A stretch of DNA of 64,000 nucleotides from Pedosphaera sp. (lineage in GTDB: Bacteria; Verrucomicrobiota; Verrucomicrobiia; Limisphaerales; SXQI01), in assembly GCA_025359965.1 (NCBI GenBank), contig JANYDC010000077.1, positions 1 to 64,000 on the forward strand, read 5' to 3'. This document shows positions 1 through 64,000 of this stretch, in pieces; position 1 is the first letter of the stretch; each line of letters opens with the position of its first letter. The notes beneath the pieces were generated by a model, which had not been told where the DNA came from, did no database searches, and worked only from the letters and a program-made list of their open reading frames with translations. A program made the translations under genes and the position numbers.

Positions 1-55
1 GACGCTCGGTCAGGGAGAAGAAGGAAAGCTCAGCGGGGCGGATGATTTCAGGCAT
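1..55 (-). CDS. Partial start of an unknown gene running off the window
   Basis: An ATG at position 55 (reverse strand) opens a frame of 18 codons that stays open to the window edge. The visible N-terminus begins MPEIIRPAELSFFSL. It lies downstream of the integrase and the small coupled gene on the same strand, so it probably belongs to the same integrated element. I do not recognise it. No strong ribosome binding site is visible. The stretch is too short to be sure it is coding. Confidence 0.3.
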   Translation of the reverse strand, partial: MPEIIRPAELSFFSLTER

Positions 56-87
56 GCATTCTTTGACGAAATCCACAACCCATCTAC

Positions 88-363
88 TCAAAATCCACAC
101 CGGATTTTTAACATTATTTCAGTTTCTGGAAGTGCCCTTAAGTGTTCAACGGCATTCATGATTTGTTCAATGGCTGTCATCACGGCAAATGGGTCCTTAT
201 CCCGTTCCGCTAGCCATAAAATCCGATGAATCGACCGTGCGCGATCTGTGAGGACTTGCCCGTCGTCCGTTTCTATTCCGCTCCATGAATGCCTATATGG
301 CTGATTCTGAAACACACCTGCAACCAACTTGTGGGGAAGTTTTTTTGCAGCCTTTTTCTTCAC
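88..363 (-). CDS. Small unknown protein coupled to the integrase
   Basis: A 91-residue, lysine-rich protein starting at GTG. Its start overlaps the restored stop of the integrase frame by four bases (GTGA), the usual form of translational coupling, which supports it as a real gene of the same unit. The N-terminus is strongly basic (KKKAAKKLPHK); the centre is acidic to mixed and probably helical. I see no catalytic motif and no membrane segment. It may be an accessory protein of the integrated element, but no function can be assigned. Confidence 0.5.
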   Translation of the reverse strand: MKKKAAKKLPHKLVAGVFQNQPYRHSWSGIETDDGQVLTDRARSIHRILWLAERDKDPFAVMTAIEQIMNAVEHLRALPETEIMLKIRCGF

Positions 364-1474
364 GCCGCGCCTTTCTCGCCAAAGCTCACCTTGGAAGCCA
401 TCGCCCGGCTATGTTCGCGCCGGATGTTGGTATAGGTCTTGAGGATTAAGGCTCCCCTGTCGGCATGTCCTGCCCACTCGGCAATGGTGGAAACATCGAC
501 GCCACTTTCAACGCATACCGTGACAAAAAATGTCTGAGATCATGATGGGTCACTCGCTTCATTCCTACCGCCGCCGCTGCCCTGTCCATCGACTTTTGAC
601 ATTCCCGCGCATGCATGACCGGGTCTGATGGTCGCACTTCGCCTGCCTCAGTTTTGAGCTTCGCCAGCAGCTTCGCCATGGGTTCGATGATTGGAACCTC
701 GCGTTCTGCCGCCGTGGTCTTGCCGCTCCGCACATGGATGACGCCTTTGTCCGAGTCCACGTCGCCCCACAAGATAGCCGCCGCCTCTGATTTGCGAAAC
801 CCACCAAAGGCGAGAAACTGAACCAATTTTGAAGCCGATTGCGAAAACCTACCGCCGCCCTGCTCTAGCTCCTTGACAAAGGCCGCAAATTGCGCCGGGG
901 ATGGAAGCACGGGCTTCTTGGCCACTTCGGTCTTGCCTTCAAGATCGGCAAAAGGGTCCGCATACCGCAAACCGTCCTTGATCAAGCCGCGCATGATCCG
1001 ACGCAACAAGCCAAGGGTGTGATTGTACGCGCTTGCCGCCATGGCTGGGCGGGTCCGTTTTGCCCACTCATCAACTTGGCTGGGGCTCAACTTGGCCGCG
1101 TCGATGGTGTCGATGGCAGGCCAAAGTTTTCGCAGGGCGATGACGCGCTCGTGGTAGTAGGCGCGAGTTCTGGGTTTCAACTCTTCGTCTGCCTGAATCT
1201 GTTTTAGGTAGGCATCGACGGCTTGCCCCAAGGTGAGTTTACCCGCTGCCGCGTCAACCTGCCGGGAAGCCGCACCCCTTAAAAGTTTCTCGTGGTCCGC
1301 CAGCCTTGCTTTGCCGACGGTGATAACGTCCGTGCCGAGACTCTTCGTGTGCAGCTTGCCTCGCACACTGATTCTGGCGTACAGTGTGTTTGATGGAACG
1401 TACCGCCAGAGTTTTGCGTGTGGAGTTTTGCGCCAGTCTTTCGCTGGTTTTGTCTCACTTGGGCTCTTTTTCAT
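360..1474 (-). pseudogene. Tyrosine recombinase (phage-type integrase), frameshifted before the catalytic tyrosine
   Basis: Site-specific recombinase of the lambda-integrase family. The ATG at 1474 opens a SAM-like core-binding region (roughly residues 85-185) and then the catalytic domain. Visible catalytic elements are arginine I in GFRKSEAAAILWGDV, the beta-hairpin lysine in SGKTTAAEREVP, and the HHDLRH box. Right after that box, a run of six A on the + strand (525-530) shifts the frame and the open frame ends at 446. In the neighbouring frame the expected continuation is intact: EWAGHADRGALILKTYTN, with the GH and tyrosine of box II, ending at 360. One extra base in the run would restore about 371 residues. 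The protein as written lacks its nucleophile. Either the gene is dead or the homopolymer was miscalled. A longer start at 1549 is possible but would extend nearly to the tRNA. Confidence 0.82.
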
Positions 1475-1480
1475 GCCTAG

Positions 1481-1503
1481 GCGATACAAAAGCGCGATAC
1501 AAA
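1481..1503. repeat. Short direct repeat between integrase start and tRNA
   Basis: GCGATACAAA occurs at 1481-1490 and again at 1494-1503, a 13-base period. It lies in the 80 bases between the integrase start and tRNA-Arg. Tandem short repeats in this place are often arm-type binding sites for the integrase or operators for its gene. That role is inference; the repeat itself is directly visible. Confidence 0.45.
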
Positions 1504-1553
1504 GCGCAAGCCACATGTTTGAAACGCGTTGCAAGTCGTTCACTATCAACGAT

Positions 1554-1630
1554 GTGCCTGTAGCTCAGTTGGATAGAGCATCTGCCTTCTAAGCAGATTG
1601 TCGCGCGTTCGATCCGCGCCAGGCACACCA
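1554..1630 (+). tRNA. tRNA-Arg (anticodon UCU), CCA encoded
   Basis: Acceptor stem GTGCCTG (1554-1560) pairs perfectly with CAGGCAC (1620-1626), followed by discriminator A and an encoded CCA (1628-1630). The D arm begins TAGCTCAGTTGGATAGAGCA. The anticodon stem TCTGC/GCAGA encloses loop CTTCTAA, giving anticodon TCT. The T arm carries GTTCGATC. It decodes AGA (and AGG by wobble). A T-rich stretch follows immediately. The gene is intact and sits beside the integrase, suggesting it served as the integration target. Confidence 0.95.
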
Positions 1631-1655
1631 CCTCTTTTTCCCTGCGGGTTGTGGA

Positions 1656-2534
1656 TCAGTAAGAAGGTTTTCGACCTGATTTTGACCTGACGTTTTCCTG
1701 CTCCATCAATTCAACCCCTTTGGGCATGAGGCGGATTTTCCGGGCTTTGTACAATGCGCCCAAGGCTTGTTTGAACGATTTTTTACTGACTCCGAAGGCA
1801 GCCCTGATGGCATCGGGTGGGCTTTCGTCGTTCAGTGCCATGCTACCGCCGTTTGTTTTGAGTTTGGCCAGAATTTGGTCCCGTACGGAACCGACTCGCT
1901 GATAGCCCGCTTCGTCCAGGCTTAGATCAATTTTACCGGAATCGGTGATGCTGCGAATGAAGCCTTCCATGCGCTGGCCCACTTCAACCGGGGTCTGAAG
2001 TGAGTCGTGGTAGAGCAGGCCTTCGTAGGCGTTATCGACTACGGTTCGATAGCCCAGCGCGGTTTTTTCCGCGATGAACAAGCCGACGCGCTGGCCTTTT
2101 CGGTAGGTTAAAGGCGGTTTGCTGAGATGGCGGTGGAGACGCATGGTGGCAACGATGCGGTTGGATTTTTCATCTACCAGCAGAAAGACTACCACTTTAT
2201 CCCCCACGCGGACGACGCCGACCTGTTCACGGAAGGGCAAAAGCAAATCCTTGCCGAGGCCCCAAGCCAAGAAAGCGCCCGCCTGCTGATGGATGTCCAC
2301 CACTTCCAACCGCGCGAACTCGCCCACCATGGCGAGAGGAGTCTCGGTGGTGGCAACCAGACGGTCCTCCGAATCAAGGCAGACAAACACATCGACCAGC
2401 ACGCCTGGTTTCATGATGGGTTTCTTGTATTTGCCGGGCAGTAAAATCTCACCGAGATTTTCGCCGTCCAAATACAAACCCGGGGGTGCCTCACGCACGA
2501 CCGATAATAAATTCCGTTGTCCGATCAGAGCCAT
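1656..2534 (-). CDS. cvfB: CvfB-type S1 RNA-binding protein
   Basis: A 292-residue protein of the CvfB/YitL family: RNA-binding proteins with tandem S1-like barrels and a C-terminal winged helix, linked in Firmicutes to virulence-gene control. S1-like segments run from about residue 10 to 205 (GEILLPGKYKKPIMKPGVLVDVFV; VGDKVVVFLLVD; VDNAYEGLLYHDSLQTPVEVGQRMEGFI). The last 75 residues (VRDQILAKLKTNGG to IRLMPKGVEL) match the winged helix. The ATG at 2534 is preferred over a TTG one codon upstream. It lies 65 bases downstream of ftsZ on the same strand and may be the tail of the division operon. The exact target in this phylum is unknown. Confidence 0.83.
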   Translation of the reverse strand: MALIGQRNLLSVVREAPPGLYLDGENLGEILLPGKYKKPIMKPGVLVDVFVCLDSEDRLVATTETPLAMVGEFARLEVVDIHQQAGAFLAWGLGKDLLLPFREQVGVVRVGDKVVVFLLVDEKSNRIVATMRLHRHLSKPPLTYRKGQRVGLFIAEKTALGYRTVVDNAYEGLLYHDSLQTPVEVGQRMEGFIRSITDSGKIDLSLDEAGYQRVGSVRDQILAKLKTNGGSMALNDESPPDAIRAAFGVSKKSFKQALGALYKARKIRLMPKGVELMEQENVRSKSGRKPSY

Positions 2535-2599
2535 CAACGGAGAGACTACTCGTCATCCTCCCAAAACCACAAACGCGAAATGGCGCTGGGTGCACGAGA

Positions 2600-3913
2600 T
2601 CAGTTCAGGGCAATACCCCGGCGAACGTAAGTGGGAATGTCCAAGTCTTCACCTTCATGGATGGTGGGCTCGCTTTTTTCGAAGCGACCACGCGAGGTAA
2701 TTTGGAAATTGAGCTGCCCCTGTTGCATGGCGGGCCCGCGTTTTTTGCGGCGTGTGGGAGCGAGGTCAGGGCGGCTCTGCATCAATTTTTCCGCGCCTTC
2801 GATGGTTGTCTCGGGCGGAGGGGCAATGTAACGGGAAACAGGGCGCTGACCGCCTTGAGCGGGGTTCAAAAGTGAATTTTCGATTTCACCGCAGCGGTTG
2901 GTTAACCCATCGGCCGTTTCATCGGCTGAGGATTTGGTGAGGGCGTTAATGGCGGGGGCACGCTTTGAGACCACCACGGTGAGGGAGATGCGGCCGGTGA
3001 GGGACGGATCCAACGCGGCGCCCATGATCACCTGACCATTGGGAACGAGGCGCGTGAGCTGCTCCATGACCTTCTCGACTTCGCTGATGGAAAGATCATC
3101 GCCGCCCACCAAACTGACTAGAACATCGGTGGCTTGTTCGAGAGCGCGGCCCTGATCAAGGAGCGGGCTTGCAGCAAGTTTTTCAACCACGTCGCGCGTA
3201 CGGGCCTCGCCACGGGCCTCGGCGGAGGCAAAACTACTCTCGGCATTCTGTCCGCCCACGACGGAGCGAAGGTAGGCAAAATCCAAGGGGATAAGGCTCT
3301 TGCGAGTCAGCATCTGCCAGATGCCCACGACACCCTGGGACATCAGCTCATTGCTCAGGCGGAAGGTGTCGGCCACGCCGGTCTTCTCATCGATCATGGA
3401 GAAGAATTTCTGGTTGGGCAGGCAGATGACGGCATCCGCGCTGCGGCGAAGTTTGTGAAGGCCTTCCTGAGCCTGCTTCAAACGGCGACTGCCCTCGAAT
3501 TGGAATGGCAGAGTGACAAGACCAAGAACCAGCGCGCCTTGGGCCCGGGCGAGACGTGCGATAACCGGAGCGGCCCCTGTGCCTGTCCCACCGCCGAGTC
3601 CGGCCACCACAAACACCAGGTCGGCTCCTTGGAGAAACTTGGTTAAGCAGGTTTCCTCATCCTCGGCGGCGGCCCGGGCAATATCAGGATCGCCACCCGT
3701 GCCGAGACCGTGCATGCGCTGCTTGCCAAGGATCATTTTTTCGGCATCGGCCTGCAAGGCGTTGACCTTGGCATTGGTGTGGAGAAGCAGTGCGGGAATG
3801 CCGCTGATTGGCCCTGCGAGCATCTGGGCAACCGCTTGAGAACCAGCGCCACCCACACCCACCAGTTTAATAACGAGCGACCGTGGGGAACTTTCAAAGC
3901 CTGCGATATTCAT
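2600..3913 (-). CDS. ftsZ: Cell division protein FtsZ with altered T7 loop
   Basis: Tubulin-like GTPase that forms the cytoplasmic division ring. The GTP-binding half is well preserved: VGVGGAGSQAVAQML near residue 17 and the tubulin signature GLGGGTGTGAAPVIA near residue 105. A long variable linker (about 330-415) leads to a clear C-terminal docking peptide, DLDIPTYVRRGIALN, which in other bacteria binds FtsA and other partners. The T7 synergy loop, normally NxDFxD, reads PLDFAY here (codons at 3272-3289). The middle aspartate is kept, but the asparagine and the second aspartate (E. coli D212, needed for GTP hydrolysis) are missing. The following loop, MG(I/T)G in typical FtsZ, is also changed. 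It is last of the dcw genes, 21 bases after ftsA. Confidence 0.95.
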   Translation of the reverse strand: MNIAGFESSPRSLVIKLVGVGGAGSQAVAQMLAGPISGIPALLLHTNAKVNALQADAEKMILGKQRMHGLGTGGDPDIARAAAEDEETCLTKFLQGADLVFVVAGLGGGTGTGAAPVIARLARAQGALVLGLVTLPFQFEGSRRLKQAQEGLHKLRRSADAVICLPNQKFFSMIDEKTGVADTFRLSNELMSQGVVGIWQMLTRKSLIPLDFAYLRSVVGGQNAESSFASAEARGEARTRDVVEKLAASPLLDQGRALEQATDVLVSLVGGDDLSISEVEKVMEQLTRLVPNGQVIMGAALDPSLTGRISLTVVVSKRAPAINALTKSSADETADGLTNRCGEIENSLLNPAQGGQRPVSRYIAPPPETTIEGAEKLMQSRPDLAPTRRKKRGPAMQQGQLNFQITSRGRFEKSEPTIHEGEDLDIPTYVRRGIALN

Positions 3914-3934
3914 AAGGTTGATAGTTGGGACGCC

Positions 3935-5158
3935 TCAGTTCATGCGGAGAAGATTGGCCAGTTTGCCGCTGAGTCGGGAGGCAAAGCCCTGGTTGGAAGC
4001 GGTTCGTTTTTTCACTTCAAAGGACGCAAAACGAACCAAGCCGAACGCGGCCGCGAATTCGGGCTGGTCCAGCTGGGATTTATCACCGCTGATCCACGTG
4101 GTGCGTCCTCGGGAGACGGGCATCTCGAACACCTGCGCCGCCAATTTCTCAACGTTGGGCACACGGGAACCGCCGCCGGTTAAAACCACTCCCCTCGCCT
4201 CGTGCAGAACACCGGCGCGGTCAAGATCCTGTAGGATCAACTGGAATACTTCCTCAAGGCGAAGCGCCATGATTCGGCGAAGGTGCTCCAGGTTGATGGT
4301 GCGGTCGGGCAATCCGTGATCATTGGTCAGGGCGATGGTATGCCCGCGAATCTCAGCCTCCACAACCGCTCCACCATGATCAAGCTTCAGCTGCTCGGCC
4401 CGGCCCAGTGGAACCTTGAGTCCGTAAGCCAAATCGTTGGAAATATGGTCTCCGCCCACAGCGATGACGCCACTGTGTCGGGCCACACCGCCGGAATAGA
4501 GCAGGTATTCGGTTGAGCCGGCCCCCATGTCGATAACAATGGTGCCGAGTTCCTTTTGGTAGCTGTTAAGACAGGCAAGAGCCGAGCCCAGGCCGCTGAA
4601 CACGACGTCCTCGACTTCAATTTGAAGACTCTTAACCACGCGAATCGGGGTCTGGAGGCGGTTCAAGCTTCCGTGGATGACATGAAAATCAACTTCAAGC
4701 CGCGCGCCAAAACGGCCAATGGGCTGCGCCTGGGTGGATTCGCCATCCACTAAAAATTGCTGGCGGATCAAATGGAGGACTTTGTTCTCACCGGGGAGAT
4801 TGAGCGCACGGGCGTTCTTCAAAACATCCTGCACATCATCCGCCATGATTTCACGATCCACCGAGGCCACGGGATGAAAGCCGCGATTATTGAAACTGCG
4901 AACATGCCCGCCTGTCACGCCGAGGTAGACGGATTGAATCTCGCGGTCGGACATTTCCTCGGCGGCGGCGAGAGCGTCCCGGATATCCTGCATGGTGTCC
5001 TCGACATTCACGATCTCACCTTTGCGCACGCCGCGTGACTTGGCCTGGCCGAGGCCAATGACATTGAGTGCGCCGCCTTCGGTGATTTCGACCACGACAG
5101 CGCAGACCTTGGAGGTGCCAATATCCAGACCGACAACGATGCGGGAGGAATCAAACAT
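3935..5158 (-). CDS. ftsA: Cell division protein FtsA
   Basis: Actin-like ATPase that tethers FtsZ to the membrane. Chosen start: ATG at 5158, giving MFDSSRIVVGLDIGTSKVCAVV, the standard FtsA opening with the phosphate-1 loop; the frame is open further upstream but only over ftsQ. Later motifs are VIDMGAGSTEYLLYSGG (phosphate 2), VGGDHISNDLAYGL, and VLTGGGSRVPNVE (adenosine motif). The C-terminus, GFASRLSGKLANLLRMN, is an amphipathic helix typical of the FtsA membrane anchor. The start overlaps the ftsQ stop by eight bases, indicating coupled translation. Length 407 residues is normal. Confidence 0.95.
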   Translation of the reverse strand: MFDSSRIVVGLDIGTSKVCAVVVEITEGGALNVIGLGQAKSRGVRKGEIVNVEDTMQDIRDALAAAEEMSDREIQSVYLGVTGGHVRSFNNRGFHPVASVDREIMADDVQDVLKNARALNLPGENKVLHLIRQQFLVDGESTQAQPIGRFGARLEVDFHVIHGSLNRLQTPIRVVKSLQIEVEDVVFSGLGSALACLNSYQKELGTIVIDMGAGSTEYLLYSGGVARHSGVIAVGGDHISNDLAYGLKVPLGRAEQLKLDHGGAVVEAEIRGHTIALTNDHGLPDRTINLEHLRRIMALRLEEVFQLILQDLDRAGVLHEARGVVLTGGGSRVPNVEKLAAQVFEMPVSRGRTTWISGDKSQLDQPEFAAAFGLVRFASFEVKKRTASNQGFASRLSGKLANLLRMN

Positions 5159-6131
5159 TGCGTTTCCGAATGGGTTGGGATTTTTGGGATTTGGGAAGGT
5201 TGGCCGGCGAGGTTTGGCCGGGTGGCTCCTGCCAGCGAACGGGGACGTAATTTTCCACGGCGAGATCGATTGTAGCGGGGATCTGGCTGTTGCCCATGGC
5301 TTCGAGCTGGATCGCATGCCAGCGCTGCAACTGGGTGGGAATATCGGAAAAACCAAAAGTCAAAACAGTGCCGGTGGAAGTGTTCACGCGAATGCTGCGA
5401 GGATCAGAAAGGTCAATTGACTGGAGTTGCACGAGGCTGGAGATGGCCGAGCGTTGAAACCCGAGCACCCATTGAAGTGTGGCGTCAATCTGAGGGGAAC
5501 GAAGGGGTACACCAAGCTTGAGGGATTCCGGAGCCAATCCAATCACGCTGGGCAGTGAATTGGCGCGAGCCTCGGCGGCCAGAATTGAGGTGGAAGTTCC
5601 GGCTCTCGGCAGCCATGGGAGCACATAACCTTGAGCATCAAGATAAACGGTGGCAGGCTCCAAGTTGGCTGAGTCCTCAACGCGTTTCAAGAGGCAGACG
5701 CGTGCGACAGGCACGCGTTCGGTAACACTCAATTGAAGAGTGTCCGGCGGGCGCCTGATTACAGCCGCTGTTTTGATGAGCGGGACCAGCGCCAGGTTTC
5801 TCTGCACCAGAGCCAGATCAACCGCCATTAAATTATCCCCCTCCTTAACGCCCGCCCAACGTTGAATCTGGGCGGATGAAAGCAGACCATCGGACTCGGC
5901 GAGCAGGTGCTTAATCTCGAAGGCAGGATTGGAATAGAGGAGCTGATCCAAGGCGAAGCCTCCGCCTTTCCAAAGAGCGGCGCAAAGCACAATAATGGCG
6001 AAAGAGATCCCCAAAGCGATGCCTGTGGCCTTCATGCGCACTGAGCGAAGATGGCGTGAACGCACCTTAACGTCGAGGATCTGCGCTCGTTCACCACCCC
6101 GGCGGCGTTTGTTCTGCCATGGCCACTTCAT
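5151..6131 (-). CDS. ftsQ: Cell division protein FtsQ
   Basis: Bitopic divisome protein that recruits FtsB/FtsL in other bacteria. The chosen ATG at 6131 overlaps the ddl stop as ATGA and yields a 326-residue protein with a strongly basic cytoplasmic tail (MKWPWQNKRRRGGER), one membrane segment (about residues 35-53), then a POTRA domain (about 63-130, with LLSSAQIQRWAGVKEGDNLM and IKTAAVIRRPPDTLQLSVTE). The family-typical FtsQ domain follows. An upstream start at 6173 lies inside ddl and is less likely. Sequence conservation is modest, as usual for FtsQ, but position between ddl and ftsA settles the identity. Confidence 0.9.
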   Translation of the reverse strand: MKWPWQNKRRRGGERAQILDVKVRSRHLRSVRMKATGIALGISFAIIVLCAALWKGGGFALDQLLYSNPAFEIKHLLAESDGLLSSAQIQRWAGVKEGDNLMAVDLALVQRNLALVPLIKTAAVIRRPPDTLQLSVTERVPVARVCLLKRVEDSANLEPATVYLDAQGYVLPWLPRAGTSTSILAAEARANSLPSVIGLAPESLKLGVPLRSPQIDATLQWVLGFQRSAISSLVQLQSIDLSDPRSIRVNTSTGTVLTFGFSDIPTQLQRWHAIQLEAMGNSQIPATIDLAVENYVPVRWQEPPGQTSPANLPKSQKSQPIRKRNV

Positions 6132-7030
6132 GTCCGTGCCCTCCGCAACGCCAATGAAACCATTGATTGGCAAAGTTCGTCGTAGCTCAAGCCTTGGGCC
6201 GCAGCCGCCTTGGGAAGCAGGCTTGTCTCGGTCATTCCGGGGAGAGTGTTGACTTCCAAAACGACCGGGCTGCCATCGGGGCGCACCATGATATCAACTC
6301 GGGCGTAATCGCGACCACCGACGGCATGGAACGCTTTCAACGCGGCATCCTGAATAGCGGATGTCACAGCGGGCGAGAATTCCGCCGGGCAAAAATATTC
6401 TGTGGCTCCGCGGGTATATTTATTGCGGTAATCGTAATGACCGTCCTTGGGGCGAACCTCAACCACCGGCAGGGCCTTGCCGTCGAGAATCCCCACGGTG
6501 GTCTCGCGACCCACCACTCGCTCCTCAACGAGGACACGAGAATCAAACTTTAAGGCCTCGGTCAGGGCGGCTGGAAAATCTTCAAATCGATCAACGAAAT
6601 GCAAGCCGACGCTTGATCCCTGCCGTGTCGGTTTGATCACTACGGGCAAGCTCAAAGTTGCTGGAAATTCAGAGCAGGTTTCAACCACCACCGAACGGGC
6701 CAGGGGAACGCCTGCGGCTGCGCAGGCCCTTTTAGTGAAGTCCTTATCGAAGGCCAACCGGCTCGATTCGACATCACAACCTGTGTATGGAATCCCGAGA
6801 GAATCCAACTCGCTTTGGACTTGTCCGTCCTCGCCATATGTCCCGTGCAGAGCCAAAAAAACGACTTCGGTTCCAGTTGGCAAGGTCCACCGGCCAGGTT
6901 CAGGATCGAGCTCAAGCACAGTGTGCCCACTTCGTCTGAGAGAAGCGGCCACTGCGGCTCCACTGCGAAGGGATACCTCGCGCTCGGCGGAAGGCCCGCC
7001 CAACATGAGAGTGATCACATGCGCACTCAT
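6128..7030 (-). CDS. ddl: D-alanine--D-alanine ligase
   Basis: ATP-grasp enzyme making the D-Ala-D-Ala dipeptide that MurF adds to the peptidoglycan precursor. Family marks: LMLGGPSAEREVSLRSG at the N-terminus, FLALHGTYGEDGQVQSELD, the grasp lysine in VIKPTRQGSSVG, the omega loop YDYRNKYTRGATEYFCPA, and the metal-binding end VLEVNTLPGMTETSL. Length (300) is that of DdlB. It overlaps murB upstream and ftsQ downstream, each by ATGA. All active-site motifs look intact. Confidence 0.95.
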   Translation of the reverse strand: MSAHVITLMLGGPSAEREVSLRSGAAVAASLRRSGHTVLELDPEPGRWTLPTGTEVVFLALHGTYGEDGQVQSELDSLGIPYTGCDVESSRLAFDKDFTKRACAAAGVPLARSVVVETCSEFPATLSLPVVIKPTRQGSSVGLHFVDRFEDFPAALTEALKFDSRVLVEERVVGRETTVGILDGKALPVVEVRPKDGHYDYRNKYTRGATEYFCPAEFSPAVTSAIQDAALKAFHAVGGRDYARVDIMVRPDGSPVVLEVNTLPGMTETSLLPKAAAAQGLSYDELCQSMVSLALRRART

Positions 7031-7950
7031 AATTGATCCACCCCCACGATTTGAACCTCGGTTTCCAGAACCAGTCCCCGCTCGGCCAAGGCCCGAGCCT
7101 TGATCATGCTGATAAGTCCCAAAACATCCGAAGCGCTTGCGCCGCCATCGTTCACGATAAAATTGCCGTGAACATCAGAGATGGATGCTCCGCCCAGTTT
7201 GCTGCCTTTCAAACCCATTTCATCAATCAGACGACCTGACGGAATCGTCGGCGGATTTTTAAAAATGCAACCGGCACTGGGTGCGGCCGGTTGAGAGCTC
7301 CAACGTTTCTGGCTGCTCACTTTCATCTTGTGTTCAATCAAGGCGCGCTCGCCGGGAAACCCCTTCAAAACTGCAGAAACTGCGATGTGCGATTCAAGGA
7401 TTTTACAGTGGCGATAACCGACCCCCATTGAGCTGGGCTCAATCTCGACAGCCTCGCCGGTGCGCGTCAAACAACGCACTGATTGCACAATCTCAAAAGT
7501 CCAGCCTCCCATGGCCCCGGCATTCATGCGCAAAGCGCCTCCGACGGAGCCGGGAATCCCCTCTAAAAACTCAAGCCCGGCAATCCCGGCCCGCTTGGCT
7601 TCGACCGCCACGTTCTTCAAACGCGCCCCTGCGCCACAAAAAATTTCCTGACCGGAGAAATTGATGCGGCTGAAGTCCGGCTGGCTAAGGGAAACCACGA
7701 GACCGCGAATGCCGCCGTCGCGAACCAATAAATTTGACCCACGCCCAAGAACCATCACAGGCAGATGTTCGTCATCTGCCCACTGAAGCAGACGAGATAG
7801 CTCCAATTCATCACCCGGTTCAACGTAAAAATCTGCCGGACCTCCCACCCTAAGGGTGGTGCGGCGCGCCATGGGTTCATCGAGAAGCAATGGGGTTGCA
7901 GGGGACAAGAGTGAGGTCAGGCTGGCAATGAGTGAATCTTTCGATTTCAT
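7027..7950 (-). CDS. murB: UDP-N-acetylenolpyruvoylglucosamine reductase MurB
   Basis: FAD enzyme that reduces enolpyruvyl-UDP-GlcNAc to UDP-MurNAc. FAD-binding motifs: TTLRVGGPADFYVEP, VLGRGSNLLVRDGG, and GIPGSVGGALRMNAG. The substrate domain contains PSAGCIFKNP, in which cysteine occupies the place of the catalytic serine of most MurB enzymes, then GLKGSKLGGASISDVHGNFIVN. Length 307 and the missing insertion fit the compact type II form. It overlaps murG and ddl by ATGA at both ends. In many dcw clusters murC sits just before this gene; here it does not. Confidence 0.94.
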   Translation of the reverse strand: MKSKDSLIASLTSLLSPATPLLLDEPMARRTTLRVGGPADFYVEPGDELELSRLLQWADDEHLPVMVLGRGSNLLVRDGGIRGLVVSLSQPDFSRINFSGQEIFCGAGARLKNVAVEAKRAGIAGLEFLEGIPGSVGGALRMNAGAMGGWTFEIVQSVRCLTRTGEAVEIEPSSMGVGYRHCKILESHIAVSAVLKGFPGERALIEHKMKVSSQKRWSSQPAAPSAGCIFKNPPTIPSGRLIDEMGLKGSKLGGASISDVHGNFIVNDGGASASDVLGLISMIKARALAERGLVLETEVQIVGVDQL

Positions 7951-9104
7951 GCAACCTCCTCCTCAAGGGGTGGGAGAGGGTCCAATTTGAGATTAGGAAG
8001 CCGCTCCACGATCACTTCCTGCATGGCAATGGCTATTGCCTTTGCGGCATAGGGCGAATGCCACGCGCCCATGGCCTCCGCCAATGCAGTCCGACGCGGC
8101 AGATCCAAAAGCAATCCCACTACCAATTCCAAGGTTGTCAGACGACCCAACTCTGATTGCCTCACGACGATCGCGGCACCGGTGTGGGCATATTCGGCCG
8201 CATTGTAGGTTTGGTGATCGTCGGCAGCGGCAGGATAAGGAACAAGTATCGTGGGCACCCGCATGGCGGCATACTCTGCCGAAGACGAGGCCCCGGCGCG
8301 GCTAATAACCAGAGTAGCGGCCCCCAAGGCGAGATCCATCTCGGTCAGAAATGGTTTTACGAGCGCAGCCACCCCTAATTCAGCGTAGCGACTAAGAGTG
8401 CTTTCAAAATCCAGAGAACCGGTAAGATGCAGAATTTGAATCTCCGGGACTCGATGCACCAATTGGACCACCCAGCTCAGAATCCCTTGATTCAAACCGC
8501 GCGCTCCCTGGCTTCCGCCAGTAACCAGCAAGACCGGTCGGTTGGATTTGAGGCCCAAAGACAATCTCGCCGCAGTTTGATCCATCGGACGAAAATGTGG
8601 CCGAACCGGCGTGCCCGTAACTTGCACGGACTGCGAAGCCAGACGCGCGGCGGCCGATGGAAAGCCAGAAAAAGCGACATCCACCCAAGGCGCAAACCAG
8701 CGGTTGGCGCGGCCCGGGAAAGCATTTGCTTCATGAATGAAAGTGGAGATTTTTGCGAACCTGCCGGCTAGAAGAGGCGCGGCGCTGGTGAAACCACCCA
8801 TAGCCAAAACCGCAGCAGGCCGGTAGGCGCGACACCATCCGCGCATCATTTTGAATGATTGAAGAAATCCGGTAACAAAGCCGGCAATCGGCATACCAGC
8901 CAATCCCACAGAAGGCAGAGTATGAACGAGAAAATCGTTCTGTCCCTCCAAAGCCCTATGGTCAATTTCCTTGGCGGACACCAGTAAAGCGCAATCAAAA
9001 CCCAGCTCACGCAAAGCCTCTGCCACTGCCATTCCTGGGAATAAATGACCCCCTGTGCCACCGCAGGCGATTGCAACCAGAGGATTCTCGGCACGTTTTT
9101 TCAA
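7947..9104 (-). CDS. murG: MurG N-acetylglucosaminyl transferase (lipid II synthase)
   Basis: GT28-family enzyme that adds GlcNAc to lipid I on the inner face of the membrane. Marks: ACGGTGGHLFPGMAVAEAL (glycine-rich lipid-binding loop), FIHEANAFPGRANRW, VTGGSQGARGLNQ, and the UDP-GlcNAc site RAGASSSAEYAAMRVPTILVPYP. The start is a TTG at 9104 that overlaps the ftsW stop as TTGA; the next in-frame methionines lie after the glycine-rich loop, so TTG is forced. Length 385 is normal. Confidence 0.95.
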   Translation of the reverse strand: MKKRAENPLVAIACGGTGGHLFPGMAVAEALRELGFDCALLVSAKEIDHRALEGQNDFLVHTLPSVGLAGMPIAGFVTGFLQSFKMMRGWCRAYRPAAVLAMGGFTSAAPLLAGRFAKISTFIHEANAFPGRANRWFAPWVDVAFSGFPSAAARLASQSVQVTGTPVRPHFRPMDQTAARLSLGLKSNRPVLLVTGGSQGARGLNQGILSWVVQLVHRVPEIQILHLTGSLDFESTLSRYAELGVAALVKPFLTEMDLALGAATLVISRAGASSSAEYAAMRVPTILVPYPAAADDHQTYNAAEYAHTGAAIVVRQSELGRLTTLELVVGLLLDLPRRTALAEAMGAWHSPYAAKAIAIAMQEVIVERLPNLKLDPLPPLEEEVA

Positions 9105-10255
9105 GATGCCTCCGAAATTTGAAAAGGGTTGCTCGAACGGCCCAGTAAGTCGCTATCGGCCATCTCCTCAGCTTCCTCATCCTCTTCGGCAACGGAATGG
9201 CGTGCGATGCTGATAAGCAGCCCCACTGCCGCCATCATGAAAAGCAGGCTTGAGCCGCCATAGCTTATGAAGGGAAGCGCCAGCCCTTTGTTGGGCAAGG
9301 CGCTGGTCACCACGCCAATGTTTATGAAAGCCTGGAAACCAATGAGGAATGTCAGCCCGACGGCAAGTAAATATCCAAACGTGTCACGGGCGCGCAAGGC
9401 GATACGTATTCCGCAGGCCACAAACACCATGAACCCCAGAATCACTCCAAGTGAAGCGACCAAACCCAATTCCTCACCAATGATGGAGAGGATGAAATCG
9501 GTGTGGTGCTCCGGCACAAAACCGAGCTTTTGGCGGCTATTGCCCAAACCCAAACCCGTTACACCACCTGAACCAAAGGCGAGCTGTGCCTGCCAAGCCT
9601 GATACCCCGCCTGGGATTTTGTTTCTTCAGGGTGCATGTAACTGTTGATGCGCCGCATGCGGACGGGATCGTGCATGATCGACAGCACAAATACCAAACC
9701 CACTAAAAGCACAGGCGCCACCAAGTATCTCAACTTCGCGCCCGCCAGAATCAGCATCACGCTGGTCACTGCACACAATAGAATGGTAGTGCCACGGTCT
9801 GGCTCCACGAAAATCAGAACCAGCACGGGTGCCGCGATCAACCCAGGCACCACAAGTCCACGCACGAATTGGCCCATCTGACGCGAAAACCTCGCACCAT
9901 AAGCGGCCAAGGCCACAATAAGCGCCAGTTTCGCCGGTTCGGACGGCTGGAATAACGCAATTTTAAGATTGAACCAACGTCGGCTCCCGCCTCGCATGGA
10001 TCCCACATGCGGAATGAGAACCAATCCGAGCAACACGACAGCAAGCACTAGAATAGTCCAGGCATGTCGCTGGAGCCAGGAGTAGTCAACGCGGCTTACG
10101 GCGGCCGCCATCACAATGGCAGCGACAGCCCAGATGCCTTGCATGAGAGCAATGTGATTGCCCACATCCGGTGCCGCCATGCTGTAAAGCATCACCATGC
10201 TCAGTGATAAAAACGATCCCACAACAAGGACCAGTAGTGTTGTGGCTGTCTTCAT
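9101..10255 (-). CDS. ftsW: FtsW SEDS peptidoglycan polymerase
   Basis: SEDS-family glycosyltransferase working with FtsI at the septum. About ten membrane segments. Typical motifs: FQPSEPAKLAL, GGSRRWFNLKIALFQP, EHHTDFILSIIGEELG, and GLALPFISYGGSSLLF near the end. The start at 10255 (MKTATTLLVLVVGS) was preferred because the longer frame runs back into the LysM gene. Downstream murG begins within its stop codon. The C-terminal tail is acidic and cytoplasmic. Confidence 0.95.
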   Translation of the reverse strand: MKTATTLLVLVVGSFLSLSMVMLYSMAAPDVGNHIALMQGIWAVAAIVMAAAVSRVDYSWLQRHAWTILVLAVVLLGLVLIPHVGSMRGGSRRWFNLKIALFQPSEPAKLALIVALAAYGARFSRQMGQFVRGLVVPGLIAAPVLVLIFVEPDRGTTILLCAVTSVMLILAGAKLRYLVAPVLLVGLVFVLSIMHDPVRMRRINSYMHPEETKSQAGYQAWQAQLAFGSGGVTGLGLGNSRQKLGFVPEHHTDFILSIIGEELGLVASLGVILGFMVFVACGIRIALRARDTFGYLLAVGLTFLIGFQAFINIGVVTSALPNKGLALPFISYGGSSLLFMMAAVGLLISIARHSVAEEDEEAEEMADSDLLGRSSNPFQISEAS

Positions 10256-10292
10256 CTTATTGAGCTGGTTTAGGTGGACTGGAGTCGTTGAG

Positions 10293-11123
10293 TTAACGGG
10301 CTGCGCTGGCCTGAACCCCAGATTTAGCCGCAACCGGAATCTTCAATTCCTTGTTGATGACCAAGCGCGTGGTCTTCATTCCATTGGCTTCGCGGATTTT
10401 GGCGGTGGTGGTTCCATATTGATGGGCCAGTTTGGTCAGGGTATCACCGGCTTTGACTTTGTGAGTAATGGTCTTGCCAGTCCCAGCAACCGGGGCCGCA
10501 TCCAGTTTCGCCGATTTTGCGACGGCTGTGGTGGAAGCGCGCGTGGCAGCCGCAGGAATGGTCACAGGCTGACCCACCTTGAGCTTGCTGGGATCAAGAT
10601 TAGGATTCGCCTCGGAAAGGGCTTTTAGGCTCACTCCATTTGCTTTGGCGATCTTGGAGAGCGTGTCACCCTTTTTAATTTTGTAATCGCTGCTGGCTGA
10701 CGAAGCAACGGCGGTGCGCTCGCCAATGGGCTCATACGCATTGGTAGGTGGCACGGTCGATCCGGGGTAGTTGCTGGCGGCTGGCAGATAACCGTAATCG
10801 CGAGATGCAAGAGTGTTGGTGCCTCGAGGCGCAAACGCGGTGTTGGTGGACAGCAATGAATCGGCGAGCGCATTAGCATTAGTACTGGAGGCGTAGTACG
10901 GCGCATTGGTGTCGGATGATCCAAAAGGCGGGAGACCGTTCGTTTCAGCGAGATTGGTGTCAGCAAGCTTTTTGCTGCGCCCGCAGCCTTGCATCAGCAC
11001 CAAACCGAAAACCAGCACATGGACCGCCACGATACTGGCAAAGACAATGCGCACGTTGGAACCTCCTTTGGCGGCATTCTTGGAAAGCGCGCCTTGGGGC
11101 AAGAGTGGACTGGGTGTGTTCAT
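10293..11123 (-). CDS. Membrane-anchored protein with two LysM domains
   Basis: A 276-residue protein with one hydrophobic segment (about 25-45), then a long Thr/Asn/Ala/Ser-rich linker and two LysM peptidoglycan-binding modules: about residues 145-190 (YKIKKGDTLSKIAKANGVSL) and 219-264 (HKVKAGDTLTKLAHQYGTTT). VLMQGC at the end of the hydrophobic stretch could be a weak lipobox, so it is either a lipoprotein or a type II membrane protein. No hydrolase domain is present, so it likely binds the wall rather than cutting it. It sits inside the dcw operon between murD and ftsW, 37 bases before ftsW, which points to a role in septal wall synthesis. That role is inference. Confidence 0.85.
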   Translation of the reverse strand: MNTPSPLLPQGALSKNAAKGGSNVRIVFASIVAVHVLVFGLVLMQGCGRSKKLADTNLAETNGLPPFGSSDTNAPYYASSTNANALADSLLSTNTAFAPRGTNTLASRDYGYLPAASNYPGSTVPPTNAYEPIGERTAVASSASSDYKIKKGDTLSKIAKANGVSLKALSEANPNLDPSKLKVGQPVTIPAAATRASTTAVAKSAKLDAAPVAGTGKTITHKVKAGDTLTKLAHQYGTTTAKIREANGMKTTRLVINKELKIPVAAKSGVQASAAR

Positions 11124-11249
11124 GGGTAGTTGGGCGGCCTCATGCCGCGGATAGGTTGGGTTGAGGGTGGGTCGTTTTTAATAGTGTCGTCGTGCGGCCC
11201 GTCCTCGGCAGGCTGCGCGACAAAGTGTTGATGGGAATAAGCTCAGAAT

Positions 11250-12662
11250 TCATCCTTCTCCTCCGGTTGAATCAGCGTGCGCAGGAGTTCTGGTGCTCAT
11301 CCATTTCTGGGCGGCGGCGCGGAAGATTTCTCCGCGATGCTGATAATTTTGAAACATATCGAGGCTTGAGCAGGCTGGGGACAGCAGCACAACATCCCCT
11401 GCGACCGCATCCGCAGTGGCCAGACCAACCGCTTCCTCGAGACTGTCCACCGAAGTGCAAGGTGTGAATAGACTCCAGGCGGCGCGCAATTTATCCCGCG
11501 TCTGCCCCAGAAGAAAAGTCCCCTTCACCCGCTGGGCGATCAAAGGCCCGAGATCATGGTAATCCAAGCCCTTGTCCTTTCCACCTGCAATCAGCCAAAG
11601 ATTGGGCTCGCCGATGCGTCCGCCCGGCATTGACTCGATTGCTCTTCGCAAGGCTTCGACATTCATGGCCTTGGAATCATTAACAAAGGTCACGCCACCT
11701 GCCTCGCCCACGATCTCACAACGATGTGGCCCGCCTTCATGGGTTTGCAACGCCTCGACCATTTCCTCCAAACGCAACCGTAAAACATGTCCAACTGCCA
11801 AAGCTGCCAGCATGTTCTCGGCTTGGTGGGGCCCCTGCAACCGACAGTTGCCCATATTTAGCAGGGGTCCCGACCAATCGGGCAGGCGTCCGACCAGTAA
11901 GCCGCGATCGAGCACCAGGTCGGCTCGGGGATTCGCAGCACTGAAAGTGATGACCTTGCATGGAATTTCCACGCCGAGGGAATGCAACAAGGCCAGGGCC
12001 TCACTCTGAACGATGGCCCAATCAAAGGGCTGTTGATTCTGAAACAGCCTCGCGACCGTGCGGGCGTAATTGGCCATCCGGTCGTAGTGATCCATGTGGT
12101 CCGGCTTCAGATTCAGCAGGACGGCAATGCTGGGCCGGAAAAGTTCGACGGATTCCAGTTCGAAGGAATTTACCTCAAGAATCGCGTAGTCCAAATTCTT
12201 GGAGTCAGGCACCAGGCCGCAAGCAGCCAATCCACTGCCACCCGCTTTGCGAACGTTGCGATGGGAAAGGGTGAGCATCCGCTCGATCAACTCTGCCGTG
12301 GTAGTCTTCCCATTGGTTCCGGCCACGACAATAGGCATGCAGGAATAATGGCATGCGGCCAGCTCAAGCTCGCTCACTACTTTTATTCCGGTGGCAATCA
12401 GTGACGCCAGCACAGGTTCGGAGCGCGGAACGTTGGCCCCCAGCACCACAATTTCAGGGGAGATGCCAGCAATATCTCCCGCCCCGTCCAAAACCCTGAT
12501 CCCCACCTCCTCAAGATCAGATATTTCAGCGGCAGGGGGTATGCTCCCAGAAACTGCCAGCGCCCATACTTCGGTTCCGCGCGAGCGCAGAAAATGGCAC
12601 GCGGCAATCCCGCCGCTGTCAAGACCCACCACCAACGCTCGTTTATGCAATCGATCAGGCAT
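11250..12662 (-). CDS. murD: UDP-N-acetylmuramoylalanine--D-glutamate ligase
   Basis: ATP-dependent Mur ligase that adds D-Glu to UDP-MurNAc-L-Ala. Walker A VVAGTNGKTTTAELIE is intact, followed by NLKPDHMDHYD (HxDxH-type motif), GPHQAENMLAALA, HRCEIVGEAGGVTFVNDSKAMN, and the C-terminal VVLLSPACSSLDMFQNYQHRGEIF, a MurD hallmark. The start is two bases after the mraY stop. 470 residues, standard length. All residues I can check for catalysis are present, unlike the MurE-like protein upstream. Confidence 0.95.
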   Translation of the reverse strand: MPDRLHKRALVVGLDSGGIAACHFLRSRGTEVWALAVSGSIPPAAEISDLEEVGIRVLDGAGDIAGISPEIVVLGANVPRSEPVLASLIATGIKVVSELELAACHYSCMPIVVAGTNGKTTTAELIERMLTLSHRNVRKAGGSGLAACGLVPDSKNLDYAILEVNSFELESVELFRPSIAVLLNLKPDHMDHYDRMANYARTVARLFQNQQPFDWAIVQSEALALLHSLGVEIPCKVITFSAANPRADLVLDRGLLVGRLPDWSGPLLNMGNCRLQGPHQAENMLAALAVGHVLRLRLEEMVEALQTHEGGPHRCEIVGEAGGVTFVNDSKAMNVEALRRAIESMPGGRIGEPNLWLIAGGKDKGLDYHDLGPLIAQRVKGTFLLGQTRDKLRAAWSLFTPCTSVDSLEEAVGLATADAVAGDVVLLSPACSSLDMFQNYQHRGEIFRAAAQKWMSTRTPAHADSTGGEG

Positions 12663-12663
12663 G

Positions 12664-13812
12664 TCAGCGAAGCTTCAAACTGCTTAACGCCACAACGGCG
12701 CAAAGAATACACATGATATAAAACCGGGTGACGATCTGTGACTCGTACATCCCCTTCTTCTCAAAATGATGATGCAACGGAGCCATCAGAAAAACCCTCC
12801 TGCCCACACCGGTCCGATGCCGGGTCCATTTGAACCACGACCGCTGCATGATCACTGACAAGGCCTCCACGACAAAAACTCCGCCTGCAATGACCAGCAC
12901 AAAAGGCTGATGAATCAGCACGGCCATAATTCCCAGCGCGCCGCCGAGGGCGAGGGAGCCGGTGTCTCCCATAAAAACCTGGGCGGGATGACAATTAAAC
13001 CAGAGAAAGCCAAGACCAGCGCCGATCATCGCAGCGCAAAAGACCGCAAGCTCACCCGCACCCGCCACATGGGGCACCTGAAGGTACGCGGCAAACTTGG
13101 CGTTGCCGGCGATGTAGGTCATCACCAGAAAAACCGTGGCCACAATGAGTGTGCAACCAATGGCCAGACCATCCAAACCATCGGTTAAATTCACCGCATT
13201 GGAACTTCCAACAATCACCAGTGTGGTCAGAACGATGCCAACAACGCCGGCACCGGTAAGCACAGGATGCTTCAGAAACGGGAGTGTTATATCGGTGACG
13301 AGAGGCCTGGTTTCGGGCGTTGCGTAAAGGTAGAATCCAATAAATGCCGCCAGTGACAGTTGCACTAAAAGTTTCAATCGTTCGGCCGAGCCCAAATTAT
13401 TCTGCTGGGTAATCTTGGCATAATCATCGTAGAAGCCCAGCGCTGCGAGAATGACTAGGGATAGCAGAGTCAGGATGATGAACTCATTCCACTGCGCCCA
13501 GAGCATGGCAGAGATATCCATGGTCAGCACGATCAACACGCCGCCCATGGTGGGAGTGCCCTTCTTGCTCAAAAGGCGCGCCTTGAGGTCGCCCCCTTCC
13601 TCCGCTTTGTCGACGTAATCCTGCCCAAATTTCAAGGCTTTCAGCCAGGCGATAACTTTGGGCCCAAGCCAAAGACTCAGGAACAGTGCCGTGATTGCGG
13701 CTCCGGCACTTCGAAAAGTAATGTAACGAAAAACCCGCAAGGCAGAGAACCAGTCGTCGTAACCCGCCGTCTTGGCCCAATCCAGGAGGTATATGGAAAG
13801 TTCGTAAAGCAT
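12664..13812 (-). CDS. mraY: Phospho-MurNAc-pentapeptide transferase MraY
   Basis: Integral membrane enzyme transferring phospho-MurNAc-pentapeptide to undecaprenyl phosphate (lipid I). About ten membrane segments. Motifs: KKGTPTMGGVLIV, FYDDYAKI (metal/catalytic aspartates), NAVNLTDGLDGLAIG, FMGDTGSLALGGALG, and the histidine cluster APLHHHFEKKG. 382 residues. It starts four bases after murF and ends two bases before murD. Confidence 0.97.
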   Translation of the reverse strand: MLYELSIYLLDWAKTAGYDDWFSALRVFRYITFRSAGAAITALFLSLWLGPKVIAWLKALKFGQDYVDKAEEGGDLKARLLSKKGTPTMGGVLIVLTMDISAMLWAQWNEFIILTLLSLVILAALGFYDDYAKITQQNNLGSAERLKLLVQLSLAAFIGFYLYATPETRPLVTDITLPFLKHPVLTGAGVVGIVLTTLVIVGSSNAVNLTDGLDGLAIGCTLIVATVFLVMTYIAGNAKFAAYLQVPHVAGAGELAVFCAAMIGAGLGFLWFNCHPAQVFMGDTGSLALGGALGIMAVLIHQPFVLVIAGGVFVVEALSVIMQRSWFKWTRHRTGVGRRVFLMAPLHHHFEKKGMYESQIVTRFYIMCILCAVVALSSLKLR

Positions 13813-13816
13813 TCCT

Positions 13817-15205
13817 TCAGCTTTCCTCCCTTACAAGTCGACTGACGACACGCTCCAAACGGGCCGACCGCGATGCCTTGACCAGAACCACATCTCCCTC
13901 CCGCAATAAATCTCGCACTGCACTCCCAGCGGTTTCAGCTTCAGCGAATTCTTGCACGCTTTTGAGTCCGGCTCGCCGCGCGCCTTCGGCAAGAATTGAG
14001 GCCGACGGACCCACCGTGATCAGAAAATCAACTAAGCCTGCCGCAGCGCAACGGCCGACTTCAGCATGATCCGCAGCAGAAGAGGCCCCCAGCTCACCCA
14101 TCTCACCCAGAACGGCCACGCGTCGTCCAGGACAAGGATAACTCTTCAGCACCCCCAAGGCGGCGATCATGGAATCGGCATTGGCATTGTACGCGTCGTT
14201 CAGAACGGTCCACCCGTTGCCAAGTGTAACTTCGAGCCGCATTTTAGCGGCTTTGCAAGCAGCCAGGCCGCGCTGGCTCTCAGCGCGACCCAGCCCCAGT
14301 TCTCTCCCAACCCATAGAGCCAGCGATGCATTTAGGACTTGGTGCTGGCCCAAAAGATTGACTCGGTAGGCGCCATCCCATTGCACATCCCCGGTTGAAA
14401 GACTAAAATTGCTGCCACCGGCATCGGCACGAACATCGTAAATCTGCCAGTCGTTAAAATCGTTGTAGCCGATTCTCGTCACGTCCGCCGAACAACGCCT
14501 CAGAATACAATCGATTCCTGGCGCATCTCCATTCACAACCATTGAGGCCGAGTCCGGCAGCAACTCAGCCAGCCAACCCTCCTCCTGGGCCACTCCGGAC
14601 AAATCACCAAAAAATTCAATATGCTCGCGCCCAATGCTGGTCAGCACTCCAATGGTGGGTGCGGCCATGCGCACTAGAGGTTCGAGTTCACCGGGATGAT
14701 TGGTTCCCAACTCGATCACAGCGGAGTGATGCTCAGCGGCAAGCCGCAGCAAGGTGGCGGGCACCCCCACGTCATTGTTGAAACTGCCCTCGCTGGCAAC
14801 ACATGGGCCGCCGACTGCCATTACTGATGAGACTAAATCTTTGGTTGATGTCTTGCCATTCGACCCGGCCACCCCAATAACCGGAATGGAAAATCTGCGG
14901 CGATGCCATGCCGCCAACGCCCCGTAAGCGCCGCGAGTCGTACCGCTCACCACCACGCGCGGAATGGTGGAGGAACTCTCATTAAAACGGGCTGCAGAAA
15001 CAAGGACCGCAACAGCACCCATTGCAATGGCCTGTTGCAAATAATCGTGTCCGTCGAACCTCTCGCCGTCGAGTGCCACAAAAAAATCACCCGCATTCAC
15101 TGTCCGGGAATCAGTCCAAACCCGATCCACCAACCGCGAATGATCCGCACCATAAATAGTGCCGCCGGTCGCTTCAGCGATTTGTTGGAGGGTTAAGGTT
15201 GGCAT
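13817..15205 (-). CDS. murF: UDP-MurNAc-tripeptide--D-Ala-D-Ala ligase MurF
   Basis: Mur ligase adding D-Ala-D-Ala to the precursor. N-terminal substrate domain with WTDSRTVNAGDFFVALDGE, intact Walker A VAGSNGKTSTKD, ELGTNHPGELEPL, REHIEFFGDL, and LNDAYNANADSMIAAL typical of MurF. C-terminal domain includes VAVLGEMGELG. 462 residues. It follows the MurE-like gene by nine bases. Its intact motifs are a useful internal control for the degenerate MurE next door. Confidence 0.95.
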   Translation of the reverse strand: MPTLTLQQIAEATGGTIYGADHSRLVDRVWTDSRTVNAGDFFVALDGERFDGHDYLQQAIAMGAVAVLVSAARFNESSSTIPRVVVSGTTRGAYGALAAWHRRRFSIPVIGVAGSNGKTSTKDLVSSVMAVGGPCVASEGSFNNDVGVPATLLRLAAEHHSAVIELGTNHPGELEPLVRMAAPTIGVLTSIGREHIEFFGDLSGVAQEEGWLAELLPDSASMVVNGDAPGIDCILRRCSADVTRIGYNDFNDWQIYDVRADAGGSNFSLSTGDVQWDGAYRVNLLGQHQVLNASLALWVGRELGLGRAESQRGLAACKAAKMRLEVTLGNGWTVLNDAYNANADSMIAALGVLKSYPCPGRRVAVLGEMGELGASSAADHAEVGRCAAAGLVDFLITVGPSASILAEGARRAGLKSVQEFAEAETAGSAVRDLLREGDVVLVKASRSARLERVVSRLVREES

Positions 15206-15214
15206 GACGACAGT

Positions 15215-16747
15215 TCAGTTGTTATGGAGAACAAGCGGCGCAAACCCAGAGACTTTGGAGGCGGCGATCATCCGTGGAGCTGCTGCCGGCGCCGGAAGGG
15301 GAGGCAACTCCGCCAATGCGTCCCGGACCACTTCAAAATCATCAAAAGGCACCACTGTATGGTCAATTTCCTGATAAGTGCGGATGCCCTTGCCGGCGAT
15401 CAACACCACATCTCCAGAGCGCGCACATTCGATGGCCGAATAAATGGCGATGCGACGGTCCAACACCACCGTGGCACCCTCGTTACGATGGCGCGCATAA
15501 CCGCTCACTACAGAGCGGGCCAAAATGTGAGGAGCAATCTCCCCTGGATCATTTGAGGTGACGAAGGTGCGCGTGGCAAATCGCGCCGCCAACTCTCCAA
15601 GGGCGGCAGCGTCACTCACTGGCAGATCCGCTGAAGCTCCAGTGACAACCAGGAGCTGCCCTGAACAAAGCTCGCGCAAGCTCTGCAACGATTCCTGAAA
15701 CTGTCGGGGAGACCGGGCTCCATCCACAAAAATGGTGCGTCCCAACGCACGCCGCACCGGCTGCAAAACGCCGGGCGCGGAGAACCGGCTTGCTGCCTTC
15801 ATCAACACCGGCAGCGAAACCCCGCAGGCCACTCCGGCGGCCATTGCTGCCAGCGAGTCCGTGACCAAACACCTTCCCACCAAAGGAGAGAGGATGGATT
15901 GCCGTCCGCCGTCGCTCTCGATCACAAACTTGGTGGAATCGCGCAGCAACTCCAGATGGATGGCCCGGCATTGGGCGACCCGGCCCAGCCCATAGGTGTT
16001 TGCCACGCCAAAGCGCTCAAGCCCCAGCAAGCCTGCCCCTAAATCGTCATCTGTGTGCAATACCACTGGGGTTTGATCAGTCTGCCAGCGATGCTCCAGG
16101 TGGCTTCCCAATGAACCAACAATTTCGTCGTCCAACACTGCTCCTCGCGCCACCACCATCAGCCCAATTTTGAGAGAATCCGCTCCCCGCTCAGTGAGAA
16201 ATTCAGGCGACAGCTCGACCACTGCAGTACCGCAGCCGAATCGCGCGGCTGAGGCAAGCATTTGATCGTAATCCAAAGATTCAGCATCAGGCGGCAATCC
16301 CGGGAAAACGCGCGTTCCGATCTCGCAACGCACGCTTCCCACCAAAGCAGTAAGATGCCCGGCTTGTTCCAAAATTTGACGTAAAAAAATCGCCACGGTT
16401 GAGCGCGTCCAGCCGCCGGTGACTCCAATGACCCTCATACTTCGGCTGGGATCCCCGTGAAAACGGGAGGAAAGCCTTGATAGTGTTTCCCGTGCGTTGG
16501 CCACACGGATGGCCGTGGCCTGTGAACCACAAGCGAGCGGCTGCTCACTCACCACCACCACTGCCCCACGGTCCAAAGCCTCTATCACACCCTTGTCGTG
16601 GGCTTCCTCACCATCCGGCAAGGCCACGTAGATTCCTCTGGGCGGGACTCTTCGCGAATCACAGGCGATGGCAGAAACCTCGCGTGAAAGACTTCCTTGC
16701 ACACCCAGTGTTGGCAATCCTCGGAGTAATTCCTCAAGTATTCTCAC
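15215..16747 (-). CDS. MurE-like protein with degenerate active site (probable pseudoenzyme)
   Basis: Homologous over its length (510 residues) to MurE, which adds the third amino acid of the stem peptide. The UDP-substrate domain keeps IACDSRRVPPRGIYVAL (about 27-43). The ATPase P-loop, normally GTNGKTT, reads GGWTRST (111-117), without the phosphate-binding lysine. The NLxxDHLDYH region reads VARGAVLDDEIVGS; PGRME reads PGVLQ; VDYAHTPD reads VDGARSPR (341-348); the DNPR amino-acid selectivity motif reads NDPG (399-402); GKGHE reads GKGIR (452-456). Frame and fold-forming residues around these are preserved (VIGVTG, RQILEQAGH, GDVVLIAGKG), so it is not a decayed open frame. It occupies the murE position, overlaps ftsI by GTGA and starts with GTG. 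A working MurE must be encoded elsewhere, or this protein does not act as a ligase. The homology and position are firm; the non-catalytic role is inference. Confidence 0.88.
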   Translation of the reverse strand: MRILEELLRGLPTLGVQGSLSREVSAIACDSRRVPPRGIYVALPDGEEAHDKGVIEALDRGAVVVVSEQPLACGSQATAIRVANARETLSRLSSRFHGDPSRSMRVIGVTGGWTRSTVAIFLRQILEQAGHLTALVGSVRCEIGTRVFPGLPPDAESLDYDQMLASAARFGCGTAVVELSPEFLTERGADSLKIGLMVVARGAVLDDEIVGSLGSHLEHRWQTDQTPVVLHTDDDLGAGLLGLERFGVANTYGLGRVAQCRAIHLELLRDSTKFVIESDGGRQSILSPLVGRCLVTDSLAAMAAGVACGVSLPVLMKAASRFSAPGVLQPVRRALGRTIFVDGARSPRQFQESLQSLRELCSGQLLVVTGASADLPVSDAAALGELAARFATRTFVTSNDPGEIAPHILARSVVSGYARHRNEGATVVLDRRIAIYSAIECARSGDVVLIAGKGIRTYQEIDHTVVPFDDFEVVRDALAELPPLPAPAAAPRMIAASKVSGFAPLVLHNN

Positions 16748-18627
16748 CTCGAACCTCCATTCGACGCCAAACGTGGTGCGGCCTCAGGTTCCGGAGGGAT
16801 CGCCAAATACTGGGCCACTCTTTCACCAATACGACGAAACACGGGAGCGGCCACGTCACCGCCAAAATGACCATGCTTTGGTTCATCCAACATGACGATC
16901 AGGCACACCTCGGGCTCATCCGCCGGAAAGAAACCGACAAAAGAAGTGTAGTACTTCCCTGGGAGATATCCCGCGCGACCTGTTCTTGGATCCCGACCTG
17001 CCTTTTCCGCAGTTCCTGTTTTGCCAGCAACAGTATATCCCGGGATGGCCGCTTTAATCGCCGTGCCATTGGTTGTGACCACCTTCTTTAAAGCCTGAAG
17101 CATCAGAGCAGAAGCCTGCTCGGAAATCACCCTTCGCACCACTTGCGGCTCATATGTCACCGCCCTGCCTCCGTGATCATCCTGCAACCGGCTGACCAGC
17201 ATCGGTTTCATCAGCACCCCTTTATTGGCAATGGCGCTCATGGCCATCACGATTTGCATGGGGGTCACGGCAATCTCGTGGCCCATGGTCACCCGACTGA
17301 TGGAGATTTCCTGCCAGTTGGTCAGCGGATGGACAATCCCGGAAGACTCGCCCGGCAGGCCAAGCCCCGTCCTGTCGCCCATCCCGAATGCTTTGACATA
17401 ATGGTAGAGGCCCTCGTTATGCAAATATTCGTTGCCCACCTTAAACGCACCGATGTTCGAGGATTTCGCAATGATGTCCTCAATAGTCAAATCCCCATGC
17501 GAACCGTGGTCCCGCAAAATCCGTCCGGCAAAAATGGTTTGGCCATGGTCACAGGAGAAAACCCGCGACAGGGGCGCTCCCTGATTGAGTGCCCCTGAGA
17601 CGACCACGATCTTAAAGGTTGAACCCGGCTCGTAGACCTGGCTGATGACACGATTAAACCGATTCTCATCAGGCACTTTGGTGAACAAATTGGGGTCGAA
17701 CGTAGGCCAACTGGCCAAAGCCAGTACTTCCCCTGTCCGTGGGCGAACCGCCACCACGCAAGCTCCTGTGGGAGAGTGCTTGGCCACAGCGGAAGCCAGC
17801 TCTTCCTCCACGATCATCTGGATTCGACCGTCTATTGTGAGCACCGCGTTTAGACCGGGTTGAGCCTCAACTTCCTGCTCTCTAAAAACCACCACTTCCC
17901 GTGCGCGCTTGTCTGTTTCAGTTTTGCGCCAGCCATACACACCTGAAAGGGCTTTGTTCAGCGCCAGCTCCATCCCGGCCAGGCCGGTCGAACGCATTGC
18001 GACAGTGGAATTTGTTGAAACTGCGGCAACCCCGACATATCCCAACACATGCGAAGCCAGGGGGCCATTGGGATAAATGCGCAATTGATCGGGTTCGGCA
18101 GATAGGGCGCGCCGCCGCATGAATGCCAATTCCGTCCGTGCCGATTTAGTCAGGGACTTTTCATTCGGCACGCTGATATTGGTCATGGCGACTTTCAATT
18201 GACGCCAGGTGTCCTCCTCCACCAAATGCTTCAGAACTACGTAACGATCCGGTGTTTCCGTGCCGTCCTTCTTCTTGAGCATGGGGAAGTTCAGCTGTCT
18301 CGCCACGCTGTCCACATCCAATTTGAGAACTGGGGCGATGGCCTGCGCCACCAGCAGGAAATTGGTTTTGATGGCCGTGGGATCAGCGGTGATGGTGTAA
18401 ACCACCTTGCTCGTGGCAAGCACACTGCCACGGGCGTCAAGGAGATCACCCCTCTTTGGTTCAAGCAGAAGCCGCCGCTTAGTGTTATTGCCTGCTTCCT
18501 TGCTCAAGGAATCCTGCCTCAAAACCTGCAGGTCAACCAGCCGGGCACCCAACAAAATGAAGGCAGCGGCGAGCAGGGTTGCCATAAAAAGCAACCGTCC
18601 TCCCTTCCGTTCCACAGCCACAGTCAT
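16744..18627 (-). CDS. ftsI: Septal penicillin-binding protein (FtsI/PBP3-type transpeptidase)
   Basis: Class B PBP that cross-links septal peptidoglycan. Start at 18627 follows a clean GGAGG seven bases upstream. One membrane anchor (about residues 8-30) precedes the dimerisation domain (KRRLLLEPKRGDLLDARG). Transpeptidase motifs are complete: active serine in EPGSTFKIV, SSN in KSSNIGAFKVG, and GKTGTAEKAG. No PASTA repeat is visible; the tail is short and Pro/Ala-rich. 627 residues. The gene lies between the FtsL-like gene and the MurE-like gene in standard dcw order. Confidence 0.95.
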   Translation of the reverse strand: MTVAVERKGGRLLFMATLLAAAFILLGARLVDLQVLRQDSLSKEAGNNTKRRLLLEPKRGDLLDARGSVLATSKVVYTITADPTAIKTNFLLVAQAIAPVLKLDVDSVARQLNFPMLKKKDGTETPDRYVVLKHLVEEDTWRQLKVAMTNISVPNEKSLTKSARTELAFMRRRALSAEPDQLRIYPNGPLASHVLGYVGVAAVSTNSTVAMRSTGLAGMELALNKALSGVYGWRKTETDKRAREVVVFREQEVEAQPGLNAVLTIDGRIQMIVEEELASAVAKHSPTGACVVAVRPRTGEVLALASWPTFDPNLFTKVPDENRFNRVISQVYEPGSTFKIVVVSGALNQGAPLSRVFSCDHGQTIFAGRILRDHGSHGDLTIEDIIAKSSNIGAFKVGNEYLHNEGLYHYVKAFGMGDRTGLGLPGESSGIVHPLTNWQEISISRVTMGHEIAVTPMQIVMAMSAIANKGVLMKPMLVSRLQDDHGGRAVTYEPQVVRRVISEQASALMLQALKKVVTTNGTAIKAAIPGYTVAGKTGTAEKAGRDPRTGRAGYLPGKYYTSFVGFFPADEPEVCLIVMLDEPKHGHFGGDVAAPVFRRIGERVAQYLAIPPEPEAAPRLASNGGSR

Positions 18628-18688
18628 TTCGTATCCTCCGCACCACATGATTTCATGCCCGAGCCCGCACCACCAGCCGTTGCATGAT

Positions 18689-19042
18689 TTAACGGCTGGC
18701 GATCAACTGTTTTTCCGGTCGTTTCTCCCCTGGTTGGACAGGCAGCCCCAGCCGACGAGTCAGCAATGGTTTTACAAGCCCCAGATCCTTCGATTTTTCT
18801 TCCAACCGCGTTGTTGACGTCAGTGCGGCCTCCGCCTCCTGCAATTGCTTGAATCGGCTTCGCAACTCAAAGCGGGCCGATTCCAGTTGGAGCTTGGTCG
18901 CTCCCAGGCGCACGATTTCTTTCTTCTGATAAACATAACCCAGCCCGGCGGCCATCAACATGGCGCAAACCACCACGGCCAGAGCCACGTCAAAGACGTT
19001 CGACTCACCTGTCCGCACTTGTTGGCGTTTTCTCTTTTTCAT
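18689..19042 (-). CDS. ftsL: FtsL-like septum protein
   Basis: A 117-residue bitopic protein: basic cytoplasmic tail (MKKRKRQQVR), one membrane segment (about 19-41) and a periplasmic coiled coil (about 44-90, KLQLESARFELRSRFKQLQEAEAAL). Sequence similarity to FtsL is low, as is normal for that family, so the call rests on size, topology and its place between rsmH and ftsI. It would form the FtsQ-L-B bridge. No separate ftsB is visible in the cluster. Confidence 0.72.
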   Translation of the reverse strand: MKKRKRQQVRTGESNVFDVALAVVVCAMLMAAGLGYVYQKKEIVRLGATKLQLESARFELRSRFKQLQEAEAALTSTTRLEEKSKDLGLVKPLLTRRLGLPVQPGEKRPEKQLIASR

Positions 19043-19052
19043 CCCACCGTGG

Positions 19053-19991
19053 TCACTTGTTCAATTTTTCCAAAACTCTTAATTGCGCACTTCGCGCACG
19101 CGGATTTTCCTGCAATTCAATCTGACCTGACACCACCGCCTTTCGGCTCAGCCATCTGGCCTCCGGCTTTTTAGGAATGCGCAACTCCGGCACATCTACT
19201 CCCCCGGGCGATTCGTACTCCCGCTCCAATCTACGTCCGAATTCCTTCATCAGCCGGTCCTCGAGCGAATGAAACGTAATCACCGCCAGTCTTCCACCCG
19301 GTTTCAACAAACTCCAGACACTCTCCAGCCCTCTTCTGAGGCCGCCCAATTCATCATTGACCTCAATCCTGAGCGCTTGAAACACCTGTGTGGCCGGATG
19401 CGTTTTCGCCCCTCCCCGCCCCCCTTTCGCCCGTCCCACCACGTCGGCCAGTTGAAGTGTGGTTTGCAACGCGGCTCCTGTTCTTGCAGCTTCAATGGCC
19501 CTGGCCACTCGCCGCGATTCGCGCTCCCCACCCAATTCAAAAAACAAATTCGCCAGACTCTCCGTATCCCAACCGTTGACTATGTCTGCCGCAGTCAATC
19601 CCTGTCGTTGATCCATCCGCATATCCAAGGGGCCGTCCTGCATAAAACTAAACCCCCGTTCGGCCTCATCCAACTGGGGCGAACTAACCCCCAGATCCAT
19701 CGTGGCCCCGTCCGCCCACCCCGCTTCCACCCACTCAGGCATAGAAGCAAATTCTCCCTTGCGAAGCTCCCAACACCCCTCAAACTCCGCCAATCTCCCC
19801 GCTGCTGCTTCCAGCGCCCGATCATCCCGGTCGCAACCCTTCAGAAACCCGCTGGGCCCGCTTGCAGCCAATATCGCTGCTGCGTGCCCTCCTCCGCCGA
19901 CCGTTCCATCTAGAAAATTTCCTCCCGGCCCCCTAACGAGGCTTTCTACAACCTCCTGCAAAAGCACTGAACGGTGGCTGAATGGCTTCAC
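19053..19991 (-). CDS. rsmH: 16S rRNA (cytosine-1402-N4)-methyltransferase RsmH
   Basis: SAM-dependent methyltransferase (formerly MraW). Marks: HRSVLLQEVVESL, the SAM site DGTVGGGGHAAAIL, MDLGVSSPQLDEAERGFSF, PLDMRMD, and the C-terminal FHSLEDRLMKEF. 312 residues. Its ATG overlaps the stop of the preceding unknown gene as ATGA, and the FtsL-like gene starts ten bases later. Confidence 0.96.
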   Translation of the reverse strand: MKPFSHRSVLLQEVVESLVRGPGGNFLDGTVGGGGHAAAILAASGPSGFLKGCDRDDRALEAAAGRLAEFEGCWELRKGEFASMPEWVEAGWADGATMDLGVSSPQLDEAERGFSFMQDGPLDMRMDQRQGLTAADIVNGWDTESLANLFFELGGERESRRVARAIEAARTGAALQTTLQLADVVGRAKGGRGGAKTHPATQVFQALRIEVNDELGGLRRGLESVWSLLKPGGRLAVITFHSLEDRLMKEFGRRLEREYESPGGVDVPELRIPKKPEARWLSRKAVVSGQIELQENPRARSAQLRVLEKLNK

Positions 19992-20410
19992 CGTCCTGAA
20001 CCCACTTCCAGAAATCTGGCAGCCATGCGCGTCCAGCCGGTTCCACGTTCGGGCGAACGAATAATGGAAGCACCACTCGCCCCCTCTCGCGCAAGTTCCC
20101 GACGGGGCTTCGCCTCAACCAACTCCAAATCAGCGTCACGAAGGTCGTTGCGCACCACCCGCACATTCTCCAACCCCAACTCTCCCTGCACCACGCGAGG
20201 CTGGCGGTCCTCGGAGTGCCTGGGTACAAAACTAGTCCTAAACCGCCCGCGCGCTTTCGCTGGCGCATCAGCCCCCTGCACCAGGGAGGAATTACCGCCA
20301 CCTGCGCCAAACTTGGGCAGCAAACACTCCTCCGTCATGGCGTAGGTGGGTTTTCCACCCTTCGCTCCAAAAAAACTCCGACTCACCGCCAGTAAGCTTT
20401 TAAGGTTCAT
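19988..20410 (-). CDS. Unknown protein between mraZ and rsmH
   Basis: A 140-residue basic protein, translationally coupled to rsmH (ATGA) and three bases after mraZ, so it is a real member of the operon. The N-terminus is hydrophobic/basic (MNLKSLLAVSRSFFGAKGGK). A central low-complexity stretch follows, and then a better-defined segment, LGLENVRVVRNDLRDADLEL (about 79-98). No membrane segment, catalytic motif or known domain is visible. I do not recognise it from the dcw clusters of model bacteria. A division or regulatory role is suggested only by position. Confidence 0.65.
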   Translation of the reverse strand: MNLKSLLAVSRSFFGAKGGKPTYAMTEECLLPKFGAGGGNSSLVQGADAPAKARGRFRTSFVPRHSEDRQPRVVQGELGLENVRVVRNDLRDADLELVEAKPRRELAREGASGASIIRSPERGTGWTRMAARFLEVGSGR

Positions 20411-20413
20411 AAC

Positions 20414-20875
20414 TTAAATCAGTCCGTAAGCTTTGGACGAAAACGCCTCGTCCACAGCAATGGTTTCGTCGTACCGCTCGGGGCTCCAAATTTCAAAACG
20501 ATCAATCAATCCCTGCAACACCGCCTCACGTTGAATTCCAACCGCTTTGGCCATCGCTTCAGGCAGGCAAATTCTCCCCCCCTTATCCACGATCACTTGG
20601 TCGGAATTTTTCCCTAACAGTCGCCTCAAGGTTTCAGCGGTTGGATCGCTGTACGGCATGGCTTTCAACTTGGCCACTAGTGCCGCCATGGGTTCAGGGG
20701 GCAGCACAAGCAGATGTCCTGCCTGTTTGCCTCCGCTGGGCCACAAAATTAACGTGAAAGACTCGTCCTCGCCCGTCCTCCATTTCGCCGGAATTTGTAC
20801 GCGCCTCTTCTCGTCCACTACCGGGCGGTAGCAGGCATTGTAATAGACTGGCGGTTTGATCTCGGCGACAGACAT
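20414..20875 (-). CDS. mraZ: Transcriptional regulator MraZ
   Basis: AbrB-like swapped-hairpin DNA-binding protein that represses its own dcw operon in E. coli and Mycoplasma. The two half-domains are visible: YRPVVDEKRRVQIPAKWR and VDKGGRICLPEAMAKAVG. The ATG at 20875 is preferred to a TTG five codons upstream because the latter would start almost within the operator boxes. About 153 residues. It is first in the operon and divergent from queA. Four TGGG-type repeats lie just upstream. Confidence 0.92.
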   Translation of the reverse strand: MSVAEIKPPVYYNACYRPVVDEKRRVQIPAKWRTGEDESFTLILWPSGGKQAGHLLVLPPEPMAALVAKLKAMPYSDPTAETLRRLLGKNSDQVIVDKGGRICLPEAMAKAVGIQREAVLQGLIDRFEIWSPERYDETIAVDEAFSSKAYGLI

Positions 20876-20901
20876 TAAAGGTGCAAACAATCGACACTAT
20901 C

Positions 20902-20936
20902 CCCCACAACGACTCATTCTTACCCACTCAGACCCA
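20902..20936 (-). promoter_or_regulatory. MraZ-box operator (four repeats, 10-base period)
   Basis: Reading the reverse strand, TGGGT starts at 20936, TGGGT at 20926, TGAGT at 20916 and TGGGG at 20906: an exact 10-base period, one helical turn, with five-base spacers. This is the arrangement of known MraZ-binding repeats (TGGGN with five-base spacing). The third box has one mismatch. The last box ends 26 bases before the mraZ ATG, so occupancy should block the operon promoter. Autoregulation is inferred from the known family. Confidence 0.8.
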
Positions 20937-21052
20937 TAATGGTCAATGGTTATTGCTCCGAAACCTCCGTTTTCCTCCCTCTTTTCCCAGTTCCCAGCCT
21001 CTCCCAAGGGTTCTTGGTCGCATTTTCATCCCCGAACCCTTAATTTTAAGCA
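20937..21052. other. Divergent mraZ/queA control region
   Basis: Short non-coding gap between the dcw operon (left) and queA (right). It is C/T-rich on the + strand. No convincing -35/-10 pair, hairpin or repeat was found apart from the MraZ boxes beside it. Confidence 0.5.
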
Positions 21053-22129
21053 GTGCTTGTCTCTGAATTTGAATATGAACTGCCCGAATACCTCATCGCC
21101 CAACAACCAGCGGTAAGGAGGGAGGAATCTCGCATGCTGGTTCACCACCGCACGATTGGAGCGACTTCTCACCATTACTTTCACGAAATCGTTAACTTTC
21201 TTCAAAAAGACGATCTTTTGGTCCTAAACGACTCAAAAGTGTTCCCGGCCCGCCTCCGCGGTATCCGCTCGCCCTCTGGCGGCAAGGTGGAAATGCTTTT
21301 GTTGGAAGAGGTTAAAACCAATGAATGGTGGGCCATGGTTAAACCGGGCAAGCGACTCCGGGAAGGGGAGCACTTTGATCTACTTGACCGCAATGGCGAA
21401 AAGGTCGGCTGCCCGGTGTGGGTCATGGCGAAAAACGCCGATGGGCATGCGTTTCTATCGTTTCAAACACCCACCAATCTTTGGAATCTGCTTCCTGACT
21501 TGGGAGAAATCCCCCTACCCCCTTACATCAACCGGACGGACCAATCGTCCCGAATCGAAGACATGCTCCGCTACCAAACCACCTATGCCACCCATCCCGG
21601 CTCAGTGGCCGCCCCCACGGCGGGACTTCATTTTACCCCAGAGATATTGGAACACCTCACCCAAAAGGGCGTAGGCATTAGCCACGTCACCCTCCACGTG
21701 GGAGCAGGCACCTTTCAGCCAATTAAAACGGAGGACACCTCAGACCACATCATGCACGAGGAACGATACCATCTGCCTCGCCTGACTCTGGAGAAGATCC
21801 GCGCTGCGAAAGCCGTCGGGGGGCGAATCATTGCCGCAGGCACTACTTCCCTGCGCGTTTTGGAATCAGCGGCGGCGGCGGGGCTGGATCAAGTCGCAGG
21901 AACGTGGCAACGGACGCGCCTCTTCGTGCAGCCACCCCACTCCTTCGCCGTGACCGACGCTCTTCTCACTAACTTCCACCTGCCACGCTCGACTTTGCTG
22001 ATGCTGGTGAGCGCCTTTCTGTCACCAGGACAACCATCAGGGAGGGAGCAATGCCTCCAGCTTTATCAGCTGGCCATCCGCGAACAATATCGTTTCTTCA
22101 GCTATGGAGACGCCATGTTGATCCTATAA
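21053..22129 (+). CDS. queA: S-adenosylmethionine:tRNA ribosyltransferase-isomerase QueA
   Basis: Makes epoxyqueuosine at tRNA position 34 by transferring ribosyl from SAM. Start is GTG at 21053, giving the standard opening SEFEYELPEYLIAQQP. Other marks: LVLNDSKVFPARLRG, KVEMLLLEE, YQTTYATHPGSVAAPTAGLHFT, LHVGAGTFQPI, and NFHLPRSTLLMLVSAF. 358 residues. It is followed by tatD after 72 bases. A complete queuosine pathway is not visible in this window. Confidence 0.96.
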   Translation: MLVSEFEYELPEYLIAQQPAVRREESRMLVHHRTIGATSHHYFHEIVNFLQKDDLLVLNDSKVFPARLRGIRSPSGGKVEMLLLEEVKTNEWWAMVKPGKRLREGEHFDLLDRNGEKVGCPVWVMAKNADGHAFLSFQTPTNLWNLLPDLGEIPLPPYINRTDQSSRIEDMLRYQTTYATHPGSVAAPTAGLHFTPEILEHLTQKGVGISHVTLHVGAGTFQPIKTEDTSDHIMHEERYHLPRLTLEKIRAAKAVGGRIIAAGTTSLRVLESAAAAGLDQVAGTWQRTRLFVQPPHSFAVTDALLTNFHLPRSTLLMLVSAFLSPGQPSGREQCLQLYQLAIREQYRFFSYGDAMLIL

Positions 22130-22201
22130 ACTTCAAAATTGCTACTTGCACAGTTGTTTGACGTCAGTCCCAATCCCTCCTATGGTCCCTTAAGAAAAGC
22201 C

Positions 22202-23005
22202 ATGTTCACTGACACCCATGCTCATTTGGATTACCCGGAATTTGCCTGGGAAATTCCAGCCCTCTTGGAACGGGCGGCGGAGGCAGGGATCCACCGGATC
22301 ATCAGCATAGGCACCTCTCTTGAAAGTAGCGCAAGGGCCGTTGATCTGGCCTCGCGCCACGATAACATCTATGCGGCAGTCGGCTGGCATCCGTCGCACG
22401 TTCTCGAAGCCCCTGATGATATAAGGGCCGATCTTAGAGTGCTGGCCAGACATCCTAAAGTGGTGGCCATTGGCGAAACAGGCCTCGATTACTACCGGCT
22501 TCCCTCCACCCAAAACCAACCTTCCCCCGTGAGTGATGCCGAATACAAACGGCGGCAGTCTAATTTATTTGAACAACAGATCGAAGTGGCAAGAGAGTTG
22601 GGATTGAATTGCGTCATCCATCAGCGGGCAGCCTCCGAAGCCGCATTGGAGCAATGGCGTCCACATGCCGATAGGATACGCGGCGTGTTTCACTGTTTTA
22701 TCGAATCGGCTGAAGTAATGACGCAAATTATTGCCGTGAACTCATTGGTAAGTTTTACCGGCATTGTGACCTTCAAGAATGCGGAAGGAGTAAAAGCCAC
22801 TCTGGCCGCTACGCCTCTGGACAAACTAATGCTGGAAACAGACTGCCCGTACCTCGCCCCCGTGCCGTTTCGGGGTAAAAGGAGCGAGCCAGCCCATGTT
22901 CAGCAGGTGGCCACTGAGGCGGCCCGTATCAAAGGGATCACTGTAGAGGCGCTATCCCAAGCGACGGAGCGGACAGTCCGCGAATTTTTCCCGGCAATAA
23001 AATGA
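22202..23005 (+). CDS. tatD: TatD-family metal-dependent deoxyribonuclease
   Basis: TIM-barrel hydrolase of the TatD/YcfH family. The ATG at 22202 gives FTDTHAHLDYPEF, with the metal-binding HxH at the N-terminus as expected; the frame is open upstream but that extension is not family-like. Further marks: VGWHPSHV, IGETGLDYYRLP, CVIHQRAASEAAL, GVFHCFIES, and LETDCPYLAPVPFRGKRSEP. 267 residues. The downstream sensor kinase starts inside its stop codon (ATGA). Confidence 0.93.
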   Translation: MFTDTHAHLDYPEFAWEIPALLERAAEAGIHRIISIGTSLESSARAVDLASRHDNIYAAVGWHPSHVLEAPDDIRADLRVLARHPKVVAIGETGLDYYRLPSTQNQPSPVSDAEYKRRQSNLFEQQIEVARELGLNCVIHQRAASEAALEQWRPHADRIRGVFHCFIESAEVMTQIIAVNSLVSFTGIVTFKNAEGVKATLAATPLDKLMLETDCPYLAPVPFRGKRSEPAHVQQVATEAARIKGITVEALSQATERTVREFFPAIK

Positions 23006-26000
23006 AAGGCAAACTGATCAATCCCGGAGAATTCCGGCCAATTCGTCTTTGTTTGGCTGTACTGGCCATAATCTTCTTCTCAGCTGGGGCTGCGCTCGGA
23101 GGCGCTCATGAATCCAACACCCTGAAACAGTTTGTCCATGCCAACTGGGAAGCCAACAGCGATCTGCCGGTAACAACCATCCATGCCTTGGCGCAGGATC
23201 TAAACGGATACCTTTGGCTGGGCACACTTGACGGGTTGATTCGTTTTGATGGGGTAAAATTCACCCTGTTTCGCAATGAAACACACCCTGGCCTTGTAAG
23301 CAACAATATACGAAAACTTATATCAGGCAGTGATGGAAGCATCTGGATAGGCACAGAGGAGGCCGGACTGGTCCGAATGAAGAACGGCGTGTTCACGCAT
23401 TACGGACGGGAGCAGAACCTGAAGGATCATCATATTTTTTGTCTTGGCGAGGCACCGGATGGTTCCATCTACATCGGCACTCGTTCAGAAGGGCTTTTTC
23501 GCCTTGCCAAAAATTTGATTGAAAAAGTGCCCCGACCCGTTGACGCGCCGCCGGACATCCACGCACTTCACATCACCAAGTCCGGTACTGTGTACGTGGG
23601 GAGCTTGGACGGGACACTCGCACAAATAAGCCCCGGAGGCTACCGGAAAATCTACGCGGATTGGCCAAGGAGGGGCATTTACTCAATCATCGATAACAAA
23701 AAAGGTGGGATCTTGATTGGGTCGGAAAGCATTGGTATTTCGGAACTACTCAAAGAAGAGGATGAAGAGACCCATTTATGGAACATCGGGATGCCGAAAA
23801 TTTCCATTACCACCACAATGGCCTTTGATCGCGAAGGCGGATTATGGCTTGCCGATTCCACTTTTGGACTTGCCCGTTTTGCAGGAGGAGAGTGGTCGAC
23901 CTACAAGTCATCCGACGGACTTTCGTATGACGCGGTGACCAGCTTATTACTCGACAAGGAGGGGAACATGTGGGCCGGTACAAAAGCGGGGTTGGATCGT
24001 TTTTATAAAGGTCCATTTACACCTTGGGTTCTCAGCTCAACACTACCCAACAGGATGGTCACGTCCCTGACTTTGGATATTAAGGGCGATTTGTGGGCGG
24101 CCACGTATATGGGCAATTTGGTTACAAAACACAATAACGAGATCACGATCATTCCGGCCAACGAGGCCCTAACCACCACCATCACAGCGGTGGCAAAACG
24201 TGCGGCCGGTGGCGTTTGGGTGGGAAGTTATTTAGGCTTGGGTTGGGCTGATGAATCCGGGTATAATCCGATTAATCCCGTTTCACCCGACCTTTACAAC
24301 AGCCTGATATCAATATACGAGGACGAGTCCGGCACCCTTTGGCTGGGCACCGATAATCGGGCGTTGATTCGCCTTCAAACCAACGGAGTAGCCACAGTAA
24401 TCGGTGAGTCTGAAGGATTGGGCAGAAGCAGCGTCCGCCACATAGCCATGGACCCTTTCGGCGGATTGTGGCTCGCAACTCAGGACAAAGGAGTGGCCCA
24501 CTTGAACGTGGATGGAAAAATTGATCGACTCATCTCAGAAAAGGAGGGGTTGGGCGACGATTCGGTGCGCCATGTTTTTGTTGAACCCAGAGGAGTGGTA
24601 TGGGCGGGTCTCCGCGACGGCGGCTTGACCCGCATCGAAGGAACCAACATTTATAACTTCAACAACTCAAACGGCTTTCCAACAGATCGGGTATCAGGCA
24701 TCATTAATGACGATCTGGGCAATCTGTGGATGACCACCCATCGGGGAGTTCTCAGAGCAAGCATTCAACGACTTGATCGAATCGCCAAAGGAGACAATCG
24801 TGAACCGCCTGACTTCAGAATCTTCAATCAACTGGATGGTTTGAGCACGACTGAATGTGAATTGAATTACGGCCCCACCGTGGTTCGCGGGAGCGGCGGT
24901 AAAATTTATATCGCCAACCGGCTCGGCTTCTGCGCGCTTGCACCTGAAATCGTGGACAATTCGCGCCCTAAGGCGCCACAGGTGCAAATCGAGTCTGTTT
25001 TGATTGACTCCAAAGAGATCCCCCTTGAAAAAGCCAAACTGATCCCACCTTCTCAGGGAAGAGTCACCATTATTTATAACGTACCCATTTTGAGGTACGC
25101 CAAGCAAGTACGCTTTGAGCATAGACTGCTTGGATTTGAAACAGATTGGACCAGCGGGCAGTCCGCAACTCGTGAGGTAACCTACAGTGCTTTGCAGCCC
25201 GGTTCCTATCAATTTGAAGTCCGGGCCGCCATGCCCGATCAAAAATGGCCGGACATCGCCACTCAATTCGCATTCACGCTTCGCCCCCATTTTTATCAGA
25301 CCGTTTATTTCTATCTGGCCATTGCCGCCGGAATTGCCTGCATGGGTTTGCTGGCCTATTGGATAAGGCTAAGGTCAATCACTCAACGCTCCCGCCAGTT
25401 GGAATCCGAGGTTTCAGTTCGCACCTCCGAGCTTCGGGCCGAGATTGTGGAACGCAAAAAAGCCGAGGAAGCCCTGCGTGAATTGCCGGGGAAAATTATC
25501 GAAGCCCAGGAAGGCGAGCGTCAGCGTGTTTCAATGGAGTTGCACGACTCGGTCAACCAATTATTGGCCTCCATCCGATTCAGGGTACAATACATCATGG
25601 CCGCCCTGCCGCCGGAAGGCGCCCTGTTTGATGCCGCCAGCAAGACCAACGAGCACCTCAAACACGCCTTGGATGAAGTGCGCCGCATTTCCCGGAATCT
25701 GCGCCCCAGCGAGTTGGACGATTTCGGCCTGAACTCCGCCACCATTAGCGCCGCCAAGGATTTCAGGGAACGCAACACAGGCGTCCGTCTCGACATGGAA
25801 TTGACGGATCTTCCCGAACGCCTGCCGCGGGACATTGAGCTGGTCGTGTACCGTATTGTCCAAGAGGCCCTGACGAATATTGAAAAACATTCCAAAGCCT
25901 CAAACGTCAAGATTAGCCTTGGCTGCAACGAGCCTAGCCTTCATCTCGAAATATGCGATAACGGCAGGGGGTTCAACTCCAAGCTTTCCACGAGTCGGGG

Positions 26001-26157
26001 TCACTCCAACAATGCAACAGGAATTGGACTCTCCAGCATTCAACAGCGCGCAGCCTCAGTAGGAGGAAAATGCTCCATCTGGTCCGCTCCCGAACAGGGC
26101 ACTATTATCCGCATTGAGATTCCCATAACACTCGCAACCCCGGCAATCAATGCATAA
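23002..26157 (+). CDS. Two-component sensor histidine kinase with N-terminal propeller (Reg_prop/Y_Y_Y/HisKA_3)
   Basis: A 1051-residue sensor. A signal-type hydrophobic segment (about 14-34) leads to a large extracytoplasmic beta-propeller of repeated 'regulator propeller' blades (GYLWLGTLDGLIRFDG, GSIWIGTEEAGLVRM, GNMWAGTKAGLDRF, GTLWLGTDNRALIR and others, to about residue 600). A Y_Y_Y domain follows (about 685-755), then a membrane helix near 770-795, a coiled coil, a HisKA_3 domain with phospho-histidine 848 in MELHDSVNQLL, and a HATPase (DNGRGFNS; GIGLSSIQQRA). Its relatives in Bacteroidetes often sense polysaccharides. It starts in the tatD stop codon and overlaps the response regulator gene by eight bases. 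The ligand is unknown. Confidence 0.93.
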   Translation: MKGKLINPGEFRPIRLCLAVLAIIFFSAGAALGGAHESNTLKQFVHANWEANSDLPVTTIHALAQDLNGYLWLGTLDGLIRFDGVKFTLFRNETHPGLVSNNIRKLISGSDGSIWIGTEEAGLVRMKNGVFTHYGREQNLKDHHIFCLGEAPDGSIYIGTRSEGLFRLAKNLIEKVPRPVDAPPDIHALHITKSGTVYVGSLDGTLAQISPGGYRKIYADWPRRGIYSIIDNKKGGILIGSESIGISELLKEEDEETHLWNIGMPKISITTTMAFDREGGLWLADSTFGLARFAGGEWSTYKSSDGLSYDAVTSLLLDKEGNMWAGTKAGLDRFYKGPFTPWVLSSTLPNRMVTSLTLDIKGDLWAATYMGNLVTKHNNEITIIPANEALTTTITAVAKRAAGGVWVGSYLGLGWADESGYNPINPVSPDLYNSLISIYEDESGTLWLGTDNRALIRLQTNGVATVIGESEGLGRSSVRHIAMDPFGGLWLATQDKGVAHLNVDGKIDRLISEKEGLGDDSVRHVFVEPRGVVWAGLRDGGLTRIEGTNIYNFNNSNGFPTDRVSGIINDDLGNLWMTTHRGVLRASIQRLDRIAKGDNREPPDFRIFNQLDGLSTTECELNYGPTVVRGSGGKIYIANRLGFCALAPEIVDNSRPKAPQVQIESVLIDSKEIPLEKAKLIPPSQGRVTIIYNVPILRYAKQVRFEHRLLGFETDWTSGQSATREVTYSALQPGSYQFEVRAAMPDQKWPDIATQFAFTLRPHFYQTVYFYLAIAAGIACMGLLAYWIRLRSITQRSRQLESEVSVRTSELRAEIVERKKAEEALRELPGKIIEAQEGERQRVSMELHDSVNQLLASIRFRVQYIMAALPPEGALFDAASKTNEHLKHALDEVRRISRNLRPSELDDFGLNSATISAAKDFRERNTGVRLDMELTDLPERLPRDIELVVYRIVQEALTNIEKHSKASNVKISLGCNEPSLHLEICDNGRGFNSKLSTSRGHSNNATGIGLSSIQQRAASVGGKCSIWSAPEQGTIIRIEIPITLATPAINA

Positions 26158-26779
26158 GGCAGAGGCAAACAAGCCGCTCAGAATTGTGCTGATTGACGAC
26201 CACGCCGTGGTGCGCGAAGGCATTCGATCTTTTCTCCAGTTAAACCCCGGCCTCTTGGTTGTTGCCGAATTCGATCACCCTGTGGCGGCCATAAGTGGAA
26301 TAAGGCCCCACCGGCCTGATATCATTCTGCTGGATCTTCACTTCGGCCCCACAACCTCTATCCCAAAACTGCCACTATTGCGACGCGAGGCTCCCCTGGC
26401 CGGCATCTTGATAGTCAGTTGCAATAACGAAACCGAAGTCGTCGAAGATGCCTTCAGAGCGGGGGTGGACGGATACCTTGGCAAAGATGCCCCGCCCGAT
26501 GAGTATCTTGAGGCCATCCATACCGTGCTAGGCCGCCAACGCTACGTTTCACCCGATATCCACTCCAGAATAAAAAAGCGGGCCTCAGAAAACCCTTTCA
26601 AGGCACTTGCCCCTCAGCAAAAAAAATACGCCGAACTGGCGGCCAGTGGTTTATCTCCCAGCCAGATCGCTCAGATTATGGGTGTTTCTTTGGCCACTGT
26701 GGCAAGCCACAGAACCGAAGTCCTTGGCAATTTGGGCCTTCCAGACAACACCGCGATTGCACGGTTGCGAAAAGATTAA
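26150..26779 (+). CDS. LuxR/NarL-family response regulator
   Basis: A 209-residue regulator pairing with the overlapping sensor kinase. The receiver domain has the acidic pair in LIDDHAVVREG, phospho-acceptor D62 in LLDLHFG, and the conserved lysine in GYLGKDAPP. The C-terminal LuxR-type helix-turn-helix reads YAELAASGLSPSQIAQIMGVSLATVASHRTEVLGNLGL (in segments). No target gene can be named; the nearby propeller and secreted enzymes are candidates only by proximity. Confidence 0.93.
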   Translation: MHKAEANKPLRIVLIDDHAVVREGIRSFLQLNPGLLVVAEFDHPVAAISGIRPHRPDIILLDLHFGPTTSIPKLPLLRREAPLAGILIVSCNNETEVVEDAFRAGVDGYLGKDAPPDEYLEAIHTVLGRQRYVSPDIHSRIKKRASENPFKALAPQQKKYAELAASGLSPSQIAQIMGVSLATVASHRTEVLGNLGLPDNTAIARLRKD

Positions 26780-27185
26780 TCCGGCAAATTATTTTTGACC
26801 GAACGGAAAAAGCCTATTAGTTTTCATTTCCAATTCATCACGTCTACTAATTCACAAACAAGCACACACACTCGCCTGACACATTCTATCTATTTACCGC
26901 TCAACGATTAACAGATCACACACGGAGCCTCTCAAAAAAAACTTACCTGCAAAGCGTCCACACGTATCAGATGAGCCTCACCATTTTTACGTATGCCTCA
27001 GTACGTAATCTTTCCTTTTGCGGCGAACTCCGCTTGCCACCAGAATCTACGCGTTCCTCAGGATATGATCCGCGACTCCACCGGGAACAGAAATTTTTTG
27101 GGCATAGGAAGAAGAATGAAACGGTCAGTGAGCAGCAGGGGGGCGGCATCGGTGAAGAGTGTCTTTTGACAATCAGTCAGTGGGA
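26780..27185. other. Intergenic region without a convincing gene
   Basis: About 400 bases after the response regulator. A small inverted repeat, TTACGTA (26987-26993) / TACGTAA (27002-27008), lies here. A segment near 27133-27146 (CAGCAGGGGGGCGG) is a partial extra copy of the larger inverted repeat to the right. Short open frames exist on both strands (one + frame continues across the inverted-repeat element) but none has coding character that I trust. Confidence 0.5.
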
Positions 27186-27298
27186 GGGCGGTTCACGGCC
27201 CGCGGGCGCGCGGTGGGTTATCCCTCAGGGTTTGTGGGTTGGGTTTTATGCTAGAACGACGTTTCCCGATCCAAGGAACGTAAAGCCGTGAACCGCCC
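27186..27298. repeat. Inverted-repeat-bounded element of 113 bases
   Basis: GGGCGGTTCACGGC at 27186-27199 and its exact complement at 27285-27298 enclose 85 bases; the match extends outward imperfectly to about 22 bases. A partial third copy of the outer sequence lies at 27133-27146. The layout fits a small non-autonomous mobile element or a dispersed structured repeat; no transposase is encoded. The identity is not known to me. Confidence 0.55.
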
Positions 27299-27415
27299 CC
27301 CTGCTGGTTTGGTGTTATAAACAATTGAATTTTTGCCGTACCACAAAGGGGTCGAGCCGACCAAGTTAGCGAGAATCGCATCCAGAACCTTGGGTTGCCT
27401 TAATCAGGATAAATC

Positions 27416-27455
27416 GAAAAAAGAAATGGGCGGATGGAATTCCATCCGCCCATTT
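27416..27455 (-). terminator. Rho-independent terminator of the leftward DUF5069 operon
   Basis: ATGGGCGGATGG (27426-27437) pairs perfectly with CCATCCGCCCAT (27442-27453) around AATT. On the reverse strand the hairpin is followed by a T-rich run (TTTCTTTTTTCG). It lies about 30 bases past the DUF5069 stop. On the + strand only a short TTTT follows, so it may work weakly both ways. Confidence 0.8.
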
Positions 27456-27481
27456 TGCTTACTGAGCGATCAGCTCACCTG

Positions 27482-27925
27482 CTACTTCAGGACCGCCGCA
27501 TGGAATTCGCTCCAATCATCCAGATTGTTCAGATTGATCGCGTCCGGCAGAATGGATCCGTCATCAGGAAGATTGTTCGCAGCCAGAATCGATTGCCTCG
27601 TGCTGTCTGTATGAATGTACCCTTGGATCGAAAGATTCAATTTTTGAACGGAAGCCTTGTCCAGCTTCACCCCCGGCTGGGTGCGAATCCAGGCCTCGAA
27701 TTGAGGATAACTGGGGCGTGAGGTCTTTAGGTAATCAATTGTCGCGGTCCGGTCCAGCCCGAGGCCGTCCAACACCATCTGGTCGTAGCCCTTGCCGCAG
27801 CCTGGATATCCCGCCGCAAGTTTGCCCGCTGCCTCCAACGAGGACTTAAGCCAAAAACGAGGCAGGTGCAAAACCCCGAGTGGGCCGGACACGCCTGAAC
27901 TGATCAATGGAACGTAGGTGCTCAT
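27482..27925 (-). CDS. DUF5069 family protein
   Basis: A protein of about 147 residues recognised by LPRFWLKSSLEAAGKL followed by GYPGCGKGYDQMVLDGLGLD, the hallmark of DUF5069, a family common in Verrucomicrobia and Planctomycetes. Start placed at 27925 (MSTYVPLISSG); an extension of 19 codons upstream is open but lacks family similarity. It is soluble, with no signal peptide or membrane segment. No function is established. It follows the sugar isomerase-like gene by 76 bases and ends just before a strong terminator. Confidence 0.85.
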   Translation of the reverse strand: MSTYVPLISSGVSGPLGVLHLPRFWLKSSLEAAGKLAAGYPGCGKGYDQMVLDGLGLDRTATIDYLKTSRPSYPQFEAWIRTQPGVKLDKASVQKLNLSIQGYIHTDSTRQSILAANNLPDDGSILPDAINLNNLDDWSEFHAAVLK

Positions 27926-28001
27926 AATTTTCTTGGGTTTGTTAACGACGCTGAAATTAGAGGCAGGGGGCACGCGGGTCAACTATTCTGAAAACGGAGT
28001 T

Positions 28002-28925
28002 TCAGGCAATTTGGACCCCGCCGGCCAAAGCCTGGGGCCCGTGTTTCGCTCGATAAACATCATCCACCAACGACATCGTTCGCCGCCCGTACTCCACGAA
28101 GGAATCGAACATGACAGCGTCATCCGTCCGCGCGGTGGCATCGTGAAACACTGCTGCGACATGGGGTTCAATACTTAAGCCGCCTTCATAATTTCGCCCC
28201 ATCAGATCCGCAACGATTCTCCGCACATCCCCATCGCCCTCACCGGGCATGGTGTAATCCGCGTCGTTTCGGGATGGATTCCATCGCGCATCCTTGAGGT
28301 GGACATGCAAAATGTGTTCGCGAACCTTGCTGTAAAACTCCCAGGCATTCTGTTTGGGAAAGGGCGCGGATTTGGAACGGTCGTCGTTAAAAATCGGATT
28401 GCCAGTATCGAACACCAGTTTTAATCCGGGCACTTCACCCAACAATTCCAAAGTATAATTCCATCCCATCCCCCCGTAATTCATGCAATTTTCGTGCAAA
28501 GGCTGCAGCCCCTCACCTCGAAACAAGCCGACCAACTCCCGCAGCCTGCGAAAACGCTCTTTCGCCATTTGATCACCGTCGGCGCTCACCGCGAAACTCA
28601 TGATCCGGACAAACGGGGTCCCAAGCTTCTTCATACGCGGGATAGCCCGCCTGGCCTCGGCCAGTGAGGAATCGAAAGGTTCATCAATTTTTTTCCCCCA
28701 GTTGGCAATCGCCGAACCAAAGCAACACACCTTCACCCCGGCCTCGTCCAGCATTCCCACCACTCGATCAAACGCAGCCTCGGGCAAGTCGTGAATATTG
28801 GCCTTCGGCACGTCTTCAAGCTCAACCATCCGCGCCTCAAGCTGGTTCCAGCCCAGCGTCTTGAGTGCTTTCAACTGCTGCTCTAGTCGTGGTCCTGCCT
28901 CGTCGCCAATTCCGGTGTAATACAT
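28002..28925 (-). CDS. Sugar phosphate isomerase/epimerase-like TIM barrel protein
   Basis: A 307-residue member of the AP endonuclease family 2 / xylose isomerase-like barrels. Visible features: MYYTGIGDEAG at the N-terminus, NQLEARMVEL, KVCCFGSAIANWGKKID, LHENCMNYGGMGW, LVFDTGNPIFNDD, ILHVHLKDARW, and YEGGLSIEPHVA. Glu, Asp and His residues at strand ends fit a divalent metal site. No signal peptide. It lies six bases downstream of the Gfo/Idh/MocA oxidoreductase, a pairing commonly seen in sugar or inositol catabolism. The exact substrate cannot be read. Confidence 0.87.
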   Translation of the reverse strand: MYYTGIGDEAGPRLEQQLKALKTLGWNQLEARMVELEDVPKANIHDLPEAAFDRVVGMLDEAGVKVCCFGSAIANWGKKIDEPFDSSLAEARRAIPRMKKLGTPFVRIMSFAVSADGDQMAKERFRRLRELVGLFRGEGLQPLHENCMNYGGMGWNYTLELLGEVPGLKLVFDTGNPIFNDDRSKSAPFPKQNAWEFYSKVREHILHVHLKDARWNPSRNDADYTMPGEGDGDVRRIVADLMGRNYEGGLSIEPHVAAVFHDATARTDDAVMFDSFVEYGRRTMSLVDDVYRAKHGPQALAGGVQIA

Positions 28926-28931
28926 GCGCTG

Positions 28932-30086
28932 TTATCGGGTAAATGATTTGGTAAAATCGTCCTGTGTGATGGCGATCGTCGGCGCTTTGGTGAAGGTTGA
29001 CTCCTCAACCTTCTTCTTCAACGCCTCAGCATAAGCCCCAGCATCCAGCGGCGGCCGCACATCTGCTCCCGTCCAACTGGAATACAAGGCCGCATTGGCC
29101 AGGTGAACCGAGCCCACCGCATCCGCGCCAGTGGCAATCAAAGGCACGCCATCCAAAATGGAATCCACAAAATTTTGTGTCACCGCCGCATGCGGAGCCG
29201 CATGAGGCTCCGCGGGGATTTCAACATTCCAAACGCCGGGCCGCGCAAATCCACTGGCGGCAGTGCGGCTAAAATCACTCATCGCAACCTCGTTGCGCGT
29301 AAAGAGAAGCTTCCCGTTTTCCAGAACGATCTTCCCTTTCTCCCCCGCGATCTCGCAGCGATTGGTGCCCGGCGCTTCACCGGTGCTGGTAATAAAAACA
29401 CCCGATGCCCCCGAGTCGTAATCAAAATAGACAGTCACATTGTCCTCAACCTCAATCTGGTGATACCGCCCAAACTGGCAGAATCCGCGCACTCTTTGAG
29501 GCAACCCCAGCCACCAACAGAGCAAATCGAGCTGGTGCGGACATTGATTAAGCAGCGCTCCCCCACCCTCTCCCCTCCACGTCGCACGCCAACCGCCGCT
29601 ACCATAGTACGCCTCGGTCCTAAACCAATCGGTGATAATCCAATTGAAACGCACAATCGCGCCCAACTCACCGGATTCAATGAGTTGTTTCACCTTGAGA
29701 TAGCGGGGTTCAACGCGGAGTTGGAACATGGCTGCAAGACGTCGATCCGCCTTGAGCGAAGCGTCAATAAGTCGGTCAGCGTCTGCAAGATGGACGGCAA
29801 TCGGTTTTTCGACCAGCACGTGCAACCCACGCTCAAAGGCCGCTACGCCCAGAGTGGTGTGTTGATAATGCGGCGTGCAGATCAGCACGGCATCGACCAA
29901 GCCGCTGGCAATCAATTCCTGACCGGAGCTGAAATGACGAAGCGCAGGAAAAGCCGCCAACTTCTCTGGAGAAGAACTGGCCACGGAGGTCAACTCGCAA
30001 CGCTGCACTTTTCCCTGCATGAGGTAAGCAGCATGGAACTTTCCCATATTGCCCAGCCCAATCAATCCCAAGCGAACTTTGTGCAT
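28932..30086 (-). CDS. Gfo/Idh/MocA family oxidoreductase
   Basis: NAD(P)-dependent dehydrogenase of 384 residues. Rossmann start RLGLIGLGNMGKFHAAYL, then VLICTPHYQHTTLGVAAFERGLHVLVEKPIAV, with the EKP motif. The C-terminal half contains the usual alpha/beta substrate domain. No Tat or Sec signal, so cytoplasmic. It sits between the S46 peptidase (six bases upstream) and the isomerase-like gene (six bases downstream), suggesting one transcript. The substrate is probably a sugar derivative. Confidence 0.92.
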   Translation of the reverse strand: MHKVRLGLIGLGNMGKFHAAYLMQGKVQRCELTSVASSSPEKLAAFPALRHFSSGQELIASGLVDAVLICTPHYQHTTLGVAAFERGLHVLVEKPIAVHLADADRLIDASLKADRRLAAMFQLRVEPRYLKVKQLIESGELGAIVRFNWIITDWFRTEAYYGSGGWRATWRGEGGGALLNQCPHQLDLLCWWLGLPQRVRGFCQFGRYHQIEVEDNVTVYFDYDSGASGVFITSTGEAPGTNRCEIAGEKGKIVLENGKLLFTRNEVAMSDFSRTAASGFARPGVWNVEIPAEPHAAPHAAVTQNFVDSILDGVPLIATGADAVGSVHLANAALYSSWTGADVRPPLDAGAYAEALKKKVEESTFTKAPTIAITQDDFTKSFTR

Positions 30087-30092
30087 AGCCGG

Positions 30093-32180
30093 TCAGCGGC
30101 GATGGCCCGTTTTCAACTCCGAAACCAACCATGGCGCACGATAAACTTTGCCAATGGCTTCGGTGATCCCTTTGGAATGAACGGACACAGCGCGAGCCAC
30201 TTCATCGGTATAGGCGAAATCAAGCACCAGTGATTGAATATTGCCGTCAAAGATAATTCCAACCACTTCGCCAGCCCGGTTGATCACCGGACTCCCGGAA
30301 TTGCCGCCTATGATGTCCGCGTCAGAGATAAAATTGAAGGGTGTGCTGAGATCAACACTTCGTTTGCGCTTCTGCCATGCCGCCGGCAGATCGAACGGCG
30401 GGCGATTCTCCTGCGCCACCGCGCGCTCGTACAAACCACCAAACACCGTCTGGTGAGGAATGGCCTTGCCGCCCTCCTCGTAACCACGCACCCGTCCGAA
30501 AGCGAGACGCAGGGTAAAGGTGGCATCCGGGTAGCCCGAAGCGCCCTCAATGGCAAAACGCGCACGGGCGATCTTGGCGTGGGCCTGCTGCTTCCGTTCG
30601 TCCTGCGCTTCAACAATTTTGCGAACGCGCCGGGCCTCGACATCCACAATCTTGACCAACTGAATTAATGGGTCACTGATTGCATCCATGGCCGCCGGGC
30701 TCATGGCGTAGGCACTCTTACGGAACTCAACATTTGCCACTTTGGTTCCAGAGATCAATTCGGCGGCACGTGCGCTTGGGGACTTGCCCGCCAAAACCTT
30801 CACTACCAACCCATTGTTAAAACCTAGCTGCTGCACCAAATACTCAAGGCCGCTGGCCAGCTGAACTTGTTCAAAATCGTCATAGATAGGCTTCGCCGAA
30901 AAAAGATCGAACTCCAACGACTCGCGGGCCGACTCGCGAAACTCCCGCAGCTTCTCTCCATTTGGCTTTGGCCTCTCATGGGCAGCACGATACAGAGTGT
31001 GCGCGATATCATAAGCCTCGCAGCGGAAACCAAGCCCAGCCTCAAGCAATCGGTAAGCCACAGCCTGCTCACGAATCAAACGCTGGGCATCGGCGATCTC
31101 ATCCCATGCCCCGTGCGCCTCGGCCAGTTCGGGACGCGCATCAACAACCGCCCGTAGTTTGGCCTCGGCTTCCGCCTTGGCCGCAAACAACTTGGGATCA
31201 AGCAATCCGGAGAATCCCCCCTGCCGTGCTTTGCGGCTGTTTTGAACGCTGAACAAATTCTTTTTTGCGCGCCGCGCATTTTCGCCGCTGCGTCCGCTGT
31301 AGACATTCAACATCACCTCATTGCGATTCAGATAGGAAAGCAGCATCGGGAACTGAACATCGCGAGCATATTCTAGCTCCGTCATGGTGAATTTGCGGCT
31401 GGTGCGACCGGGGTGGCCCGAAACAAAAATCAACTCGTCCTGATCCGCCCCGTGATCGCTCCATTTTAAGTAATGCTGCAACTTGACCGGCTTGTTATTC
31501 TCGTAAACGCGGAAAAAGCAAACGTCCAGATCGAAGCGCGGATACTCAAAATTGTCCGGATCACCGCCATAAAACGCGCTCTGGAATTCGGGGGCAAAAA
31601 CCAAGCGGACATCGGTGTATTTTTTGAGCCTGTACAGATGATACTGACCGCCTTGGAAAAGCGTCACCACATCACTGCGCAATCCAGTCTTAGCCAGACT
31701 CTCTTTTTCAATCTCGGCCATAATAGCTCGCCGTGCCGCGAAAGCTTGATCAGCAGTCATGCCGGTCTTGACCGCCGCATTCACCCGTTCGGTCACGTTC
31801 TCAATGCTCATCAGCACGTTGAGCTCAAGGTCAGGACATTGCCGTTCCTCAGCAGTGGTTCGAGCCGCAAAACCATCCCGATAAAAATTGTGTTTATCGT
31901 CGCTCAGCTTCTGCAAGGCGTCCGCTCCGACGTGATGATTCGACATCACAAGGCCGTCCTCAGAGACAAACGAACCCGATCCCCCGCTATTAAACCGCAC
32001 GCTCGATTTCTGAACGTGCTCCATCCACTCGGCGGTGGGCTCGAATTGATAGGAGGATTTTAACTTCGCTTTCGGCGGGTCACTAAAGAGCCACATGCCC
32101 TCATCAGCCCTAACGTTGAGCAGGCTGGCCCCCAGAGTGAGGCCGGCGACCAGAACAAAACCGCGTTTGATCAATTGCAT
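30093..32180 (-). CDS. S46 family dipeptidyl-peptidase, secreted
   Basis: Exported serine peptidase of 695 residues related to DPP7/DPP11. A signal peptide occupies residues 1-25 (LVAGLTLGASLLNVRA). Chymotrypsin-like motifs: SEDGLVMSNHHVGADALQ carries the catalytic histidine (82 or 83), and DADIIGGNSGSPVIN carries the serine. A long helical cap lies in between, as in the family. It probably releases dipeptides from peptides in the periplasm. It is the first gene of the leftward unit with the oxidoreductase and isomerase. Start supported by AAGGGAT just upstream. Confidence 0.93.
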   Translation of the reverse strand: MQLIKRGFVLVAGLTLGASLLNVRADEGMWLFSDPPKAKLKSSYQFEPTAEWMEHVQKSSVRFNSGGSGSFVSEDGLVMSNHHVGADALQKLSDDKHNFYRDGFAARTTAEERQCPDLELNVLMSIENVTERVNAAVKTGMTADQAFAARRAIMAEIEKESLAKTGLRSDVVTLFQGGQYHLYRLKKYTDVRLVFAPEFQSAFYGGDPDNFEYPRFDLDVCFFRVYENNKPVKLQHYLKWSDHGADQDELIFVSGHPGRTSRKFTMTELEYARDVQFPMLLSYLNRNEVMLNVYSGRSGENARRAKKNLFSVQNSRKARQGGFSGLLDPKLFAAKAEAEAKLRAVVDARPELAEAHGAWDEIADAQRLIREQAVAYRLLEAGLGFRCEAYDIAHTLYRAAHERPKPNGEKLREFRESARESLEFDLFSAKPIYDDFEQVQLASGLEYLVQQLGFNNGLVVKVLAGKSPSARAAELISGTKVANVEFRKSAYAMSPAAMDAISDPLIQLVKIVDVEARRVRKIVEAQDERKQQAHAKIARARFAIEGASGYPDATFTLRLAFGRVRGYEEGGKAIPHQTVFGGLYERAVAQENRPPFDLPAAWQKRKRSVDLSTPFNFISDADIIGGNSGSPVINRAGEVVGIIFDGNIQSLVLDFAYTDEVARAVSVHSKGITEAIGKVYRAPWLVSELKTGHRR

Positions 32181-32276
32181 ATCCCTTGTAATTCACCCCG
32201 AATGTGAACCAAACCCGATCAAACGCCAACAAAAGTTTAACGCAAGAATTTGCCTGAGTTTCAGCTCCAGCCATTG

Positions 32277-35243
32277 CTAAGGCTTCGCCAAACGGAAGTA
32301 TCTGGCTGCATCCTGCGGAGGCAGGGATGCGCTGTTCACCCCATTGGTCGTGGTTATGGTCGCGGATGATTTAATCCAGAGAGCGCCTTCCCCGATAGCG
32401 ACCGAAGTCTCCAGACGGAAACCACTTGAATCCGCTGGCCACGACAGGATGACAGCATCGCTCGTGATCAAAGCAGTGAGCCTCAACCCCTCAGTGACCT
32501 TAACCCTATAAGCCATTCGCACCGAGTTGATCAGTCCATCGTTGTCCACCAGATTCAATCGCGCATCGTAGATTCCTCCTCGAAGATAAGTGTGTGACAC
32601 CACAGCGCCCGCAGCGGTTGCTCCGTCTCCAAAGTCCCAATTATAGCTGACTATGGTGCCGTCTGGATCTGAGGAGGCCCTACCGTCGAATGAAACCTGC
32701 AACGGAGCCTTGCCGGAGCGGGGAGAAAACCGAGCATCATCCGTCGGCTCGTGTAGTTGCGCCTCAAACAAACCGGGAGGAACGATATTGAGGATTTCCT
32801 GCATACTCGCTTCTCGATACGGAGTGGCGGGGGGGATGGCGGAATCAACTCCTCCCTGGGTTCCACCGATGCTGCCGCCTCCGCCGAACACTAAGTTGGT
32901 CCAGTCGGTCGCCCCTGATAGAATTTGGAAGATTGGAGTAACCTCATCTGGGGCGGTGCCGCCGCTGATTCTGATGCTGACTAATCCGGATGTGTTGGTG
33001 CCATTGCAATCCCAATCCAATGCCGGCAATCCAAGCGAGATATTGTAGCTGTTGTTGGTGAGACATTTATTGGAGACCATCCAGAGAGTGCGGTGCCCAT
33101 CCGGGTCGGAAATACCAGCCGTCTCGGAAAGATGGGTCTCATCCAGAGTAGGTAATATCCGAGTGGAGTAATCAAAACTGCGGTGGTTGTCAGCCTCAAT
33201 CAAACCAATGGTTTGGAACGAGTAGTTCATGATGCTGAGGTAATTGGGCTTAAAGTTGACGTGGTCCCGCCCGCCATGGCGGAGGCCAAGGTTATGGCCA
33301 AATTCGTGCATCATTGTTCCCGCACGTTGATTGGGGGTTCCACCGGGGACTCTCCACCTGCCGAGAGTGACCAAAAAATCAGAAGCCGGGACTCCTCGCG
33401 AGATTCCGCTGGAATGATTAACCGGCTCGTAATCGTTGGCAAAAAGACAATAATGAAAGACGAGGCTGCGGCCCGATGGAATAAAGAAATTCGTCTTTGC
33501 CGCATCCACCTCTGACCAAATGTACTCCCCTGCCCCATTGAACGCTCCGATTACTTCTTTGAAGGCGATTTCGCCAGCGTGCGAGTTGGTGCCCCAATCA
33601 TCGATCTGAAGACTCCCAAGCGGGCTGTTGGGTCCGCTATCAATGTGAAGATTAATGCCGTCGCTTCCATCCGGGTTGTTGACCGGGGCCATCATGAAAG
33701 CATCAGTTACCAAAATGGAATCCCTCCTGCTAGGTCGGAAATCAATATTGTTGGTGTTCACCATCCAATCCGCATGAATAAACAAGTCCTTATGCCGAGC
33801 ATCGGCGCCCAGGGCGGGGAGATTGATGAACTGACCATTGACGGTGATCCCGTCACGCTCCCAATGGTCGGGCAAGCAGTCGCCGTCTGTATCCAGATAC
33901 GAAGCGCGTATAATTGCATTGCCGGAGGCAAATCCCGCCCAAAACGCAATTAGATGTTCCCCAGGGAGAGGAGTCCGAGGGCTGCCATTGGTTTCCTGGG
34001 CTGGCAAGGCAATAGGGTCATACAGAGTCAGACTCGTCACAGTGTTCGATCCGAAAGCATCTCCAATCTGGGCGACAGGCATCGCCCCTCCGTACTCCAG
34101 ACTGAGCTTGGCATTCTCCGCACGCAACGTTGCCCGCACCGACCATATCCCCAACTGCTGAGTGTATAGTCCCTCAGTGCTTGCCGCACTATTGGTTCCC
34201 ATGAAACAAACAACGATGCTATCGTCAGCCAAGCCTGCTGCCCCTGAGGCAAGATGGGTCACTCCCACCCGCGTATTCGCTTGGAATGAAGCGAACCCCA
34301 CTGAACGGACAGCAGCTCCAACAGTGTCCGAACCAAGCACGCCAGAAAGGCTCGCAAGACGAAACACCGACCTATTCCCGCCGCCGATATCGACGCTCAC
34401 AAAAATGCCGGCACCTCCTGCAAGCTGGTTTACCACGTTGGTTTGGGCCGTGTTCAGAGCAACGGCGCCTGCGTCCGAAAGCTCACCGTAAAATGCCACC
34501 ACAAGGCCATCGCTGCTAATGCCGGAGCTTTGGCCAAGACCGGCGTAACCTGGGGCGGCGGCGATGGTCAAGACTCCCCGTGGTCCATCAATGAGCTGGA
34601 TCGGGTCGTTCGGGGTGTTGCCAGCGCGCACCACGATTCTCCCTCCATCGCCCATTTGGGGGCGCAGGACTGCATTGGTAAAAGTTGCCACCCTCGTCGC
34701 AGCCGTTCCATCGTGCAGGTTGATATAAGTCAACGAGGGAGTGGAGAGAGTGTCCAATTCCACGTAGGAGAAAAGGCCATCGTTGCTGATACCGGGCAAA
34801 GTGACAGGATTGCCACCAAAAATGTAAGCCAGTGTTTTGAAGCTGCCTGCCGAATTCCAAGTCCGAACCAAATAACTCGGAGGCGCCCCAGGAACTCGGT
34901 CACGGCACACCACCAGCCCAGAATTATTGATCTGAGGGAAAACAAACTCCCTTTTGGATGTGCTGAAGTTGGTGCTGTAATTGGTCAATGGGGCTCCGGC
35001 CCCTGAGGCGACGTACACACTTTCAAACGAGGTGGTGCTTGCCGTTTCCTGGCCGATAAACGCCACCTGCCCGAGATCGTTGATGGAGGTTTCAGGGCTG
35101 ATTCCCACAATCCCGCCCATACCTGATTGCGCCATCACCTCAAATTCGTAAAACACCGAGTTGGCGTGAACCAACGAGATGGTGAAGGCGAGTCCGAGGA
35201 AGCCGATCAATAGTTTCAATTGGCAGTAATTCTTAAACCTCAT
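32277..35243 (-). CDS. Large secreted metalloprotease-like protein with PKD domain
   Basis: About 988 residues. The start at 35243 follows GGAGAATCGAA and opens a signal peptide (LKLLIGFLGLAFTISLVHA). The N-terminal half is rich in short beta repeats (DGLVVAFYGELSD-like), perhaps a propeller. Near residue 645 is HEFGHNLGLRHGG, a metzincin zinc motif, followed by SIMNYSF as the Met-turn, so zinc proteolysis is likely. A PKD domain lies at about 805-885 (DGRASSDPDGTIVSYNWDFGDG). The final 70 residues, ending ARYFRLAKP, resemble the C-termini of two other secreted proteins in this window. Substrate unknown. The gene stands alone, well separated from neighbours. Confidence 0.85.
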   Translation of the reverse strand: MRFKNYCQLKLLIGFLGLAFTISLVHANSVFYEFEVMAQSGMGGIVGISPETSINDLGQVAFIGQETASTTSFESVYVASGAGAPLTNYSTNFSTSKREFVFPQINNSGLVVCRDRVPGAPPSYLVRTWNSAGSFKTLAYIFGGNPVTLPGISNDGLFSYVELDTLSTPSLTYINLHDGTAATRVATFTNAVLRPQMGDGGRIVVRAGNTPNDPIQLIDGPRGVLTIAAAPGYAGLGQSSGISSDGLVVAFYGELSDAGAVALNTAQTNVVNQLAGGAGIFVSVDIGGGNRSVFRLASLSGVLGSDTVGAAVRSVGFASFQANTRVGVTHLASGAAGLADDSIVVCFMGTNSAASTEGLYTQQLGIWSVRATLRAENAKLSLEYGGAMPVAQIGDAFGSNTVTSLTLYDPIALPAQETNGSPRTPLPGEHLIAFWAGFASGNAIIRASYLDTDGDCLPDHWERDGITVNGQFINLPALGADARHKDLFIHADWMVNTNNIDFRPSRRDSILVTDAFMMAPVNNPDGSDGINLHIDSGPNSPLGSLQIDDWGTNSHAGEIAFKEVIGAFNGAGEYIWSEVDAAKTNFFIPSGRSLVFHYCLFANDYEPVNHSSGISRGVPASDFLVTLGRWRVPGGTPNQRAGTMMHEFGHNLGLRHGGRDHVNFKPNYLSIMNYSFQTIGLIEADNHRSFDYSTRILPTLDETHLSETAGISDPDGHRTLWMVSNKCLTNNSYNISLGLPALDWDCNGTNTSGLVSIRISGGTAPDEVTPIFQILSGATDWTNLVFGGGGSIGGTQGGVDSAIPPATPYREASMQEILNIVPPGLFEAQLHEPTDDARFSPRSGKAPLQVSFDGRASSDPDGTIVSYNWDFGDGATAAGAVVSHTYLRGGIYDARLNLVDNDGLINSVRMAYRVKVTEGLRLTALITSDAVILSWPADSSGFRLETSVAIGEGALWIKSSATITTTNGVNSASLPPQDAARYFRLAKP

Positions 35244-35524
35244 TTCGATTCTCCATTCTCCGCGATAAGCCACAGGCCGGATGAAAAAAACAAAACAGAA
35301 ACCCATCAATCGATTTTTCATGACCTTAAGAACTAAGTGATTGTTATTTTTCAACCGGATGGCCATCAAAGGAACGACACGGCAAGTCCCCCCCTTAAAT
35401 TGGCTACTCACCGGCTTATTAGCCGCCACATGCCGTTAACACAAGGAGGAATGCTGGCTGCGCAAAGCCTGACTCCACACGACTTGGTCAACCGCCTCGC
35501 GAAACCCTGTTTTTGGCTTCCTTT

Positions 35525-36253
35525 TCAGAACAAATAATAAGACAAAACAGGGGCAACAATCAGGCTGGGAAGATAATTGGCCAAAGGCACGCGTTGAACA
35601 TCCAACACCACCATCGAAATGCACACCACCAGCAACCCGCCTGTGGCGTTGACAGAACTCATCAGCTCCGGGTGATCCACCCACGGCTTGATGACTTGCG
35701 CCGAGAGAGTAATCGTCCCTTGATAGGCCAGCACCGGCAGAGCTGAAAGGAGGACGCTCCAGCCGAAGGTTCGCGCGAAAACCAAGGAGGCCAATCCATC
35801 CAGCAGGGCCTTTGAGGCCAGCGTCTTGAAATTGCCTGTCAGTCCATCCTGCAACGAACCCAGAATAGCCATCGGACCCACGCAAAATAAAAGCGTACAG
35901 GTCACAAAGCCCTCACTGAACCGCCGACCGCCCTCAGCGTCAGACTGGGCTTTGGAAAACTTCTCCCTCGCCACCTCCCCCACCCGGTTCAAACGCTTCT
36001 GCAGTTTTAGCGCTCGACCGATAAGATTGCCTAAAATGAGGGAGAGAAAAATGACCACCAACTGTTTAATAAAATGGGAAAATGGCGCACGCAAGGCATC
36101 CCAAGTAGTCATCAATCCCACATAAATGATCAGCACGCCGAGGATCATGCGGATGCGGTGCTGCACAGCGTTGGAAAGTCCTTTGTGAAAGAGTAGGCCC
36201 AACGTCCCTCCCACTAGGATGGCCCCCACATTGATCCATGTTCCAATCATCAT
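35525..36253 (-). CDS. DUF554 family membrane protein
   Basis: About 242 residues with six or seven membrane segments, opening MMIGTWINVGAILVGGTLGLL, a clear DUF554 (YqgA-like) start. Typical glycine-rich helices follow: LILGNLIGRALKLQ, CVGPMAILGSLQDGL, and NATGGLLVVCISM. A possible transporter or channel; no function is established. The longer frame from 36283 adds a non-hydrophobic tail and is less likely. Divergent from the PQQ-like gene. Confidence 0.88.
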   Translation of the reverse strand: MMIGTWINVGAILVGGTLGLLFHKGLSNAVQHRIRMILGVLIIYVGLMTTWDALRAPFSHFIKQLVVIFLSLILGNLIGRALKLQKRLNRVGEVAREKFSKAQSDAEGGRRFSEGFVTCTLLFCVGPMAILGSLQDGLTGNFKTLASKALLDGLASLVFARTFGWSVLLSALPVLAYQGTITLSAQVIKPWVDHPELMSSVNATGGLLVVCISMVVLDVQRVPLANYLPSLIVAPVLSYYLF

Positions 36254-36379
36254 CGTCGCAACACTCCCAGAATCCACCCTCACCCCAAAGACAAATGTAC
36301 AACCTACAAACTCGGTTGGCAGGACTCAATAGCATGAGCAGGCTTGTTGCTTCGGCCAAATTGTTGGAGTGTGGGGGGT

Positions 36380-37750
36380 ATGCACTCACTATTCCGCTCG
36401 GCAGGCCAGGTCAGGCTGATTGGGCTCGTCGTAATCGCCATTTTATTCTCGGTGATAGTCGGAAAGGCGGATGACAGTTGGCCGCAATTTCGCGGGGCGG
36501 GATCGTTGGGAGTGGCAGATCATCCCGGTCTGCCAGAGCGTTGGGGCACTAACCAAAATGTGGCTTGGAAGGCGGGCATTGAGGGGCGCGGATGGTCCTC
36601 GCCGATTGTATGGGGCAACCGGGCGTTTTTGACCACTGTCTCCACCGATGCCCAGGTGGAAGCGCCCAAGAAAGGGCTCTACTTCGGAGGCGACCGCAAG
36701 GACATCCCTGAAGGCACCTTTCATTGGGTGGTGTTATGCCTGGATCTGGCCACTGGCAAGGAATTGTGGAGGCGCGAGGCGCATGCGGGGATTCCAGCCA
36801 ACCAACTGCACGTCAAGAATAGCTATGCCTCGGAAACGCCTGTTACCGATGGGGAACGCGTCTACGCCTATTTCGGAAATGTGGGGCTGTTCTGTTACGA
36901 CATGGAAGGCAAACCGCTCTGGTCCACCAACTGGCCGACGGTGAAGATGCGTTACGGATGGGGCTCGGCCGCTTCGCCTGTGGTCCACAAGGGCAAAATT
37001 TTTGTGGTCAATGACAATGAGGATAAGTCGTTTGTCACCGCGTTGGACGCCAAGACGGGGCGAATGCTCTGGAGAACGGAGCGCGATGAAAAAAGCAACT
37101 GGGCCACACCTTACGTCTGGGAAAACGAATCCCGCACAGAACTAATCACACCAGGGACTGGACGGGTGCGCTCCTACGATCTCGACGGGCGCTTGCTGTG
37201 GGAATTCGGTGGAATGTCGACCATCGCCATACCGACCCCGTTCTCCAAATTCGGCCTGCTCTACGTTGCCTCGGGTTACGTCGGCGATAAGGTGCGCCCA
37301 TTCTTCGCCATCAAACCCGGGGCCTCGGGCGACATCAGTTTGAAACAGGGCGAAACCAACGGCGCATTTATGGCGTGGTCCATGCCCACCGCCGCCCCTT
37401 ACAATCCGTCGCCTCTTGTTTATGGAGATTACATTTACGTCCTATTTGATTTCGGTTTCTTGAGCTGTCACGATGCGCGCACCGGCGCGGTGGTCTATGA
37501 AAAACAACGCGTCCGCACCGCCCCCACCGGCTTCACCGCATCCCCGTGGGCCGCCAACGGAAAAATCTACGCCCTTAGCGAGGACGGAGACACCTTCGTG
37601 TTTCAGGCAGGCCCTGAGTACAAGCTGCTGCATACGAATTCGCTGGAAGAAATGTGCATGTCCACACCAGCCATTGCTGGCGACCGCATTCTGATCCGCA
37701 CCTTTGGTAACCTCTACTGCATCAAGGCCGGAGCTGGAGGTTCACTATGA
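36380..37750 (+). CDS. Secreted PQQ-like beta-propeller protein
   Basis: About 456 residues. Start at 36380, after a G-rich Shine-Dalgarno-like GGGGGG, gives a signal peptide (LIGLVVIAILFSVIVGKA) and a mature N-terminus DSWPQFRGAGSLGV, the standard opening of the verrucomicrobial/planctomycetal outer-membrane-protein-assembly-like propellers. Blades contain W-motifs such as CLDLATGKELWRREAH, ALDAKTGRMLWRTERDE and YDLDGRLLWEF. No dehydrogenase metal or PQQ ligand set is evident, so a binding or scaffold role is as likely as catalysis. The next gene starts in its stop codon (ATGA). Confidence 0.88.
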   Translation: MHSLFRSAGQVRLIGLVVIAILFSVIVGKADDSWPQFRGAGSLGVADHPGLPERWGTNQNVAWKAGIEGRGWSSPIVWGNRAFLTTVSTDAQVEAPKKGLYFGGDRKDIPEGTFHWVVLCLDLATGKELWRREAHAGIPANQLHVKNSYASETPVTDGERVYAYFGNVGLFCYDMEGKPLWSTNWPTVKMRYGWGSAASPVVHKGKIFVVNDNEDKSFVTALDAKTGRMLWRTERDEKSNWATPYVWENESRTELITPGTGRVRSYDLDGRLLWEFGGMSTIAIPTPFSKFGLLYVASGYVGDKVRPFFAIKPGASGDISLKQGETNGAFMAWSMPTAAPYNPSPLVYGDYIYVLFDFGFLSCHDARTGAVVYEKQRVRTAPTGFTASPWAANGKIYALSEDGDTFVFQAGPEYKLLHTNSLEEMCMSTPAIAGDRILIRTFGNLYCIKAGAGGSL

Positions 37751-39543
37751 GGGGTGCAGTACCCGATAACGCCCTCTTCAAACGATTCGAATTGATCACC
37801 CACATAATTCGTCTGAATACCGTGTATTCTTCCCTGCCCATCCGCCGTTTCGTGGCGACTATTCTCCTATGCATGGTCATCCACACCGTGATCGCGGACG
37901 ACTTTTTCAAAGGTGTCCACCGCGTGGTTTTTCTTGGTGACAGCATTACCCACGGCGGTCAGTACGTGTCAGATGTTGAGCTGTTTTCCATCGCTCGGTT
38001 TCCTCAACAGAAAATCGAGTTTTTAAATCTCGGCCTGCCCAGCGAAACAGTATCAGGCCTCTCGGAAGCCGGCCACGCAGGAGGAGCTTTTCCCAGGCCT
38101 GATCTGGACGAGCGTTTGGACCGGGTTCTGGCCCTGACCAAACCCGATCTCGTTATTGCCAGCTACGGGATGAATGACGGAATTTATTTTCCTTTCAACA
38201 AGAAACGTTTCGCACGGTTTAAGGAGGGGATTACCCGCTTGCACAAAAAAGTGATCAAATCAGGGGCAAAGATCATTCATCTCACTCCCAGCCCATTCGA
38301 TTCCCTTCCCTTAAAAGGCCGGGCTCTCCCCGCGGGTCTCGACAGTTATCCTCAACCTTTTGAAGGTTACGATGGTGTGCTAAATCAATACTCAGAATGG
38401 TTATTGGCCAGACGTTCCAAAGGTTGGGAGGTGGTTGACATCCACGGAGCGATAAACGCTTATTTAGCCGAGCATCGAAAAACCAACTCGAACCTGACTT
38501 TTGCCGGAGATGGCATCCACATCAACGACCATGGCAACTGGCTCGTCGCCCGGGAAATTTTGAAGTACGTTGGCGCGCCAACAGGAATTCGGCAGTTCGA
38601 CGATGTGAATGCCTTTCTAGCCACAGTTACGAATGGCGAAGAGATTTATCCGCTCATTCAAAAGCGGCAGGCCTTGCTCAAGGACTCCCTGCTCGCCACT
38701 GCCGGTCACCGTCGTCCTGGCATGGGCAAAGGCCTGCCGTTGGCTGAAGCCAGGCAGCAGGCATCGGTCATTGGCGAACGTTTACAAACGCTGGCACTGC
38801 CATTTCCAGGCAAGCGCGCTCAATGGAATGGTTACGACCGATATGACTACGAAGTTGACGGCAAACCCGTACAGGTCGTTGTCCCACGCGAAAGTGTTTC
38901 AGCCAAACCTTGGGTCTGGCACGGTGAATTCTTCGGCCACAAACCCGAGCCTGAAATTGCACTATTGGAAAAAGGATTTCACGTCGTTTACATGAGTCTG
39001 CCTGACATGCTCGGCAGCCCAGAAGCAGTGCAGCATTGGAACGCGTTCTACGAGGACCTCACTCAAAAGCGCGGGCTCGGCAAAAAAGCCGCTTTGGTCG
39101 GGCTAAGCCGTGGTGGCCTGTATTGCTATAACTGGGCCTCCGCGAACCCTGAAAAAGTATCGTGCATTTACGCAGATGCGCCCGTGTGCGATTTCAAAAG
39201 CTGGCCCGGCGGCAAGGGCAAAGGCAAGGGCAGTCCCGGCGACTGGCAATTGGTCCTCAAGCGTTATGGTTTTAAAAACGAAGCGGAAGCCTTGGCTTAT
39301 GACAAAAACCCCGTCGACAACCTTGCGCCCTTGGCGGCGGCTCATGTGCCGTTGCTCCACGTTTACGGAGACGCGGACGACGTTGTGCCGTGGGAAGAGA
39401 ACACCGGCCTGATCGCCAAGCGTTATCGTAAATTGGGCGGAAGCATCACCCTCATAGCCAAACCCGGCGTAGGTCATCATCCACACGGACTTGAGGATTC
39501 GGCACCCATCGTGGATTTCATTCTGAAAGCGGCCGCTCAATAG
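37747..39543 (+). CDS. SGNH hydrolase fused to an alpha/beta hydrolase
   Basis: A 598-residue two-enzyme fusion, probably secreted (hydrophobic segment about 34-50). The N-terminal half is an SGNH esterase: block I FLGDSITHGGQ, block III YGMNDGI, block V DGIHINDHG with the catalytic Asp and His. The C-terminal half (about 350-598) is an alpha/beta hydrolase: nucleophile elbow GLSRGG, acid in YGDADDVVPWEEN, histidine in GVGHHPHG. Both active sites look complete. Likely substrates are acetyl or other esters on polysaccharides; that is inference. It overlaps the propeller gene upstream by four bases. Confidence 0.9.
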   Translation: MRGAVPDNALFKRFELITHIIRLNTVYSSLPIRRFVATILLCMVIHTVIADDFFKGVHRVVFLGDSITHGGQYVSDVELFSIARFPQQKIEFLNLGLPSETVSGLSEAGHAGGAFPRPDLDERLDRVLALTKPDLVIASYGMNDGIYFPFNKKRFARFKEGITRLHKKVIKSGAKIIHLTPSPFDSLPLKGRALPAGLDSYPQPFEGYDGVLNQYSEWLLARRSKGWEVVDIHGAINAYLAEHRKTNSNLTFAGDGIHINDHGNWLVAREILKYVGAPTGIRQFDDVNAFLATVTNGEEIYPLIQKRQALLKDSLLATAGHRRPGMGKGLPLAEARQQASVIGERLQTLALPFPGKRAQWNGYDRYDYEVDGKPVQVVVPRESVSAKPWVWHGEFFGHKPEPEIALLEKGFHVVYMSLPDMLGSPEAVQHWNAFYEDLTQKRGLGKKAALVGLSRGGLYCYNWASANPEKVSCIYADAPVCDFKSWPGGKGKGKGSPGDWQLVLKRYGFKNEAEALAYDKNPVDNLAPLAAAHVPLLHVYGDADDVVPWEENTGLIAKRYRKLGGSITLIAKPGVGHHPHGLEDSAPIVDFILKAAAQ

Positions 39544-39636
39544 CCTTGTTGGTTGGTTTCTAGCAGCTTCAGCAGAACAAAAAAAGTATCAGCTCGCCGT
39601 TGCCCTTTACGCCTTTTCCGGCCTATTTTACCTGAG

Positions 39637-42600
39637 ATGACACCTGCCAACAAACCATTCAACCGCTGGCTCACCTTAAGCGCGTGGATGCTTTCTTTGG
39701 CGGGCGCGTTGGCCGCGTCCCCCGTACCGATTGATTTCAACCGTGATATACGCCCTATTTTTTCCGAGCATTGTTATGCCTGCCATGGCCCGGACGAAGG
39801 CAAACGCAAGGCTGGCTTGAGGCTCGATGTTGAACAGGATGTCTTCAAAAAATTGAAATCCGGTGAGCGGGCCGTCGTTCCGGGCGACCTGACCCACAGC
39901 TCCCTCATCTCGCGCATCAATTCCACCGATCCCGATGAATTGATGCCGCCGACCAAACATGGCAAACCCATCTCGCGGCAGCAAATTGATCTTCTCACCA
40001 AATGGGTGGCCCAGGGGGCGCATTGGCAGAGTCACTGGTCATTCATCGTCCCACAGCGCCCTCCCTTGCCGAAGGTGAGGGACAAAGCTTGGGTCCGGAA
40101 TCCTGTCGACCAATTTATCCTGCAACGATTGGAGGCAGCCGGTTTGAAGCCCAATCCCGAAGCAGACAAAACCTCCATCCTCCGCCGGGTGACCTTCGAC
40201 CTGACCGGCCTGCCGCCCACCATCGAGGAGGTGGATGCCTTTCTGGCCGACCATTCCGAAAACGCCTACGAGAAGGTCGTTGATCGCCTGATCGCCTCCC
40301 CCCACTACGGCGAGCGCATGGCCCAACAGTGGCTCGATCTTGCGCGCTACGCCGACACCAGTGGTTATCATTTTGACGGAGTCCGTTTCATGTGGCTGTG
40401 GCGGGATTGGGTGATCGACTCGTTCAACGCCAACAAACCCTTCGACGAGTTCACAGTCGAGCAGTTGGCCGGTGATCAACTCCCCAAGCCCACCCAAAAC
40501 CAGCGCATCGCCACCGGTTTCGTTCGCAACAACATGACCAACGACGAGGGTGGCGCGGACCCCGACGAATATCTCAACAAATACGTGGCCGACCGGGTCA
40601 CCACCATGGGCTCCGTCTGGCTCGGCCTCACCGTAGGCTGTGCCGAGTGCCACGACCACAAATACGACCCGCTTAAAACCAAGGAATTTTACCAGTTCTA
40701 CGCGTTCTTCCACAACGTGCCGGAGAAAGGTTTGGACCGCATCCGAACCGACAATCCTCCTCCGCGCCTGCCGGTACCCACCCCCGAACAGGCCATGAAA
40801 TTTGTGGAAATGGATTTCACTTTGAAGGATGCCGAGAAAACCCTTCAAGACAAAATCAACGAACTCGGCGAAACCCAGGAAAAATGGGAGCGCGAAACCA
40901 TCGAGTACCCTCCCGGCAAACCTAACGCCTCCGGTCTGTTGGGCGAGATCGGACTTCAAGATTCCACGACCTGGGTTTCAGCCCAAGGCAAAAATGAAGC
41001 GAAGCAGGCCACCACCAACTCGCTGATATTTGTGGACGGAACTCCGGGACGCGCCCTCAAACTGGAGGCCGCCAATCATCTTGAATTTGAGGTCAACCCC
41101 GCCTTTGATCGAACCAACAGTTTCAGCTACGGCGCTTGGATAAACATCCAATCCGCCAATGGCACAATCATCTCCAAAATGGAGAAGGAACCGTCCTTCA
41201 AAGGCTTTGACCTCATCGTGGGAGACGGCCGATTCAATGTTCACCTCGTGGACGCATGGCCAGCCAATGCCCTCAAAGTCAAAACCAAGGAACAATTCCC
41301 GCAAAATCAGTGGACTCATGTGCTGGTTACGTATGATGGATCCGGCAAAGCCTCTGGCGTTCGTATTTACGTCAACGGTCGCAACCGTGATCTTGAGGTC
41401 GAAAAAGATCAGCTCACCGGCTCGCTGGCAAATGCCGAACCGCTGCGAGTCGGCGCTCGCCACGCCAAGTCGGATTTCACAGGCCTGATAAGCCAGGTGC
41501 GCCTCTACACCCGCGCCTTGTCGGCTGAGGACGCCCGACTCTCCACCTACGAGACTTACTTCGCCATCATCAGCAAATCCCGAGGGAAGAGAAACGACAC
41601 AGAGCGCGCCGATCTCGCCCGCTTCTACAAAGAAAATCACGCCATTGATTACCTGCGTGCCGAAACCGCTTTGGCCAAGGCGCGCCGCGAAAAGGAAGCC
41701 TCCTACGCCGCGATCCCAACCACCATGATCATGGAGGAGATGGACCCGCCGCGTGACACCTTCGTCCTGACTCGTGGTGATTTCCGCACGAAGGGCGAGA
41801 AGGTCGGACCCGCCACTCCGGCGTTCTTGCCCCCGCTGCCGAGTGGCCCAACCAATCGATTGAACCTCGCACGCTGGCTGGTATCTCGTGAGCAACCCCT
41901 CACTGCTCGTGTCACCGTCAACCGCTATTGGACCACCTTCTTCGGCACCGGTCTGGTAAAAACCGTCAACGACTTCGGTTCGCAGGGCGAATGGCCCAGC
42001 CACCCCGCGCTGCTCGATTGGCTGGCCACACAATTCCGTGATGGTGGCCCAATCGAAACTCGCCGGAGCAAACTCGAAATCGCACGCGCATGGGATGTGA
42101 AGGCCATCGTCCGACTACTAGTCACCAGTGCGAGCTATCGCCAATCTGGCGCGGTGAGTCCGGAAAAATTGGAGCGCGATCCTTACAACCGGCTGCTCAC
42201 ACGTGGCCCCCATCTCCGCCTCGACGCCGAGTTCGTGCGCGACAACGCACTGGCCGTGGCCGGCCTGCTGAATCTTCAAGTGGGCGGAGCCAGTGTCAAA
42301 CCCTACCAACCCGCGGGCATTTGGGACGGCACCGATTCCACCTACACCCAGGACCACGGCGAGCCCATCTACCGCCGAGGCATGTACGTCTTTTGGCGGC
42401 GATCAGCTCACTACCCGTCGTTCGCTACCTTCGACGCCCCCAACCGCGAAGTCTGCACCTTCCTGCGCCAGCGCACCCAGACTCCTCTCCAATCGCTGGT
42501 CATGATGAACGATCCCGTCTACGTCGAAGCCGCACGCGGTCTGGCCCAACGCGTCCTCACCGAGGAACCGGTTGATCTGCAAAAACGTTTGATCAAAGCT

Positions 42601-42825
42601 TTCCGTCACACACTGGGACGACCGCCAGCCGCCTCGGAAATCCAAGTGCTCAACCGCTCTTATGATCAACAACTGGCCAACTTCAAAGAAGACCCCGCCG
42701 CCGCCGAAGCTTTTCTTAAAGTGGGCGAGTTAAAGCTTCCCGAAGGCATCAATAAAGTGGATTTCGCCGCCCTCTCAGCCACCGCCAGCGTGCTGCTAAA
42801 TTTGAACGAGACCATCACCAAATAA
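39637..42825 (+). CDS. PSCyt1/DUF1549/LamG/DUF1553 secreted protein
   Basis: About 1062 residues, starting at 39637 with a signal peptide (WLTLSAWMLSLAGALAAS). A planctomycete cytochrome-like domain follows with haem motif CYACH at about residues 46-50. DUF1549 comes next (NPVDQFILQRLEAAGL; RYADTSGYHFDG), then an inserted LamG/concanavalin-like domain (about 460-600, SYGAWINIQSANGTIISKMEK), and DUF1553 (LARWLVSREQPLTARVTVNRYW; FATFDAPNREVCTFLRQRTQTPLQSLVMMNDPVYVEAAR). Such proteins pair with DUF1501 proteins, as here (11 bases). They are abundant in Planctomycetes and Verrucomicrobia and are tied by context to polysaccharide use, but the biochemistry is not settled. Confidence 0.93.
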   Translation: MTPANKPFNRWLTLSAWMLSLAGALAASPVPIDFNRDIRPIFSEHCYACHGPDEGKRKAGLRLDVEQDVFKKLKSGERAVVPGDLTHSSLISRINSTDPDELMPPTKHGKPISRQQIDLLTKWVAQGAHWQSHWSFIVPQRPPLPKVRDKAWVRNPVDQFILQRLEAAGLKPNPEADKTSILRRVTFDLTGLPPTIEEVDAFLADHSENAYEKVVDRLIASPHYGERMAQQWLDLARYADTSGYHFDGVRFMWLWRDWVIDSFNANKPFDEFTVEQLAGDQLPKPTQNQRIATGFVRNNMTNDEGGADPDEYLNKYVADRVTTMGSVWLGLTVGCAECHDHKYDPLKTKEFYQFYAFFHNVPEKGLDRIRTDNPPPRLPVPTPEQAMKFVEMDFTLKDAEKTLQDKINELGETQEKWERETIEYPPGKPNASGLLGEIGLQDSTTWVSAQGKNEAKQATTNSLIFVDGTPGRALKLEAANHLEFEVNPAFDRTNSFSYGAWINIQSANGTIISKMEKEPSFKGFDLIVGDGRFNVHLVDAWPANALKVKTKEQFPQNQWTHVLVTYDGSGKASGVRIYVNGRNRDLEVEKDQLTGSLANAEPLRVGARHAKSDFTGLISQVRLYTRALSAEDARLSTYETYFAIISKSRGKRNDTERADLARFYKENHAIDYLRAETALAKARREKEASYAAIPTTMIMEEMDPPRDTFVLTRGDFRTKGEKVGPATPAFLPPLPSGPTNRLNLARWLVSREQPLTARVTVNRYWTTFFGTGLVKTVNDFGSQGEWPSHPALLDWLATQFRDGGPIETRRSKLEIARAWDVKAIVRLLVTSASYRQSGAVSPEKLERDPYNRLLTRGPHLRLDAEFVRDNALAVAGLLNLQVGGASVKPYQPAGIWDGTDSTYTQDHGEPIYRRGMYVFWRRSAHYPSFATFDAPNREVCTFLRQRTQTPLQSLVMMNDPVYVEAARGLAQRVLTEEPVDLQKRLIKAFRHTLGRPPAASEIQVLNRSYDQQLANFKEDPAAAEAFLKVGELKLPEGINKVDFAALSATASVLLNLNETITK

Positions 42826-42836
42826 CGCGCACCACT

Positions 42837-44276
42837 ATGAATCTCGATACCGAAATCCAACGGATCCTCTCGCGCCGCGCCTTCCTGACCCGCAGCACCA
42901 CTGGCCTCGGAGCCATCGCTTTGGGCTCCCTCCTCCGCACGCAACAAGCCCAGTCTGCCCTGTCTAAACCCGTCGGCGAGCTCAAGGCCCTCCACTTTGC
43001 TCCCAGAGCCAAACGCGTCATCTACATGTTCCAATCCGGTGCGCCGTCGCATCTCGATCTGTTCGACCACAAACAAAAACTCCGCGACATGACCGGCGAG
43101 GAACTCCCTCCCAGCGTGCGCATGGGCCAGCGCATCACCGGCATGACGGCCGGCCAAAGCGTCCTGAAATGCGTCGGCCCAGCCTTTGATTTCCAGCGTT
43201 ATGGAAAGTCCGGCGTGGAACTGAGTTCGATGATCCCTCACATCGGCTCCATCGTGGATGAGATCGCCCTAATCCGCTCCATGCACACCGAGCCGATTAA
43301 CCACGATCCCGCCGTGACCTTTTTCGGTACTGGCAACCAACAACCCGGTCGCCCCACCATGGGTGCGTGGCTCGCTTACGGTCTCGGCACCGAAAACGAA
43401 AACCTCCCCGCCTATGTGGTGCTCACCAGCGGCGCGGGCGGCCAAGCCTTGCAGGCTCGCTATTGGGGCAATGGTTTTCTCTCAGGCAACTTCCAAGGCG
43501 TGCAGCTCCGCAGCCAGGGCGACCCCGTCCTCTACGTCTCCAACCCGCCCGGACTCAGTTCCAAAGCCCGCCGTCAGATGCTCGATTCCATGCAGGAGCT
43601 GAACAAACGCCAGCTTGGCATGCTGGGCCAGCCCGATATTGCCACCCACATCGACAACTACGAGCTCGCCTTTCGCATGCAATCCAGCGTTCCGGAACTT
43701 ATGGATATTTCGAAGGAACCCAAAGCCGTTTTGGAAATGTACGGTGCCGAGCCCGGCAAAGCCTCCTACGCCAATAATTGCCTCCTGGCTCGCCGCCTGA
43801 CCGAAAGTGGCGTCCGTTTCGTCCAACTCTGCCACCGCGATTGGGATCACCACGGCGGCCTGCCCGATGGCATCAAAGCCCAGACCAAAGCCACCGATCA
43901 AGGCAGCGCCGCGTTGATCAAGGATCTTAAACAACGCGGCCTGCTCGATGAAACCCTCGTCATCTGGGGCGGCGAATTCGGCCGCACCGCCTACAGCCAG
44001 GGCGATATCAGCAAAACCAGCTTCGGCCGCGATCATCACCCCCGCTGCTTCTCCATCTGGATGGCTGGCGGCGGCATCAAACCTGGCCTCGTCCTGGGCG
44101 AAACCGACGACTTCGGCTACAACATTGTCAAAGACCCTGTCAACGTCCACGACCTCCACACCACCATCCTCCACCTCCTCGGCATCGATCACGAAAAATT
44201 CACCTACCGCTCCGAAGGCCGCGATTTCCGCCTAACTGACACCAGCGGCGAATTGGTCAGGCCCTTGTTGGCCTAG
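42837..44276 (+). CDS. DUF1501 family protein (Tat-exported, sulfatase-like fold)
   Basis: A 479-residue protein with a twin-arginine type N-terminus (LSRRAFLTRSTTGLGAIAL). DUF1501 marks: YMFQSGAPSHLDLFDHK, MIPHIGSIVDEIALIRSMHTEP, FVQLCHRDWDHHGGL, VIWGGEFGRTAYSQG, RDHHPRCFSIWMAGGGIKPG. The family is distantly related to alkaline phosphatase/sulfatase folds. It is the obligate-looking partner of the preceding DUF1553 protein. Export of both suggests a periplasmic complex. Exact activity is unknown. Confidence 0.94.
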   Translation: MNLDTEIQRILSRRAFLTRSTTGLGAIALGSLLRTQQAQSALSKPVGELKALHFAPRAKRVIYMFQSGAPSHLDLFDHKQKLRDMTGEELPPSVRMGQRITGMTAGQSVLKCVGPAFDFQRYGKSGVELSSMIPHIGSIVDEIALIRSMHTEPINHDPAVTFFGTGNQQPGRPTMGAWLAYGLGTENENLPAYVVLTSGAGGQALQARYWGNGFLSGNFQGVQLRSQGDPVLYVSNPPGLSSKARRQMLDSMQELNKRQLGMLGQPDIATHIDNYELAFRMQSSVPELMDISKEPKAVLEMYGAEPGKASYANNCLLARRLTESGVRFVQLCHRDWDHHGGLPDGIKAQTKATDQGSAALIKDLKQRGLLDETLVIWGGEFGRTAYSQGDISKTSFGRDHHPRCFSIWMAGGGIKPGLVLGETDDFGYNIVKDPVNVHDLHTTILHLLGIDHEKFTYRSEGRDFRLTDTSGELVRPLLA

Positions 44277-44321
44277 GCAGTTTTCATCCCTGTCCCGCCT
44301 AAAGAGGTAAACTCCAATACG

Positions 44322-44345
44322 GCATCCCCGCGCAGGCGGGTATCT
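44322..44345. repeat. Hairpin resembling the common GCGGG-type dispersed repeat
   Basis: In the 345-base gap after the DUF1501 gene, CATCCCCGC and GCGGGTATC pair around GCAG with one mismatch. The sequence is like the short palindromic repeats widespread in GC-rich bacterial genomes. It could also act as a weak terminator, but no T-run follows. The rest of this gap shows no gene; the ribosome binding site of the next gene (GGAGGAG) lies at its end. Confidence 0.4.
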
Positions 44346-44621
44346 AGACACTTAACCTGCGGTTCAACCTCAATAGCCATGAGACCATCTTATACTGGCT
44401 GGCCAAATGCACGAAACTGGAGCCTGAAGACAGGAACGGAAAGCGCATAAACCAAACCGGGCGACCCAATTGGCAGGTCAGCAATTAGGGCTTGCGTGGA
44501 TATTCAGGGCAATTCGTTCCAAAATCTGTTTTTAAATGCCCCTTAGGAAGATGGTAAATCTGCCGATTTACAAGTTCGAGTCAATCCAGGTGAGCTGGAG
44601 AGGAGGAGTTGCTATTACGAT

Positions 44622-46328
44622 ATGACAAGGAATTTTCGGACGACAAGATTTGCCCGTCTCTTTGATTCGTCCAGAAGGTGTTTTTCCTCACGCTGGGCGG
44701 GACTGTTTTTTGCTGCCTGGGTTTGTGCCGAGGTTGGATCCGTATCAGCACAGGAAGTGTTGACTTTCAATACGAGCAGCGCGACCTCAACCGAGGACAG
44801 ATTGATGACCATCGATCAAACAGGTGGTGCTCCGACAACCTTGGTGAACAGCAGCAGTTTTACATCCACTCCAGGCAAAATGGCTGTGGATCGGGCAACC
44901 CACCGAATTTATTTTAATGATCAGCTCACCGGCGGAGGCGGGGTTTACCGTGTCAATGCGGATGGAACCGGGAAAACGACGATCTATTCCAACACCACAT
45001 CCGGCTCCCAATGTTTGGGCATCGCCGTCGACTCGACACACGGCATCCTTTATATAGTCACTTCCAATGGCACTTCTTCTGAGGATAAACTGATGAAATG
45101 CGGATTGGATGGCAGCAACCTCACGGTGTTGACTTCCGGATCTTCCTTCACCACATTCCCAGGAGCTTGCTCGGTTGATGAAGCCAATCAGAAGATCTAT
45201 GTCTGCGACATTTTGTCAGGAGGAGGAGGGGTTTTCCGATTCGATTCGGATGGCAGCAATAAGACCACCATTTACGCCAACAGCACCAGCGGCAGCCAAA
45301 CCTTCAGTGTGGCGGTGGACTCATCCAGAGGCATTGTCTATATCATCACGTCCAATGCCTCTTCCGCAGAAGACAAGTTGATTAAGTGTGGATTGAGCGG
45401 AAGCAGCCCCACTGTTCTTGTTTCAAGCTCGTCCCTTACGACTTTCCCCAATCAGGTTGCCGTGGATATGTCAGCCAACCGGATTTACGTCACGGATTCC
45501 CAAACGGCAGGCGGTGGAATATTTCGGTTTGATTCAGCGGGAAGCAGCAAAACGCAGGTTTATACCAACAGCACGTCGGGTGCAACTATGATAGGTATTG
45601 CCCTGAACTCCGCAGCATCCACCACGATAAGTTCCCTCAATCGAGTGGATGCAACCCCTTCGAGTGGTTCGACTGTTCGTTGGCAGGCGACGTTTGCAGC
45701 GGCTGTTTTTAATGTGGCGGCGGCAAACTTTTCACTGTCCGGAACGGCTACTTCCGGCGCAACCGTGGGCACTCCCACCACCTCTGATGCAGGATTCAAC
45801 TGGATTATTCCCGTAACTACCGGCCCAAACCCTGGCACGCTGCAATTAAATCTGGCTAATTCCACCAGCATGTCAGCCTCAATTTCCACCTCCCTTCCAT
45901 TCTCCGGTCAGTCTTACACCATGAGCTTTGACTCAACCCCTCCGACAATCACCATTGGCTCACCATCTGCATCGACGACAAAAACGGGGCCTGTAACTTT
46001 TACTGTGACCTATGCCGACGCCAACTTCAGTTCAAGCACCTTGGCGGTCGGCAATATTACTTTGCATTCCACCGGCTCAGCCTCGGGCAACTTGGCGGTC
46101 AGCGGTTCCGGCACCACCAGAACAGTCACCATTTCCAGCATTACTGGCAATGGCATCCTGGGTATTTCGATTGCATCGGGAACAGCATCTGATACCTCAG
46201 GCAATCTGGCGCCGGCGGCGGGACTAAGCACAACTTTCACGGTGGATAACACTGCCCCCACCATTTCGATAGGCTCCCCGTCTGCCTCGACGACAAAAAC
46301 GGGGCCCATAACTTTTACTGTGACCTAA
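44622..46328 (+). CDS. Giant secreted repeat protein, N-terminal part, ended by an in-frame TAA
   Basis: Starts after GAGAGGAGGAG. A signal segment (WAGLFFAAWVCAEVGSVSA) precedes three propeller-like repeats of about 97 residues (each with TSSEDKLMKCGLDGS and GGGVFRFDSDGSNKTTIY), then a linker domain and the first of three 105-106 residue Ig-like repeats (TFTVTYADANFSSSTLAVGNI). In the second repeat the codon matching TAT (Tyr) of repeat 1 is TAA at 46326-46328, ending this frame at 568 residues. The same frame resumes directly afterwards and stays open to 47786. So either one base substitution has split a 1054-residue gene, or the base is an error. Probable role: cell-surface adhesin or matrix protein. 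Confidence 0.8.
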   Translation: MTRNFRTTRFARLFDSSRRCFSSRWAGLFFAAWVCAEVGSVSAQEVLTFNTSSATSTEDRLMTIDQTGGAPTTLVNSSSFTSTPGKMAVDRATHRIYFNDQLTGGGGVYRVNADGTGKTTIYSNTTSGSQCLGIAVDSTHGILYIVTSNGTSSEDKLMKCGLDGSNLTVLTSGSSFTTFPGACSVDEANQKIYVCDILSGGGGVFRFDSDGSNKTTIYANSTSGSQTFSVAVDSSRGIVYIITSNASSAEDKLIKCGLSGSSPTVLVSSSSLTTFPNQVAVDMSANRIYVTDSQTAGGGIFRFDSAGSSKTQVYTNSTSGATMIGIALNSAASTTISSLNRVDATPSSGSTVRWQATFAAAVFNVAAANFSLSGTATSGATVGTPTTSDAGFNWIIPVTTGPNPGTLQLNLANSTSMSASISTSLPFSGQSYTMSFDSTPPTITIGSPSASTTKTGPVTFTVTYADANFSSSTLAVGNITLHSTGSASGNLAVSGSGTTRTVTISSITGNGILGISIASGTASDTSGNLAPAAGLSTTFTVDNTAPTISIGSPSASTTKTGPITFTVT

Positions 46329-46888
46329 GCCGATGCCAACTTCAATTCAAGCACTTTGGCGGCGGGCAATATTACTCTGAACTCCACAGGCACAGCTTCG
46401 GCGGGCAGTGTAGGCGTCACCGGTTCCGGCACGACCCGAACCGTCACCATTTCCAGCATCACCGGCGATGGCACCCTCGGTATTTCCATTGCATCGGGAA
46501 CAGCGACGGATACAGCGGGCAACACCGCCCATAGTGCCGGGCCAAGCACGACCTTCGCTGTGGATAACACCTCCCCCACCATTTCGATCGGTGCGCCCTC
46601 CCTCTCGGCAACCGGCAGCGGTCCGGTAACTTACACCGTCACTTACTCCGACGCCCATTTCAATTCCAGCACTCTGGCGGCCGGAGATATCACCTTGAAT
46701 TCCACCGGCACAGCCTCGGCGGGCAGCGTAGGCGTCACCGGTTCCGGCACGACCCGAACCGTCACCATTTCCAGCATCACCGGCGATGGCACCCTCGGTA
46801 TTTCCATTGCATCGGGAACAGCGACGGATACAGCGGGTAACAGTGCTCCGGCGGCGGGGCCGAGTACAACCTTCGCGGTTGATAACAC
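45938..46888 (+). repeat. Three tandem Ig-like coding repeats (about 318 bases each)
   Basis: Units begin near 45938, 46254 and 46572. The core CGGTTCCGGC recurs at 46103, 46421 and 46739, a period of exactly 318 bases (106 codons). Unit 1 is one codon shorter in its first half. Units 2 and 3 are nearly identical at DNA level over long stretches, showing recent duplication or gene conversion. Unit 2 carries the TAA. Confidence 0.9.
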
Positions 46889-47786
46889 CAACGACGCCCC
46901 CACCATTACCGGCGCAGTTGCGGGCCAACCGGTCAATGACAATGCCACCCTTTCCCCGTTTGCCGGGGTAACCGTGGGCGACACCGATCTGCCTGCCCAA
47001 ACTCTCGCGGTCACCGTGGCACTGGACAGTGCGGCCAAAGGAATCTTTTCCACACTCAACGGTTTCACAGATGCGGGAAGCGGCTCCTATACTTTCAGCG
47101 GAACGGCCACCGCAGTCACCACAGCTATTCGCGGTTTGATATTTGACCCTTCAGACAACCGCGGACTGCCGAGCACGACTGAGACCACCACCTTCACTAT
47201 CGTGGTAAGCGACAGCCAGGCCACCCCGGCCACAAACGATACCACTACCGTCGTCTCCGCCTCAATCAACGACGCTCCCCTTGCCACGGCCGATTCGGTA
47301 CAACGACGCCCGGGAAAAAACGTAAAAGTGTCCGTTGCCCAGCTCCTGGCCAACGATTCGGACCCCGAAAATGAAACTCTCAGCTTGTCTCTGCCCTCCG
47401 CACTAAGCGTGAACGGGGCGTCTGTCACTCGTGAAGGACTTTGGATTATCTACTCCTCTCCCGTCAGCGATGCCACGGACACCTTCGAATATACAGTGAG
47501 TGACGGCTCGGGAGGCAGCACCCCCGGCACTGTAACGGTGACGGTTCAGGCCGATACCACGCAAAGCGTGAATATTGTGAGCATCGTGGCCGATGGCAAT
47601 GATAGCGTCCTGACTTTTGTTGGGATTCCGGGCATCGGGTACGAAATCCAGTACACCACCGACCTGAGTGGAACGCCGACTTGGACCACCCTAACGACCC
47701 AAACGGCCGGTGCCGCCGGGATGTTTGCATACCGGGATGTCAATCCGCCTCCGCCCGGGCGATTCTACCGGACTCTCGCGCCCTAA
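46329..47786 (+). CDS. Giant secreted repeat protein, C-terminal part, in frame with the preceding half
   Basis: Continues the frame of 44622-46328 without a shift. It holds the rest of Ig-like repeat 2, repeat 3, a domain of the kind found in cadherin-like surface proteins (DNATLSPFAGVTVGDTDLP), a second such domain with LLANDSDPENETLSLS, and a 70-residue C-terminal module (YEIQYTTDLSGTPTWTTL, ending RFYRTLAP). There is no convincing start codon or ribosome binding site after the stop (the first candidate, a TTG at 46356, has none), so this half is unlikely to be made alone unless the stop is read through. It ends 19 bases before the PEP-CTERM gene. Confidence 0.75.
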   Translation, partial: ADANFNSSTLAAGNITLNSTGTASAGSVGVTGSGTTRTVTISSITGDGTLGISIASGTATDTAGNTAHSAGPSTTFAVDNTSPTISIGAPSLSATGSGPVTYTVTYSDAHFNSSTLAAGDITLNSTGTASAGSVGVTGSGTTRTVTISSITGDGTLGISIASGTATDTAGNSAPAAGPSTTFAVDNTNDAPTITGAVAGQPVNDNATLSPFAGVTVGDTDLPAQTLAVTVALDSAAKGIFSTLNGFTDAGSGSYTFSGTATAVTTAIRGLIFDPSDNRGLPSTTETTTFTIVVSDSQATPATNDTTTVVSASINDAPLATADSVQRRPGKNVKVSVAQLLANDSDPENETLSLSLPSALSVNGASVTREGLWIIYSSPVSDATDTFEYTVSDGSGGSTPGTVTVTVQADTTQSVNIVSIVADGNDSVLTFVGIPGIGYEIQYTTDLSGTPTWTTLTTQTAGAAGMFAYRDVNPPPPGRFYRTLAP

Positions 47787-47805
47787 CCCCCCGCACTGCA
47801 CATTT

Positions 47806-48507
47806 ATGAAACGGTTTTATCTTTCCACCCTGCTGGTTGCCGGATTCGGAACGCTCTCGCACGGGCAAATCTTCAGCTTTAACAGCATCAACTCCGATAT
47901 CCCGGATGGAAACCTCTCCGGCCTGGTCAATTCCCAGACCATCAGCGGCCTGGGGGCGCACATTGATAAAGTCACCGTGACACTGAATATCAGCGGCACC
48001 GGCGCGGGGGCAGTCAACGGCGACTATTACGTGGCCCTTGAGCACAATGGCAGCTCTGCCGTGCTGCTGAACCGTGCGGGCATCCGGTCAGGCAGCTTAA
48101 TTGGATATGACGACAACGGTTTCAATAACGTCACCTTTGATGACGCAGCCGCCAATGGGGATGTGCATTCCTATCGCATGACCCTGGCCGGGGATCATTC
48201 AGTGGCCATTAGTCCTGCCCCAAGCCCGTTGACCGGAAACTGGGCCCCGGACGGGCGCAACATCAGCCCTCTCAGTGTTCAGGACACTGATTTGCGCACG
48301 CGGCCCCTCTCCGTCTTCAATGGCACGGATGGTAATGGAACTTGGAACCTTTACCTGGTGGATGCACAAAGCGGAGGCACGGCCCGGCTTAACAATTGGT
48401 CCATGCAAGTCGCGGTCCCTGAACCGGCTACCATTGGATTCTGGGCCGCCCTACCCCTGCTCGGGTTTGGCGTTTGGCGCAAATATCGGAAATGTAAACC
48501 GCAGTGA
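47806..48507 (+). CDS. PEP-CTERM sorted secreted protein with proprotein-convertase-like domain
   Basis: A 233-residue secreted protein. ATG at 47806 gives a signal peptide (FYLSTLLVAGFGTLSHGQ). The body resembles the P-domain of proprotein convertases (KVTVTLNISGTG; NGTWNLYLVDAQSGGTARLNNW). The C-terminus is a textbook PEP-CTERM signal: VPEPATIGFWAALPLLGFGVWRKYRK, with Pro-Glu-Pro, hydrophobic stretch and basic tail. This means processing by an exosortase, which is not encoded in this window. It follows the giant repeat protein by 19 bases and may share its transcript. Confidence 0.88.
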   Translation: MKRFYLSTLLVAGFGTLSHGQIFSFNSINSDIPDGNLSGLVNSQTISGLGAHIDKVTVTLNISGTGAGAVNGDYYVALEHNGSSAVLLNRAGIRSGSLIGYDDNGFNNVTFDDAAANGDVHSYRMTLAGDHSVAISPAPSPLTGNWAPDGRNISPLSVQDTDLRTRPLSVFNGTDGNGTWNLYLVDAQSGGTARLNNWSMQVAVPEPATIGFWAALPLLGFGVWRKYRKCKPQ

Positions 48508-48586
48508 CTGGACTATCACCGCTGACGGCACATACCGAGATGAGACAACGATGAAATAGCCGGGTGCGCTTTTACTAATTTCAAAG

Positions 48587-49012
48587 TTATGCATCTATAA
48601 CTGAAGGATCAGTGCCCAATTTCAACCGCCTCCATTCCCTGTCGGCCTCCAAAGCTCGTTCAAATACATCAGCTTGCCGCTTCGACAATTGCGCGCGCTT
48701 TAACAACTTGATGAACTTCGTCCTCATATACCCTGACCAAAAGAAGTAGGGTCGAATTTCCACAAATGCCAACGCATTTGAAATGGCAACACCGTCCCCA
48801 GCTTTAATCTTTTCCAAGCCAGCTTCGTACCCGCCGGGAAACGCCAGGGCATCTTTCTGATTACGAAAATCAAGACATGCCTGCAAATGTTCTGCACGGG
48901 CCTCCGGACCGCTATCCTTACGATCATAAGTCTCATGAACGCGGGCATGAAGTTCCGCAGAACGTTTCGCGCATTCCAAAATCAAACACCGTGGATCAGT
49001 CTCAACATTCAA
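48587..49012 (-). CDS. Unknown 141-residue protein downstream of a PIN toxin gene
   Basis: A soluble, charged, mostly helical protein (CAKRSAELHARVHETYDRKD; HLQACLDFRNQKDALAFPGG). It lies six bases after the PIN toxin gene on the same strand, so it probably shares the toxin-antitoxin transcript. No motif is recognised. It might be a third component or an unrelated passenger. Confidence 0.6.
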   Translation of the reverse strand: MNVETDPRCLILECAKRSAELHARVHETYDRKDSGPEARAEHLQACLDFRNQKDALAFPGGYEAGLEKIKAGDGVAISNALAFVEIRPYFFWSGYMRTKFIKLLKRAQLSKRQADVFERALEADREWRRLKLGTDPSVIDA

Positions 49013-49018
49013 AATCTG

Positions 49019-49471
49019 TCACAACGCCACCTTCAAGCCCTCCGCTTTGGCCAGTTTTTTTTGATTGGCATCGAATGTGAGGAATTCTTTCACCCCAAGA
49101 TGCAGTGCGGTGGCGACATGTAAAACATCAAACCCCCGATAACCTTCCGTCCATGTGTATTGGGCTGAAAGCCGTTCTGCCATGCTTACAACGTCCGGCC
49201 AATCAACAGGCTGAACCACGACAGCACCAGCGGCGATATTGGCTTGGAGCTTGGCAAGTACCGCTTGGGCCGTCGCACGATCAAACCCTTTAGTGGGGTC
49301 CTTCATGTGCAACCAAGCCTGCCAGCGAGTTGACTGCCTGAATTCATAGAGCAAAGGGGATGAAATATGCAGTGGCTCCAACATCAGCGCGGCATGGCGC
49401 GCCGCCTGGGCAGAATTCATTTGCGGACGGTAGAGCGCGCAGAGAAAAGAGGTGTCGGGATACCCATTCAT
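49019..49471 (-). CDS. vapC: PIN-domain toxin (VapC-like ribonuclease)
   Basis: A 150-residue PIN protein. Acidic metal-site residues are visible in YPDTSFLCALYRP (Asp near position 6), LYEFRQS, and GFDVLHVATALHLGVKEFLTFDANQKKLA. Type II VapC toxins cut tRNA or rRNA with Mg2+. The start overlaps the antitoxin stop by ATGA. Only the target is unknown. Confidence 0.88.
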   Translation of the reverse strand: MNGYPDTSFLCALYRPQMNSAQAARHAALMLEPLHISSPLLYEFRQSTRWQAWLHMKDPTKGFDRATAQAVLAKLQANIAAGAVVVQPVDWPDVVSMAERLSAQYTWTEGYRGFDVLHVATALHLGVKEFLTFDANQKKLAKAEGLKVAL

Positions 49472-49725
49472 CCCCTATCCCCCTCCAACTCCGCCTCCCG
49501 CATGGCCTTAACTTCCTTGGCCGAGAAAACTCGCCCCCCCCACACTTCCCTAAGTTGCGCCATAAAATCCACCTTGGGCACACCCAGCGGCTTGAAATAA
49601 GATTCCGCAGTGAGCCGGGCAAAAGCCTTTCCGCGTCTTAAGATTTGCACCGTCTCTCCGTGCTCCACCCATGTGGACACACGGCGAAAATGGTTTCGAA
49701 GATCTGCCACTGTCGCAGTTTTCAT
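49468..49725 (-). CDS. Phd/YefM-type antitoxin
   Basis: An 85-residue protein with the Phd/YefM N-terminal DNA-binding fold (ATVADLRNHFRRVSTWVEHGETVQILRRGKAFARL) and a short C-terminal toxin-neutralising tail (SAKEVKAMREAELEGDRG). It precedes the PIN toxin and overlaps it by four bases. A perfect 19-base palindrome sits at its start codon, fitting autorepression by the antitoxin-toxin complex. Confidence 0.88.
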   Translation of the reverse strand: MKTATVADLRNHFRRVSTWVEHGETVQILRRGKAFARLTAESYFKPLGVPKVDFMAQLREVWGGRVFSAKEVKAMREAELEGDRG

Positions 49726-49743
49726 GATAGATAATATCTATCA
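49725..49743. promoter_or_regulatory. Palindromic operator of the toxin-antitoxin pair
   Basis: TGATAGATA, one central base, then TATCTATCA: perfect 9-base arms. It touches the antitoxin start codon (A of ATG is position 49725), so a bound regulator would block transcription start or early elongation. This is a typical place for a type II antitoxin operator. Binding is inferred. Confidence 0.7.
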
Positions 49744-49837
49744 CCCATAGCGTCACCTGTCAAACAAAGCCATTGTCTTTGCCCTCATAAGCTTGAAGCC
49801 CACACCGGGATTCAAACCAATGGCCATGGCGAGGCCG

Positions 49838-51871
49838 CTACGGATTGCCTTCGGTGACTTTAAAAAATGCGTTTGAAAGTGAGGGCGGAAGGATGGATTT
49901 GATTTCACCGTCGCCCAGGAAATTGGTGAAGGAGAGCCACTCGGCACCGAGTTCCTCGGTGAATTCAACCATATATGGGACGCTCTCAATCGTTGAGATA
50001 CTGAGAGAGAAAGGATTCTCGGTGTCCCCTGTTGAATTCAGGAGCGTGATTGGGAGAGCTGGCTGCGAGACGATGAGTCGCACTTCGCGGCGTGCGGTGT
50101 CGTTAATAAGTTGGTAGCGGTAACCAGGCGGAACCGCGCCGAGAGAAAAGGGACCGGCATTGGCAACGATATAGTTGGCGAGAACATATTCGCCGGGACC
50201 AAAACCATCGCGGGCAATTAGGTCAAAGCGGCCCTTGAAGTTTCCTCCCTGCGCAAAAACCTGATCGTTGGTGCCAGCACCGATATCCATTTTAAAGACG
50301 GTGGAGGAAGCGATATTGAGGTTGGGAAACTTTTCACAAACCAGGGAGATTTTACCGAAAAAGCCGCTGAGACCGCCCGGTGCGATGACGCCAGAAACCT
50401 GTGCGACCAGGGATGTGATGGCTCCATTGCCAGTGATAAGCCCGACGGAATTGAATTGATTGGTGATGGTAAAGGTTCCATTCCTAAGCTGCAATTCGCC
50501 GGACTCCTCCTGTTTTAATGTGCCTTTTAGCAGCATGGTTTTTCCCGGGAGAGGGCCACGGATGACGCCCATGTTTACGAAGTTCCATTTCGGATCCTTC
50601 GCCACTCCGAGGTCCACGGTGGCCAGATTGTAATTAGTGATGGTTCCGGTGCCGGATGGAGCGATGTCAAAATTTTCGGCCACGGTGAGTAACGAGAGCG
50701 GGAGATTCGCCCACCAGATTCCGTCTGCCGGGTAAATACGATTGTCGGTGGCCGAGCCAAAATTAAGGATGTTGTGGGTTAGCAATCCCTTTCCGACGCT
50801 GGAATTAAAGAATACGAACGGTTCAAAGCCGATGCCGGTGAGATTGGTCCAAGTGAGTGGTGCCAGAAAGTTGATGCCGAATTGATCGAAGCTGGCCGTG
50901 TCGATTTCAACGGGGTTCGGAATGCTCAGCGTCGATTCGATAATGAAGGGTTTATGGGATTGATCCTTAAAACGAATGACGCCTGACCCGGTGAATGAGA
51001 CATTTTCTCCGATGTGGGAGTCAGAAACCAAGGAGGTCCAAAGCACAAGTTTGGCACCGTCGTTCACGAACATGGGGCCATCGAGCTTGCCGACTTTCTC
51101 GATGTTCAAACTGCCTTGCTCGACACGAACCGTACCGGAGTTGGCGAAGGACCATTGGATATGAGAAATACCAGGGTTGGTTTTGATAATGAGCGCACCG
51201 ACGCGGTTACTGAGCCATGGGTATTGGATGGCCAACGGGGCGGGGGCAGCGGGATCAATTGTAAAGTGCTTGAACGCGATGCTGTCGGACGATTCGAGAA
51301 GCCAGAGTTGGCAGGGATTTCCGTTCAAGCCTTTCTCATTGATCCAGCCCGGCACTTCGCCCTCAAGATATTCATTGGGGGCGTTGCGCCCCCCCACGAT
51401 GGTGGCGAAATTAGTGACAACTCCGTTGTTAACGATGAGGCGGCCCGTGAAGATCGTTCCCCCAAATATTCCATATGAAGAAACAGTAACCCGTTTCGCA
51501 AAAGGAACGGCGGCTTGGGAGTCGATGGTGAATCCTGTGTTTATTGCAATAAGGGTTTCCGCGGTGATATCACCAATCCCGCGCACCTCGAATTTGCCCA
51601 AGCTCAAAAGCCGGACCGATATACCTCCGGGAAGGATTATATGCGCTGAAACCGGAGGGCTAAGATCATGGATGTAGGCCTCGTCAAACGTCGAAGGAAC
51701 CCCTTCCGGAGACCAAGCTGTGGGGAGGGTCCAAACTCCACCGCCAGTGCCTTTCCAATTGTACGTCTCACCAAACACCGGTAACGACGCAGCCAATAAT
51801 GAAAGGATGCACCAAAGGGCCATTTGAATTCGCCATTGAATTGGCGAGCCGTTGGAAAGCGAGGAGCCCAT
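49838..51871 (-). CDS. Large secreted beta-rich protein (autotransporter-like repeat architecture)
   Basis: About 677 residues. The start is uncertain: ATG codons at 51907, 51871 and 51823 all precede the signal segment MALWCILSLLAASLPVFGE; none has a clear ribosome binding site. The mature part opens TYNWKGTGGGVWTLPTAWSPEGVPSTFDEAYI, like the passenger repeats of autotransporter-associated proteins, then long beta-strand repeats (FEVRGIGDITAETLIAI; GTLKQEESGELQLRNGTFTI). No transporter barrel is seen. The last 70 residues, ending NAFFKVTEGNP, match the C-terminal module of two other secreted proteins here. It lies between two toxin-antitoxin-like pairs. Surface or matrix role inferred. Confidence 0.72.
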   Translation of the reverse strand: MGSSLSNGSPIQWRIQMALWCILSLLAASLPVFGETYNWKGTGGGVWTLPTAWSPEGVPSTFDEAYIHDLSPPVSAHIILPGGISVRLLSLGKFEVRGIGDITAETLIAINTGFTIDSQAAVPFAKRVTVSSYGIFGGTIFTGRLIVNNGVVTNFATIVGGRNAPNEYLEGEVPGWINEKGLNGNPCQLWLLESSDSIAFKHFTIDPAAPAPLAIQYPWLSNRVGALIIKTNPGISHIQWSFANSGTVRVEQGSLNIEKVGKLDGPMFVNDGAKLVLWTSLVSDSHIGENVSFTGSGVIRFKDQSHKPFIIESTLSIPNPVEIDTASFDQFGINFLAPLTWTNLTGIGFEPFVFFNSSVGKGLLTHNILNFGSATDNRIYPADGIWWANLPLSLLTVAENFDIAPSGTGTITNYNLATVDLGVAKDPKWNFVNMGVIRGPLPGKTMLLKGTLKQEESGELQLRNGTFTITNQFNSVGLITGNGAITSLVAQVSGVIAPGGLSGFFGKISLVCEKFPNLNIASSTVFKMDIGAGTNDQVFAQGGNFKGRFDLIARDGFGPGEYVLANYIVANAGPFSLGAVPPGYRYQLINDTARREVRLIVSQPALPITLLNSTGDTENPFSLSISTIESVPYMVEFTEELGAEWLSFTNFLGDGEIKSILPPSLSNAFFKVTEGNP

Positions 51872-51965
51872 AAGTGTTTGAAGTAAAGATCTCTTTCGGA
51901 TTACCATGCTCAAAATGGCGGAAATTGAAAGTAAAATACATCGCTTCCTGACGCCCTCGCGCGCT

Positions 51966-52550
51966 CTATTTTTGCCCGCCAACCCTAAATCTCCCCCCGA
52001 AATCCTCCAACAACCGGCGCGAGAAGGTTGGGAGGCTTTTGCCCAAATGAATCAGGACATCCTGCATCTCTTCACCGTGGTCGATGGCAATTTCCGCAAT
52101 CTTGCTTATCACCACACCCGGGTTCATGGAATACAACGTCAGCAGATAATCCTGCGGATGGATCGCCGTGACCTTCCAAACCCGCATTGCCGATTCAGGA
52201 AAATCCCGCAAGTTGAACGTTACAATTACTGACACGCCACCTTGAATCGCTGCTGCCAGCACGTGGCGATCCTTCTCAGCATTCTCAAGTCGCGTGATCA
52301 GGTGCTCAAAGCCCTCGACCAGCGCCTCAGGAAAGGATCCCGTCACCTCCTGCCGCCAATAATCTGCCAAATATTCAGGAAAGGGCCGCCTCAACTTCGT
52401 CATCTGCGTGCGCTTGACCTCGTCCAAAATCATGTCTGACCATCGCGGCAAATACAGGCGCGGTGGCTCCGCCAACCGCAAATACAAATCGCACACGCCG
52501 GAATTGGCCAGTACGCAGGCATCGAGAATAATGGGAAAATCAGCCTGCAT
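51966..52550 (-). CDS. PIN-domain protein (putative toxin)
   Basis: A 194-residue PIN-like protein. Acidic residues at PIN positions: ILDACVLANSGVCDLYLRL at the start, DMILDEVKRTQ, ENAEKDRHVLAAAIQGGVSVIVTFNLRDFPE. The C-terminal 50 residues are an extra helical segment absent from short VapC toxins. Translation is coupled to the helix-turn-helix gene upstream, whose stop lies inside this start. ATG at 52550 preferred over GTG at 52556. It likely forms a toxin-antitoxin pair with that gene. Confidence 0.8.
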   Translation of the reverse strand: MQADFPIILDACVLANSGVCDLYLRLAEPPRLYLPRWSDMILDEVKRTQMTKLRRPFPEYLADYWRQEVTGSFPEALVEGFEHLITRLENAEKDRHVLAAAIQGGVSVIVTFNLRDFPESAMRVWKVTAIHPQDYLLTLYSMNPGVVISKIAEIAIDHGEEMQDVLIHLGKSLPTFSRRLLEDFGGRFRVGGQK

Positions 52551-53007
52551 CGTCACCTGTGTACTCGGAGTCGTAAAGTCCCTCGTCCTTCACTTTCTTG
52601 AACAATCCGCCTAACCGGGTTCTGCGCGCGGCATCACGCCCTTTTGCATAATCGCGCAAATCCTTGAAAGTCACCCGCCGATGACTCCCCACCCGGTGAA
52701 ACGGAATCTGTCCAGATTCCAAAAGAGTCACAAAATGCTGTCGCGACATGCCTAGGAAATTAGCGGCAGCTTGGGTTGTAAAAGTTTCCTCTTCGGGCAA
52801 CAGCACAACCGCCCTTCCGTTTCGCATATCCTCTATCACCATAATCAACACTTGGAAAATGGCGTCCGGGATACGGATTTCCACTCCATCACCACTTTTA
52901 AGGCACGGATGCCGATCTCGCTGCGCCATGGCAAGCAACTGAGGCAACAGAGCCCGCTCCGTTTCCGTCAGAAGCGATGCATCCACTCGGTTGTCATTCA
53001 TACTCAT
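52540..53007 (-). CDS. Excisionase-type helix-turn-helix protein (putative antitoxin)
   Basis: A 155-residue protein with an excisionase/MerR-like DNA-binding domain near residues 75-125 (ETFTTQAAANFLGMSRQHFVTLLESGQIPFHRVGSHRR, in parts). The N-terminal half is helical and acidic. The partner PIN gene overlaps its end. Pairs of this form are common predicted type II toxin-antitoxin systems. No palindrome as clear as that of the other pair was found upstream. Confidence 0.78.
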   Translation of the reverse strand: MSMNDNRVDASLLTETERALLPQLLAMAQRDRHPCLKSGDGVEIRIPDAIFQVLIMVIEDMRNGRAVVLLPEEETFTTQAAANFLGMSRQHFVTLLESGQIPFHRVGSHRRVTFKDLRDYAKGRDAARRTRLGGLFKKVKDEGLYDSEYTGDDAG

Positions 53008-53432
53008 ACCCTCACTATCGGTCCATTTCGAGATTCGTCAACGCCATAACCGCTACAACCATCACAACCGCAAGTCATGCATTGCGGAATTAAAACCACA
53101 CTCAAGAGAAACGGTTAATAAAAAGCACTTTTTCACCAAATCCAACCAGCCCCAACCGAACAAAACTCACGGTAGCCAACTTCCTCTCCCCCTCCGCGCC
53201 TCTAAGGACCGCCATGCGATAAATAAAACTTCTGCGTGCGCTGACCGACCGCAAAGCAGTCGCCACGTTCGCTGCACCTGTAAAACCCACATGCAATTCC
53301 CCTCTACTTTTTCTCATCATCCGTTCCTTGCCTCATCCGGGAAATCCGAGAAATCTGCAGTTAAACACCCCTTCAATCTTGTAGTCCCCTCCTCCCTCCT
53401 TGGGAGCGCTGGCATTCTTGCCGGCGTTCCTC
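53008..53432. other. Intergenic region with a degenerate dispersed palindrome
   Basis: About 425 bases without a gene I can support. At 53408-53425 GCTGGCATTCTTGCCGGC is an imperfect palindrome. Its flanking text, translated on the + strand, gives 'SAGILAGV', which I recognise from spurious reading frames in other Verrucomicrobia; it is probably one half of a dispersed repeat of that phylum. The rest is C-rich and shows nothing else. Confidence 0.45.
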
Positions 53433-53741
53433 CTACTCCGGCTTATGGCTCTTGACCAAAGACTCAAGTGAATCCAGATACTTGCGAAAAGAGATTCTTC
53501 CCGGTGCGGTCAGCTCGATGGTGTTGAGCGGTTTGTGATCCACGAAGGCTTTGGTGACGGACACGTAGCCCGCCTCTTGCAATATTCGAAGATGAACGCT
53601 CAGGTTCCCATCGGTCAATTTCAACAAATCCCGCAACTCGCGAAAAGTCAGGCCCCTTGATGCCGCCAGCGACGACATGATGGCCAGCCGGGCGCGCTCA
53701 TGGATCACCCGGTCGATCTGATTGAAGAGATCGTGGTTCAC
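53433..53741 (-). CDS. Winged-helix transcriptional regulator
   Basis: A 102-residue protein with a winged helix of the HTH_34/ArsR-like type: RARLAIMSSLAASRGLTFRELRDLLKLTDGNLSVHLRILQEAGYVSVTK, in parts, then a beta wing ending HKPLNTIELTAPGRISF. No metal-binding cysteines. It is coupled to the membrane protein gene (ATGA overlap), a pairing often seen in which the membrane protein is co-regulated. Ligand unknown. Confidence 0.88.
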   Translation of the reverse strand: MNHDLFNQIDRVIHERARLAIMSSLAASRGLTFRELRDLLKLTDGNLSVHLRILQEAGYVSVTKAFVDHKPLNTIELTAPGRISFRKYLDSLESLVKSHKPE

Positions 53742-54358
53742 GCGCTCGGTCGGTTTTTATGGCTGAAATGAAACAGAACGCCCGCCACCAGATGCAGCCC
53801 GCCAAAATACGTCCCCATGGTCAGGTGCCCATAAATCACTTTTTGATGGTCAGGCAAATTGGGAGCCATTAGCGCCTCCACAAACCCAAAGATGATAAAG
53901 CACCAGCCCAGTCGGGCGAATCCGCGCGGTAGAGAGGGCGAAGCGGCAGAAAGCGCGCAGCCATAAAACCACATCCAAACAATGGGCATAATGCGAGCAA
54001 ACCAAGGGTTGTCCACTTGGCTCCCAATTACTCCGAGCAATCCTCCAATCAGAACCCCGGGAAACATCGCGCCCGCAACTTTCCGGGTGGGCGGCGACCA
54101 GAAAGGCTCGCCCTGTTTCAACGCCTGATTGCGCACCAGCCAGAATGCACCCGCCACCGCAACCACCCCGGCACACAACCAGAACAATAAAAACTCACGC
54201 GCTCCAGCCACCGGTTTGTACCACCCCAACGCTGCCGTGACGATACCCACCGCCCCCAGCCAGGTCAGCACTGGTGACACGGCGCGCTCATAAAGAGCCG
54301 TGCGCTCCATGATGGTGCGGATGGTTTGAAGTTCCTCCTCTGCTTCGTTGGGACTCAT
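53738..54358 (-). CDS. Membrane protein co-transcribed with the regulator
   Basis: A 206-residue protein with a 25-residue soluble head (MSPNEAEEELQTIRTIMERT) and about six membrane helices (VLTWLGAVGIVTAALGW; LLFWLCAGVVAVAGAFWLV; FPGVLIGGLLGVIGSQV; IIFGFVEALMAP). No enzymatic motif. The gene is first of the pair, and the regulator starts in its stop codon. I cannot name a function. Confidence 0.75.
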   Translation of the reverse strand: MSPNEAEEELQTIRTIMERTALYERAVSPVLTWLGAVGIVTAALGWYKPVAGAREFLLFWLCAGVVAVAGAFWLVRNQALKQGEPFWSPPTRKVAGAMFPGVLIGGLLGVIGSQVDNPWFARIMPIVWMWFYGCALSAASPSLPRGFARLGWCFIIFGFVEALMAPNLPDHQKVIYGHLTMGTYFGGLHLVAGVLFHFSHKNRPSA

Positions 54359-54400
54359 GCAAGAACTTTGTCAGGCAAAGCAAAGGTGTCAACCTGATAG

Positions 54401-54439
54401 CGAAAATGAAAAAGCCCTTCCGGCGCAAACCGGAAGGGC
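54401..54439 (-). terminator. Rho-independent terminator of the DegP-type protease gene
   Basis: GCCCTTCCGG (54414-54423) pairs exactly with CCGGAAGGGC (54430-54439) around a six-base loop. On the reverse strand it is followed by TTTTTCATTTTCG. It begins about 20 bases after the protease stop. Confidence 0.88.
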
Positions 54440-54458
54440 CAAACCGTAACCTATCGAA

Positions 54459-55964
54459 TTAACGTTTCTTGGCGGGTTCTTTCACAGCCAGATACCGCGT
54501 TCCGCCACGGCTCCAGACTTTCAGCAGGGCACGGCCATCCTTGGCCTCATCGCTAAGAGCCACTGCATCACCAGCGTCTTTGACTGGTTTGCGATTGATT
54601 TCGAGCACCACATCGCCCTCGCGCAACCCCGCTTCATACGAGGTGGAGTCCTCGTCGATCTTCACCACCAACGCTCCCTGCACATTCGAGGGAATGTTAC
54701 CGGCCCGACGTTCGCTGGGACCAATATCTCCCACTGTCACGCCGTCCAGTGTGTCGCTCTTGCTCGATTCACGATCCGTACTGGCGACGTTCTCACTGCC
54801 GGGAAGCTCGCGCAGGGTAATGGTCATTTCCTTCTTCTTACCGTCGCGATAAACCTCCAGAGGCACTGTTTTTTCAGGGGCAGTCTGAGCCACCTGAAGC
54901 TTAAGGTGACGGCTGTCAGTAACGGGTTTTCCATCAAACTCCACAATCACATCACCGCTCTTAAGACCCGCTTTTTCGGCAGGGCCTTTGGCCGTCACAT
55001 CTGACACCACGGCACCCTCTGACTTGCTGATCTTAAACTCCTTGGCCAAGCCAGGGGTAAGATCCTGAATATGGACGCCCATGAACCCGCGAACCACCCG
55101 ACCGTTGGTGACCAAACTGTCCATGATGTTTCGGGCCATATTGCTGGGGATGGCAAAGCCGATTCCCTGATTTCCTCCGCTTCGACTAAGAATGGCAGTG
55201 TTGATGCCCACCAATCGGCCTTCAGCGTCGACAAGCGCACCACCCGAGTTGCCCGGATTGATGGCGGCATCCGTCTGGAGGAAATCCTCATACTCCATAC
55301 CCATACTGGCGCGGCCCGTGGCGCTGATCATGCCCATGGTCACGGTCTGTCCGATACCGAAGGGATTGCCCACTGCCAGAACCACGTCGCCCACTTCGAT
55401 CTTATCACTGTCGGCAAAGGTGATGGCAGGCAGATCCTTGGCATCGATTTTCAGTACGGCGATGTCTGATTTGGGATCGGTTCCAACAACTTTGGCCGTG
55501 TACTCATCGGCACCGTTGGGCAGGGTGACCTTGATCTCATCGGCATTCTCAACCACATGATTGTTGGTCAGGATGTAGCCGTCCTTGCTGATAATCACAC
55601 CCGAACCCAAACCATTTTGCTTGGGCATACGTTGGGTGGGAGCATCCTCATCCGCACCCGGAGGGAATGGGAAGAAGCGCGGCATGCGGCCTTCGAGGGC
55701 ACCCGGCATCCGCATTTTTGAGGTCGTAAAAACTTTAACCACGCTGGGGCCGACTTTTTTGACCACAGGGGAAAAGCTGCTGGTGAACTTGCCGTCCCGC
55801 TTTAAAGGGCTGTCCTCAGATTGAATTTTGACGGGAGGGAGTTTCGCCTCCTCACGGGCGTAAACCTTTCCACTAAGGTACATCTGCGTCCCGGCGGCGA
55901 GAACCGCGGCGATGACGACGCTCCGGCGCAGTTTGAGAATCAATTGATAAACCTGCTTCTTCAT
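54459..55964 (-). CDS. degP: DegP/HtrA-family periplasmic serine protease
   Basis: 501 residues. The ATG at 55964 follows AAAGAG and starts a signal/anchor segment (LRRSVVIAAVLAAGTQMYLS). The protease domain has the full triad: His in ILTNNHVVENAD, Asp in KSDIAVLKIDA, Ser in PGNSGGALVD. Two PDZ domains follow (about 300-390 and 415-490: VSDVTAKGPAEKAGLKSGDVI; DSTSYEAGLREGDVVLEIN). It likely degrades or refolds misfolded envelope proteins. Divergent from the DUF5722 gene, with a strong terminator behind it. Confidence 0.94.
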   Translation of the reverse strand: MKKQVYQLILKLRRSVVIAAVLAAGTQMYLSGKVYAREEAKLPPVKIQSEDSPLKRDGKFTSSFSPVVKKVGPSVVKVFTTSKMRMPGALEGRMPRFFPFPPGADEDAPTQRMPKQNGLGSGVIISKDGYILTNNHVVENADEIKVTLPNGADEYTAKVVGTDPKSDIAVLKIDAKDLPAITFADSDKIEVGDVVLAVGNPFGIGQTVTMGMISATGRASMGMEYEDFLQTDAAINPGNSGGALVDAEGRLVGINTAILSRSGGNQGIGFAIPSNMARNIMDSLVTNGRVVRGFMGVHIQDLTPGLAKEFKISKSEGAVVSDVTAKGPAEKAGLKSGDVIVEFDGKPVTDSRHLKLQVAQTAPEKTVPLEVYRDGKKKEMTITLRELPGSENVASTDRESSKSDTLDGVTVGDIGPSERRAGNIPSNVQGALVVKIDEDSTSYEAGLREGDVVLEINRKPVKDAGDAVALSDEAKDGRALLKVWSRGGTRYLAVKEPAKKR

Positions 55965-56015
55965 AAACTCTTTGATGATTATTGACTGTGTTTGCATCCA
56001 ACTCGTGTGATCAAT

Positions 56016-57323
56016 ATGCACATGCGATGTGACCGGACCCTTTCTGCAACATTACAAATCTGTAAGGTGGCCCTGCTCTTTCTGGCGTTGAATTCCGTCG
56101 CAGAAAATTCGGTTTACCCCGCCGCACTCAATAAAAAGGGCCTTCAGGTGCAAATGGTGGATGACGCCTTGGCGCTGGGAATCCAGCATGCCGGTTTAAA
56201 TGTGAACCTCTCCGCGCTTTGGCAGCCAGTGTCGATGGAAGGAATCGTCTTGTTTACCAACTTAGGCAAAGTCCATTCGTTCAGCCTGCCCGTCGTGCAG
56301 CACATGGACGCGACGATCAAGCCCCTTTCCGAACATGGCGTGCTGATTTCCCTGATTATTCTGGCCTACGAAAGCAGTGATCCTGCGGTGAACCGCGTAC
56401 TTCTGCATCCCAAGTATGATCGAACCTGCCCCAACCACCTCGGCGCGTTTAACACCGTGACTGAGGAAGGACAGCAGGCTTATCAGGCATGCCTGGCTTT
56501 TCTGGCCAGCCGCTACAACGGGAACTCCATAAAGGGCGCACGCGTGGTGAACTACATTATCGGCAACGAGGTGAACTCACACTGGTTCTGGAGCAACCGG
56601 GGTCGAGTTTCAATGGAGGATTTCGCAGGAGATTACGCGATGGCTATCCGCCTTGCCCAAGAAGCCATTGTTCAGCATGACCCGGTGGCCCGGGTCTTTG
56701 TCTCTCTGGAACACCACTGGAACATCCACTATCCCGGTGGCGACGAACAACAGACCTTCGCGGCCCGCCCCTTTCTCCAATTGCTCGCACGATTGATCAG
56801 GGACAAGGGCGACATTCCCTGGCACGTGGCTTTTCATCCCTACCCAGAAAACCTTTTTGAACCTCGGTTCTGGGACGACACCTCAGCCACCAACAACAAA
56901 GACACTCCTCGTATCACCTTCAAAAACCTTGAACTGCTCTTGGATTTCCTGAGTCAGCCCGAAATGACTTATCAGGGAAAATCGCGCAGGGTCATCCTCA
57001 GCGAGCAGGGATTCCACGCCAAGCCTGGGTTGGAGGGGGAGCTCAATCAAGCCGCCGCCTATGCCTTTGCCTACAAACGAGTGGCATCGTTGGATGGCAT
57101 TGATTCCTTTATCCTCCATCGCCACGTCGATCACTCTCAGGAAGGCGGCTTGAATCTGGGGCTGTGGGAAAGAAAAGAGGGAAGTATCAGCCAACCAAGT
57201 CGGCAGCGAAAAGCCTACGAAGTATTTAAAGCGGCAGGAACTCCCGGCGAAGACGAGGCCTTTCGTTTCGCCCTAACGATCGTAGGGCGCACCAACTGGC
57301 CGCCAGCCGCAATGACACGTTGA
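56016..57323 (+). CDS. DUF5722 family secreted glycosidase-like protein
   Basis: About 435 residues; start at 56016 or 56022 (ATG codons two apart), with a hydrophobic export segment near residues 15-30. TIM-barrel features of the DUF5722 family: NYIIGNEVNSHWFW (Glu at strand 4), WHVAFHPYPENLFEPRFWDD, and VILSEQGFHAKPG (second Glu). The two carboxylates suggest glycoside hydrolase activity, not shown for this family to my knowledge. It converges on the cyclase gene with only five bases between the stops. Confidence 0.83.
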   Translation: MHMRCDRTLSATLQICKVALLFLALNSVAENSVYPAALNKKGLQVQMVDDALALGIQHAGLNVNLSALWQPVSMEGIVLFTNLGKVHSFSLPVVQHMDATIKPLSEHGVLISLIILAYESSDPAVNRVLLHPKYDRTCPNHLGAFNTVTEEGQQAYQACLAFLASRYNGNSIKGARVVNYIIGNEVNSHWFWSNRGRVSMEDFAGDYAMAIRLAQEAIVQHDPVARVFVSLEHHWNIHYPGGDEQQTFAARPFLQLLARLIRDKGDIPWHVAFHPYPENLFEPRFWDDTSATNNKDTPRITFKNLELLLDFLSQPEMTYQGKSRRVILSEQGFHAKPGLEGELNQAAAYAFAYKRVASLDGIDSFILHRHVDHSQEGGLNLGLWERKEGSISQPSRQRKAYEVFKAAGTPGEDEAFRFALTIVGRTNWPPAAMTR

Positions 57324-57328
57324 GTTCT

Positions 57329-59728
57329 TTAAGCTGGACTCGTCTCTGACTCATTCTCGCGCCAACGCACTTCGTAAATGCGCACGGGCTGGCTAATGCC
57401 TTTCACCGAAACAGACTCCAGTTCGGTACACAAGGCCGTGAGACTGGGGCTGAATTTTTGCAAATCCTCGAAGGTGGTCTGGCTAATAATGACACGACCA
57501 CGACCCGACACGCCCTCCAAACGGCTGGCAAGGTTCACCTCGCGACCGAAAACGGTGTAATTCAGGATATGCTCATTGGAACCCATCAGGCCGACCACCG
57601 CCATGCCGGTGTTGATCCCGGTGCCGAGCGCCAGAACAGGCAGAAGCGGCAGCGGGGCTTCCCCTGCTTTTTCGCGCAGAACATTTTCAGCAGTTCGGCC
57701 CACGTTCTGTTTTTCGCGGTCAGCATTCAACGCGTGCATGCTGCGCTGGGCATCGAGCGCCGCGTTGACGCAGGCCACGGCGTGTTTTTCGTTCCCGACA
57801 GGAGCCCCCCAAAAGGCCATCACGCAATCACCAATGTATTTGTCCAGTGTGCCTGAGTGAGCTTTCACCTGATCGGCAATGGTGCTAAGGTACATGTTCA
57901 CTGTGGCCAGTGTTTCCTTCGCTTGGAGGTCGAAATAATCCTCAGCATTCTTAGCGATAAGCTTATGGGTAAGGATGTAGTTCTCGGCGGCCACCTGGCT
58001 TGCATCCGTGAATTGGGTAAAGCCCCGAACGTCCGCGAAAAAAATGGTGATGCGCCGACGTTTGCCACCCAGAGCAAGCTCCCCACCCAGAAGCTCGTGA
58101 ACAATGTCAGGGCTGACAATGCGCGAAAAGACCGCCTTAACCCGGCGCTGTTCGCGCTGTTCAAAAATGACGCGATAGGTCAGGAGCGCAAAGTGGGGGG
58201 CCGCCGCCCCCCCCAACAATGGCGTTACCAGAGGAAGCCAGTACCGATATTCAATGTAAACCCAGCAGGCGATAAAAACGTACAGAATGAACAGTACCGC
58301 CATACTCAGGGTGGCGGTTAAAACGCGCCAATGCCAGGTGACCCAAATGGAAATGATGCCGAAGGCCAGAAGCAAAATGGTTTCAACATTGGTGGAGGCA
58401 CGCCTGACAAAACGGTTCATCAGCAACGAATTGGCTATATTTAAGTGCTTGGTGACCAGTGGAGTCGTCGAAGAAAGCGGGGTGGACCCCATATCTGTCA
58501 GATTGTTGCCTGTGACGACTGAGCCAATCACCACGACTTTGTTGGTAAATGGAGCTTCCACATCGTTGGACCCACGCTGCCTGCCAAAATCCTGCACCAA
58601 CAAGGGAAACATATTTCCATAGTAGACGGGGGTGAGATGCTTGCTGAGGTCCTCAAAACGAAGGTTCCAATCGATGTACAAGCTGTGGTCAAGCTCGGTG
58701 GGAATCACCAATAACTCTCCGGATTTCTTTTGAAGAATAATTTCATGATCCTTGATAACCGCCACTTTGAGATCAATCCCCAACTGCAACGAGGCCAGCA
58801 CGATGCCAAGATTCCACACTCTTTCCTGAGTGAATGGCCGCGTGTTGGCAGGCCCTTGCTCCGCAGCATCCTCTTCGACATTAATTGAACCATCCTTTTT
58901 CAAGTTGAGGGTGCCATTGGCATTCAAAGGAATGTCAATGGGCTGACCGTCCCGATCATTGGAGTCTGGAAGTTTGAAAAAAGTAATCTTGTTGGAGTGA
59001 ATTACAGCCGATTCGAGCTCGAATTCTACCGCCTTTCGCAGCTCTAAGATGGTGGGTTGCCAGATGTTTCTATAGGAAAACGCTTGGACTTTGCGCAAAA
59101 CACCATTATCGGACTGAGAGAAAATATTGCCCAAGCCCAAAGAATTGGTCAGAAAGAGCTCATTGGGCATCAGCTCACCCTGAGTGGCGAGAACGGCATT
59201 GGAGGAGTTGCGCAAAGCGTCCGCAAAAAAATCATCCGATGAAATAGCCCCTCCGATTGGAAGAGGGACATCCGTGTTGTCTCGAGAGGGATCAGCGTCA
59301 GGCATGAGGATATCAAACCCGACCGCAGTAGCGCCTTGAGCCGATAACTCACGAATTAATTGGCCATAAATGAACCGGGGCCAAGGGGGGACGTAACGAA
59401 GTATTCCGTAATTGGTGGGAAAGGCTGGGGCGGGAGCAAGGGCGTAGGCGTAGGTGCCGCGATTGATCCGCTGAACGGCGATGTCGTCGATAAAAAGCGT
59501 GGCCAGATTAGTTGAAATCTGGTTGGTATTGAGAAATTTCGTCGCCAGCCGAACGCGAGCATCGTAGGTGATGGTCTCGAAACGCTCAATCAAATCCCCC
59601 CCTTTTGAATTACTCGATTCAGTAGTGTTTCTCGAATCGCTGAAGCGGGAGATCAAACACATCAAAATCAGAACCCCTGCACCAATCCATGGTGAAAGCG
59701 AACGGGTTGAGCGCGTTTTCAAGGACAT
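57329..59728 (-). CDS. CHASE2-domain class III adenylate/guanylate cyclase
   Basis: A 799-residue membrane sensor: a first membrane helix (about 14-27), a large extracytoplasmic CHASE2 domain (about 45-450, ATLFIDDIAVQRINRG; AVGFDILMPDADPSRDN), three membrane helices (about 455-545), then a class III cyclase. Metal aspartates are in IFFADVRGFTQFTD and KYIGDCVMAFWGAP. The Lys in that second motif and NYTVFGREVNLASRLE are as in adenylate rather than guanylate cyclases. It follows the FecR gene, separated by a terminator. CHASE2 cyclases often neighbour FecR proteins. Confidence 0.93.
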   Translation of the reverse strand: MSLKTRSTRSLSPWIGAGVLILMCLISRFSDSRNTTESSNSKGGDLIERFETITYDARVRLATKFLNTNQISTNLATLFIDDIAVQRINRGTYAYALAPAPAFPTNYGILRYVPPWPRFIYGQLIRELSAQGATAVGFDILMPDADPSRDNTDVPLPIGGAISSDDFFADALRNSSNAVLATQGELMPNELFLTNSLGLGNIFSQSDNGVLRKVQAFSYRNIWQPTILELRKAVEFELESAVIHSNKITFFKLPDSNDRDGQPIDIPLNANGTLNLKKDGSINVEEDAAEQGPANTRPFTQERVWNLGIVLASLQLGIDLKVAVIKDHEIILQKKSGELLVIPTELDHSLYIDWNLRFEDLSKHLTPVYYGNMFPLLVQDFGRQRGSNDVEAPFTNKVVVIGSVVTGNNLTDMGSTPLSSTTPLVTKHLNIANSLLMNRFVRRASTNVETILLLAFGIISIWVTWHWRVLTATLSMAVLFILYVFIACWVYIEYRYWLPLVTPLLGGAAAPHFALLTYRVIFEQREQRRVKAVFSRIVSPDIVHELLGGELALGGKRRRITIFFADVRGFTQFTDASQVAAENYILTHKLIAKNAEDYFDLQAKETLATVNMYLSTIADQVKAHSGTLDKYIGDCVMAFWGAPVGNEKHAVACVNAALDAQRSMHALNADREKQNVGRTAENVLREKAGEAPLPLLPVLALGTGINTGMAVVGLMGSNEHILNYTVFGREVNLASRLEGVSGRGRVIISQTTFEDLQKFSPSLTALCTELESVSVKGISQPVRIYEVRWRENESETSPA

Positions 59729-59760
59729 TAAATCTGAGAATGTGGGTACTCTTTGGATTG

Positions 59761-59800
59761 GAAAAGAAAAATCCCAGAGTGGCTCGCGCCAGTCTGGGAT
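59761..59800 (-). terminator. Rho-independent terminator after the FecR gene
   Basis: ATCCCAGA (59771-59778) pairs with TCTGGGAT (59793-59800), with further pairing inside. On the reverse strand TTTTTCTTTTCC follows. It lies between the FecR stop and the cyclase start, so the two genes may be partly uncoupled or depend on readthrough. Confidence 0.82.
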
Positions 59801-59826
59801 GTTGAAATATTGACGGTGGCTAAAGG

Positions 59827-60591
59827 CTATTCTCCGCCGCCGGTAGGAGGAGGATTCACCGGACCAGCAGGCTTTGTGGGCGAGTTGGAATTGTCAGGAT
59901 TAATTGGGATAGTAATCACGGGAAGATTTGGTTGGCCTTCAGGAGTAGGAATGACCACGGTTAGAGGAGGAAATTCATAGCCGGGAGGTGTAGGTCCAAC
60001 AGATGCAGGGGTATTCCCATTAGGGGGAGTAGCTGTCATGCCTGGCCCAACGGTGACAGTCTGGATTTGACCACCAGGCAGGACGTAAACCACGACCACA
60101 GTACCTGATTTGACGTGGACCGTGCCGTTGGCACTGATGTCATATTCAGTTCCGCGGATACCGGCGACACCAGTAGGAGTCTTGACCTCGTACTTCGAGG
60201 CAGCGGCCATTTTCTTGACGTTACCTAAAATGCGACCGCTACGGAGGTCGAGTTGAGTATCAATGACGGTCTCGACGCCGGTGTTCTCGTAATCAAGCTT
60301 CTCTATGCTGATGGAGGTGTCCGCGGTCACCCGCAGAACAGGACCGTTTTGGTCGAGGAACAGATCAACGGTGGATTCAGGAGCAGTTTTGATGGTGGAC
60401 ATGGGCGAGATGGTCTGACCAACCCTAACTGGTTTCCATGTTGCCCCTTTGTCGCTCGTTACAGTAGCTGATCCACGGACAGCACGAACGGTCGCTTTAC
60501 TGACCGATGCCTGTACGCTGGTGACCAGCAAGCCTGCTGCAACTGCTACGCAAATACCGAGATATTTGGAAAAACTCGCACCAAATTTCAT
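59827..60591 (-). CDS. Secreted FecR-domain protein
   Basis: A 254-residue protein with signal peptide (YLGICVAVAAGLLVTSVQA) and a FecR domain: VRVGQTISPMSTIKTAPESTVDLFL, LDLRSGRILGNVKKMAAASKYEVKTPTGVAGIRGTEY, in parts. The last 75 residues are Pro/Gly/Asn-rich, unfolded and probably wall-spanning. Unlike FecR of iron uptake, no anti-sigma helix or sigma gene is nearby. It sits next to a CHASE2 cyclase and may act as its periplasmic partner (inference from recurring neighbourhood). Confidence 0.88.
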   Translation of the reverse strand: MKFGASFSKYLGICVAVAAGLLVTSVQASVSKATVRAVRGSATVTSDKGATWKPVRVGQTISPMSTIKTAPESTVDLFLDQNGPVLRVTADTSISIEKLDYENTGVETVIDTQLDLRSGRILGNVKKMAAASKYEVKTPTGVAGIRGTEYDISANGTVHVKSGTVVVVYVLPGGQIQTVTVGPGMTATPPNGNTPASVGPTPPGYEFPPLTVVIPTPEGQPNLPVITIPINPDNSNSPTKPAGPVNPPPTGGGE

Positions 60592-60701
60592 AAGTTATAC
60601 TCCTACTTTAAGCCGTCGTCTGTTGATACTCCTGATACTGTAAAAACTTGCGGCTGAATGTCAATCGGATATTTACCAGAATTCTGGAGTCTCGACGACA
60701 A

Positions 60702-62594
60702 TCAAGGCAAGACCCTGGAGTTTGCATCCGGATCAATTCCCTTGTCCCTTAATCGGTTGGCAGCCGCTTTTAGGTAAGTCCAAGCCATGGGATTGTCCAA
60801 ACTATTGCGACTGACGGAGCGATATCCCCAATCAACCGCCTTTTGGTATTGGCCGATTTGGCAATAAAACCACGCAAAATGTGCAGAGACATAATAGCTC
60901 TGGGGGTCGCGATAGTGAGCCTCGAATAAATTGTGGAGCGCAGGGCCCGGATTCTTCAGCCAGCCTTGAACCAAGCCTTCACCGACGAAACCGTAGGGAG
61001 AAAGGGGATTAAGCTGTTGAGCCAATTTGAACCAGCGGATTGATTCAGCGGCCTGCTTCTCGAACCCGTCAGTGCTGTCCCAGATGCGCAGACGCAGCAA
61101 TTCACCGATTTTTTGGCAGGTCTCACCGTTGAGCGGCTCCCAAGCATTAGCTTTTTTGAGCCCGTCTAAGCGTTCCTCTGATAGCGTGGAATTCAGCTCG
61201 GCTGAGTTTAAAAGACGATCCTCACCGTGGAGGTGCCAACCCCGGGAGCAGATTAGCCACGCCCCGCCCAAGGCAGCCACACTTAGAATGATGCGCCCAG
61301 CCCAGCCTGGTTTGAACCAAAATCGTTCCGTGGCATGCCGATAGTGGGAGTTGAGGAGTGCGGCGATGACCAGGGCAGTCCAAGAGTTGGCAGGGATATG
61401 AGCGTTAAAATCAAAAATTGAGTGTATGGCAAAAGCGAGCAAGCCAAACATGGCCCCCAGCACGAAAGCAGCACGATTACCCGGTTTTGCGCTTAGATCA
61501 CTGCTTCTTTGCACGTATTTCCAGACTCGAACCGCCGACAAAGCCAGACAACCCAACGCGGCCATGAACAGGGTAAAACCGATTATTCCCTGTTCCGCCA
61601 ATAGCTCCAAATAATCGTTATGGGCGTGGTCGGGGCGACCCAAGGACCAACGTGGACGAAACATGCGGAAATCGAGGTCGTAATGGCCGGAACCCGCACC
61701 CGTCCAATAGTTTTCACGCCAGATGGATACCGCCGCAGGCCAGTAGGCGCCGCGTCCAGGCCGCTTGATGGCGTCCCCCACCAAGGTATTGACCTGTTGG
61801 TATTTTGAGAATGTTTTGAATGAAACAAAAGCCCCCGCACCAAGCAGCAAGGTAAGACAAACCAAGGCCGGGAACCGGTAATTTCGATCCCTGAGCAGGA
61901 AGGCGAAAAAGCCCACCAAAGAAATCGCAATGGAAACCCAGCCTCCGCGGGAACCGCTAACTACGATGCCCGCGAGAATCACGGTGGCAGCGTAGCCGGT
62001 GAGAATTTTCACCACAGGTTTGACCTTGCCGCAGAGAGTTACCGCCAATGCCAGGGGCAGGATCAATTCGAGGTAACCCGCCAAGTGGTTTGGACAGACG
62101 TAAGTGCCTGAACCCCTGCCGCGATACTGGAGAGGCTGAGGATGCCCCAGAACAGAACGCGAATCGGAAACATATTGATAAATGGCATAGGCGGCAATGA
62201 TCGTTGCCACGGTGATCATGGTTAAAGTGATCCACTGGATGGCATCGGAGCCTGAAAGCGCATCAAGGGCTAAAAAGAAGAGGAGGAACCCGGCCAACCA
62301 AGGCAGCCAAACCGTCCAGGCAACGAGAGAAACGGCTGCGTGCTGGTTATTCCATGTAATAAACCCAAAGAAGAGAGATCCAGCCCATGCCGCCGGTGGC
62401 AGCAGCAGCTTGAAGTTGCGACACACGAGGGATTTTACCGACCATAGCACCAGAGCGCATCCAATCGCCGTGTAGAGCCAGAATTGCTCGGAGATTCGCA
62501 CGGCACCAAAACTAAGAGGAGCAGCGACCAAGACCAACAACACCAGCGCGAGCATTCCCCTGTTGCACCAAGACTCAATGCGTTCGCTGTTCAT
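60702..62594 (-). CDS. O-antigen ligase-family membrane protein with C-terminal TPR-like region
   Basis: 630 residues: about 11 membrane helices with the Wzy/WaaL-type segment IVVSGSRGGWVSIAISLVG and DHAHNDYLELLAEQGIIG in the periplasmic loop. The C-terminal 170 residues are soluble and helical, with tetratricopeptide-like stretches (ESIRWFKLAQQLNPLSPYGF; QYQKAVDWGYRSVSRNSLDNPMAW). Likely joins or polymerises a surface polysaccharide. It lies between the FecR gene and the leuC-type gene on the same strand. Confidence 0.9.
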   Translation of the reverse strand: MNSERIESWCNRGMLALVLLVLVAAPLSFGAVRISEQFWLYTAIGCALVLWSVKSLVCRNFKLLLPPAAWAGSLFFGFITWNNQHAAVSLVAWTVWLPWLAGFLLFFLALDALSGSDAIQWITLTMITVATIIAAYAIYQYVSDSRSVLGHPQPLQYRGRGSGTYVCPNHLAGYLELILPLALAVTLCGKVKPVVKILTGYAATVILAGIVVSGSRGGWVSIAISLVGFFAFLLRDRNYRFPALVCLTLLLGAGAFVSFKTFSKYQQVNTLVGDAIKRPGRGAYWPAAVSIWRENYWTGAGSGHYDLDFRMFRPRWSLGRPDHAHNDYLELLAEQGIIGFTLFMAALGCLALSAVRVWKYVQRSSDLSAKPGNRAAFVLGAMFGLLAFAIHSIFDFNAHIPANSWTALVIAALLNSHYRHATERFWFKPGWAGRIILSVAALGGAWLICSRGWHLHGEDRLLNSAELNSTLSEERLDGLKKANAWEPLNGETCQKIGELLRLRIWDSTDGFEKQAAESIRWFKLAQQLNPLSPYGFVGEGLVQGWLKNPGPALHNLFEAHYRDPQSYYVSAHFAWFYCQIGQYQKAVDWGYRSVSRNSLDNPMAWTYLKAAANRLRDKGIDPDANSRVLP

Positions 62595-62768
62595 GCCAAT
62601 TCAGAGCCAGAGGGCCACCATATGGTTCCTTTGCGCGATAAAGAAGGCAGGCAAAAGCCAATTACTTCTGGCAAGGGATGGAATGCTGCTAATTCCGCGT
62701 GGCGCGGAACACAGCCGCACCCCTGCAGACTTGCACTTTTAATCACACCCGTATGAGAAAACCCGGCT

Positions 62769-64000
62769 TTAGACAGTAATAAATTCACGCGGATCGGTGA
62801 TCCGCCCAGTGAGAGCGCTGGCTGCGACGGTGGCTGGAGAAGCGAGGAACACTTGCGATTCCTTATGCCCCATGCGACCAGGAAAGTTGCGGTTGGTGGC
62901 ACTAATGCACTTCATCGGGGTGTTCATGCGGCCGAAGGTGTCGACCGGGCCGCCCAAACAGGCGGAGCATCCGGCGTTTTCGGTCATCTGGACACCAGCA
63001 CTGATCAGGATGTCCCAAACGGTCTTGTCGCCCCAATGGTTAGTCTGAAGATCACGGACAATTTCAGGGGTGGCAGGCACGCCAAAGGTATCGATGGCTA
63101 CATGTTTACCATTAAGAATGCGCGCAAACTCCAGAAAATCGCTGGTTTTGCCGCCGGTGCAGGAACCGATGTAGGCGCGGTCCAGCTTGACGTTCATTTC
63201 TTTGGCAAGCTTGCGCTGGCCGGGGTCTGGGTGGCAGGCTACGGTGGGCTCGAGCTTTGACAAATCAAGAGTATATTCGTAAACGAATTTTTCGCCTGAA
63301 TCACGCTCTACGGGCTGGTACTCAGCCTTGGTGTTGTTGAGCTTACATCGATAATCGACAAAAGCCTGTGTCTGCGCGTCGAACTCGAAAATGCCGTTCT
63401 TGCCGCCGGCCTCGATAGCCATGTTGGCCACGGTCATGCGGTCGTCCATACTGAGCGAGGCCACTCCAGGGCCGTCGAACTGCATAGCACGGTAAGTGGC
63501 ACCGTCGAATCCGATCTCACCGATGCATTGAAGGATGATATCTTTGGCCATCACGCCGGGCTGAAGTTTGCCCTCCAAACGGAAGTGCATGGATTCAGGG
63601 ACTTTAAGCAAAAGTTTGCCGGTACCGAGGACGAAGGCGGCGTCAGTGTTACCGATGCCGGTGGCAAATTGGTTGAAAGCGCCAGCCATGCAGGTATGGG
63701 AATCGGTGCCAAACAGCACTTCGCCAGGGCGGGTGTGGCCCTTTTGAGGAAGAGCAGCATGACAAACGCCCGCATAATTGGAGCCATACTGCTTCTTGAG
63801 CAAGCCCTTCGACGCATCAAACACCCAATGTCCATTGGGATCATCGATCACGTCGTAAAAATAGGGAAGATCTTGTTCGCGTACGAAATCACGAAGGATG
63901 TCGACGTTTCGATTGGAACGCGAATCAGAGGTAAAAATGTAATGATCCGGAATGATCACCACTTTCTTACGATCCCAAACCTTGGCGGTTTGTCCGAATT
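62769..64000 (-). CDS. leuC: 3-isopropylmalate dehydratase large subunit (aconitase family), 5' end cut
   Basis: 410 codons of an aconitase-superfamily large subunit whose start lies beyond the window; the frame is open to the edge and reads FGQTAKVWDRKKVVIIPDH, family-like. Iron-sulfur ligands: Cys in YIGSCTGGKTSDF and the CxxC in AGCSACLGG. GTDSHTCMAGAFNQFATGIGNTD and SATNRNFPGRMG are substrate motifs. The best call is leuC (leucine synthesis), but homoaconitase-like members look similar, and no leuD is visible. Confidence 0.9.
   Translation of the reverse strand, partial: FGQTAKVWDRKKVVIIPDHYIFTSDSRSNRNVDILRDFVREQDLPYFYDVIDDPNGHWVFDASKGLLKKQYGSNYAGVCHAALPQKGHTRPGEVLFGTDSHTCMAGAFNQFATGIGNTDAAFVLGTGKLLLKVPESMHFRLEGKLQPGVMAKDIILQCIGEIGFDGATYRAMQFDGPGVASLSMDDRMTVANMAIEAGGKNGIFEFDAQTQAFVDYRCKLNNTKAEYQPVERDSGEKFVYEYTLDLSKLEPTVACHPDPGQRKLAKEMNVKLDRAYIGSCTGGKTSDFLEFARILNGKHVAIDTFGVPATPEIVRDLQTNHWGDKTVWDILISAGVQMTENAGCSACLGGPVDTFGRMNTPMKCISATNRNFPGRMGHKESQVFLASPATVAASALTGRITDPREFITV

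Follow-up and report, generated by a model that had tools for sequence, protein, structure and literature searches.

A predicted MurE pseudoenzyme in the division cluster of Limisphaerales and the recurrent loss of MurC, MurD and MurE in the order

The gene between ftsI and murF

The window (the whole 64,000-nucleotide stretch of DNA analysed) contains a dcw cluster on the minus strand, in which the murE position is occupied by an open reading frame at 15215..16747. This frame starts with GTG, encodes 510 aa and has no internal stop. Its start is overlapped by the upstream neighbour ftsI (16744..18648), and it is followed by murF (13817..15205), mraY (12664..13812) and murD (11250..12662). Farther along the same strand lie murG (7947..9104), murB (7027..7950) and ddl (6128..7030). 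The murB gene stands alone and encodes 307 aa, whereas MurC-bearing relatives usually have a murC-murB fusion; since murG adjoins murB with no murC in between, murC was deleted rather than lost through an assembly gap. A LysM-domain protein conserved in the dcw clusters examined is encoded between ftsW and murD (10293-11123), and a phage-type tyrosine integrase (446-1549) lies beside the ftsZ end of the cluster.

The sequence-only reading had described the 510-aa protein as a full-length, in-frame MurE homologue with six altered catalytic motifs. All six changes were found, and losses in the TTPE, SSH and carbamoylated-lysine regions were added to them. The former P-loop (16397..16417, minus strand, as for all sites below; residues 111-117) reads GGWTRST instead of GTNGKTT, the lysine being replaced by arginine and a glycine lost. 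The former TTPE substrate motif (16277..16294) is now PPDAES, and the former EVSSHAL stretch (16196..16216) is ELSPEFL. At the former DYAHTD site (15707..15724; residues 342-347) stands DGARSP, and DGA(R/K)(S/T)P is common to the MurE proteins of genus g1 at this site. DNPR, the diaminopimelate recognition motif (15542..15553; residues 399-402), has become NDPG, GKGHE (15380..15394; residues 452-456) has become GKGIR, and the PGRME site reads APGVLQP (residues 324-330). HLDYH is missing, and the region of the carbamoylated lysine (K224 in E. coli) is lost as well; where catalytic MurE has DHLDYH and the carbamoylated lysine, the region was absent or read LDDEIV or HLEHRWQ. An extra C-terminal tail (15218..15307; residues 481-510), mostly predicted to be disordered, is found in genus g1 and not in active MurE.

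The protein matched the NCBIfam MurE model at 2.7e-65 with 198.5 bits against a cut-off of 257.3, and fell below every family cut-off; the Pfam middle domain scored 19.7 bits against a 24-bit cut-off. The AF2 model has a complete three-domain fold (pLDDT 87.2, pTM 0.86), with disorder confined to residues 489-510. Foldseek searches with this model returned MurE structures at a TM of about 0.8, and the nearest solved structures were MurE proteins and the plant MurE-like protein PAP11 (8r6s_Q, E 3.7e-41). Given that the P-loop lysine, TTPE, SSH, HLDYH, the carbamoylated lysine and DNPR are all gone, the protein should be unable to act as a Mur ligase, and it is almost certainly a catalytically dead member of this enzyme family, as judged from its residues.

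The neighbouring MurF and MurD had both been described as keeping intact motifs. This held for MurF (GSNGKTS) but not for MurD, which retains the P-loop GTNGKTT but reads ARTVARLF at 12042-12065, where controls have ARAKAKIF or similar, so that valine replaces Lys198. Carbamoylation of MurD Lys198 has been described as essential (PMC3060825), and from its loss the MurD of the window is probably inactive or impaired. In genus g1, the MurD proteins of the window's family (f1) retain the P-loop, E157 and H183 motifs, and by these motifs some activity might be left in them.

Family orthologues and selection on the pseudo-MurE

The same dead gene was found between ftsI and murF in all five f1 genomes (G000-G004). 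Identity to the window protein is 41% in three species of the same genus and about 30-32% in one relative of the same family. The P-loops of these four orthologues read GGKSRAS, GGKSRAC, GGNTRAG and GSFGQCS, and HLDYH is lost in all four. Complete relatives belonging to about 25 other families of Limisphaerales show normal MurE motifs. Since the losses recur in G001-G004 while these relatives keep the motifs, chance is excluded; the spread of identities over which the motifs are lost also indicates that the inactive state is old. A second MurE, which the earlier reading had proposed to look for, was found neither in the 92%-complete assembly of the window nor in G001-G004. MurC was likewise not found in G000-G004; extra Mur-ligase matches on C81 and its equivalents were considered as MurC candidates and rejected, as they are FolC.

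Selection on the gene was assessed by dN/dS (Nei-Gojobori method with bootstrap). The pseudo-MurE gave 0.083 (0.054-0.117) for the pair G001-G003 and 0.130 (0.069-0.183) for G001-G002, as compared with 0.04-0.11 for active MurE in control pairs, 0.13 for MurF and 0.09-0.10 for the damaged MurD; since dS is 1.5-2 in the genus g1 pairs, above 1, the exact omega is uncertain and only "well below 1" is safe. Between G001 and G003, the identity of the pseudo-MurE was 89% in the N-terminal, 80% in the middle and 75% in the C-terminal domain. As its dN/dS equals that of active MurE, the gene is not in neutral decay, and it is very likely under purifying selection. The earlier proposal of a retained, inactive MurE was thus borne out, and the combination that would have spoken against it, normal orthologues at the locus with neutral decay of this copy, was not what we saw.

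In family f7, MurE has shrunk independently: the middle ATPase domain is largely deleted and the C-terminal domain is best kept. The frames are open, with 409-570 aa, in most of the 34 f7 genomes. The f7 pairs, most with a dS of 0.18-0.6, are better suited to the estimate, and they gave dN/dS values of 0.11-0.25, with 0.05-0.13 for the C-terminal 160 codons. Since the shrunken f7 protein is under purifying selection, a non-catalytic MurE came to be retained on more than one occasion.

Loss of MurC, MurD and MurE across Limisphaerales

Textbooks count MurC, MurD and MurE as essential enzymes, and all three are targets of antibiotics. Among the non-redundant dcw loci, 27 had all three intact. 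In 47 others, MurC was absent, MurD was absent, fragmentary or damaged, and MurE was absent or dead. The complete loci retained MurF, MraY, MurG, MurB and Ddl. There were exceptions: G030 (f27) and G045 (f42) lack MurC and keep MurD and MurE, the flag on MurD of G045 being GTDGKTT only; G103 (f16) lacks MurC and has an intact MurE; G025 keeps the MurD motifs without MurC and MurE; and L194 has no MurC, an intact MurD and no MurE seen. Further loci flagged by the script were contig edges or frameshifts (L173, L179, L202, L204 and L225) or a one-letter P-loop variant, GTKGKTT (L154/G021). Of 293 Limisphaerales genomes, only 64 had MurC above its cut-off, and a match at Mpl/MurC level was present in 257. 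Dead or deleted MurE is widespread in Limisphaerales, and the case of the window is not unique.

On the best IQ-TREE tree, which was built from seven dcw proteins, the MurC state changes 8 times, at least 4 of them forced by well-supported branches. A single ancient loss of MurC was rejected when the MurC-less rows were held as one clade (p-AU 0.005). A sign test on independent pairs was too small for significance. With 99% SH-aLRT support, the family of the window groups with MurC-bearing rows; its loss was therefore a different event from that of the large MurE-less clade. Loss of MurC, usually together with MurD and MurE, is thus recurrent in Limisphaerales.

The ftsI-murF gap of this large clade was about 700-1050 bp in L245, L222-L243 and others. 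A membrane-anchored SIMPL gene (DUF541, PF04402, 5.5e-22) stands exactly at the murE site in this clade; a murE remnant in the gap was considered and rejected, as the 800-bp gaps carry this unrelated gene. Other members of the clade have a small ORF at the gap with a conserved ISHR(L/M)(F/Y)VAA and no Pfam match. In family f2 (L104, L218, L240 and L242), the catalytic Glu157 of MurD is replaced by alanine and dN/dS of MurD in close pairs is 0.05-0.07, which makes it a candidate for a second, independent Mur pseudoenzyme under selection.

The named relatives, by which the group is assigned to Limisphaerales (Verrucomicrobia subdivision 3), are almost all MAGs, and an assembly or binning artefact has to be weighed for this reason. 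It is extremely improbable, as the gene order is contiguous in each genome and is the same in assemblies made independently by different projects, and the same deletions occur at more than 40 loci. Six Limisphaerales-type MAG contigs (L168, L182, L185, L192, L234 and L246) are titled "Akkermansia muciniphila" in public records. The dead gene might instead be a decaying relic, left without substrate once MurC was gone and drifting to loss, its frames open only because the loss was recent. Such an end is seen in other lineages, which deleted murE and have about 0-1050 bp left between ftsI and murF, and in f16 murE grades from intact (G103) to degraded, with a somewhat higher omega, 0.25. We regard a relic as unlikely for family f1, where omega equals that of active MurE and the motifs were lost long ago in all five genomes; the mostly unsaturated f7 pairs and the stop-free frames in most f7 genomes argue against it as well. 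A gene kept by selection for something other than catalysis agrees better with these data.

Mpl and the source of the stem peptide

The sequence-only reading implied that the classical pathway still works alongside the pseudoenzyme. This did not hold: the family has no MurC, its MurD is probably impaired, and it has the murein peptide ligase Mpl instead. In a 41-genome sample, a bona fide Mpl was present in all scanned MurC-less genomes except that of the window, including the family relatives G001-G004. No match was obtained in the 92%-complete assembly of the window, where Mpl may be missing through an assembly gap and its presence is deduced from the relatives. The Mpl equivalog cut-off of 388.7 bits was passed by all eight proteins tested (440-474 bits). 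Nearly all of 20 Mpl proteins compared kept FFDKRSK, RR, HH, EPRSNT and SNG, the residues proposed for tripeptide recognition (PMC3060825). A conserved tripeptide operon around mpl was considered and rejected, as the neighbours vary between families.

In the proposed account, Mpl would ligate the tripeptide L-Ala-D-Glu-mDAP onto UDP-MurNAc and MurF would then add D-Ala-D-Ala to complete the stem, so that the steps of MurC, MurD and MurE are bypassed. MurB upstream and MurF downstream, both required for such a bypass, are retained. The family has the gene set of this route: MurC is absent, MurE dead and MurD presumed inactive, and MurF, MurB, MraY and MurG are present. A bypass through Mpl in f1, with the flux deduced from gene content, is probable. 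MurE, and probably MurD, would thereby have been freed of catalysis and kept as a non-catalytic component, most likely one that partners the remaining Mur machinery (MurF, Mpl and MurG) structurally or serves it as an allosteric sensor of ligands. For this putative scaffold or sensor role the chances appear evenly balanced. Within the large MurE-less clade, most lineages simply deleted murE, so a non-catalytic role would be dispensable in them. Because some genomes lost MurC alone, the order of events may have been that Mpl covered MurC first, with MurD and MurE falling idle later; G030, G045 and G103 likely represent this intermediate stage, with Mpl possibly standing in for MurC. Taken as a whole, the account of an Mpl bypass with a dead MurE kept for a non-catalytic role is the one we favour, with some reserve.

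It is conceivable that Mpl replaces only the MurC step, the addition of L-Ala, and that the peptide is finished by MurD and a MurE that has diverged but is still active. Multicopy E. coli mpl complements a murC ts mutant, and PaMpl accepts L-Ala, albeit at 0.7 versus 260 per min (PMC3060825); the genomes assigned above to an intermediate stage probably exist in just this condition. We nevertheless consider it quite unlikely for the window's family, and slightly less likely than the relic, since the f1 MurE has none of the catalytic motifs, MurD lacks Lys198, both genes are deleted outright elsewhere, and MurI (glutamate racemase) is missing. An undetected, non-homologous ligase system that builds the tripeptide de novo, with Mpl loading it and the pseudo-MurE as a subunit, is doubtful, but less so than either of these: net growth requires new tripeptide, and a Dat-like class IV aminotransferase was found in nearly all genomes, so D-Glu could still be made. 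For the same reason, a D-Glu deficiency through missing Dat was not provable. Against such a system stand the lack of conserved partner genes beside mpl and the distribution of MurI, which was present in 9 of 16 intact genomes and in 0 of 23 MurC/E-less ones.

AmpG-like permeases (80-187 bits, below cut-off) occurred only in MurC-less genomes, namely in 7 of 23 (G009, G014, G025, G026, G046, G047 and G055) plus G045, and in 0 of 16 intact genomes. None was found in f1, and AmpG as a general importer was rejected, as it is confined to G045 and a section of one clade. For the source of the tripeptide, exogenous salvage would be the boldest proposal. Under it, most of this order, which is abundant in fresh water and soil, would live on murein tripeptide from other bacteria via Mpl without making the stem peptide, and several lineages would independently have found non-catalytic uses for the idle MurE (and MurD), for example in sensing the supply of tripeptide or DAP and thereby gating MurF and division; we put this forward only tentatively, as a possibility somewhat less remote than the de novo system.

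The window protein shares fold, length, domain order and the ftsI-murE-murF position with MurE, the UDP-MurNAc-L-Ala-D-Glu:meso-DAP ligase, including that of V. spinosum (PMC3681970), but it has lost all the catalytic and ATP/substrate motifs tested. PAP11 of the plant plastid-encoded RNA polymerase likewise keeps the MurE fold in a probably structural role outside peptidoglycan, and is kept where MurA-MurD are missing (PMC12681378). It differs in belonging to a plastid transcription complex and not to a dcw operon beside an intact MurF, and most plant versions, unlike the window protein, keep DNPR/DNPK and many catalytic residues. The Mpl of the family genomes has the diagnostic motifs of the known enzyme (PMC3060825), which is a dispensable recycling enzyme beside MurC-F, whereas here it would be the sole entry of the stem peptide. 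The MurE-MurF fusion of B. pertussis with MurG (PMC6420597; 8f5d) shows that MurE can partner MurF and MurG structurally, although that MurE is catalytic. The MurC-MurB fusion and an apparent absence of MurC in some Verrucomicrobia lineages (Opitutae) had already been noticed (PMC4803751), but were not connected there with Mpl, a pseudo-MurE or the loss of MurD and MurE. In Opitutae, MurB still carries a fused Mur ligase domain, whereas the loci described here have MurB alone. The open-access literature searched contained no paper tying the absence of MurC to Mpl, to a pseudo-MurE or to MurD/MurE loss, and a 2025 survey counts the dcw genes of Verrucomicrobiota among the highly conserved ones (PMC12283558). 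A precedent is the MurNAc auxotrophy of Tannerella forsythia (PMC5790795): having lost steps towards its cell-wall precursors, this bacterium depends on a fragment from outside, in that case a sugar and not a stem peptide.

If the account is true, a free-living order that lost these three enzymes repeatedly and kept the rest of the pathway would show that the main entry point can pass to a recycling ligase, and the losses would be dated natural experiments on the path from an essential enzyme to a pseudoenzyme. Stem-peptide auxotrophy would also be predicted, and it may be one reason why many of these bacteria resist cultivation.
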